Below, in pieces: positions 1-34,318 of a stretch of DNA of 34,318 bases. Source of the stretch: Candidatus Thiodiazotropha sp. (ex Epidulcina cf. delphinae) (lineage in GTDB: Bacteria; Pseudomonadota; Gammaproteobacteria; Chromatiales; Chromatiaceae); the NCBI GenBank assembly GCA_025656505.1, contig JAHXHR010000025.1:1-34318 (forward strand). The letters are read 5' to 3'. Below the pieces are notes generated by a model. The model ran no database searches, was not told the origin of the DNA, and saw only the letters and a list, made by a program, of their open reading frames with translations. The position numbers were made by a program, and so were the translations under genes. Numbering within the stretch: the stretch's first letter is position 1; each line of letters opens with the position of its first letter.

Positions 1-2
1 CC

Positions 3-74
3 CGATATGAGCGTTTAGCCATTACTTATCAAGCCATGCTCAGTTTGGTAGCCACTGTTATTTGGCTTAATTGA
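3..74 (+). pseudogene. C-terminal end of an IS5-type transposase (cut by window edge)
   Basis: The frame starting at position 3 reads RYERLAITYQAMLSLVATVI followed by WLN and a TGA stop at 72-74. The pattern RYE(K/R)xA..(Y/F)xAM..L.....IWL is the usual C-terminus of IS5-family DDE transposases. The TGA stop overlaps the terminal inverted repeat that follows, as is common for insertion sequences. Only the last 23 codons are visible, so whether the element is intact depends on sequence to the left of the window. Family assignment is from remembered C-terminal consensus, without a search. Confidence 0.6.
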
Positions 75-87
75 GAACGCCCCCTAG
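70..87 (+). repeat. Right terminal inverted repeat of the IS at the left edge
   Basis: ATTGAGAACGCCCCCTAG ends the transposase fragment. The same end recurs at both ends of the 167-bp element at 4641-4807, in inverted orientation. The outer CTAG may be a target-site duplication or part of the repeat. Confidence 0.65.
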
Positions 88-90
88 TAC

Positions 91-235
91 TGCCCATTAC
101 CCATAAGTCTGAAATATGGGAACAGACATGACATAACCTGTTGTTTTCGTTAGGTTCATATTTTTGTTGGCTGTTAGGGGCATGGTTTGTAACTCGTTGT
201 TTTTAAAGGGTGGAAATATTTGTGGGTAATGGGCA
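91..235. repeat. 145-bp inverted-repeat element (MITE-like) flanked by a direct repeat
   Basis: TGCCCATTACCCA at 91-103 is repeated in perfect inversion as TGGGTAATGGGCA at 223-235. Just outside, CCTAGTACTG occurs at 83-92 and again at 238-247 as a direct repeat, as expected of a target duplication. The interior is AT-rich with no ORF. The left copy of the direct repeat joins directly to the IS end at 87, so this element inserted next to, or into, the flank of that IS. Confidence 0.5.
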
Positions 236-258
236 GCCCTAGTACTGTTTAGAAACCC

Positions 259-329
259 GTAGGTCACGTTGCGCAGCTACGTGACACCCCCCTTGAGTCA
301 GGTAGCCGCTCCGCGTCAACCTGACCTAC
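259..329. repeat. Pair of inverted REP-like palindromes
   Basis: Positions 259-285 (GTAGGTCAC...GTGAC) and 297-329 (GTCAGGTAGC...CTGACCTAC) are each imperfect palindromes and are diverged inverted copies of each other: both have the core GTAGGTCA(C/G)GTT...GCTAC(G/C)TGAC. This is the layout of paired REP/BIME units lying between genes. It sits downstream of the hydrolase gene, which ends at 386 on the minus strand. Confidence 0.55.
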
Positions 330-385
330 TATTAAACTCAGCCTAATATCCGGCACGTAAAAAAGCCCTGGCGTGGCTTGATATA

Positions 386-1234
386 TCATTGAGTCTGGTT
401 CCGGCAGAAACGGATAAACTCATCCCAACCGCGTCGGTATACACCGGCATCCGCCAGAAAACCGTAATTATGGTCGCCGTTGAGTTCGAGAAAGCGTTTC
501 GGCTCATTAGCCAATGAAAACAGCTCCCTGCCATGGCTGTAGGGGATAATCTCATCCTTTCGGCTATGAACGACCATCACCGGCGTGTGAACGTCGGCCA
601 ACCGCTCGCGGGTATTGTAGCGGTATTTCGCCAACCAGCGTGCCGGCAACCAGGGATAGTGCTCAGCCGCAATGTCCGGCACCGAAGTGAATGTCGACTC
701 CAGCACCAGCCCCATGCTGGGATAGCGTGACGCCAGATAGGCCGCCACCGCACCGCCGAGGGAACGCCCGAACAGCAGAATCTCTTCACCCGGAATCCCC
801 TGCGTCACCGTCAGATAGCGCCATGCCGCCTCGGCGTCACGATAGATACCCGCTTCAGAGGGTGTCCCTTCGCTGCCGCCATATCCCCTGTAGTCGATGA
901 CCAGCACCGCCAGACCCAGCCGGTGAAAGAGTTCGAGAGACTCCAAGCGGTGTGAGATGTTGCCTGCATTGCCGTGAAAGAAAAGCAGGGCCGCTCGCGG
1001 CTCCTTGTGCGGAAGAAACCAGCCGGTCAGTTTAACGCGGTCTTCGGTGACCAGGGTGACCGGCTCGAACTCGAGCCCGAGCCGGTCCGGGGTCGCCACC
1101 AATCGGCGAGTCGGAAGATCCGGTAAGTGAATCAGATTCGTCTGGTTGAAATAGAGATAGAACAGCAGTATCAGATAGACTGAAAGGCCTATCAAAATAA
1201 GTGTTTGAACCTCTTTGAAGGACGGAGTCGGCAT
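386..1234 (-). CDS. Membrane-anchored alpha/beta hydrolase (BEM46/ABHD13/YfhR type)
   Basis: The 282-aa protein has an N-terminal membrane segment (about residues 11-29), then an alpha/beta hydrolase fold. Visible elements are the oxyanion-hole motif HGNAGN (87-92), the nucleophile elbow GRSLGG with Ser158, the acid Asp227 in SRKDEIIP, and His255 in NGDHNYGF. This complete triad and the N-terminal anchor match the BEM46/ABHD13/YfhR group, usually 270-300 aa, whose substrates are mostly unknown; an esterase or thioesterase role is a family inference. No clear ribosome-binding site precedes the ATG. The gene is transcribed toward the REP-like and IS sequences at the left edge and is probably monocistronic or follows the GDSL esterase gene 64 bp upstream. 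Confidence 0.85.
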   Translation of the reverse strand: MPTPSFKEVQTLILIGLSVYLILLFYLYFNQTNLIHLPDLPTRRLVATPDRLGLEFEPVTLVTEDRVKLTGWFLPHKEPRAALLFFHGNAGNISHRLESLELFHRLGLAVLVIDYRGYGGSEGTPSEAGIYRDAEAAWRYLTVTQGIPGEEILLFGRSLGGAVAAYLASRYPSMGLVLESTFTSVPDIAAEHYPWLPARWLAKYRYNTRERLADVHTPVMVVHSRKDEIIPYSHGRELFSLANEPKRFLELNGDHNYGFLADAGVYRRGWDEFIRFCRNQTQ

Positions 1235-1298
1235 ATCATGGATCAGGCGACATTGAGATCGTTGTCATTCATCCTAAGACAATCTCTTCTTAGCGTAC

Positions 1299-2333
1299 TC
1301 AGTGTGTTACCGGATATCGTCCAACACATTCCCGTTGCTTAGGGACGATAGGCCTCAATGCCTCATGCGCCTTCTCGGCAAGAATGCCATGGGTGGTCTT
1401 GGTCGGGTGGATACCGTCCCAGAACAGGTATCGCTTTGCCTTCTTACAGGCGAAAGGCGGTTCGCCGGGCATTATACAAGCTTCCCTGACGTTTTTCAGA
1501 CCGTAATTACCGGGATACGCCACTAAATCATGTACACTCCGGTAAAGATCGAGCCGTGCGATCTGCATCCTGGGAAGGGCCGCTCCCAGCGTGTCGAGCA
1601 GCGTACCGAGTTCCGCATTGAACCGGGCGGAAAAGATCGCGGCGGCCGGCGCGGCGCCCGGTGAGACAAGATCAAGGGTGCGAATTGCCGGCGTGAGTGA
1701 CAGGTCGGGGGCGTTCCCGACCAGGAATGTCCTTGCTCCCGAACCGTATAGGGCAAGGATATTATCCGATATCGCCGTCAGCGCGGCAGTAAGGATGTCA
1801 ACACTGGCCGCGCCTGTGCCGTCCACCGCAAGCGCTGCGACGGCGTCTCGCACGTCATTACTCCCAAGCGCGATCACGTACAGGGCGTCTCCCGGCGCCA
1901 CACTGCGGGCATCGGCGAAAAAGGCGCCGACCTGAGCCGTTAAATTGATACCGATCCCGTTATCGTGCGCACGCGCCCCACCCACGGCGTAGTTGGTCTT
2001 TTTGAGCTTTTTTCCGTTCTTTCCCTTGAATGCCGGCCCGACCGTATCACGGAGGTCCAGCGGCTTTGCAAACTGCTCAATCCAAGTGGCCCCATTGCTG
2101 AAGCGATTACCACCTCTCGCATAGGGCCCGTCGGGAATCAGCAGGGAATCGAGTGTGTCGTAAGGCGGTTTCAGCTTCCTCCCAGTGAGAAAATATGCGT
2201 TACCGGGATCGGACAGACTGTCGCCGAAGACAACGATCCGCTCGAACGGCTTATCGGCAACACTCAGACAGGGCGTCAGTAGTAAGGCCGCAAGGATACC
2301 CAGTAACCATGATTTTTGCTGTCTTTCCTGCAT
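1299..2333 (-). CDS. Secreted GDSL/SGNH-family esterase
   Basis: The start at 2333 is chosen because AGAGGAGG lies just upstream and it gives a classic signal peptide (basic MQERQQK, hydrophobic LLGILAALLL, cleavage near LSVA/DKP). A longer reading to 2465 would add 44 residues of non-signal sequence. The 344-aa protein shows the SGNH blocks in order: block I VVFGDSLSDPGN with nucleophile Ser39, block II NYAVGGA, block III ALGSNDV, and block V DGIHPT with the catalytic Asp and His. There is no C-terminal autotransporter barrel; length fits the stand-alone esterase/lipase members. It would hydrolyse ester-linked lipids or acylated sugars in the periplasm or outside the cell; the substrate cannot be told from sequence. 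Confidence 0.85.
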   Translation of the reverse strand: MQERQQKSWLLGILAALLLTPCLSVADKPFERIVVFGDSLSDPGNAYFLTGRKLKPPYDTLDSLLIPDGPYARGGNRFSNGATWIEQFAKPLDLRDTVGPAFKGKNGKKLKKTNYAVGGARAHDNGIGINLTAQVGAFFADARSVAPGDALYVIALGSNDVRDAVAALAVDGTGAASVDILTAALTAISDNILALYGSGARTFLVGNAPDLSLTPAIRTLDLVSPGAAPAAAIFSARFNAELGTLLDTLGAALPRMQIARLDLYRSVHDLVAYPGNYGLKNVREACIMPGEPPFACKKAKRYLFWDGIHPTKTTHGILAEKAHEALRPIVPKQRECVGRYPVTH

Positions 2334-2589
2334 TATGCCTCCTCTATTATAGAAATAAGGTTCATACGGGTTGCTTGTCGGTCGGACTATCACATGACTG
2401 GGACGTACGATCAAACAGTCATCCATAAAGACTGTGATGTGGTTACCGCTACCCTGATTCCTCACTAAAGATTGCGCCTTTTATGCCGTAATCTTTAACA
2501 AGGACGTTGATGTTCGATGCCTTCAAACCGATACCGGTTTGAAGGCGCAGCACCGGCAATACAATAAAGAGATGAATAGGGGTGTAACG

Positions 2590-3198
2590 ATGTATAGATT
2601 GCGAGCTTTCATGAGTCCACAGGGCCACACAACCGGTACGATGATAGCTTGTATTTTCCTCACCCTTTCGTTGCCGGTAATCGCAACGATTCAGGGTAGC
2701 GCACACGACTTCTCCGGAGAGGGCTGGTCCGAAAGCGAAAGCTGCGCCGTCTGTCATACACCACACAATGCGGACTTCTTCATGGACGCCCCGTTGTGGA
2801 ATCACGATATTTCCACCGCCACCTACACGCTCTACAGCAGCCCTACACTGGGTGTGATATCAGAGCAGCCTGGTCCGGGGAACGTCTCCCGTCTGTGCCT
2901 CTCCTGCCACGATGGTACGATTGCAATCGATTCGTTCGGTGGAAACAGCGGCCAGACCTACATTGCCGAACGGGCATCCCTGGGCACAGATCTGAGCAAT
3001 GACCACCCCATCGGCGTCAAGTGGAACCACCAGGGAGATAGAGGGTCCTATCCTTTGGGAAACGAGGTTGAGCTGTATGACGGCAAAGTCGAGTGCCCTT
3101 CCTGCCATGACGTTCACAACAACCGGGTCACGGGGGTGAAACTGCTGCGTTCCTCTCTGGAAGGATCCAGACTTTGCTTCCAATGCCACGATAAATAA
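2590..3198 (+). CDS. Periplasmic tetrahaem c-type cytochrome (doubled CXXCH type)
   Basis: Four haem-binding CXXCH motifs are present in order: CAVCH, CLSCH, CPSCH and CFQCH, the last near the C-terminus. The first two are separated by a long segment and the last two follow an NDHPIGVKW stretch typical of 'doubled CXXCH' cytochromes. The start at 2590 (MYRLRAF) is preceded by AGGGG about 8 bases upstream; the hydrophobic MIACIFLTLSLPVIA serves as signal peptide or membrane anchor. In-frame upstream ATGs at 2539 and 2572 would only lengthen the N-terminus. Such proteins are electron carriers in the periplasm, often paired with outer-membrane or respiratory partners, but no partner gene is adjacent, so the redox pathway is unknown. 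Confidence 0.85.
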   Translation: MYRLRAFMSPQGHTTGTMIACIFLTLSLPVIATIQGSAHDFSGEGWSESESCAVCHTPHNADFFMDAPLWNHDISTATYTLYSSPTLGVISEQPGPGNVSRLCLSCHDGTIAIDSFGGNSGQTYIAERASLGTDLSNDHPIGVKWNHQGDRGSYPLGNEVELYDGKVECPSCHDVHNNRVTGVKLLRSSLEGSRLCFQCHDK

Positions 3199-3501
3199 CA
3201 TAGAAAAAAAAATAATAACAAGTGGTTAGCGTTTATCTCCACAAGGCAAGGATTCCTGCGGCGTATGGCTGATAAACCATACGAAACGAGAAACGGAAAG
3301 TGATGATGCTACAGTATATAATCAGTACAATGCCGATAAGCTACAGAAATGCAACTGCTGACTGACCCATACACGCCTCCAGTGACGCCTGAATTTTCTC
3401 ACGGCGTCGGCAGAACCCATACTTTTTTTGCGGTAGAATGCTCCGTCAAAACACAACACGTTATCGCACCCAACCTTGATATACGCTTTTAGGATCGATC
3501 C
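3199..3501. other. Intergenic region, A-rich start and one small hairpin
   Basis: No ORF of note is seen here. After the cytochrome stop there is an A-rich run (about 3200-3220). A 7-bp inverted repeat CGTATGG...CCATACG at 3262-3283 forms a small hairpin without a following T-run, so it is not a convincing terminator. AGGATCG before the 3502 ATG is a plausible ribosome-binding site for the next gene. Confidence 0.5.
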
Positions 3502-3879
3502 ATGAAACTACTACTTACCTATATGCTTGCCGCCACATTCGCTACCGCTGTCTTGGCAGAGGTTCCCGCCGGTCATCCACCCGTGGATCACGAAGCCATA
3601 GCGAAACAGGCCGCTGAGCAGCCCATGCCGGATCTCAAGTCGATGACCCATGGCAAAGTCGTCAGCGTCCTTAATACCCAGGGATATACCTACATCGAGT
3701 TATCGCGGGATAAGGGAACCGCCTGGGTGGCCGTGCCTGAGACGGTAGTCAAGGCTGGAGATACCGTCCACTACAAAGACGGCCCTGCAATGCAAAATTA
3801 CAAAAGCCGGACGCTTGACAGAACCTTTCCCTCAGTGATCTTCTTGTCCCAAGTGATTGTCAACGCCGACACAAAATAG
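3502..3879 (+). CDS. Small periplasmic NrfJ-like protein
   Basis: The 125-aa protein begins with a signal peptide (MKLLLTYMLAATFATAVLA/EVP). The mature part has the pattern GKVVSVLNTQGYTYIELS, then TAWVAVPETVVKAGDTV and MQNYKSRTLDRTFPSVIF. From memory this resembles small secreted proteins annotated NrfJ or NrfJ-related in Shewanella and other proteobacteria (motifs Y(S/T)YIE, W.A.P, NFKS+TL.RTF). Their role is unproven; some are encoded near c-type cytochromes, and here the gene follows a tetrahaem cytochrome by 303 bp on the same strand. It lacks cysteines and CXXCH motifs, so it does not bind haem covalently. An OB-fold-like beta barrel is my guess from the alternating hydrophobic strands. 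Confidence 0.65.
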   Translation: MKLLLTYMLAATFATAVLAEVPAGHPPVDHEAIAKQAAEQPMPDLKSMTHGKVVSVLNTQGYTYIELSRDKGTAWVAVPETVVKAGDTVHYKDGPAMQNYKSRTLDRTFPSVIFLSQVIVNADTK

Positions 3880-3888
3880 CCTCATTGA

Positions 3889-3916
3889 CGGGTCAGCGTA
3901 AGCGTGCGCTGACCCG
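3889..3916. terminator. Bidirectional terminator-like hairpin between convergent genes
   Basis: CGGGTCAGCG (3889-3898) and CGCTGACCCG (3907-3916) form a perfect 10-bp stem with an 8-nt loop, in the 43-bp gap between the stop codons of the NrfJ-like gene (plus) and the last AOR-operon gene (minus). There is no long T-run on either side, so intrinsic termination may be partial. Confidence 0.55.
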
Positions 3917-3922
3917 CTCGGC

Positions 3923-4192
3923 TTAGCCGCCGCCCCGCCTGAAACAGAGATCGAATCGAGACCGAAAGCGTTCCATCTCAGACGAATCCGATCCACGGAA
4001 AATCAGTGCGACCCGGGTCGAGGGCATCTTGAGCGCGCCTAATTCGCTTTCACCCTCTGCTCCCAAGCTGATCTCGACACTCAACCGGCGATCTGAAATT
4101 ACAATCCGCTTTCCCCCTTCTTCGAGCCTGTATCGATAGTGTTGCCTGAGCGGTTGGAGGCTACGCAGGAATTCGGCATGTGTGATGGACAT
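3923..4192 (-). CDS. Small unknown protein of the AOR operon, C-terminal GGG
   Basis: The 89-aa protein begins MSITHAEFLRSLQPL; the start at 4192 has TTTTAGGATC directly before it, giving an AGGA ribosome-binding site that is part of the inserted repeat. An alternative ATG at 4222 lies inside that repeat and is unlikely to be original. The protein is predicted alpha-beta-rich (YRYRLEEGGKRIVISDRRLS, then ALIFRGSD) and ends in FDLCFRRGGG. I cannot name a domain. It is the fifth gene of the cluster; from memory, Aromatoleum-type AOR operons are described as aorABCDE with two small maturation genes last, so this would be the aorE position. The C-terminal glycines recall ubiquitin-like sulfur carriers such as the neighbouring MoaD-like protein, but that is speculation. 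Confidence 0.65.
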   Translation of the reverse strand: MSITHAEFLRSLQPLRQHYRYRLEEGGKRIVISDRRLSVEISLGAEGESELGALKMPSTRVALIFRGSDSSEMERFRSRFDLCFRRGGG

Positions 4193-4193
4193 G

Positions 4194-4341
4194 ATCCTAA
4201 AAACCGCAGTTGACCGCTCCATTCTGATACTAACCTACTGATATGAAAACTCGTAACTTCGATTTGCCTATTCACCAGCCGGGTAACCACGCTATGGGGC
4301 GAATGGCACGCTTTACCCCGCCCAACTGCGGTTTTTAGGAT
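4194..4341. mobile_element. 148-bp MITE-like element, family B, inside the AOR operon
   Basis: The left end ATCCTAAAAACCGCAGTTG and the right end CAACTGCGGTTTTTAGGAT (4323-4341) are perfect inverted repeats of about 19 bp. The interior has no gene. The same end sequence (CCTAAAAACCGCAGTTGG.CGGGGT) recurs at about 31005, and a variant (CCTAGAATCCTCAGTTGA) bounds the 294-bp element at 30371-30664. The element ends 1 bp before the start codon of the small gene at 4192 and supplies its AGGA. Confidence 0.7.
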
Positions 4342-4384
4342 GATCCGTTGATGCACCTGGGCTTCCACTGACATACCGTCAATC

Positions 4385-4639
4385 TCACCCTCCGGCGACG
4401 GGTGGCCACAGGGCTATGACATCCCCGTTCCGTAACAGGGACGCCCCACGCTGCGAAGGCGGCAGGAACATTCCGTTCCGCACCACCAGATGGGCCTGAG
4501 CGCGGGGCACGCGACAACGATCCATCAAATCGTAGACGGTTGCGCCGTCGGGTAGATCGACCATGACACTATGCCCCGCAGCACCGGCAGGAAGAAACGC
4601 CATCAGAGATGCAAACAGTTTCAACTCAACATGCGCCAT
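4385..4639 (-). CDS. MoaD/ThiS-family sulfur carrier of the AOR operon
   Basis: The 84-aa protein MAHVELKLFASLMAFLPAG... has the ubiquitin-like beta-grasp pattern: strand VELKLFASL, then SVMVDLPDGATVYDLMDRCRV, HLVVRNGMFL, and the C-terminal strand DVIALWPPVAGG. The terminal Gly-Gly is the adenylation/thiocarboxylation tail of MoaD, which donates sulfur to the dithiolene of molybdopterin. MoaD-like genes are standard companions of tungsten AORs, where they are thought to serve the tungstopterin. The start at 4639 is fixed by family alignment; a longer ATG at 4657 lies within the inserted repeat. Upstream of this ATG there is only repeat sequence (GAGAACGCCCCCTAGA), so the original ribosome-binding site appears lost. 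Confidence 0.8.
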   Translation of the reverse strand: MAHVELKLFASLMAFLPAGAAGHSVMVDLPDGATVYDLMDRCRVPRAQAHLVVRNGMFLPPSQRGASLLRNGDVIALWPPVAGG

Positions 4640-4640
4640 T

Positions 4641-4807
4641 CTAGGGGGCGTTCTCAATTACCTGAGTGAGCGTGATTCTGAGTCATTTTTCGTGCCGGCA
4701 AGGCGCGATGAGGCGCAATAGTCATTCTATTGCAACGAATCGCAACGCCGCCAGCGCGGAAAAGGGCCGGAATCACGCCGCGAACGATGATTGAGAACAC
4801 CCCCTAG
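4641..4807. mobile_element. 167-bp MITE-like element, family A, between AOR FAD and MoaD-like genes
   Basis: CTAGGGGGCGTTCTCAAT at 4641-4658 and ATTGAGAACACCCCCTAG at 4790-4807 are inverted ends differing at one position. The similarity extends inward less perfectly to GCGTGATTC. The ends match the IS5-type terminus at 70-87, so this is probably a non-autonomous derivative mobilised by that transposase. CTAG at both ends may be the target duplication. It begins 1 bp upstream of the MoaD-like start codon and ends 9 bp after the FAD-subunit stop codon. Confidence 0.75.
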
Positions 4808-4816
4808 TGTCCTATA

Positions 4817-6064
4817 CTAGCTAACACCCAGCACCGATCCCAGATAGGCTTCCATCAAGCGGGTCGGATCCTTCATTAAACGCTTCTTCCACTCGCCCAA
4901 CGGGACACGACTACGGATCAATCCCCCGAGTACGCCGATGTGCCGGGTATGCCCAAGGCAACCGGCGCCGATGAGATACTCGCCCTCGAATTGGAGTTGC
5001 AAATAACGGTATCTATCCTCATCCAGCAAGATCGATGACTCCCCCCCTTCGACACCCATCCATTGGCCGAAGGAGACCGAAATCAATCCCAGGGTATCCA
5101 GGATGTTCATATTAAGGCTGCCCTGATGAACAACGCTCTCTCCTGAGACCATGTTCGATGCAGCGATTCGGCCATGCTCCACCGCGGTAGGCTGAATCGC
5201 CTGCACGGCATAGCCGCCGGTGGAATAGTCCCGGGCTTGTGCAACATCCCCGGCGGCGAAGATCCCTTGTTGATTGGTCTCCAGATGGGCATTCACCAAC
5301 ACACCTTGGTCAATAGCGAGACCCGACCCCGCCAGAAACCCGATATTCGGACTGACTCCCATCGCCGTGATCACTAAGCCGGCGGACAAGCGATCTCCAT
5401 TCTCCAGGTTGACGGTTAACCCACTGTGGTCTTTTTCTATCCCGGCCACGCCACTACCGGTGATGATAGTGACGCCTCGGTCTTCACACCATGCCTTTAA
5501 CAGGTTGCCTGCCACCTCATCCAGCATCCGGGGAACCATGCGATCCGCCTTTTCCACCACCGTCAGTTGTACACCACGTCCAACCAGCGCTTCCAGGATG
5601 ATGCAACCGATGAATCCTGCGCCGATCAACGCCACCGACACACCCGGCTTGACCCGCTCGATAATGGCGCGGGCATCCGCCAGCGTCCAGCAGCTATGAA
5701 CGCCTGCTGAGTCGATGCCGGAAATCGGCGGTTTGACCGGGGTTGCACCCGATGCGATCAGCAGACGATCGAAGGTCAGCGCATCGCCCTGCGCCAGGGT
5801 TACCGACCTGTGTTGCGGATGAACGCCGGTGACGCTCTCCTGCAGGCGTTCTATCCGCCGTTCACTATAGTGGCTTTCCGATTTCCGCAGGTAGGCGCCT
5901 CGTTCGTCAATATCCTCGGCCAATAGATAGGGGATAGCCATACGGGAATAGGGTGGTTCCGGTTCGCCGCCGACCAAGGTGATTCGGGCGGAGAGATCCA
6001 GTTCGCGTATGGTGTCGCAAGCCATGACGCCTGCCGGTCCGGCGCCTATAACGATATGATGCAT
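4817..6064 (-). CDS. aorC: FAD/NAD(P)-dependent oxidoreductase subunit of the AOR complex
   Basis: The 415-aa protein has an N-terminal FAD-binding Rossmann motif (VIGAGPAGVMA), a second dinucleotide motif for NAD(P)H (VALIGAGFIGCIILEAL, about 145-160), the ATG.SPN-type segment (ITAMGVSPN) and the GIFAAGDVAQ motif that binds the FAD phosphate side. This is the pyridine nucleotide-disulfide oxidoreductase family without a redox-active CxxxxC pair. Position next to the AOR and ferredoxin subunits fits the NAD-reducing FAD subunit of Aromatoleum-type AorABC, which lets aldehyde oxidation be coupled to NAD. It follows the catalytic subunit by 29 bp. Nitrite-reductase-like or rubredoxin-reductase roles are alternatives if considered alone. 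Confidence 0.75.
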   Translation of the reverse strand: MHHIVIGAGPAGVMACDTIRELDLSARITLVGGEPEPPYSRMAIPYLLAEDIDERGAYLRKSESHYSERRIERLQESVTGVHPQHRSVTLAQGDALTFDRLLIASGATPVKPPISGIDSAGVHSCWTLADARAIIERVKPGVSVALIGAGFIGCIILEALVGRGVQLTVVEKADRMVPRMLDEVAGNLLKAWCEDRGVTIITGSGVAGIEKDHSGLTVNLENGDRLSAGLVITAMGVSPNIGFLAGSGLAIDQGVLVNAHLETNQQGIFAAGDVAQARDYSTGGYAVQAIQPTAVEHGRIAASNMVSGESVVHQGSLNMNILDTLGLISVSFGQWMGVEGGESSILLDEDRYRYLQLQFEGEYLIGAGCLGHTRHIGVLGGLIRSRVPLGEWKKRLMKDPTRLMEAYLGSVLGVS

Positions 6065-6093
6065 CTCAACTCATTGCTGATATCAGCGTGACG

Positions 6094-7947
6094 TCAGGAT
6101 AGACCAAGCCGCCGCCGGGTTGCATCCGTCGGCACGCCGTCAGCGGTCCAGCCGCGCAACGCATAATATTCCGGCAACATGTCATGCAGATCGTTGACAC
6201 GCCCTTTAGCCGGTCCGCTGTCGGCCGCCTCCTCCAGCAACCGCTTGGGCAAGGTATCATCGGCGGCGGTCAGGCCCGCGCGAATGTTGAACTCCCGCTC
6301 CATATTCCAGATGCGCTCTCCCACTTCCTGTAACCGTTCAGCCGTCCACTCCCCCTCACAGGCCCCATCGACTTGCGGCGCGATATCTTCCAGGGACCAG
6401 GCAAATGTCGTAAACAGGCACAGACCGCTGGAGTCCACGGCGGCGGTGGCATCCTGAAAGGCCTTGACCAATCCGGCCTTACCCTCGGTCACCAGGGGAT
6501 CGGTCTTTTCGGGAATGCCCAGGACTTCCGAGGCAACGGTATACCCTCGCAGATGACAGGCCCCCCGGTTGGATGTGGCATAGGCGAGCCCCATTCCCTG
6601 GATGCCGCGTGGATCGTAGGCGGGGAACTCCTGCCCTTTCACCGTCATAGAGAGTTCGGGGCGCCCGTATTTTTCACACAGTCTTTTCGACCCCAGGCCC
6701 AGATCTTTGCCGAAGCCTTCTCCTTTGACCAATGCCTCCACTGCCCAGACCAGTGTCTCGGCAGAACCGAACTTCAGTGCTTGTCCGCCGGTGTGTTCCA
6801 GGGTGACTGCGCCGATCTTGAACAACTCGATGGCGGCTGCAAGGGTGGAGCCGAAGGAGATCGGATCGAAACCATCCTCATTGCAAACAAAGTTGGCGTA
6901 GGTCAGGGCGTCCAGATCGTCGATGCCGGTATCCGGTCCCAGGGCCCAGGCGGCTTCATACTCCAGCCCCCCGGAGCTGCCCCAGTATTCCGGTTTGTTC
7001 TCGACGGAGAAGTGGCCTTTATCGACCGTTGAGATACGCCCGCAAGCAATGGTGCACCCGAAACAGCCGGCATTCGTGGTCAAGTTGGGTTTACCATCCG
7101 TGGCGCGTTTTTCATGCATCGCCTCCCCCGACACATGCTGCGCTCCCTCAAACTGCACTTCACGCATATTCCGTGTCGGTAATGCGCCGATTTCGTTGAT
7201 GATATTCATCAATACCTGGGTGCCGTAGGTCGGCAGCCCCTGTCCGGTGACCGCGTTGTCGGCAAGCACTTTCTTAGCGGCATTGACCGCACGCATGAAC
7301 TTGGCGGGATCCTTGACATTTCCCACGCCCTCGGTGCCGCGAACGGCCACCGCCTTGAGGTTCTTTGACGCCATTACGGCGCCGACGCCGGAACGTCCGG
7401 CCGCACGATGCAGATCATTGATCACCGCCGCATAGAGACAACCGGCTTCCGCCGTGCGGCCGATGGCGGCGATCCGTAACATGGGATCCTGGTGTTCGTT
7501 GTGCAGCCATTCATCGGTTTGCCAGACACTGGTTCCCCAAATGGCTTCGGCGGGAAGCAACTCAACCCGGTCATTGATGATATAGAGATAGACAGGTTGC
7601 GGAGACCTGCCCTCGAAGATGATCATGTCCCAACCGGCATTGCGCATCTCCGCGCCGATAAAACCACCGGAATTGGAACAGGCCACGCAATGGGTCAAAG
7701 GGCTTTTGGTGACCACCGAATAACGTCCACCCGTCGAGGCCATGGTGCCGGTGAGCGGCCCGGTGGTCATGATCATTTTATTCTCGGGCGAGAGAGGGTC
7801 GATACCTGGATCAATTTCTTCAATCAGGTACTTGGTTGCGAGACCGCGCTGACCGAGATACGCCTGCGCCCATTGGCGGTTTAACGTCTCGGCGACACAA
7901 CGCCCCTCAGTGAGATTGACGCGAAGAATTTTTCCTGCCCATGACAT
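6094..7947 (-). CDS. aorB: Tungsten-dependent aldehyde ferredoxin oxidoreductase, catalytic subunit
   Basis: The 617-aa protein spans the whole AOR family length (about 600-620). It starts MSWAGKILRVNLTEG, the usual N-terminus. The [4Fe-4S] ligands are Cys295, Cys298 and Cys302 in AGCFGCTIACGR plus Cys510 in DSSGLC. TGPLTGTMASTGGRYSVVTKS and the RGACHLRGY motif near 471-479 belong to the tungstopterin-binding region. The enzyme converts aldehydes to carboxylates, reversibly, with electrons passing to ferredoxin or, in the multi-subunit form, NAD. A strong GGAGGGGATC precedes the ATG. The gene lies 17 bp after the ferredoxin subunit and 29 bp before the FAD subunit. Likely use is detoxifying or oxidising aldehydes made during aromatic or amino acid breakdown; the substrate is not readable from sequence. 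Confidence 0.9.
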   Translation of the reverse strand: MSWAGKILRVNLTEGRCVAETLNRQWAQAYLGQRGLATKYLIEEIDPGIDPLSPENKMIMTTGPLTGTMASTGGRYSVVTKSPLTHCVACSNSGGFIGAEMRNAGWDMIIFEGRSPQPVYLYIINDRVELLPAEAIWGTSVWQTDEWLHNEHQDPMLRIAAIGRTAEAGCLYAAVINDLHRAAGRSGVGAVMASKNLKAVAVRGTEGVGNVKDPAKFMRAVNAAKKVLADNAVTGQGLPTYGTQVLMNIINEIGALPTRNMREVQFEGAQHVSGEAMHEKRATDGKPNLTTNAGCFGCTIACGRISTVDKGHFSVENKPEYWGSSGGLEYEAAWALGPDTGIDDLDALTYANFVCNEDGFDPISFGSTLAAAIELFKIGAVTLEHTGGQALKFGSAETLVWAVEALVKGEGFGKDLGLGSKRLCEKYGRPELSMTVKGQEFPAYDPRGIQGMGLAYATSNRGACHLRGYTVASEVLGIPEKTDPLVTEGKAGLVKAFQDATAAVDSSGLCLFTTFAWSLEDIAPQVDGACEGEWTAERLQEVGERIWNMEREFNIRAGLTAADDTLPKRLLEEAADSGPAKGRVNDLHDMLPEYYALRGWTADGVPTDATRRRLGLS

Positions 7948-7964
7948 GATTGATCCCCTCCCGA

Positions 7965-8444
7965 TTAACCCGTTGCCGACCTGCCGGCATCGGTTCTACC
8001 CGCCCAGACACGCATTTTTTCAAATCCGGTCTGATCCGCATCCACATACCGGATCGCAGCCGTCGGACAGGCCTTGGCACAAGCGGGATCGCCGCCGCAG
8101 AGATCGCATTTGATCACCTTGCCGGTAGCACTGTTGTAATTTATCGTGCCGAACGGACAGGCGATGGTACAGACCTTGCAACCGACACACATCGTTGCAT
8201 GAACGACCTTCGCCCCGCTGTCGGCATTGATCGAAATCGCATCCACGGGACAGGCCTGCATGCACCAGGCATCCGTGCATTGGGTGCAGGTATAGGGTAC
8301 GAAACGCCCCTCCTGGTGGAAGGTGAAAACCCGGATTCTCGATTTCGAAGGGTTGAATAATCCTTCGTTTTCGAATGAACACGCCAATTCACACTGTACG
8401 CACCCGGTACATTTATCGGCATCGATCAATAGGGATCTCAGCAT
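7965..8444 (-). CDS. aorA: Four-cluster [4Fe-4S] ferredoxin subunit of the AOR complex
   Basis: The 159-aa protein has four cysteine clusters in the arrangement of HycB/DmsB-type electron-transfer subunits: CTGCVQCELAC near residue 12, CTQCTDAWCMQAC, CVGCKVCTIAC and CDLCGGDPACAKAC. It would pass electrons between the tungsten subunit and the FAD subunit. AAGGAGAT lies 6 bases before the ATG. It is the first gene of the operon and is read from a 192-bp upstream region that separates it from the lysR-type gene. There is no Tat or Sec signal, so the complex is cytoplasmic. Confidence 0.85.
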   Translation of the reverse strand: MLRSLLIDADKCTGCVQCELACSFENEGLFNPSKSRIRVFTFHQEGRFVPYTCTQCTDAWCMQACPVDAISINADSGAKVVHATMCVGCKVCTIACPFGTINYNSATGKVIKCDLCGGDPACAKACPTAAIRYVDADQTGFEKMRVWAGRTDAGRSATG

Positions 8445-8526
8445 GTTGATCTCCTTCCCATCTCACCTTCACGCCTTTTAAACAAGATGAAAGGTTAGTT
8501 GGGAAAGTTTTATAGTTCAAATATTT

Positions 8527-8558
8527 CAGGATGTTGGCCATCCTGTTTGTACAACAGG
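8527..8558. promoter_or_regulatory. Palindromes upstream of the AOR operon, possible operator
   Basis: In the 192-bp AT-rich gap between the LysR gene and the AOR operon lie CAGGATG-TTGGC-CATCCTG (8527-8545) and the adjoining CTGTT-TGTAC-AACAG (8544-8558). Neither has a T-run suited to termination of the LysR gene. Their place 80-120 bp before the operon start fits a regulator-binding site, but this is inference. Confidence 0.3.
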
Positions 8559-8636
8559 AGAAAATAACGACAAATAATGACAATAGATCGTAATGAAATG
8601 ACAAAATGTTACCTTTAAAAAAAAGATTTTGTCTCA

Positions 8637-9554
8637 TCACGTTCTATCACGCAGCAACTGAATAAAAGCCTCTGCCACGGCATTGTTCAAGTTAGAACGG
8701 GTGCGCGCGATCCATAAGGTTCGATTGACGCGTAGACCCTGAATCTTGATGTGGTAGAGCGTTCCCGAGTTCAGTGCATCATCCACGGAAAAACGGGGCA
8801 GGAAACTCACATACCTGTCATGTTGAAGCATCTCGACAATGGTATCCGTCGAACCGACCTCCATGGTAATCGGTAACTGGTCGATGCCGATATCCTTCAG
8901 CGCCTTGTCGAGGGTGACTCTCATGGATGATTGTGACTCACGCAATACATAGTGCAACTTGCCTAAATCAGTGACCGGTATCAGATCACTGTTCCAGAGC
9001 GGATGCCCCGGACCACAAACCAGCACCAGTTCGTCATCCAACCATTTCTGTACCCGTATTTCAGGGTGATCCGGCGCCTGTTCCAGCAGCGCCATATCCG
9101 ATAGGCCGGTGGCCAAATGCCGCTGGATGCGGCGGGTATAGCCCATGCGACTCTCGATTCTGAACTCAGGATAGCTTTCTGCAAAACCGAGCAGCAGATC
9201 AGGCAGCATATGCTCACCGATGGCGAAGGTAACTTCGAGGCGCAACCGGTTTTGACCTAACCTCAGCGACTCCAGGTCGTCCAATAAGGAGGTCTGATGA
9301 TCGAGTACCAAGCATGCATAGGCATAGACCTTTTTACCCGCCGGTGTCAGTTCCAGACGACGCCCTTCCCTCTGCATCAAGGTTACCCCGTAGCATGTAT
9401 CCAGTGCCCGCAGTCGTTTGGTTACCGCAGGTTGACCGACATGCAGCAAATGCGCCGCCGGTGAAACCCCACCCTGCTCGACAACGGCTCTCAGGGTCGC
9501 CAGGCTCTTCAGGTCAGGCAGGATTCTGTATTCTATATTGGAATATAATAACAT
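8637..9554 (-). CDS. LysR-family transcriptional regulator, next to AOR operon
   Basis: The 305-aa protein has the N-terminal winged helix-turn-helix: LATLRAVVEQGGVSPAAHLL, then GQPAVTKRLRALD and REGRRLELTPAGKKV (about residues 17-75). The rest is a periplasmic-binding-protein-like effector domain (VTFAIGEHMLPDLLLGF onward). Length matches the family. It precedes the AOR operon on the same strand and is divergent from the SLC13 transporter gene, with 95 bp between start codons, so it could control either or both. Effector is unknown; an aldehyde, aromatic acid or transported anion are options. The start at 9554 leaves an unusually long hydrophobic lead-in (MLLYSNIEYRILPDL), so the true start may be a little inside. 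Confidence 0.85.
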   Translation of the reverse strand: MLLYSNIEYRILPDLKSLATLRAVVEQGGVSPAAHLLHVGQPAVTKRLRALDTCYGVTLMQREGRRLELTPAGKKVYAYACLVLDHQTSLLDDLESLRLGQNRLRLEVTFAIGEHMLPDLLLGFAESYPEFRIESRMGYTRRIQRHLATGLSDMALLEQAPDHPEIRVQKWLDDELVLVCGPGHPLWNSDLIPVTDLGKLHYVLRESQSSMRVTLDKALKDIGIDQLPITMEVGSTDTIVEMLQHDRYVSFLPRFSVDDALNSGTLYHIKIQGLRVNRTLWIARTRSNLNNAVAEAFIQLLRDRT

Positions 9555-9649
9555 TTTTATTTACTTGAAGCCATCTGAACAGACCAGCATTATCTCCCAT
9601 TTCCCGCAGACCTAACGAACCACAGGATAAGGCAAAGAGCTTCTCTCCA

Positions 9650-10405
9650 GTGAGCATGTTTCCTATTGGAAATGATCTGCCTAACCAGTATGAAATTCAT
9701 GGAGATAGACGAGTGAGTGCGTTGGCCGACGAAGAAACAATAGCTCCGACTACGAGTAGACTCTCTCCCAAACGGCTTATCGTCGGCGTTGTTTCTGTGA
9801 TTGCCGCCTTATTGCTTGCCGGCGTTGTACCGAGTATCGAGATCGCCTGGGTCTGCGCCATCCTGATGCTGACTGTCTACCTCTTCGCCTTCGAGGTCGT
9901 AGGGGTGGACGTGGCCGCCGCCACTATTATGGTATTGCTGGGACTCTCCTCGTTACTCTCGCCTCTCATGGGGTTGGATCAGGGACTGGTGGACAATCAA
10001 CACCTGTTTGACGGCTTCTCTTCCAATGCGGTCATTTCCATCATTGCGGTCATGATCATCGGCGCCGGTCTCGACAGAACCGGCATCATGAGCAATGTTG
10101 CCGCCCTTATCCTCAAGATCGGCGGCACCACGGAGGGGCATATCATTCCGATCATCTCCGCCACAGTCGGATTCATCTCCTCATTCATGAAAAACGTGGG
10201 GGCCGCGGCGCTCTTCCTACCGGTGGTCTCGCGTATATCCGCCCGTACCGGCCTGCCCATGCCACGCCTGCTGATGCCGATGGGATTCACCGCCATCCTG
10301 GGCGGCACCATGACCATGGTCGGCTCCAGCCCGCTGATACTGCTCAACGACCTGATTCTCACCTCGAACAAGGCGCTCCCCGCAGACCAACAGATGTCGA
10401 CTTAG
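9650..10405 (+). pseudogene. SLC13-family permease, N-terminal part before in-frame TAG
   Basis: This 251-aa part holds the first half of an anion permease: after a hydrophilic lead, membrane segments RLIVGVVSVIAALLLAGVV, IAWVCAILMLTVYLFAFEVV and several more, with the re-entrant transport motif region SFMKNVGAAALFLP and GGTMTMVGSSPLILLND. It stops at TAG 10403-10405 in mid-domain, and the same frame continues as the rest of the protein. The start could be GTG 9650, ATG 9656, or GTG 9713, which has GGAG 7 bases upstream. A functional SLC13 protein needs both halves, so this is either a pseudogene, a sequencing error or read-through. Usual substrates are sulfate or dicarboxylates. Confidence 0.75.
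10403..10405 (+). other. In-frame TAG interrupting the SLC13 transporter gene
   Basis: Codons before read ADQQMST and after read GLFSVTPVGLALIA, all in the same frame, with no insertion or deletion needed. The codon would be residue 252 of a continuous 680-aa product. A single substitution from TGG, TTG, TCG, CAG, AAG, GAG, TAC or TAT would explain it. Confidence 0.85.
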
Positions 10406-11692
10406 GGACTGTTTTCGGTAACACCGGTTGGTTTGGCTTTGATCGCCACAAGCATTATCTATTTTGTTCTGGCAGGCCGCTTTGTGCTACCCAAGACGAG
10501 CAGTGAAAGCAGCACCGGCGGCACGGATCCCATGCAGTATTTCCAGAATGTCTACGGCCTCAGCTACCACCTTTCCGAGCTGGTGGTGACGGACGGCAGC
10601 GGTCTGATCGGCAAACAGCTGGACGATGTGGAAACCACCTATAGTGTACGGGTCATCGCCACCAAGCTCTCCGGCGAGGCCAACCGAATCGGGCCGGGCA
10701 CTCTGGCCCGCGATGTCGATATACAGGCGGGTATGGTATTGGGCGTAGTCGCGGATCCCACATCGCTCACCCGGTTTGTCGATACATTCAAGCTGAAAAA
10801 ACGTCCCATGCTGCGCACCTTTGCCAATGATCTCTCCTCCAACAAGGCCGGCATTGCCGAAGTGGTCATCCCGCCCGGTTCCTCGCTAATCGGTAAAAGC
10901 GCCCGTAACATCTGGATGCGCAAAACTTACGGGCTTGCCATGATCGGCATCCACCGCAGTGGAGAAACCCTGCGGGAGGGAGAGGATATCCGGAATATGC
11001 CCTTCATGGCCGGAGACACACTGGTGGTGCATACGCCATGGAACGTTCTACCCAGAATTGAAAAAGACAAACACTTCGTGGTAGTCACCACCGAGTATCC
11101 CCATGAAGATCTGCGTCCACACAGGGTCGGCTGGGCGATGCTGTTTTTCGCCATTGCACTTTCCATGGTCCTGTTCACCGATATCCGCCTCTCCGTGGCC
11201 CTGCTGACCGGCGCCATGGGCATGGTTTTATCCGGTGTGATCGACATCGAGGATGCCTATGAAGCGGTGAGCTGGAAGACCGTATTTCTCCTGGCCTCGC
11301 TGATCCCCCTAGGACTGGCCGTGGAGACGAGCGATACCGCCAAGTGGATTGCCGAACAGCTCCTGTGGGTGGTGGGTGACATGCCCATCTGGGTGATTCA
11401 ACTGGCGCCGGCCCTGCTCGCCACGCTCTTCACATTGGTGATGTCCAATGTGGGCGCCACCGTTCTGCTGGTGCCGCCGGCTGTCAATATCGGCGCCGGT
11501 GCCGATCCGGCGCTCTTCGCCCTCACGGTGGCAATCGCCACATCCAACTCATTTCTGATTCCCACTCATCAGGTCAACGCCTTGAGCATGGGGCCGGCCG
11601 GATATCGTGTATACGACTTCATCCGTGCCGGCGGGATCATGACCCTGCTCTTCCCGGCCGTGATGATGTTGGTGATGAATCTGACCTACTGA
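10406..11692 (+). pseudogene. SLC13-family permease, C-terminal part with two RCK_C domains
   Basis: The open frame continues after the TAG; the first in-frame start-like codon is TTG at 10433, with no good ribosome-binding site. The part encodes one membrane segment, then two TrkA-C (RCK_C)-like cytoplasmic domains (LVVTDGSGLIGKQLDD... and EVVIPPGSSLIGKSARN... ending AGDTLVVHTPW), then the second permease half with SNVGATVLLVPPAVNIG and SFLIPTHQVNAL. This is the standard layout of SLC13/DASS-type proteins with central TrkA-C domains. The reading frame is well kept over 428 codons, meaning the stop is recent, not real, or suppressed. Confidence 0.75.
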
Positions 11693-11879
11693 TGGTGTGT
11701 GTTTTCTTTTTCCGGTCAGAAGGGGGTCGTTTGTAGGGCAGCCCTGTTTTAAGTATATTAACCTGATGCGTGCGGATACGGGTGAGCGATATTTCAGCCC
11801 CGTGTAATCATTCAGTCAAAAAACTTTCCGGCTATGGAATGTAGACCCATGATTGGTGCGATGACAGCCCTGCTTTCCC

Positions 11880-12323
11880 ATGAATGAATCACGCATCATC
11901 AAACGCTACAACGCCTACTATAAAGACTGGTGCCTGGCTTTTGGCGAACACACCGTCGAGTACGAGGAGGAGCGTGACATCAACTGGCTGTTCGGTGAAG
12001 ACCGGATCGGGCTGATTCTCTCTCGAGCCTTGTGGAAAGAGGCCCAGCATCAACTTCTCGGACACCACCAAGAAATACCTCAACTCGTGCTTTCCGATGA
12101 TACCGTAGGCATCAACAAATTCGACTACCGCCTGAAAGACGATATCGGCAGGATGAACATCCAAAAGCTGAAGACATTTCTACTCAGCAAAGAGGAACTG
12201 CACATGTTTCTGTCCAGTCATCTGTTCTACCCATCGCATACGCGCATCATCACCTTCGCCATGAAAAAGCCTCTTCTCATCATGTATAAGGAGATGCAGC
12301 CGCTCCAACTGATCATCGAATAG
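11880..12323 (+). CDS. Unknown 147-aa protein preceding narX
   Basis: I do not recognise a family. The protein is soluble, charged at the N-terminus (MNESRIIKRYNAYYKDW), with no signal peptide, membrane segment or cysteine motif; one Cys (CLAFGE) is present. Predicted alpha/beta mix: EERDINWLFGEDRIGLILSR, a helical KLKTFLLSKEELHMFLSSHLF, and the strand-like TRIITFAM and LLIMYKE. It ends 40 bp before narX on the same strand, so co-transcription with narXL is likely and a role in nitrate signalling is possible by context only. There is no obvious ribosome-binding site before the ATG at 11880. Confidence 0.7.
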   Translation: MNESRIIKRYNAYYKDWCLAFGEHTVEYEEERDINWLFGEDRIGLILSRALWKEAQHQLLGHHQEIPQLVLSDDTVGINKFDYRLKDDIGRMNIQKLKTFLLSKEELHMFLSSHLFYPSHTRIITFAMKKPLLIMYKEMQPLQLIIE

Positions 12324-12363
12324 GAAAGAACGGCAACCCTATCATCGACCGGAGAACTCTGTA

Positions 12364-14298
12364 TTGAAACATTCACTGCTACTCCGATTCGGCATCGTCG
12401 TCACCACCCTCTTCGTCCTTGCGGTATCCGGCATGATGAGTTCAATGATCATCGCCGAGACCGCGGAAGGATATGCCGCTGCGATCAACCAGGCCGGCAC
12501 GCTACGCATGCAATCCTATCGTATCGCCAACAGTCTGGCGCACGGAGCCATCTATAAGGAGGCCCTCTCCTCAACCCGCGCAAAACACCTGGTTGCCGAG
12601 TATAACCAACGCCTGTTCAGTCCGCGCATCCATGATGTCCTGGGCAAGGGACCAAGCGAGCGGGTCACCGAGACCTATCGAAAGGTGGAGTCGCAATGGC
12701 GGGAAATCATGCTTCCCAACCTGAACGACTATCTGTCGTTGAACATTGCACAATCCGTCTCACCGGCCGATAAGCGCAGAATAACCTCCAGCCAGCGGGC
12801 CTATCTATCGATGGTCGATGACTTCGTCGACAATATCCACCGCTTCGTGGAGGCCCTGGAGCTGGACGCCGAAGAGCAGAACCAGCAACTGCGGATTATT
12901 CAGATCGTTTTACTCACCCTCACCTTTCTGGTTGCCATCGTCAGTCTCTATCTGATCAAGATCCACGTACTCAACCCGTTACACAACCTTCTTGCCTGCG
13001 CCAATGCGGCACGACACGGAGACTTCTCGGTCAGAAGCAGTTTCCTCAGTGACGACGAACTCGGCCAACTGGGCCAGGCATTCAATGTCATGGCGGAAGA
13101 TCTGTCGGTTACCTATACCGACCTGGAGGCCCGGGTGCGCGAAAAGACCCGGGATCTCGAACGCAGCAATCAAACGTTGGAACTGCTCTACTCCGCCACC
13201 AAACGCCTCAGTGACTCTTCGCTGAGCGAGGATGCCTTGATTGCGCTGATTCGCGACATCGAGGTTCTGATGGGCGTCAATAACGGCACCATCTGCCTCG
13301 GGCAACCTGATGACGGACAAGCCTACCGTTTTGCGTCCACCAGAAAAACCGACATACTGCTACAGGATGAGAGCGAAAATCCATGCGCCGTGTGCTTTGG
13401 CAAGGGTGGATCGCATACGTTTAAAATCAACCTCTTCGACAGTCCTAAATCCATCAACATCTTTTCAACACCCGTGCGTGACAACACCCGGCAATACGGT
13501 GTGATGCTGATCGAATTGCCTGAATCCATGCAGTTGGAGGAGTGGCAGGAGCGTCTCCTGGAAACCGTCGCAAGCCATGTCGCGCTGGCCATCAATGTCG
13601 CTCGTCAGGTGACGCAGAATCGCAAACTCTCCCTTATGGAGGAGCGTAGCGTAATCGCCAGGGAGTTGCACGACTCCATCGCGCAATCACTCTCTTATCT
13701 GAAGATTCAGGTATCACGCCTGGAAAAGGCGATCAACGAGGATGACGAAAAAACGGCTATCCTGGAAATCACCGCTGTCCTACGCTCGGCACTCAACGGC
13801 GCCTATCGCCAATTGCGTGAATTGCTCACCACCTTCAGGCTCAGGTTCAGCGATGGCGATCTGGGTAAAGTTGTCGGCCAAACCGTTGAAGAATTCGTCA
13901 ATAGGTCCGGCATACCCATCGAATACACCAATCAGCTAGGCAATTGCCAATTCACCCCGAATGCCGAAATACATATCATTCAGATCATTCGCGAGGCCCT
14001 CTCAAACGTCATTCGCCACGCCAACGCCACCCAGGCCAGAGTAAGCATTGCCTGCAACCAGCAAGGCATGGCGCATATCTCCATCGAGGACGACGGCATA
14101 GGAATCAATGACGAAAGTGATATGATGCAAAATTATGGATTGCCGATCATGAAAGAACGCGCCGAATGGCTTGGCGGCAGCCTGAATATCACGGAGTCGC
14201 CGATCGGCGGCACCCGGGTAAGCCTCGCCGTCAATATCAATGACGCATCGAACAGCGAATCCAGGAAAACGCTAGTCGAGCAACTGAAAAATGACTGA
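12364..14298 (+). CDS. narX: NarX-type nitrate/nitrite sensor histidine kinase
   Basis: The 644-aa kinase starts at TTG 12364 with GGAG upstream. Order: membrane segment 1 (about 9-30), periplasmic sensor with the P-box AAINQAGTLRMQSYRIANSL (39-58) including the conserved ligand Arg48, membrane segment 2 (about 178-198), HAMP and linker helix (about 199-265), a GAF-like domain (about 270-420) carrying a CAVC pair, the HisKA_3 dimerisation domain with phospho-acceptor His436 in ARELHDSIAQSLSYLK, and the ATPase domain (EALSNVIRHANA N-box, DDGIG G-box). It would phosphorylate the NarL-type partner that overlaps its 3' end. Compared with E. coli NarX (about 600 aa) it is slightly longer, mainly in the central region. 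Confidence 0.92.
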   Translation: MKHSLLLRFGIVVTTLFVLAVSGMMSSMIIAETAEGYAAAINQAGTLRMQSYRIANSLAHGAIYKEALSSTRAKHLVAEYNQRLFSPRIHDVLGKGPSERVTETYRKVESQWREIMLPNLNDYLSLNIAQSVSPADKRRITSSQRAYLSMVDDFVDNIHRFVEALELDAEEQNQQLRIIQIVLLTLTFLVAIVSLYLIKIHVLNPLHNLLACANAARHGDFSVRSSFLSDDELGQLGQAFNVMAEDLSVTYTDLEARVREKTRDLERSNQTLELLYSATKRLSDSSLSEDALIALIRDIEVLMGVNNGTICLGQPDDGQAYRFASTRKTDILLQDESENPCAVCFGKGGSHTFKINLFDSPKSINIFSTPVRDNTRQYGVMLIELPESMQLEEWQERLLETVASHVALAINVARQVTQNRKLSLMEERSVIARELHDSIAQSLSYLKIQVSRLEKAINEDDEKTAILEITAVLRSALNGAYRQLRELLTTFRLRFSDGDLGKVVGQTVEEFVNRSGIPIEYTNQLGNCQFTPNAEIHIIQIIREALSNVIRHANATQARVSIACNQQGMAHISIEDDGIGINDESDMMQNYGLPIMKERAEWLGGSLNITESPIGGTRVSLAVNINDASNSESRKTLVEQLKND

Positions 14299-14947
14299 AC
14301 AAAACAAATACACCATCCTCACAATCGATGATCATCCGCTCTTCAGGAAGGGCGTCTCCGACCTGATCGACATGGATGAGACCCTGGAGCTGGTGGCCGA
14401 AGCCGCCAACGGACCGGATGGTCTGGTATTGGCGCAACAGTTTAACCCCGACCTTATTCTGCTCGATATCAACATGAAGGGCATGAGCGGACTGGAGACC
14501 CTCAAGGCGATCAAAGGGCAGGATGTGGATGCCAGGGTTCTCATGCTGACCGTCTCCGATAACGAAGAGGATGTATTGGCGGCCTTGAGAACCGGTGCGG
14601 ACGGCTATCTCCTGAAGGATATGGAGCCCGAGGATATCCTCAAGTCGATGCGCAAGGCGGTGGAAGGCACGGTAGTGATCAGCGACCACCTGACACAACT
14701 GCTCGCCAAGGCCCTGCGGGAGGATGAAAAGCCGGCCGAACCCACCATCAACTTCACAGCCAGGGAACGGCAGATCCTGCGGCATCTCTCCCAGGGTTTG
14801 AGCAACAGACAGATTGCAAAGGCGCTGGAGATTTCCGAAGGTACGGTCAAGGTGCATGTCAAACACCTGTTGAAGAAACTCAATCTTCACTCCCGAACCG
14901 AAGCCGCTGTTTGGGCGCTGAATGAAGGCAAAGCATCCATTCGATGA
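14291..14947 (+). CDS. narL: NarL-type response regulator
   Basis: The 218-aa protein has a receiver domain with Asp13/Asp14, phospho-acceptor Asp59 (LILLDINMKG, the same number as in E. coli NarL), Thr/Ser in MLTVSD and Lys in YLLKDME. A C-terminal LuxR-type helix-turn-helix follows: LTARERQ-like FTARERQILRHLSQG, then SNRQIAKALEISEGTVKVHVKHLLKKL. It overlaps the narX 3' end by 8 bp, so translation is coupled. A 7-2-7 NarL-type site lies 84 bp downstream, before napF, so nap is its probable target. NarP would be an equally valid name. Confidence 0.92.
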   Translation: MTEQNKYTILTIDDHPLFRKGVSDLIDMDETLELVAEAANGPDGLVLAQQFNPDLILLDINMKGMSGLETLKAIKGQDVDARVLMLTVSDNEEDVLAALRTGADGYLLKDMEPEDILKSMRKAVEGTVVISDHLTQLLAKALREDEKPAEPTINFTARERQILRHLSQGLSNRQIAKALEISEGTVKVHVKHLLKKLNLHSRTEAAVWALNEGKASIR

Positions 14948-15030
14948 GTGTTAACAGGCCCTAGCCATCCCCCCCAGCTCCCCCCTATCCCCAAGGACAT
15001 ATACGCTACTCATTTATAGGTGCAAACATC

Positions 15031-15046
15031 TACCTATATATTGGTA
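15031..15046. promoter_or_regulatory. NarL/NarP-type 7-2-7 binding site
   Basis: TACCTAT-AT-ATTGGTA is an inverted pair of heptamers two bases apart; 13 of 14 positions agree with the known TACYYMT heptamer in 7-2-7 arrangement. It lies between narL and napF, centred at 15038.5, 60 bp upstream of the centre of the FNR-type site. By the known role of 7-2-7 sites in nap control, phosphorylated NarL would act here. Confidence 0.65.
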
Positions 15047-15091
15047 ACTACTTGGATCTATTGACAGATTATTAAGATTTCCTTCAGAAAG

Positions 15092-15105
15092 TTGATCCTT
15101 ATCAA
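15092..15105. promoter_or_regulatory. FNR/ANR-type site in the nap promoter
   Basis: TTGATCCTTATCAA is a perfect match to the FNR consensus TTGATNNNNATCAA. It is centred at 15098.5, 110 bp before the napF start codon. A class II promoter would begin near 15140; no convincing -10 box is visible there, so the start point is uncertain. It implies anaerobic activation of nap. Confidence 0.8.
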
Positions 15106-15207
15106 AGCGGTCGGGCGGGGCAGGTGAAACACTTCCCCCATGCGGAGGGTGAAACAGAAACCGGCGGTTGGCGGCGGCTTTCTTTTCCACCTTCATTTGA
15201 GGTTTAG

Positions 15208-15732
15208 TTGTTGCAAACATCCGTCGATAGGTTTCAGTTTCTCCGCGGTGACTTGAGAGGCAGCCGCCGTGGGATTCGTCCACCTTGGTCCCGTCCCGAG
15301 GCGCGGTTCATTGATCTGTGTGAGCGCTGTAGCGAGTGTCTCCATGCCTGCCCTAACGGGATCATCGAGAACGGCCCGGGCGGCTACCCAGTGGTAAATT
15401 TTACACATGGCTTCTGCACCTTTTGCGGTGACTGCGTCAAAGCATGTAGCCATGAGGCATTACGCTTTCCCGCCGATCCGACCATCCCACCCTGGATGCT
15501 GGAGGTTGCGATCGACAGTTCATGCCTGTCACTCAATGGCGTGGTATGCAGAAGCTGTGGCGATATCTGCGAAGAAGCCGCCATCCGCTTCAAACCACAG
15601 ACAGGCGGTCGTGCAGTACCGTTGTCCGATCCATCGGCTTGCACCGGTTGTGGAGAGTGCGTCTCGGTTTGCCCGAGCCATTCCGTAACCATCACACCCA
15701 TCAAGACCATACGGCATACATCCAAAACGTAA
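15208..15732 (+). CDS. napF: NapF, cytoplasmic iron-sulfur protein of the nap operon
   Basis: The 174-aa ferredoxin-like protein carries cysteine clusters CERCSECLHACP, CTFCGDCVKAC, a spaced set CLSLNGVVCRSCGDIC, and CTGCGECVSVCP. Length and arrangement match NapF (about 164 aa in E. coli), which acts in the cytoplasm on NapA maturation and is the first gene of many nap operons. The best start is one of two tandem TTG codons (15208 and 15211), with GAGG at 15199-15202; no ATG in frame fits the family N-terminus. A rare TTG start may keep the dose low. The 15-bp gap to napD holds AAGGAGA. Confidence 0.88.
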   Translation: MLQTSVDRFQFLRGDLRGSRRGIRPPWSRPEARFIDLCERCSECLHACPNGIIENGPGGYPVVNFTHGFCTFCGDCVKACSHEALRFPADPTIPPWMLEVAIDSSCLSLNGVVCRSCGDICEEAAIRFKPQTGGRAVPLSDPSACTGCGECVSVCPSHSVTITPIKTIRHTSKT

Positions 15733-15747
15733 GGAGACTTTTGACCC

Positions 15748-16017
15748 ATGAATATCTGTAGCTTGATCGTTCATACCAAACCAACGCTGGGGCCACGGGT
15801 CTCTGTTCGTCTGCAAACGCTCCGGGGTGTCGAGGTCCACGGGGGATCGAAAGAGGACAAACTGATTGTCACCGTGGAGGACAAGGGCGAAACAGACTCG
15901 CCCGTATCCGACACGATGAATGCGCTGCGCGACGTGGAAGGCGTTGTCAGCACGATTTTGATTTATCACTATGGCGGAGAAGAGTCGCTGGAGGAAATGA
16001 ACCGTGAAATTAACTAG
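15748..16017 (+). CDS. napD: NapD, chaperone for the NapA signal peptide
   Basis: The 89-aa protein begins [19 protein letters not shown], the normal NapD opening, with a ferredoxin-like alpha/beta fold (strands [25 protein letters not shown]). NapD binds the twin-arginine signal of NapA until the cofactor is in place. AAGGAG lies upstream of the ATG. It overlaps napA by 14 bp, in keeping with coupled synthesis of chaperone and client. Confidence 0.9.
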
Positions 16018-18538
16018 AAGAGAATTTATCAAAAGCAACGCTGTGGCCGCTGCAGCCTCCGTGGCCGGCGTCGCGCTGCCGGTGATGAATGCAGCAGCAG
16101 TCGAAGCAGATGACGGGATTCGCTGGGACAAGGCGGCCTGCCGTTATTGCGGCACCGGTTGCAGCGTCTTGATGGGCGTCAAAGACGGCAAGGTGGTTGC
16201 CTGCCAAGGCGATCCCGATGCACCGGTCAACAGGGGCCTGAACTGCATCAAGGGCTACTTTCTGCCGAAGATTCTTTACGGAAAGGATCGCCTGACCAAG
16301 CCGCTTATGCGCAAGAAGAACGGCAAGTTCGCCAAAGACGGCAAGTTCGAGGCGGTTTCCTGGGACGAAGCCTTCAAGACGATGGCCGAGAAATGGGTGG
16401 CGGCCCGCAAGGCCAAGGGTCCCAAAGGGATCGGCATGTTCGGCTCGGGACAATGGACGGTCTGGGAAGGTTATGCGGCATCCAAGCTGTTGAAGGCGGG
16501 TTTCCGTTCCAACAGCCTTGAGCCGAATGCTCGCCATTGTATGGCTTCCGCGGTGGGCGCCTTCATGCGCGGATTCGGTATCGACGAGCCGATGGGCTGC
16601 TACGATGATCTGGAACACGCCGATGTGTTCGTGCTCTGGGGCGCCAACATGGCGGAGATGCATCCGATTCTCTGGTCCCGTCTCACCGACACCCGTCTGA
16701 CAAAGCCGGGTTGCGAAGTCCATGTGCTCTCCACCTATGAGCACCGCTGTTACGAGCTGGCCGACAACGGCATGGTATTCGAACCCCAGACCGACCTGGC
16801 GATCCTCAACTACATCGCCAACTACATCATCCAGAACAAAGCCTATAATAAGGCGTTCATCGACAAGCACGTCAACTTCACCAAGACGCCGACCGATATC
16901 GGCTACGGCCTGCGTGGCACGGATCCGCGCGAGAAAGCGGCCAAGAACCGGGCCAAGGGCAAACTCGCCAAGATCAGTTTTGCAGAGTACGCCAAGTCGG
17001 TGGAGCCCTATACCCTGGAGTACGCCGCCAAACTTTCCAAAGTGCCTAAGGATAAACTACTGAAGCTGGCCAAGGTCTATGCCGATCCCAACAAGAAGGT
17101 TTCATCCTACTGGACCATGGGCTTCAACCAGCACACCCGTGGTGTTTGGGTCAATGGCCTCTGCTACAACGTCCATCTGCTGATGGGCAAGATCTCTGAA
17201 CCCGGCAACAGTCCCTTCTCGCTGACCGGCCAGCCTTCCGCTTGCGGCACCGCACGCGAGGTCGGCACCTTCACTCACCGCCTGCCTGCGGATCTGGTGG
17301 TCAAGAAGGATGCCCATTGTGAATTTGCCGAGAAGGTCTGGAAGCTGCCGGAGGGCGCCATCCCACGCGCGAATGACCCGATCTTGGGCAAAACCCTGAT
17401 CCATGCGGTAGCGATGCATCGCGCCCTCAATGACGGCAAGATGAACTGCTTCTGGGTGATGTGTAACAACAATATGCAGGCAGCCGCCAACATGAATGAC
17501 GAGAGTTATCCGGGCTGGCGCAATCCGGATAACTTCATCGCTGTCTCCGATCCCTACCCGACGGTATCGGCACAGGCCGCCGACCTGATTCTGCCCACCG
17601 CCATGTGGATCGAGAAAGAAGGCGCCTACGGTAATGCCGAACGGCGCACCCAATTCTGGCGGCAGCAGGTAGCGGCGCCCGGCGAGGCCAAATCCGACCT
17701 ATGGCAGATCATGGAGTTCGCCAAGTACGTCAAGGTGGAGGACGTCTGGCCAGCCGATCTCATTGCCAAAAAGCCGGCGTATGCCGGTAAGACCCTCTAC
17801 GATGTGCTCTACGCCAACGGTCAGGTCGACAAGTTCCCGGCGGAACAGGTCACCGACAGCCGTGGCGACAAGTACGACAATGACGAATCGGCCCATTTTG
17901 GCTTCTATGTGCAGAAGGGCCTGTTCGAGGAATACCGCCTGTTCAACTCGGCCAAGGGCGTCCCGAAGAAGGGCCATGAGATGGCCGAGTTCGATGCCTA
18001 CCACAAGGCGCGCGGAATACGCTGGCCAGTGATTGACGGCAAGGAGACCCTGTGGCGTTTCCGCGAAGGCTATGACCCGCATGTCGCCAAGGGCGAAGGC
18101 GTCAGGTTTTACGGTAAACCCGACGGCCGGGCCAATATCATCACGGCGCCTTATGAGCCGGCCGCCGAGCCGCCGGACAAAGCGTTTGACCTATGGCTCT
18201 GCACCGGCCGTGTGCTGGAGCACTGGCACTCCGGCTCCATGACTCAGCGTGTGCCTGAGCTCCATCGCGCCGTACCCGACGCAGTAGTCTATATGCACCC
18301 GAAAGACGCCAAAAAGCGCCGCCTGCGTAACGGCGCCTTGGCCAAGATCAGCTCCCGGAGGGGCGAGATCGTCTGCAAGGTCGACACCAAGGGCCGCAAC
18401 AAGCCGCCCGAGGGCCTGGTATTCATCCCCTGGTTCGATGCCGGCCGTCTGGTCAACAAGCTCACACTTGACCAAACCGATCCGCTCTCGAAAGAGACGG
18501 ACTACAAGAAGTGCGCGGTGAAGATCACACGCGCTTAG
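16004..18538 (+). CDS. napA: NapA, periplasmic nitrate reductase catalytic subunit
   Basis: The 844-aa protein starts with the Tat signal [15 protein letters not shown] and a cleavage region near MNAAAVEA. The [4Fe-4S] cluster ligands are Cys46, Cys49 and Cys53 in CRYCGTGC, plus the Cys in GLNCIKGYF. Cys179 in [10 protein letters not shown] is the molybdenum ligand, the residue that marks periplasmic NapA. Further family blocks are [34 protein letters not shown], and [14 protein letters not shown]. It reduces nitrate to nitrite in the periplasm with electrons from NapB. Length matches the family (about 830-850 aa), so it looks intact. A long hairpin follows its stop codon. Confidence 0.96.
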
Positions 18539-18548
18539 ATAAAACATA

Positions 18549-18589
18549 CTCGGCGCCTTGGTGCGGCAGGGCCGCACCGAGGCGCCGAG
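18549..18589 (+). other. Strong 19-bp hairpin between napA and napG
   Basis: CTCGGCGCCTTGGTGCGGC (18549-18567) pairs with 18571-18589 over 19 continuous pairs, one being G-U, around a 3-nt loop. No T-run follows, so complete termination is unlikely. Position right after the abundant-enzyme gene and before the membrane-module genes suggests 3' end protection of napA mRNA and lower expression of napGHBC. Confidence 0.75.
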
Positions 18590-18628
18590 GCGCATGAACA
18601 GGATAACTGGACCACTCACGAGCCGGAG

Positions 18629-19486
18629 ATGTCAGAAACGGAGAGAAAAAACGAGATCAACCGCAGGCGGTTCCTGGGCAACATGCTCAAGACTGCCTGT
18701 GGCGTGGGACTCGTCGGACTGGGCCTGGGCGCCTATTCCAAACGAGCCTCATCCATGCCGGCGAATTACATACGTCCGCCCGGCGCCCTGCCGGAGGAGG
18801 ATTTTCTCGGCGCATGCATTCGCTGCGGCTTGTGTGTGCGCGACTGTCCCTATGACATCCTGTTGCTGGGTGAGGTTGGCGATGAGGTCGCCACGGGAAC
18901 CCCCTATTTCATCGCCCGCACCGGACCCTGCGAAATGTGTGAGGACATCCCCTGTGTGGCGGCCTGCCCGACCAACGCGCTGGATCATGACTTGAAAGCT
19001 ATCGAAGATTCCCGCATGGGTCTGGCCGTGGTCATCGACCAGGAGAACTGTATAGCGTTCCACGGCCTGCGCTGTGAAGTCTGTTTCAACGTCTGCCCGA
19101 TACGGAACCGCGCCATCAGCCTGGCTATGCAGCACAACGCCCGCTCAGGCAAACACGCCCTGTTCATTCCGGTGGTGCACTCCGATGCCTGTACCGGTTG
19201 TGGACTCTGTGAACGCGCCTGCATCCTTGAAGAGGCGGCCATCAAGATCTTCCCGACCCACCTGGCGAAAGGCAAACCGGGTAAGCACTACCGTCTGGGC
19301 TGGAAGGAGAAAGAGAAGGCGGGCGAGTCACTGGTCACACCCGATGCCGAGCATCGTTATCACCTGCCCGAAGGGGTGCGTTACGACCTGCAAGGGGAAG
19401 GGTTGATCATCGAAGACGAAGCGATGGAGACACCCTTCTCCTCCAATCCTCTGGATACGCTCAATAGCGGATTCCTGGACCGGTAG
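18629..19486 (+). CDS. napG: NapG, periplasmic ferredoxin-type quinol dehydrogenase subunit
   Basis: The 285-aa protein has a Tat signal (INRRRFLGNMLKTACGVGLV) and four [4Fe-4S] clusters: CIRCGLCVRDCP, CEMCEDIPCVAACP, the cluster formed around CIAFHGLRCEVCFNVCP, and CTGCGLCERAC. With NapH it forms a quinol-oxidising module that sends electrons toward NapC/NapB or NapA. The ATG at 18629 follows GAGCCGGAG. Its last base of stop is shared with the GTG that precedes the napH ATG. Confidence 0.93.
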   Translation: MSETERKNEINRRRFLGNMLKTACGVGLVGLGLGAYSKRASSMPANYIRPPGALPEEDFLGACIRCGLCVRDCPYDILLLGEVGDEVATGTPYFIARTGPCEMCEDIPCVAACPTNALDHDLKAIEDSRMGLAVVIDQENCIAFHGLRCEVCFNVCPIRNRAISLAMQHNARSGKHALFIPVVHSDACTGCGLCERACILEEAAIKIFPTHLAKGKPGKHYRLGWKEKEKAGESLVTPDAEHRYHLPEGVRYDLQGEGLIIEDEAMETPFSSNPLDTLNSGFLDR

Positions 19487-19488
19487 TG

Positions 19489-20397
19489 ATGCTCGATCTG
19501 ACAACATTGGGTGATGACGCCATCGCAACCAAAGGCTGGTATAAATCTCACAAACACCTGATCCTGAGACGGTTCAGTCAACTGGGAATTCTGGCGCTGT
19601 TCCTGGCCGGACCCTGGTTCGGCATCTGGATCGTCAAGGGGAGTCTGGCCTCCAGCCTGACCCTGGATGTGTTGCCGCTGACCGATCCATACGTACTGTT
19701 GCAGGCCGGTCTGTCGGGCGTCGTGCCCGAGACCGCCGCCATCATCGGCGTGATCATCGTGCTGGCCTTCTACTTCCTGGTAGGCGGCAGGGTCTACTGC
19801 TCCTGGGTCTGCCCGGTCAATATGGTCACCGACCTGGCCGCCTGGCTGCGACGCAAACTGGGTATCCGCACGACTTCGCAGATCTCACGTTCGACCCGCT
19901 ATTGGATGCTGGCGCTCACCCTGATTCTACCGTTGGTTGCCGCCGGCGGCATCGTCTGGGAGTTGGTCAATCCGGTCTCGATGATGTTCCGCGGGATCGT
20001 CTTCGGCATGGGTGCGGCATGGCTGATGATTGCCGGCATCTTCCTGTTCGATCTGTTGGTGGCGAAGCATGGCTGGTGCGGACATATCTGTCCGGTGGGC
20101 GCCTTCTACAGCCTGGTCGGAAGCAAAAGCCTGCTGAAGGTCAACGCCGTCCGGCGACAAGCCTGCAACGACTGTATGGCGTGTTACCTGGTCTGTCCGG
20201 AACCCCAGGTGATCAAACCGGCGTTGATGGGGGAAAAGCAGGGCCTGGGCCCGGTGATTCTCTCTTCCGACTGCACCAATTGCGGTCGCTGTATCGATAT
20301 CTGCGCAAAAGAGGTCTTCAGTTATGGCGGTCGTCACGCCATTAAAATCGACGAGTGCAAGGGTGAGGGTGAAATCAATCGGGGTGCCCGGGTTTGA
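19489..20397 (+). CDS. napH: NapH, membrane ferredoxin-type quinol dehydrogenase subunit
   Basis: About 302 aa with four membrane segments (near residues 30-50, 80-102, 140-160, 175-195). The conserved cytoplasmic-loop cysteine motifs CSWVCPVN and CGHICPVGAFY follow membrane segments 2 and 4, and two [4Fe-4S] clusters lie near the C-terminus (CNDCMACYLVCPEPQ and CTNCGRCIDICAKEVF). I chose ATG 19489; GTG 19486, overlapping the napG stop codon, is the alternative and adds one residue. Together with NapG it oxidises ubiquinol or menaquinol. Confidence 0.93.
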   Translation: MLDLTTLGDDAIATKGWYKSHKHLILRRFSQLGILALFLAGPWFGIWIVKGSLASSLTLDVLPLTDPYVLLQAGLSGVVPETAAIIGVIIVLAFYFLVGGRVYCSWVCPVNMVTDLAAWLRRKLGIRTTSQISRSTRYWMLALTLILPLVAAGGIVWELVNPVSMMFRGIVFGMGAAWLMIAGIFLFDLLVAKHGWCGHICPVGAFYSLVGSKSLLKVNAVRRQACNDCMACYLVCPEPQVIKPALMGEKQGLGPVILSSDCTNCGRCIDICAKEVFSYGGRHAIKIDECKGEGEINRGARV

Positions 20398-20446
20398 CCG
20401 ACGCATCAAACAATTTCCGTTTTTGAAAATGATGATGGAGAAAGGT

Positions 20447-20872
20447 ATGAAAAAGATCGCATTACTACCCTTCGCGGTAATAGCAGCCATGTTCCTGTCG
20501 ACCGCTGTACCGGCCGATGTTCAGTCTTTGCGTGGCTATAAACTCAACGCCATGGCGAAAAAACCGGCCAACGTAAAGGTCGTGAATGTCAAAGGGGGCA
20601 TAGAACGCAGCTACAAGCTACAGCCGCCAATGGTGCCACACGAGGTGGATAAGTACAAGATCAATCTGAAGAACAATGGCTGTATGAAGTGCCACAGTGA
20701 AGCCACCTACGAGAAGGAGAAAGCGCCCAAGGTCGGTGACAGCCATTATGAGAATCGTGACGGTAAGGTATTGAAGACCGTTTCCAGCCGCCGTTACTTC
20801 TGTAATCAGTGCCACGCGCCACAGATGAGCGCCGATCCGCTGGTGCAGAACGACTTCCAAGGCGCCAAATAG
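20447..20872 (+). CDS. napB: NapB, dihaem cytochrome c subunit of nitrate reductase
   Basis: The 141-aa protein has a Sec signal peptide (MKKIALLPFAVIAAMFLSTAVPA) and two haem sites, CMKCH and CNQCH, with the family context PPMVPHEVDKY and SRRYFCNQCHAPQ. The start at 20447 is set by GGAG 6 bases upstream and by the signal peptide; the frame is open back to 20324 but that would put 41 extra residues before the signal. NapB passes electrons from NapC to NapA. Length is normal for the family. Confidence 0.93.
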   Translation: MKKIALLPFAVIAAMFLSTAVPADVQSLRGYKLNAMAKKPANVKVVNVKGGIERSYKLQPPMVPHEVDKYKINLKNNGCMKCHSEATYEKEKAPKVGDSHYENRDGKVLKTVSSRRYFCNQCHAPQMSADPLVQNDFQGAK

Positions 20873-20880
20873 TGACGGCG

Positions 20881-20907
20881 CGGGCCTCCTTTCACTGAGG
20901 AGGCCCG
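20881..20907 (+). other. GC-rich hairpin between napB and napC
   Basis: CGGGCCTCCT (20881-20890) and AGGAGGCCCG (20898-20907) form a perfect 10-bp stem with a 7-nt loop, followed by TCTCTCG. It could be a partial terminator or a 3'-end stabiliser that separates napC expression from the rest. Confidence 0.65.
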
Positions 20908-20983
20908 TCTCTCGAAGCCGGTATTGACATGGGCACATGCACACCCAACCAGTTTTTTTAGCTAGTAATATTTTGGTGTAACA

Positions 20984-21556
20984 ATGAGTAAGCGTAAAAA
21001 AAGAGGCGGTCTGTTCCTGGTAGTCGTCGGCATCGTAACCGGTGTTGTGCTCTGGGGCGGATTCAACACAGCGATGGAAATGACCAACACGGAGACTTTC
21101 TGCATTTCATGTCATGAAATGGAGGAAACCGTTTATCAGGAACTGCGGGAGACAATCCATTTCAGCAACAGAACCGGTGTGCGCGCCACCTGCCCCGACT
21201 GCCATGTCCCCAAAGAGTGGATCCACAAGCTCATGCGTAAGATCCAGGCGACCAACGAACTCTACCATAAGATGTTCGGCACCGTGGATACCCCGGAAAA
21301 ATTCGAGACAAAACGCCTGGAGCTGGCGAAAAACGTCTGGCGCTCCATGAAAAAGACCAACTCCCGCGAATGCCGCAACTGCCACAAGTTCATCTACATG
21401 GATCTGGACAGACAGGCGCCGCGCAGCTCGGAGCAGCACGATCCGCACTACTGGGATGCTGTGGATGGAAAAACCCCGCAAAAGACCTGTATCGACTGCC
21501 ACAAGGGCGTTGCCCACTCATTGCCCGAGGGTTTTGACCCTGCCGCTGACTATTGA
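20984..21556 (+). CDS. napC: NapC, membrane-anchored tetrahaem quinol dehydrogenase
   Basis: The 190-aa protein has a basic N-terminus (MSKRKKRGG), one membrane segment (about 9-29), and four haem motifs CISCH, CPDCH, CRNCH and CIDCH of the NapC/NirT family, with the axial-ligand region MEMTNTETFCISCHEM. It takes electrons from quinol and reduces NapB. The 111-bp gap to napB includes a hairpin; AATATTTTGGTGTAAC precedes the start without a strong Shine-Dalgarno. It completes the order napFDAGHBC. Confidence 0.93.
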   Translation: MSKRKKRGGLFLVVVGIVTGVVLWGGFNTAMEMTNTETFCISCHEMEETVYQELRETIHFSNRTGVRATCPDCHVPKEWIHKLMRKIQATNELYHKMFGTVDTPEKFETKRLELAKNVWRSMKKTNSRECRNCHKFIYMDLDRQAPRSSEQHDPHYWDAVDGKTPQKTCIDCHKGVAHSLPEGFDPAADY

Positions 21557-21657
21557 GGTATACCGCCCGGTAAGCTATATAGTAGTCTACCGGACTGGAG
21601 AGTTGCTACGGAAACCATGGCTGATATAACCGCATTTAACGTTTGGGATGAAAAACT

Positions 21658-22632
21658 ATGCTATGTGATCCATTCGGCAGACATATCGAATACCTGCGCC
21701 TGTCAGTCACGGATCGTTGTGACTTTCGCTGTTTCTACTGCCTTCCCAGAAGCCACAGGGACTTCGAGACGCCCGGCGACTGGCTGACCGCCGATGAAAT
21801 CGAGCGACTGGTCGGCCAGTTTGCGGCCCTAGGCATCAAACATGTAAGACTCACCGGCGGTGAGCCCCTCGTTCGCAAGGGGGTGGATGACATCGCACGG
21901 CGGATCTCAGCGCTGCCGGGGATCGAAGAGCTCTCACTCAGCACAAATGCATCCCGTCTCGGCAAGTTCTCCGGCTCGCTTCATCAGGCCGGGGTGCGAC
22001 GCCTCAACATCAGCCTTGACTCGCTGGATGAGAAGCGATTCGAGGAGATCACCGGCAGCCGACTCAAACCTGTGCTGCAAGGCATCGAGCATGCCGCCGA
22101 TTGCGGATTTAGCCCGATCAAGATCAATATGGTCATCATGCGCGGGATTAATGACGGCGAGATTGAAGGGATGATCGAATACTGTCTCGAGCGCGGTTTG
22201 ACCCTGCGCTTCATTGAGACCATGCCGGTCGGTCAGGCCGGCCAGAGCGCCAACCAGCACTATCTGCCACTCTCGGAGATCGAGGCGCGGCTGAGAAAAC
22301 GTTACCAACTGCAACCGGCGGCGATGAAAGGCAGCGGCCCGGCCAGCTACTTCCGGATCGGCGACTCCGACCTGATCATCGGCTTCATCACCCCCCGCTC
22401 ACAACACTTCTGCGATACCTGTAACCGCGTGCGCCTGTCGGTAACGGGAGACCTGCACCTCTGTCTCGGACAGGAGGACCACCTGGCGCTACGCCCGATG
22501 TTAAGAGCGGGTGCTTCGAACCAGGAAATTCGTCAAGCCATACAAGCGGCCATCGCCCGCAAGCCCGAACGGCATCGGTTCAATGAGGCGCCGACCGCTA
22601 TCATCCGACCCATGTCGGCCCTTGGCGGCTGA
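21658..22632 (+). CDS. moaA: MoaA, GTP 3',8-cyclase for molybdopterin synthesis
   Basis: The 324-aa radical SAM enzyme begins with the MoaA opening DPFGRHIEYLRLSVTDRCDF. The SAM cluster motif is CDFRCFYC, followed by LTGGEPLVRKG. The C-terminal cluster is FCDTCNRVRLSVTGDLHLCL, which binds the substrate GTP, and the protein ends in GG, as functional MoaA does. It makes the first committed intermediate of molybdenum/tungsten cofactor. It lies 101 bp after napC on the same strand, so it may share the nap transcript and tie cofactor supply to nitrate respiration. Confidence 0.93.
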   Translation: MLCDPFGRHIEYLRLSVTDRCDFRCFYCLPRSHRDFETPGDWLTADEIERLVGQFAALGIKHVRLTGGEPLVRKGVDDIARRISALPGIEELSLSTNASRLGKFSGSLHQAGVRRLNISLDSLDEKRFEEITGSRLKPVLQGIEHAADCGFSPIKINMVIMRGINDGEIEGMIEYCLERGLTLRFIETMPVGQAGQSANQHYLPLSEIEARLRKRYQLQPAAMKGSGPASYFRIGDSDLIIGFITPRSQHFCDTCNRVRLSVTGDLHLCLGQEDHLALRPMLRAGASNQEIRQAIQAAIARKPERHRFNEAPTAIIRPMSALGG

Positions 22633-22669
22633 GAGCCCCACCACCACCTTATCGCGCCCGGGAGGCTTT

Positions 22670-22861
22670 TCAGATGGGTTTATAGAGCGTCTTCTTTTTT
22701 GATCCCACCAGATTCGTTACGCTCGCGCTGATATGATGGGGCGTATAGAGCGTGGTGCGAATCAGCCACCCTCCCCCCGGCACACGCGCCTGCTCCGTCA
22801 TGCTCCTTATGTGAGTGGTATCGTCGTACTGATCCTCAATGACTTCGTATTCCAGTTTCAT
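22670..22861 (-). CDS. Small unknown acidic-N-terminal protein (63 aa)
   Basis: The start has a strong ribosome-binding site, GGGAGGAAC just before the ATG, which argues for a true gene. The protein MKLEYEVIEDQYDDTTHIRS... carries a VPGGGWLIRTTL segment and ends in a basic tail SKKKTLYKPI. It has no signal peptide or membrane segment. I do not recognise a named family, though small conserved hypothetical proteins with a PGGWL.R pattern exist in gammaproteobacteria (from memory). It converges with moaA, 37 bp apart. Confidence 0.6.
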   Translation of the reverse strand: MKLEYEVIEDQYDDTTHIRSMTEQARVPGGGWLIRTTLYTPHHISASVTNLVGSKKKTLYKPI

Positions 22862-23117
22862 CGTTCCTCCCTAAATGATCCGTTGTCCACACCTCGTCAT
22901 TATCAACCAAGCAACCTGATATGTCGCATTCAGCCGTTGTGTGACCGGCTACAGTAAGCTTTGGCCACACAGCCTGCAACGGAGTCACGCAACGTCCTTA
23001 TTCTATCAAATCAATCTGTCAGGGTGAAACCTCAGGTCTAAGGATTACCCAATCATCCTTAATTTACCAGGAAACCAGGGTTAGTCCGGTTTGCCGGACC
23101 TCGATTCATCAACCCGG

Positions 23118-23576
23118 TCACCACGACAGACCGTACTTCCCGATTATCGCCACCACGGTAACCAACAGACCCAAAACCAGATTGACCAGTATCAACCGTC
23201 GTATCAAGGTAATCGCCGCTGCCGCTTTCGGCATGTCACCGCCCCTCAAAGCCACGCCGAGTTGCTGATAGGGCAAGCTGTAGATAAAGATAAAAACGGC
23301 CGCCATCAAACTACCCACCACAGTCATAAAACTTAGCCAGAAACCGCTTTCCGCCTCATAGACCGTGAAAAGCGCCCAATAGCCGCTGCCGAGAATGGCG
23401 ATCACGGCCGCCCAAACCCAAGGAAAAAAACCATCGAACACACTCGACAACAGCGGCATCCGATGATGAGGCTCCAGCCGTTCATTGAGGACCGGCCGGA
23501 GAACCATGTGGGCGAAGAACATCCCACCAATCCAGATAATGACACCCAGCAGGTGCAGCGTCAGCGCAATTGACAT
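23118..23576 (-). CDS. CopD-like four-helix membrane protein
   Basis: The 152-aa protein has four membrane segments: SIALTLHLLGVIIWIGGMFF, WAAVIAILGSGYWALFTVY, FMTVVGSLMAAVFIFIYSL, and LILVNLVLGLLVTVVAII. The HLLGVIIWIGG.F.....LRP pattern, with one His in helix 1, is that of the CopD-domain superfamily and related haem-binding membrane proteins. GAGGTGA lies 6 bases before the ATG. Without a CopC partner nearby, copper transport is not supported; a membrane cytochrome-like or unknown role is as likely. Confidence 0.75.
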   Translation of the reverse strand: MSIALTLHLLGVIIWIGGMFFAHMVLRPVLNERLEPHHRMPLLSSVFDGFFPWVWAAVIAILGSGYWALFTVYEAESGFWLSFMTVVGSLMAAVFIFIYSLPYQQLGVALRGGDMPKAAAAITLIRRLILVNLVLGLLVTVVAIIGKYGLSW

Positions 23577-23669
23577 ACCCAGTCACCTCTTAGCGGTTCA
23601 ACGATGGAGCGTAAACTATAGTACCTCATATTGTTTGGCGTTATCAGAGGCCCGCCAATGAAGTTTGAA

Positions 23670-23725
23670 AAACGGCAACCGGCTAGGTAGACTAGCCGAC
23701 TTCCTGCCGTTTCAGTATTATTTTT
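23670..23725 (+). terminator. Two-tier hairpin with T-run upstream of argD
   Basis: AAACGGCA (23670-23677) pairs with TGCCGTTT (23705-23712), enclosing CGGCTAG-GTAGA-CTAGCCG (23680-23698). It is followed by CAGTATTATTTTTT on the plus strand. This looks like an intrinsic terminator or attenuator, but no plus-strand gene ends just before it. It may end a short leader or small RNA ahead of argD. Confidence 0.55.
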
Positions 23726-23783
23726 TACCATCAACCGGCGTCCTTATCCAGGATGCCTTTTTTTGTTTTTGCGGGTTTGCAAA

Positions 23784-24953
23784 ATGGCCGACTCATTGAT
23801 GACAACCTATAAACGACTGCCTGTAACCTTCGAACGGGGCGAAGGCCCCTGGTTGTGGGACACTCAGGGACGCCGTTATCTCGACGCCGTCGCCGGCATC
23901 GCCGTCTGCGGCCTTGGTCACGCACACCCCGTGATCCGCGAGGCCCTGTGTGATCAGGCCGGGAGCCTGCTTCACACCTCAAATATCTACGGCATCGCCA
24001 ACCAGGAAAAGCTTGGTGACAGGCTGTGCGCCCTGGCATCCATGGACAGGGTTTTTTTCGCCAACTCCGGCGCCGAGGCCAACGAAGCGGCAATCAAGAT
24101 CGCCCGCCTGTACGGCAATAAAAAAGGCATCAAAAACCCAGCCGTTATCGTCATGGAGCAAAGCTTCCATGGACGCACCCTGGCCACCCTCTCCGCTACC
24201 GGAAACCGTAAGGTTCGGGCTGGATTCGAACCCCTGGTGCAGGGTTTCGTGCGTGTCCCCTACAATGATATCGAGGCCGTTGCCGAGATCGCGCAACACG
24301 GCAATAGCGTAGTTGCGCTACTCGTGGAACCTGTCCAGGGCGAGGGAGGGATCAATATCCCCGACGCGGACTATCTCAATCGGATTCGTGAAATCTGCGA
24401 TCAACACCAATGGCTGATGATGCTGGACGAGATTCAGACCGGCGTCGGACGTACAGGCAGGCTGTTTTCCCATCAGCATAACGGCATCCTCCCCGATGTG
24501 ATGACCCTGGCTAAAGGTCTGGGCAATGGTATGCCTATCGGCGCCTGCCTGGCTCGAGGCACTGCCGCTGAGGTATTCGCCCCCGGTAATCATGGCTCTA
24601 CCTTTGGCGGCAACCCACTCGCCTGCCGGGTTGCGCTGACGGTGCTGGATCTGCTTGAATCCCAGCAGTTGGCGGCACGGGCCGCTCGTCTTGGTCAGCG
24701 CATGCATGCCGGTTTCCAGTCGAAACTTGCCGGACGGCAAGGCGTAGTATCGATACGCGTCTCAGGCCTGATGATCGGTATCGAACTTGACCGTCCATGC
24801 GCCGAACTGGTCACTCGCGCCCTCGATCAAGGGATGCTGATCAATGTCACCGCAGACAAGGTGGTGCGCCTGCTCCCCCCGCTGATCATCAGCGATGCGG
24901 AGTGCGACCACATCATCGACAACGTCTGCGCCCTAATCGACGGTTTTCTCTGA
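23784..24953 (+). CDS. argD: Acetylornithine aminotransferase
   Basis: The 389-aa class III PLP enzyme begins [21 protein letters not shown], as ArgD does. Family blocks seen are [49 protein letters not shown], and the PLP lysine Lys244 in [13 protein letters not shown], then [14 protein letters not shown] 23784 is preferred over the upstream TTG 23763; ATG 23799 is also possible. It converts N-acetylglutamate semialdehyde to N-acetylornithine in arginine synthesis, and may also act as succinyldiaminopimelate aminotransferase. argF follows after 23 bp. Confidence 0.92.
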
Positions 24954-24976
24954 TTGCCCTACCGAGACAGCGATTT

Positions 24977-25882
24977 ATGACCAGGCACTTTCTTTCACTT
25001 CTCGACCTGAGCAGAGACGAACTTTACGGTATTGTTCGCAGAGCCACAGAACTCAAGCGGATGCAACATCGCGGCGACATCCACACATCGTTGAAGGGGA
25101 AGAACCTCGGTATGGTGTTCGAGAAGTCCTCCACCCGCACCCGTGTCTCCTTTGAAGTCGGCATGTCGCAATTGGGCGGGCATGCGCTGTTTCTCTCGCC
25201 GCGGGACACCCAACTGGGGCGCGGGGAACCGATAGAAGACAGCGCACGGGTGCTCTCACGGATGCTGGACATCATCATGATCCGCACCTTCGAGCAGGGG
25301 AAACTGGAATGCTTCGCCGCCCACTCTCGGGTACCGGTAATCAACGCCCTTACCGATAAGCTACACCCCTGCCAACTGCTGGCGGACATGCAGACCTATT
25401 TCGAACATCGCGGCGATATCAATGGCAAAGCCGTTGCCTGGATCGGTGACGGCAACAATATGTGCCACTCCTACATCAATGCCGCCAGACAATTCGGGTT
25501 TCACTTGAACATTGCCTGTCCCGAGGGGTACGATCCCGATCAGGCGATACTCACAGCCGCAGGAGACCGGGTTTCCGTGATACGGGATCCACTCTCGGCG
25601 GCCGGCGGCGCCGACCTGATTGTCACTGATGTCTGGGCCAGTATGGGACAGGAAGAGGAACAGGTTCTGCGGAAGCGGGCCTTCGCCCGGTATCAAGTGA
25701 ATGACGAACTGATGGCGCAGGCGGCCGACGATGCGCTGTTTTTCCATTGCCTGCCCGCCCACCGCGACGAAGAAGTGACGACTTCGGTGATCGATACCGA
25801 GGGGAGTGTGGTCTGGGATGAAGCGGAGAATCGCCTCCATTCGCAAAAGGCCCTGATGGAGTTCCTCCTGCTTGGCAGATAG
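24977..25882 (+). CDS. argF: Ornithine carbamoyltransferase
   Basis: The 301-aa enzyme starts [16 protein letters not shown]. Carbamoyl-phosphate residues are STRTR (52-56), the HPCQLLAD block follows, the ornithine side has DVWASMGQE, and the active-site Cys is in FHCLPAHR. All key residues are present and the length matches the family. The open frame extends upstream into argD in another frame but the ATG at 24977 is clearly the start. It forms citrulline from ornithine and carbamoyl phosphate, and with argD forms a two-gene arginine operon. Confidence 0.94.
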
Positions 25883-25969
25883 CGCCGTCAATGAAAGTGT
25901 GGTCTGTTTCGATACAAGGATCCTATTGAGTTGTACAATGCCCCATTCCCGTCAGACTGAAAGATAACC

Positions 25970-26638
25970 ATGAAGAGATTCATCATTCCGTTCTTCTGTT
26001 TGTTACTGTCGCCCATCCCGGCGCATGCTAAAACACTCTATGTCACCGACATCTTCCAGATAACGATGCGAACCGGTGAGAGCACGACACATCGCATCAT
26101 GCGCATGCTTGACAGCGGCGCCGCTTTGGATGTCGTTTCGACCAACCCGGAGTCCGGGTACAGCAAGGCGCGCTTCGGCGGCTCGGAGGGATATGTCCTC
26201 ACCCGGCAACTGGTGAGAGAACCCAGCGCCCGCACCCAATTGGATACCATGCGTAAAGAGGTCGATGCGCTAAAGGCCGCTCCCGGTGAATTGCGCAGCA
26301 ACCTGGCCGAGCTGCAAAAAAAGCATCGTGAGTTGCTGAAGGCGCACAATAGCCTGCAGGGGGTCAAGAACAAACAGGAGCAGGAACTGCAGAGCATCCA
26401 GCGGACTGCCTCCAACGCCATCCGCATCTCCAATGAACGCAATGAACTACGCAAACAGGTAGCCGATCTGACCAGGGAGGCGGAGGACCTGAAACAGGAA
26501 AACAGGGATCTCAGCAATGAAGCGACCCGTGACTGGTTCCTGATTGGAGCGGGGGTGATCATCGCCGGCATTCTCATCGGCCTGATTCTCCCGCACCTGC
26601 GCTTTCAGCGCCGCCGCAACAGTTGGGGATCGCTTTGA
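25970..26638 (+). CDS. YgiM-type SH3-domain membrane protein (TIGR04211-like)
   Basis: The 222-aa protein has a signal peptide (MKRFIIPFFCLLLSPIPAHA), a bacterial SH3 domain (KTLYVTDIFQITMRTGES to GYVLTRQLV, about 21-82), a long coiled coil (about 88-190; LRSNLAELQKKHRELLKAHN and onward), and a C-terminal membrane anchor (WFLIGAGVIIAGILIGLILP) with a basic end. This order is that of E. coli YgiM and the TIGR04211 family, whose role is not firmly known; an envelope or peptidoglycan-related role is assumed. It converges with ptsP, 6 bp between stop codons. Confidence 0.88.
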   Translation: MKRFIIPFFCLLLSPIPAHAKTLYVTDIFQITMRTGESTTHRIMRMLDSGAALDVVSTNPESGYSKARFGGSEGYVLTRQLVREPSARTQLDTMRKEVDALKAAPGELRSNLAELQKKHRELLKAHNSLQGVKNKQEQELQSIQRTASNAIRISNERNELRKQVADLTREAEDLKQENRDLSNEATRDWFLIGAGVIIAGILIGLILPHLRFQRRRNSWGSL

Positions 26639-26644
26639 TTAATT

Positions 26645-28906
26645 CTACCTTCCCGCACGCATCAGGCCGCCCAGCCCCATCTCCTCCAGGGCGTTGCCCA
26701 GCAGCGCCTTGATTTCCGAGGCGCGCTCACAGCGCAATGCCGCCTGCAGCAACTCCCTGGCCCGGCTGCGAGAGATCGAGCGGATCACCCATTTGACCCG
26801 CAGCAGGCTGCCGCCGTTCATGCTGAGACTATCGACCCCCATGCCAAGCAACAATACCGCTGCCGCGGGATCACCAGCCATCTCACCGCAGACGCCGACC
26901 TCCTTTTGAAAGACCTTGGCGCCGTTTACGATCTGAATCAGGGCGCGCAGCACCGCCGGATGGAGATCGTCGTAAATATCCGCCACATAGGAGTTATTGC
27001 GATCCACCGCGAGTAAATATTGGGTCAAATCGTTGGTGCCGACAGAGAGGAAGTCGATACGCCTGGACAACACATCCACTTGGTAGACCGCCGCAGGCAC
27101 CTCGATCATCACCCCGATCCTGGGCATCGACACTTCATGACCCTCCTCGATCAATTCATCGTGCGCACGCTGAATCAGCAGCAAGGCATCATCCACCTCC
27201 TGCACATGACTGACCATCGGCAGCAACAGACGTAAATTGTTCAGGCCGACGGTAGCGCGCAATATGGCTCGCACCTGGGTGAGAAAGATCTCCGGGTGAT
27301 CGAGGGAGATGCGGATACCGCGCCAACCGAGGAAAGGGTTCGACTCGACCACCGGAAAATAGGGCAACGGCTTGTCACCCCCGATATCCAAGGTGCGTAT
27401 CGTCACGGGACGCGGATAGAAGGTCTCCAATACCCTTCGATAATTCATCACCTGCACCGATTCGCCGGGAAAACTGTCACGCACCATGAATGGCAGCTCA
27501 GTGCGATAGAGACCGACCCCCTCCGACTGCTCGGCGCCATGGGTGCTTAACTCCGAAATCAGCCCGGTATTGAGATACAGGGGTACCCTGACCCCATCGG
27601 TGGTCTCGCAAGGCAGATCCTTGTCGGCCTCCAACTCCCGGTAGAGCTCACGATCCTCATTGGCCAGTCGCCGATACTCTTCAAGCACGGAAGGCGCCGG
27701 GGACACGTAGACACGTCCCAGATAACCGTCCAGGATCACAAAGCGGCCATCCATGCGGTTGACCGGCAGGTTGCTCAGCCCCATCACGGCCGGCACCTCC
27801 ATCGCCCTGGCCAGAATCGCCACATGGGAGAAGCCGGCTCCGCTCGCCGACACCACGCCGGCCAGACACCCCCTAGGCACCTCTGCGAGTTGCATCGCAC
27901 TGACCTCGTCACCCACCAGAACCGTGTTCTCCGGGTATTCACCGGGAGAGGTGACCTTCTGCTGAAGATGCATCAGGATGCGGCGCCCCAGATCACGCAC
28001 ATCCGAGGCCCGCTCGCACAGATAGCTATCCTCCATGGCGTCGAACACCTTGGCATGCCCCTCGATCGTCTCTCGCAGAGCCCCTGAGGCCCAGTTGCCG
28101 GCGTAGATACGCTTTACCGTATTCCCGATCAGGGAGTCGCTGTCCAACATCATCAACCAGGCATCGAATAACGCCCGGTCCTCCGCCGGCAGGCTGGCTT
28201 CGAGGCGGTCCTGTATTGCCATCAAATCCTGTACCACAGCGGCCACCGCAGTTCTGAAATCCTCCTCTTCCCGGGCCGGATCCTGGGCCGGCCTGTCGGG
28301 AACCGCCTCCAGATCCGCCGGCGGATAGACCACTACCACCGTTCCCAAGGCGACACCCGATGAACCAGGCCGCCCCTGAAAAAAGCGTTTCGGCGGCGAC
28401 AAGTCGCTACGGGTAATCAGATTACCACTGGCCTGGGCATGGGTGATGGCCCCCGCCAACCGGGCCGCCAGCGTGAACAGGAATGTCACTTCGCCATCGG
28501 CAAAGCTGCGCCGCTCGATCTGGCGCACGACCAACACCCCAAGCACTCTACGGTTCTGAATGATCGGCACGCCGAGAAAACCCGTGTAGTGCCTCTCACC
28601 CGTCTCATGGATGAAGAGATAACGACTATGGCTTGGCGCATCAGCCAGATTGACCGGTTCGGCGCGCTCACACACCAAACCGATCAGGCCGCGATGGTAG
28701 GGTAACCTGACCTTACCCACTGCCTCAGGCAGCAGACCTTCGGTGGCCATCAGGACGTGGTCTCGACGTTCGAAATCGGTCAGATAGACGGAACAGACAT
28801 CCGCATCGACAGCCCGCCTCACCTGGGTGACGATGATCCCCAGCGCCTGCTCCAGATCTGAAGCTGCGTTGACCTCTTTGACGATACGGTGAAGGGTATC
28901 AAGCAC
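26645..28906 (-). CDS. ptsP: PtsP, nitrogen-PTS enzyme I
   Basis: The 753-aa protein starts at GTG 28906 with a NifA-like GAF domain (MLDTLHRIVKEVNAASDLEQ to about 165), then the enzyme I part: phosphohistidine domain with His361 in GAGFSHVAILAR, and the PEP-binding barrel with TLDIGGDKPLPYF, GWRGIRISL, and Cys673 in VCGEMAGDP. It transfers phosphate from PEP to NPr in the regulatory nitrogen PTS. Length matches PtsP (about 750 aa). rppH lies 36 bp upstream on the same strand, the usual rppH-ptsP pair of gammaproteobacteria. Confidence 0.94.
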   Translation of the reverse strand: MLDTLHRIVKEVNAASDLEQALGIIVTQVRRAVDADVCSVYLTDFERRDHVLMATEGLLPEAVGKVRLPYHRGLIGLVCERAEPVNLADAPSHSRYLFIHETGERHYTGFLGVPIIQNRRVLGVLVVRQIERRSFADGEVTFLFTLAARLAGAITHAQASGNLITRSDLSPPKRFFQGRPGSSGVALGTVVVVYPPADLEAVPDRPAQDPAREEEDFRTAVAAVVQDLMAIQDRLEASLPAEDRALFDAWLMMLDSDSLIGNTVKRIYAGNWASGALRETIEGHAKVFDAMEDSYLCERASDVRDLGRRILMHLQQKVTSPGEYPENTVLVGDEVSAMQLAEVPRGCLAGVVSASGAGFSHVAILARAMEVPAVMGLSNLPVNRMDGRFVILDGYLGRVYVSPAPSVLEEYRRLANEDRELYRELEADKDLPCETTDGVRVPLYLNTGLISELSTHGAEQSEGVGLYRTELPFMVRDSFPGESVQVMNYRRVLETFYPRPVTIRTLDIGGDKPLPYFPVVESNPFLGWRGIRISLDHPEIFLTQVRAILRATVGLNNLRLLLPMVSHVQEVDDALLLIQRAHDELIEEGHEVSMPRIGVMIEVPAAVYQVDVLSRRIDFLSVGTNDLTQYLLAVDRNNSYVADIYDDLHPAVLRALIQIVNGAKVFQKEVGVCGEMAGDPAAAVLLLGMGVDSLSMNGGSLLRVKWVIRSISRSRARELLQAALRCERASEIKALLGNALEEMGLGGLMRAGR

Positions 28907-28942
28907 GGTGCGGTTTATCGCTCTGGCGCGCCGGCCGGACCG

Positions 28943-29467
28943 TCAACGCCGACTCTGCCGCAGATAACCGGAGAGGACGCGCCCAGGAACCCCTTCCGGG
29001 TAGAGCAACGGCGCAAGCTCTTCCAATGCCCTGGTGTAAACATTACGTTTGAAGTAGATCACCTCGCGTATGGGTTGCCAATACTTGACCCAACGCCACT
29101 CCTCGAATTCCGGGAATTCACAGTGATCCAGACGGAAAGCGTCTTCGCCGCATTGAGCGCGCAGCAAAAACCAGATCTGTTTCTGACCGATGCACAACGG
29201 CTCCCGATGGCGACGGATATACCGTTCGGGGAGCCGATAGCGCAACCAGTTCCGGGTGGCGCCAATGATCGAAACCTGGTCGCACCTCAGCCCTACCTCC
29301 TCCCGTAACTCCCGGTACATGGCCTGCTCAGGCGTCTCATCGCACTTGATGCCCCCCTGGGGAAACTGCCACGCATCCTGACCGATCCGACGCCCCAAGA
29401 ACAGCTGGCGAACGTCGTTACACAGAATAATGCCGACATTGGGGCGAAAACCGTCTGAGTCAATCAA
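28943..29467 (-). CDS. rppH: RppH, RNA pyrophosphohydrolase
   Basis: The 174-aa Nudix protein begins at TTG 29467 ([17 protein letters not shown]), which matches the RppH N-terminus although the codon is TTG and no good ribosome-binding site is seen. The Nudix box is [20 protein letters not shown] followed by VGL, with all catalytic Glu residues. Other family features are WQFPQGG and the aromatic [10 protein letters not shown] segment. It removes pyrophosphate from the 5' end of mRNAs and starts their decay. Confidence 0.94.
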
Positions 29468-29653
29468 ATTGAAGGCCGAATGAAATAAAAATCAATACCC
29501 TGGATTCTTCCATATTCGTCAAGGGGCGGCAAGGCGGGCCATACATAAACCTTTGCTAATTATGGAAATTCCGTTACTGTTTGAGGTTATTAATCCGGCG
29601 ACCTAATATGTTGCCCCGGGCCGCGGCAAAACTCGAAAAACTCAGGACTATTC

Positions 29654-30325
29654 ATGGCGTTGGCAATCTTCGACCTCGACAACACCCTGCTTGCAGGGGA
29701 CTCGGACTATCTCTGGGGGCAATTCCTGGTTGAGAAAGGGGTGGTGGACGGGGAGCGGTACGAGCGGGAAAATGAGCGCTTCTATCACCAATACAAGCTA
29801 GGCCGGCTGGACATCATCGAGTTTTTGCGCTTTTCCCTCAAACCGTTGCGTGAAAACCGACCGGAAGAACTGCGACAATGGCGCAGGGAGTTCCTAGACC
29901 ACAAGATCGCTCCGATCATTCGCGCTGAAGCCCGTCGGCTGGTGAAGAAGCACAGGGATGCCGGCGATCTATTGCTGATCATCACCGCCACCAATGCCTT
30001 CGTCACCGCCCCCATCGCGCAGAGATTCGGCATAGACCACCTGATCGCCACAGAGCCGGAGACGCTGGACGGCCGCTACACCGGCGAAGTCGCGGGGGAA
30101 CCCAGTTTTCGGGAAGGCAAGGTCAAGCGCCTGCACGCCTGGCTGGATGAACATCAACAGAATCTTCACGGGAGTTGGTTTTACAGCGACTCCCACAACG
30201 ATCTCCCTCTACTCGAACAGGTCGACAATCCGGTCGCGGTAGACCCGGACGAAACCCTGGAACAAATCGCCCTGGAGCGCAACTGGCCGATTTTGCAGTT
30301 ACATGGAGTGAACATTCATCACTGA
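29654..30325 (+). CDS. HAD-superfamily IB phosphatase (SerB-like)
   Basis: The 223-aa protein shows HAD motif I FDLDNTLLAGDSD (Asp7, Asp9), motif II IITATN, motif III Lys in REGKVKRL, and motif IV YSDSHNDLPLLE. The helical cap after motif I (ERYERENERFYHQYKLG) is typical of subclass IB1. Relatives are annotated as phosphoserine phosphatase-like or histidinol-phosphatase-like; the substrate is not fixed by sequence. AGGA precedes the ATG. It is divergent from rppH, sharing a 186-bp region. Confidence 0.88.
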   Translation: MALAIFDLDNTLLAGDSDYLWGQFLVEKGVVDGERYERENERFYHQYKLGRLDIIEFLRFSLKPLRENRPEELRQWRREFLDHKIAPIIRAEARRLVKKHRDAGDLLLIITATNAFVTAPIAQRFGIDHLIATEPETLDGRYTGEVAGEPSFREGKVKRLHAWLDEHQQNLHGSWFYSDSHNDLPLLEQVDNPVAVDPDETLEQIALERNWPILQLHGVNIHH

Positions 30326-30370
30326 CACCTGAATCCGTAGGTATAGATAACAATCAGCTAATATCTTTTA

Positions 30371-30664
30371 ACCTAGAATCCTCAGTTGACCACTATGCAC
30401 ACGACTCATCATGTTGAGAACATGGGTTTTTTCCGTATTGGGAATACTCACCTAGCGGGTGAGCAGCGTTACGCCGTGAATAGCACGCTTGTGGCGGCGC
30501 ATGGCTGCGTTACAACGCCTTGGAATAGAGCAAACTATTCCGCGCCGTTGCGCGCCGTGCAGGGATGCACCAGTGTCGCAAGCACAGGGATGTGCAGGAG
30601 CGACCCTTGCCCTGCACCATCACAAACGCACTCTTCACGGCGTTCAACTGAGGATTCTAGGTTT
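30371..30664. mobile_element. 294-bp MITE-like element, family B
   Basis: CCTAGAATCCTCAGTTGA near 30373 and TCAACTGAGGATTCTAGG ending near 30664 are perfect inverted ends. The interior has nested palindromes, for example CTCACC...GGGTGAG (about 30447-30463) and GGAATAG...CTATTCC (about 30521-30540), and no convincing gene. Its right half is repeated in inverted orientation at 31005-31170. The ends are related to those of the element at 4194-4341. Confidence 0.7.
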
Positions 30665-30683
30665 AAGGAAAGAGGGTACATTC

Positions 30684-30911
30684 ATGTCAAACACCGCCTT
30701 TTTTGCGGTACTCATCGTCCTCATTCTCGGCATCCTGTATGTGATGAAGGGCAGCGACAATCCGCCGCAAACCGGCATCCACCAGACCCCGAAGGAATAT
30801 ATCGAACTGATAGAGCGGAAAAAAGCGGCGAGGCGCGCGGTCGAACAGTCACTCAGACAGGGAGAGGAAAAGACCCGCAAGGCCCTGGAAGAGGCCGAAG
30901 TTCAGCGTTGA
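30684..30911 (+). CDS. Small single-pass membrane protein with charged tail (75 aa)
   Basis: The ATG at 30684 is preceded by AAAGAGGG. The protein has a membrane segment right after the start (NTAFFAVLIVLILGILYVM), then a hydrophilic tail with a basic/acidic helix (EYIELIERKKAARRAVEQSL onward) likely to form a coiled coil. I recognise no family. It starts 20 bp after one family B repeat and is followed by an inverted partial copy of the same repeat 94 bp after its stop codon, so it lies between two repeat copies; a longer reading from 30489 would run through the repeat and is rejected. Confidence 0.6.
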   Translation: MSNTAFFAVLIVLILGILYVMKGSDNPPQTGIHQTPKEYIELIERKKAARRAVEQSLRQGEEKTRKALEEAEVQR

Positions 30912-31004
30912 CAGAAGACGTTTAAACCGTCCGACCAACTGTAACCGAAGATGACTGATCTTAAAGCGGGTAAAAGCGCGCCCTCTCCCCTGTCTATCAC
31001 ATAA

Positions 31005-31170
31005 CCCTAAAAACCGCAGTTGGACGGGGTGAAGTGCGTGCTTGCGGGGGTGCAGGGCAAGGGTCGCTCCTGCACATCCCTGTGCTTACGGCACTTGTGC
31101 ATCCCTGCACGACGCACAACGACGCGGAATCGTCATGCTACTCCAAGGCGTTGCAACACAGACAAGATGG
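31005..31170. repeat. Partial, inverted copy of the family B element
   Basis: CCTAAAAACCGCAGTTGG begins here and is followed by GCAGGGCAAGGGTCGCTCCT, which is the exact reverse complement of part of 30371-30664 (about 30603-30640). Similarity continues through TGCATCCCTGCACG and AAGGCGTTG and fades by about 31170. No second terminal repeat is found, so the copy is truncated. Confidence 0.65.
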
Positions 31171-31280
31171 AGCCTTTCACCGCGTCTCCCACGAAGCTTT
31201 ATTACTGCGGATCAAACGATTGACAGGCCTTGCCTCCTATGCGTTTTATGGCGACCCTTGCGTGATATTCTTCCGCGTTC

Positions 31281-31463
31281 TCAAACGAGCGGCATCTTAA
31301 CCAGAAAATCGCCATTTCCGTCCTGTAAAAAAGCAAGTTCCGCATAGAAATCCGACGGGATCACAGTTTTGTTCGCGCCGAACTCGAACATGCAGGAAAA
31401 GCAATAACCAACCCAGTCATTTCCATCAAATTGTGATCGTCTTTGCTTGAGTATTCGAGCCAT
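31281..31463 (-). CDS. Possible small unknown protein (about 60 aa)
   Basis: From ATG 31463 the frame reads MARILKQRRSQFDGNDWVGY, then a CFSCMF segment, then FGANKTVIPSDFYAEL and FLVKMPLV. The composition looks protein-like and the region is not a shadow of any other gene. There is no clear ribosome-binding site, the frame is open to 31523, and no family is recognised. It may be a small gene or a remnant of one. The rest of 30912-31595, apart from the repeat copy, holds nothing I can name. Confidence 0.3.
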   Translation of the reverse strand: MARILKQRRSQFDGNDWVGYCFSCMFEFGANKTVIPSDFYAELAFLQDGNGDFLVKMPLV

Positions 31464-31595
31464 GTCACACTGCCGGAAATATAAATTAATAGTGTGAATT
31501 TGGTCCATTAAAACTGTGACCATGTAAATGAATAAAATGATGCATTGACCGCCATAGTGGGCAACTAAACAGATACCGCTATTGAGGTCAAGGCC

Positions 31596-33998
31596 ATGAA
31601 AGTATTACCCACCCTTCTTCCATTTGTTTTATTGCCTGCGTTATTCGTCACAGAGATGAATCAGGCAACGGCAGGAAGCTTTTCATTCGATAAGGCCATA
31701 TGGAGAAACAGCAAAGACCTTCTTGTATTCAAAGGCACCGGCACGCCGGGGGATCATGTCGAAGCCTATATCTCCGGAACAGAGATCTCATTAGGGACGA
31801 AAACCATTAACCGTCAGGGCAGATGGCGCTTCAAATTCTACAACCCGGAATTCGTACCTTGCGCAATACGCGCCGCCAGCGGACCTTACACGACAATACG
31901 AGGTGTCAGCTCGGCCCCGGCCGATTGTGTTGACGGAAACAACCTTCCCGCAGAAAACAATCCTCCCGTCATCAGTGGAACACCCTCTACTCTGGCAGCC
32001 GAAGGCACGGCATACAGCTTCAGACCCAATGCCGGCGATGCAGATGGCGATAACCTGGTTTTTTCCATCGCCAACAAGCCTTCATGGGCAAGCTTCAACG
32101 CCTCCACGGGCGCACTCAGCGGCACGCCCGGCTTCGGCGATGGCGGAATGCCCGGCGGCAGTTCCGGCACCACCAGCGATATCCGTATCAGTGTCTCCGA
32201 CGGCAAGGCAAGCGCATCATTGAGCCCCTTCAGCATCACCGTCACCAACACCAATCGGCCGCCCACGATCAGCGGCTCACCGTCAACATCCGTCGCCGAG
32301 GGCGCCCACTACGGATTCCTACCCAGCGCCAGTGACGCCGACGGTGACGGCCTGGTATTTTCCATCACCAACAAGCCTTCATGGGCAAGTTTCAACGCCT
32401 CCACGGGCGCACTCAGCGGCACACCCGGCTTCGGCGACGGCGGAATGCCCGGCGGCAGTTCCGGCACCACCAGCGATATCCGCATCAGTGTCTCCGACGG
32501 CAAGGCAAGCGCATTATTGAGCCCCTTCAGCATCACCGTCACCAACACCAATCGGCCGCCCACGATCAGCGGCACACCGTCAACATCCGTCGCCGAGGGC
32601 GCCCACTACGGATTCCTCCCCAGCGCCAGTGACGCCGACGATGACGGCCTGGTATTTTCTATCGCCAACAAACCCGCCTGGGCAAGCTTCAACGCCTCCA
32701 CGGGCGCACTCAGCGGCACACCGGATCTCAACGATGCAGGCACAACCGGCAACATTCGCATCAGTGTCTCCGACGGCAGTGCGAGCGCAGCACTGAGCGC
32801 CTTCAGCATCACCGTAACGAACACCAATCAGGCGCCGACGATCAGCGGTACTCCCGTGCTCAGTATCGATGAAGGCAATGCCTATCGGTTCACCCCCAAT
32901 GCCGGCGACCCGGATGGTGATTCATTGACTTTCTCCATCACCAACCTGCCGAACTGGGCGGCATTCGATTCAAGCAACGGCAGCCTGAGCGGCACGCCGG
33001 ATTCCGACTCGGCCGGCGTCTATTCGAATATCGTCATTACCGTGTCGGATGGTAGTAAACAAGCCAGCCTTGCACCGTTCGGGATTGCCATAGCAGACGT
33101 TCCGCAGGGCGGAACGTTCCAGTTCGCTAGCAGCACCTACAGCGTGGATGAGGGTAACAACCTAACCCTGACCGTCATCAGGGACAACAGCGCCGGTGTC
33201 GCCAGCGTCAACTATGGCACCATCGGCGTAGAAGCGAAGTACTCTGAAGACTATATCGGTTATGTCTGGACACCGCTGACATTCCAGGATGGCGAGTCGA
33301 GCAAGACCATTCAACTATCCACCTTGTCGGATGACATTGTTGAAAACGACGAAACATTGGGCGTACACCTTGATTCCGCCTCCAGTGGCTATTCCCTCGC
33401 CTCTCCTTCGGTAAGCGTCGTCACCATCCATGACATGTCAGCTCCGAATCAGGCGCCGACCATCAGCGGCACCCCCGCGCAGAGCGTCATCGAAGGAAAC
33501 GAGTATCTGTTTGCTCCGACCGCCACAGACCCCGATGGCGACAGCCTGAGCTTCAGTGTCACCAACCTTCCCGGTTGGGCGGTATTCGACACCAACAACG
33601 GCGAACTGAGTGGGACACCCACTGCCGCAGATGTCGGCCCCTACGAAGGGATCGTGATTTCCGTAACAGACGGTGAGGAAACCGCCTCCTTGGCGCCGAT
33701 GAGTCTTCAGGTCGAAAACTCTACGTCTACGACCGGCAGCATCTCCCTGTCATGGGTGCCTCCCGTCACACGGACCGACGGCGCCCCCTTGGACATGAGC
33801 GAAATCGCCGGCTACAAGATCTATATGGGTAACTCTCAAGACAACCTCGCACCGATCATGGAGTATGAAGACTGCACCATCCAAAATCATCTGTTCGATA
33901 ATCTCGAAACCGGCGACTACTATTTCGCAGTCACCGCATATGATACCGACGGCATTGAGAGCGGATTCTCCAACGTTGCCATGAAGAGCGCCATGTAG
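31596..33998 (+). CDS. Secreted repeat protein: Ig/cadherin-like, Calx-beta and Fn3 domains
   Basis: The 800-aa protein has a signal peptide (MKVLPTLLPFVLLPALFVTE...A), an N-terminal domain (GSFSFDKAIWRNSKDLLVF to about 115; a Cys pair), then putative-Ig/cadherin-like repeats, each with PP(V/T)ISGTPS, DADGD.L.FSI.NKP.WASFN, TGALSGTP and ISVSDG...FSITVTNTN. Four such repeats run from about residue 125, then a Calx-beta domain (TFQFASSTYSVDEGNNL to about 615), a fifth repeat, and a C-terminal Fn3-like domain (SISLSWVPP to GFSNVAMKSAM). D-rich loops suggest calcium binding. Repeats 1 and 2 carry an extra glycine-rich GFGDGGMPGGSSGTTS loop; repeat 3 lacks it. It is likely a surface or extracellular adhesion or matrix protein; no sorting signal or autotransporter domain is seen. 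Confidence 0.85.
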   Translation: MKVLPTLLPFVLLPALFVTEMNQATAGSFSFDKAIWRNSKDLLVFKGTGTPGDHVEAYISGTEISLGTKTINRQGRWRFKFYNPEFVPCAIRAASGPYTTIRGVSSAPADCVDGNNLPAENNPPVISGTPSTLAAEGTAYSFRPNAGDADGDNLVFSIANKPSWASFNASTGALSGTPGFGDGGMPGGSSGTTSDIRISVSDGKASASLSPFSITVTNTNRPPTISGSPSTSVAEGAHYGFLPSASDADGDGLVFSITNKPSWASFNASTGALSGTPGFGDGGMPGGSSGTTSDIRISVSDGKASALLSPFSITVTNTNRPPTISGTPSTSVAEGAHYGFLPSASDADDDGLVFSIANKPAWASFNASTGALSGTPDLNDAGTTGNIRISVSDGSASAALSAFSITVTNTNQAPTISGTPVLSIDEGNAYRFTPNAGDPDGDSLTFSITNLPNWAAFDSSNGSLSGTPDSDSAGVYSNIVITVSDGSKQASLAPFGIAIADVPQGGTFQFASSTYSVDEGNNLTLTVIRDNSAGVASVNYGTIGVEAKYSEDYIGYVWTPLTFQDGESSKTIQLSTLSDDIVENDETLGVHLDSASSGYSLASPSVSVVTIHDMSAPNQAPTISGTPAQSVIEGNEYLFAPTATDPDGDSLSFSVTNLPGWAVFDTNNGELSGTPTAADVGPYEGIVISVTDGEETASLAPMSLQVENSTSTTGSISLSWVPPVTRTDGAPLDMSEIAGYKIYMGNSQDNLAPIMEYEDCTIQNHLFDNLETGDYYFAVTAYDTDGIESGFSNVAMKSAM
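31969..32860 (+). repeat. Tandem 297-bp DNA repeats within the repeat-protein gene
   Basis: The unit spans 297 bp (99 codons): TTCATGGGCAAG occurs at 32081 and 32378, and TGGGCAAG again at 32679, all in step. Units 1 and 2 are near-identical in DNA, with unit 3 shortened in the glycine-rich part but with otherwise close sequence downstream. Such identity indicates recent duplication or gene conversion and copy-number instability. Confidence 0.75.
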
Positions 33999-34056
33999 GC
34001 GCTAAGAGAGTCGAAAGGGATTTCCTCCGGCATCACAACCGACCGGTTGGCAATCG

Positions 34057-34102
34057 AGCATCAGATTAAAGGGGCGTGTTCTCCGATAATCTGATGCTTT
34101 TT
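34057..34102 (+). terminator. Rho-independent terminator after the repeat-protein gene
   Basis: AGCATCAGATTA (34057-34068) and TAATCTGATGCT (34087-34098) form a perfect 12-bp stem with an 18-nt loop, followed by TTTTCGCTTTT. It lies 59 bp after the stop codon of the repeat protein. Confidence 0.85.
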
Positions 34103-34200
34103 CGCTTTTAAATATTGGCTATCCCCATCATCCACTACATACTCTACGACTATCCGCCGCGCATGGTGGAACCACCCGGCCTAGAAATGGACCCCGATTT

Positions 34201-34227
34201 TTGGACAGCCGCTTAGGGCTTGTCCAA
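34201..34227. repeat. Small inverted repeat beside the intron end
   Basis: TTGGACA (34201-34207) and TGTCCAA (34221-34227) are perfect inverted repeats with a 13-nt spacer. They lie in the 3' exon side of the putative intron. The neighbouring TGGACCCCGATTTTTGG resembles ends of some IS3-type elements, which I could not confirm. Confidence 0.35.
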
Positions 34228-34229
34228 TA

Positions 34230-34318
34230 ATCTGGTAGGAGGTAGCCCGAAGGCTACCCCCTCCCTACAGAACGGTACGTACCGGCCAGGTATACCGCTC
34301 CTCGATCAGTAACCGAGC
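34230..34318 (-). ncRNA. 3' end of a group II intron (domains V and VI), runs off the window
   Basis: On the minus strand, 34300-34270 read GAGCGGTAT, then ACC-TGGCC-GGT, the 2-nt bulge AC, then GTACCGTTC. The outer parts pair over 9 bp including the AGC/GUU triad, which is domain V architecture with a shortened upper stem (31 nt against the usual 34). Next, 34267-34234 fold as domain VI: GGTAGCC-TTCG-GGCTACC, continued by GGGA/TCCT, with a bulged A in CCTACC 7 nt from a plausible 3' end at about 34230 (AGAT). The rest of the intron and any reverse transcriptase gene would lie to the right, outside the window. Confidence 0.6.

Follow-up and report, generated by a model that had tools for sequence, protein, structure and literature searches.

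Two repeats interrupt the distal part of a five-gene operon, which raises the question of why they sit so close to the apparent starts of two small genes and what this does to the genes. The window, i.e. the whole stretch of 34,318 nucleotides analysed here, derives from Candidatus Thiodiazotropha sp. (ex Epidulcina cf. delphinae), a sulfur-oxidizing clam symbiont whose genus comprises lucinid symbionts. A preliminary description had placed two MITE-like repeats exactly at start codons and had offered target preference, retuning of small maturation genes or operon decay as possible reasons. In our reading two unrelated elements very probably hit the tail of the operon in a lineage-specific burst, their sites reflecting target preference together with tolerated places.

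The operon and its inserts

The five genes lie on the minus strand in the order described before, which was borne out by Pfam matches and by comparison with the sister species G007 (96.8% identity for AorA). The features, from the 5' end of the operon onwards, are:

7965..8444, minus strand: aorA, ferredoxin-like subunit, 159 aa (Pfam Fer4 families)
6094..7947, minus strand: aorB, W/Mo-pterin subunit, 617 aa (Pfam AFOR_N and AFOR_C; frame open)
4817..6064, minus strand: aorC, FAD/NAD subunit, 415 aa (Pfam Pyr_redox_2)
4807..4816, minus strand: leftover of the old spacer between aorC and aorD (TATAGGACAC), carrying what was the Shine-Dalgarno sequence and located beyond element 1 (in the empty site TAGGAC is spaced 6 nt from the ATG)
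4805..4806, no strand: TA target duplication flanking element 1, aorC side
4644..4804, no strand: element 1 core, 161 bp, TIR GGGGGYGTTCTCAATnA, IS5-like MITE (at least 40 near-identical copies, TA on both flanks)
4642..4643, no strand: TA target duplication flanking element 1, aorD side
4385..4639, minus strand: aorD, MoaD/ThiS-like, 84 aa, GG end (Pfam ThiS, 6.8e-08)
4372..4374, minus strand: in all likelihood the native start codon of aorE (congeners have a homologous upstream start in frame, and the leader motif is conserved)
4340..4344, no strand: 5-bp target duplication ATGAT flanking element 2, upstream copy
4196..4339, no strand: element 2 core within aorE, 144 bp, TIR CCTAAAAACCGCAGTTG, MITE-like (178 exact TIR ends, 5-bp duplications)
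4220..4222, minus strand: in-frame ATG from element 2 (MERSTAVFRIMSIT...), opening a 99-aa AorE reading frame
4191..4195, no strand: 5-bp target duplication ATGAT flanking element 2, its final two minus-strand bases being the AT of an internal ATG
3923..4192, minus strand: what is left of the aorE coding sequence, 89 aa starting with the internal Met and ending RRGGG (from relatives' aorE rows)

With its gene order A-B-C-D-E and the expected domains, the operon is, as judged from sequence, aorABCDE of the Aromatoleum AOR type. By this type its product would be an NAD-linked, aldehyde-oxidizing tungsten enzyme, with metal and substrate putative. The GGG-ending AorE belongs to a set in which no common Pfam family was found among 55 members. 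A Foldseek search gave no match at E ≤ 0.001 (best 1v8c, MoaD-related, E 8.5e-3, aligned domain of 1v8c unspecified), and the best E of an AorE profile against PDB sequences was only 0.35. Rfam had no match at 3400-9000; between 3850 and 4900 the search gave no terminator and one promoter-like plus-strand site, against an expectation of 0.6.

Both repeats are real, dispersed and from two unrelated families, though with cores of 161 and 144 bp rather than the 167 and 148 bp first given. Element 1 has the features of a MITE: it is short, has inverted ends and target duplications, carries no transposase ORF and is multicopy. We found at least 40 matches of 98-100% identity over full or near-full length, a lower bound as 40 of 129 candidates were scored, and 158 exact TIR ends of the family, IS ends counted in. 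All 30 fetched loci had TA on both sides. The left TA was preceded by C or T in each of them and the right TA followed by A or G in 29 (the exception, L053, has T), such that the target is YTAR.

Element 2 likewise combines TIRs, target duplication and many copies, with 178 exact TIR ends in the window's genome. A perfect 5-bp duplication, mostly in a WTNAW target, flanks 38 of 51 distinct copies. The count is restricted to copies that have a partner TIR 90-480 bp away and lie no closer than 60 bp to a locus edge. Its TIR occurs in three of 369 genomes of the class, G000 among them. No parent transposon of element 2 was found, and wide TIR pairs were seen in eight fetched loci. The pair at L261 was rejected as parent after its ORFs had been inspected by eye, none being transposase-like. 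Taken together, the target sequences of both families support the earlier idea of a target preference.

For element 1 one end of a presumed parent IS is present in the window itself:

1..86, plus strand: end of the presumed parent IS of element 1, with the TIR and the C-terminal residues of a transposase (located at contig ends of G000 and G007)

The IS end at 70-86 has its end sequence in common with element 1; compared with the co-resident IS ends, one TIR agrees over 17 bp and the opposite one at 15 of 17. Among 23 genomes searched, an IS with such ends occurred only in G000 and G007 (one of the 22 besides G000). It is known solely as fragments at contig ends, which show 22 residues of the transposase C-terminus and about 19 of its N-terminus. 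These fragments read ITYQAMLSLVATVIWLN, and translation of L231 gives MTRTILRDDQWERIKDLLP; we take both to resemble IS5-type transposases. The C-terminal fragment of 22 residues had no Pfam match. IS5-family insertion sequences duplicate TA in YTAR targets. Element 1 agrees with this family in its TA within YTAR, whereas the parent IS, unlike whole IS5-family elements, is seen here as incomplete end fragments.

Insertion sites and the starts of aorD and aorE

Aligning the locus with related genomes, as had been proposed, showed both inserts to be absent from 18 congeners; neither the same spacers without repeat character nor normal Shine-Dalgarno sequences inside conserved non-repeat spacers turned up in these relatives. 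From the aorC stop to the aorD start there are at most 55 nt, or an overlap, in all 18 readable congeners outside the sister species, compared with 177 nt in the window and 355 nt in G007, which has different repeats there. In congeners aorD mostly lies near or overlaps the aorC stop and has a weak Shine-Dalgarno sequence. G007 lacks element 2 at the aorE site.

Element 1 entered a CTAG in the stretch that separates the aorC stop from the aorD ATG, duplicating TA. This ended the tight arrangement of stop and start and displaced a Shine-Dalgarno sequence by 163 nt. Only 2 nt now separate the aorD ATG from the TA duplication. As had been suggested, the native aorD signal was lost: in the empty site TAGGAC stands 6 nt before the ATG (score -3.9), compared with a poorer match in the filled site (-2.7).

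For aorE the situation differs from the preliminary description. In all likelihood the ATG at 4192 codes for an internal Met and the native start, as judged from related reading frames, is 4374, 10 nt past the aorD stop. An aorE row was obtained from 62 of 80 named loci (three, L145, L163 and L169, have a misplaced N-terminus and still count in the tallies), and 61 of the 62 end in GGG. It is very improbable that element 2 lies truly upstream of an aorE starting at 4192. Met does occupy this position in 54 of the 62 relatives, and start codons do host some other copies of the family. But R or K precedes it by two residues in 54 of 62, five relatives (L149, L172, L186, L188, L192) have F, I or Y in its place, and all 18 readable congeners have an upstream in-frame ATG or GTG. 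Since the leader with its conserved [R/K] motif is coding in relatives, we place element 2 within aorE, 11 codons in. Placement exactly at a start codon thus holds for one of the two inserts, element 1 beside the aorD ATG.

Element 2 entered ATCAT, whose duplication preserves the internal Met. In the window the frame of the native start is shifted: from 4374 it passes through the element and stops at 4099, giving 91 aa that are not AorE. By chance the element offers an ATG in the right frame, whose leader is of near-equal length and ends F-R-I-M; AorE could still be produced from 4222 or 4192. We infer a reduced output of AorD and a still more reduced one of AorE. The subunit genes aorABC precede both inserts, and their frames are intact.

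Do these families seek start codons? For element 1 we rejected this idea, since among 30 loci a start of at least 70 codons lies within 20 bp of an end in only two, that in the window and L045 (distance 9 bp). For element 2 real start codons do carry some copies (moaE; a macrodomain gene), and start regions of the form ATGAW and ATNATG fit its WTNAW target. An ATG at 0 or +3 opens at least 70 codons in 11 of 51 copies versus 225 of 1352 control WTNAW sites; for at least 100 codons the numbers are 9/51 versus 178/1352 and for at least 150 codons 8/51 versus 114/1352, which is not clearly different. Starts judged real by eye (L061, L066, L067, L082, L083, L273, L282) amounted to 7 of 51 versus 31 of 601 intergenic-plus-start sites taken from the window and from stretches of G007 (p = 0.015, binomial); only three are backed by a profile match (p = 0.49). 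An excess at start codons over expectation is thus unproven. The L061 start is doubtful, its TtcA match starting at residue 30. At 11 of 13 ends it is the B end that faces the gene, a bias noticed post hoc. Among the nearest genes within 120 bp there is a slight tendency, with 20 pointing away and 17 toward on the B side, and 15 away and 23 toward on the A side.

Possible loop-out, decay or selection

An addition to the insertion account, not a replacement of it, is that element 1 folds out of the mRNA and aorD translation is largely kept. Since its terminal repeats would pair fully, AGGA would regain its place beside the aorD AUG. We consider this doubtful. Fold predictions give a pairing probability of 1.0 for the TIR bases, AGGA and AUG bases unpaired at 0.44-0.99 and 0.52-1.0 (three fold windows) and a z-score of -4.95 for the element, and phage T4 genes 38 and 25 provide a precedent in the part of the work consulted (PMC3014915). 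However, just 3 nt would remain between AGGA and AUG once the stem closes, the element is far bigger than the T4 structures, and TAGGAC is a weak match. Furthermore, good terminal repeats of any element yield such a stem (element 2: z -4.78), so that selection cannot be read from the fold. Equally tentative is a broader form, in which elements with good terminal repeats are near silent at translation starts: element 1 by looping out, and the element 2 family by landing on start codons with the B end geneward, which it could do because the WTNAW duplication copies the ATG. If true, element 1 would be a transposon-made split ribosome site.

That the operon is decaying, with the inserts as early steps of its loss, is unlikely, even though the native-start frame of aorE is broken. 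The other frames, aorA to aorD and the aorE coding part, are open. Against G007 the operon has dN/dS values of 0.06-0.32, which resemble those of the surrounding genes between the two species (21 of 22 at 0.06-0.30, the remaining one at 1.14) and thus argue against operon-specific decay. For aorB the value of 0.135 exceeds all 11 congener pairs (0.00-0.06; one saturated in dS), a comparison made for aorB but not its neighbours. Derived changes at outgroup-invariant columns of the five genes are few, four in the window and three in G007. Selection for a lowered or retuned AorD/AorE supply is scarcely probable. Two unrelated families did hit one operon, and in G007 the spacer between aorC and aorD holds different repeats. 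But the inserts are two of 17 breaks against the G007 contig over 34 kb (counted by eye from alignment blocks, with two of the breaks within the LysR and transporter region), the aorE insertion throws the native frame out, and our search found no fixed regulatory feature, which leaves the proposed retuning without direct support. It is also not needed, since target preference and survival in tolerated places explain the sites. The inserts are most likely the ordinary outcome of a genome-wide burst; we leave room for a local hotspot, with two elements in one operon and other repeats in the G007 spacer.

Comparison with known systems

As read here, the locus shows a MITE burst reshaping an operon tail in a sulfur-oxidizing symbiont. 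It leads to a revised probable N-terminus for AorE, a small GGG-ending protein beside many bacterial AORs with a putative role in W-cofactor maturation. It also provides a natural, sequence-defined test case for whether a hairpin-forming element is tolerated between Shine-Dalgarno sequence and start codon; the possible preservation of gene starts by such inserts is worth testing.

In the portions consulted of the work on Aromatoleum aromaticum EbN1 (AOR_Aa, class III WOR), aorABCDE comprises the genes for a ferredoxin-like, a W and a FAD subunit, followed by aorD and aorE, which code for putative W-cofactor maturation factors (PMC6365974, PMC13328260). The window operon has the identical five-gene set but, unlike that of EbN1, contains two repeats, with aorD split off and aorE interrupted. 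The pair MITEAba12/ISAba12 of Acinetobacter, as far as the account consulted describes it, is a short, many-copy MITE mobilised by a co-resident IS, with 5' gene fusions reported (PMC6382973). Our elements resemble it in being short and numerous, without transposase ORF, with target duplications and, for element 1, IS-shared terminal repeats, but differ in their TA or WTNAW duplications (9 bp in MITEAba12), their ends and their host. In T4 genes 38 and 25, according to the sections consulted, the Shine-Dalgarno sequence is split, and a structure shortens its long spacing from the AUG (PMC3014915). A structure at this place is predicted here as well; the spacings are 22 and 27 nt in T4 versus a transposon-made one of about 170 nt in the window.

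Start of aorE and the insertion of element 2

The aor operon contains two unrelated MITE-like repeats:

8444-3923, minus strand: aorABCDE (ferredoxin-like protein, W/Mo-pterin subunit, FAD subunit, MoaD/ThiS-like protein, small GGG-ending protein)
4644-4804: core of element 1, between aorC and aorD, TIR GGGGGYGTTCTCAATnA
4196-4339: core of element 2, most likely inside aorE, TIR CCTAAAAACCGCAGTTG

An in-frame ATG or GTG was found 8-11 codons upstream of the conserved aorE Met in all 18 congeners in which aorE was found. Among the 62 relatives tallied (from 80 loci), the residue at -2 to this Met was R or K in 54 and the residue at -1 was E, T or D in 53. In L149, L172, L186, L188 and L192 the Met position holds F, I or Y instead. 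Because of these upstream starts, leader residues and replacements, the leader is most likely protein-coding and the conserved Met internal, as judged from sequence comparison. The preliminary description had placed both repeats exactly at start codons, with aorE beginning at 4192. For element 2 this placement was not confirmed: the native start is most likely 4374, preceded at 13 nt by CGGAGGG, and element 2 follows 11 codons later. The insertion comprises 149 bases (remainder 2 with respect to codons), such that the frame from 4374 enters element 2 after 11 codons and ends after 91 codons in a different frame.

An ATG at 4222 inside element 2 lies in the aorE frame and gives a product of 99 aa (MERSTAVFRIMSIT...). 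In RNA folding this ATG was predicted to be buried and that at 4192 partly exposed. The AlphaFold model of the 99-aa product had a mean pLDDT of 90, with a first strand (residues 4-11) that is mostly element-encoded; this is weak evidence, as the alignment steers the model. The best PDB fold match was the MoaD-related protein 1v8c (E 8.5e-3), with no match at 0.001 or better in the PDB, and the predicted fold (3923-4222) may weakly resemble 1v8c. The C-terminal GGG of AorE was present in 61 of the 62 relatives; the exception, L131, is cut by a contig end.

Element 1 and the aorC-aorD junction

The junction was readable in 19 of 21 other same-genus genomes (the contigs of G009 and G015 end too early). 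With aorD starts chosen by us among the possible ones, aorD began -11 to +55 nt from the aorC stop in 18 of these 19, compared to +177 nt in the window and +355 nt in the sister species G007. Two parts of the G007 spacer (L089) are repeats other than element 1. The initial 145 bp have copies in 5 of 21 other G007 loci and in 2 of 143 loci of G000, the genome holding the window; window 247-339 matches a later part at 95.7% identity. The end of the G007 spacer supplies aorD with CGGAGT (GGAG within), 7 nt from the ATG. No insert was seen in the aorD-aorE region of the 18 congeners in which aorE was found, G007 included; in G007 the alignment blocks on either side of the element 2 site share a 7-bp overlap, without extra DNA.

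At the empty site aorD has TAGGAC 6 nt from its ATG (duplex -3.9), and at the filled site the best Shine-Dalgarno match is -2.7. This supports the earlier proposal that the original aorD signal was lost to element 1. The aorD signals of 18 congeners ranged from -2.4 to -6.5, weak to moderate values that fit coupling to aorC.

Element 1 has at least 40 matches of 98-100% identity in G000 (40 scored of 129 candidates) and 158 exact ends, IS ends counted in. All 30 fetched loci had TA on both flanks, preceded on the left by C or T (30/30) and followed on the right by A or G (29/30). Element 1 shares its end sequence with an insertion sequence whose ends sit at the edges of contigs, one of them at window 1-86; such an IS end was present in G007 and absent from the other 21 genomes searched. 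Among 23 genomes, near-full-length copies occurred in G000 and G007 (five in the latter), and G003, G008, G009, G015 and G017 held only short internal matches (~60 bp, 79-84%). For 6 of 30 copies (L030, L048, L049, L050, L052, L054), a motif resembling TATAGGACACTA with no more than 2 mismatches lies within 30 bp; this motif also forms the old aorD Shine-Dalgarno sequence and may be left over from another repeat.

The element 2 family and start codons

Exact 16-base ends of element 2 numbered 178 in G000, 10 in G007, and one each in G003 and G015; the remaining 19 of the 23 genomes had none. The end with one extra base was found in 3 of 369 genomes of the class, G000 among them (G007 is outside that sample). 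Perfect 5-bp duplications, mostly WTNAW, flanked 38 of 51 distinct copies (from 82 loci). ATGAW fits WTNAW, and the ATG survives duplication. Certain copies lie directly on genuine start codons, e.g. those of a macrodomain gene and of moaE, which follows moaD; an excess over expectation is not established. Where ends touched an ATG with a long frame, it was the B end in 11 of 13 cases, a post hoc observation. The moaE copy (L282, 3884-4121), just past what reads as the moaD end, marks another pterin-cofactor operon struck by the family. At 30534-31133 the window also carries an inverted repeat pair (132 nt, 336 nt between arms), one arm of which begins with an element 2 type end.

Selection and relation to known systems

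dN/dS against G007 was 0.062 (aorA), 0.135 (aorB), 0.133 (aorC), 0.145 (aorD) and 0.316 (aorE). Of 23 neighbouring ORFs tried, some covering part of a gene, one had no match; 21 of the other 22 gave 0.06-0.30 and one 1.14, and two G007 stretches contain stops. By eye, the window and the G007 contig differ by 17 breaks over 34 kb, two being elements 1 and 2. We see no operon-specific sign of the suggested decay, dN/dS being like that of the neighbours. We also see no need for operon-specific selection for the inserts. In 11 of 11 congener pairs aorB dN/dS was lower (0.00-0.06), so selection may be weaker across the window-G007 pair as a whole, as far as aorB congener values tell. Nearby, a CitMHS-type transporter (9650-11692) is broken, probably by a frameshift, into two ORFs that lie in different frames and match profile 2-151 and 169-336; G007 is without most of this region and part of a LysR gene. 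A large protein at 31596-33998 has tandem 297-nt repeats and Ig-like, cadherin-like and Calx-beta domains.

The G000 assembly comprises 3.43 Mb in 159 contigs, the window being contig 25. Its AOR protein shared 85-94% identity with 20 of 21 other same-genus genomes and 69% with the last. Pfam recognised aorA, aorB, aorC and aorD; aorE had no match in Pfam or NCBIfam. We found no paper on aldehyde oxidoreductase in Thiodiazotropha in the open-access literature searched, and, by titles and abstract starts, no MITE paper in its open-access transposition literature. MITE fusions to gene starts are already known (PMC6382973). The operon has the gene set of Aromatoleum aromaticum aorABCDE, in which aorABC encode the enzyme subunits and aorD and aorE putative W-cofactor maturation factors (PMC6365974); by family membership, the metal of the window enzyme would be tungsten. 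In the predicted fold of element 1 the terminal stem is complete, and AGGA and AUG, both mostly unpaired, lie next to its base. This arrangement resembles the split Shine-Dalgarno sites described for T4 genes 38 and 25 (PMC3014915).
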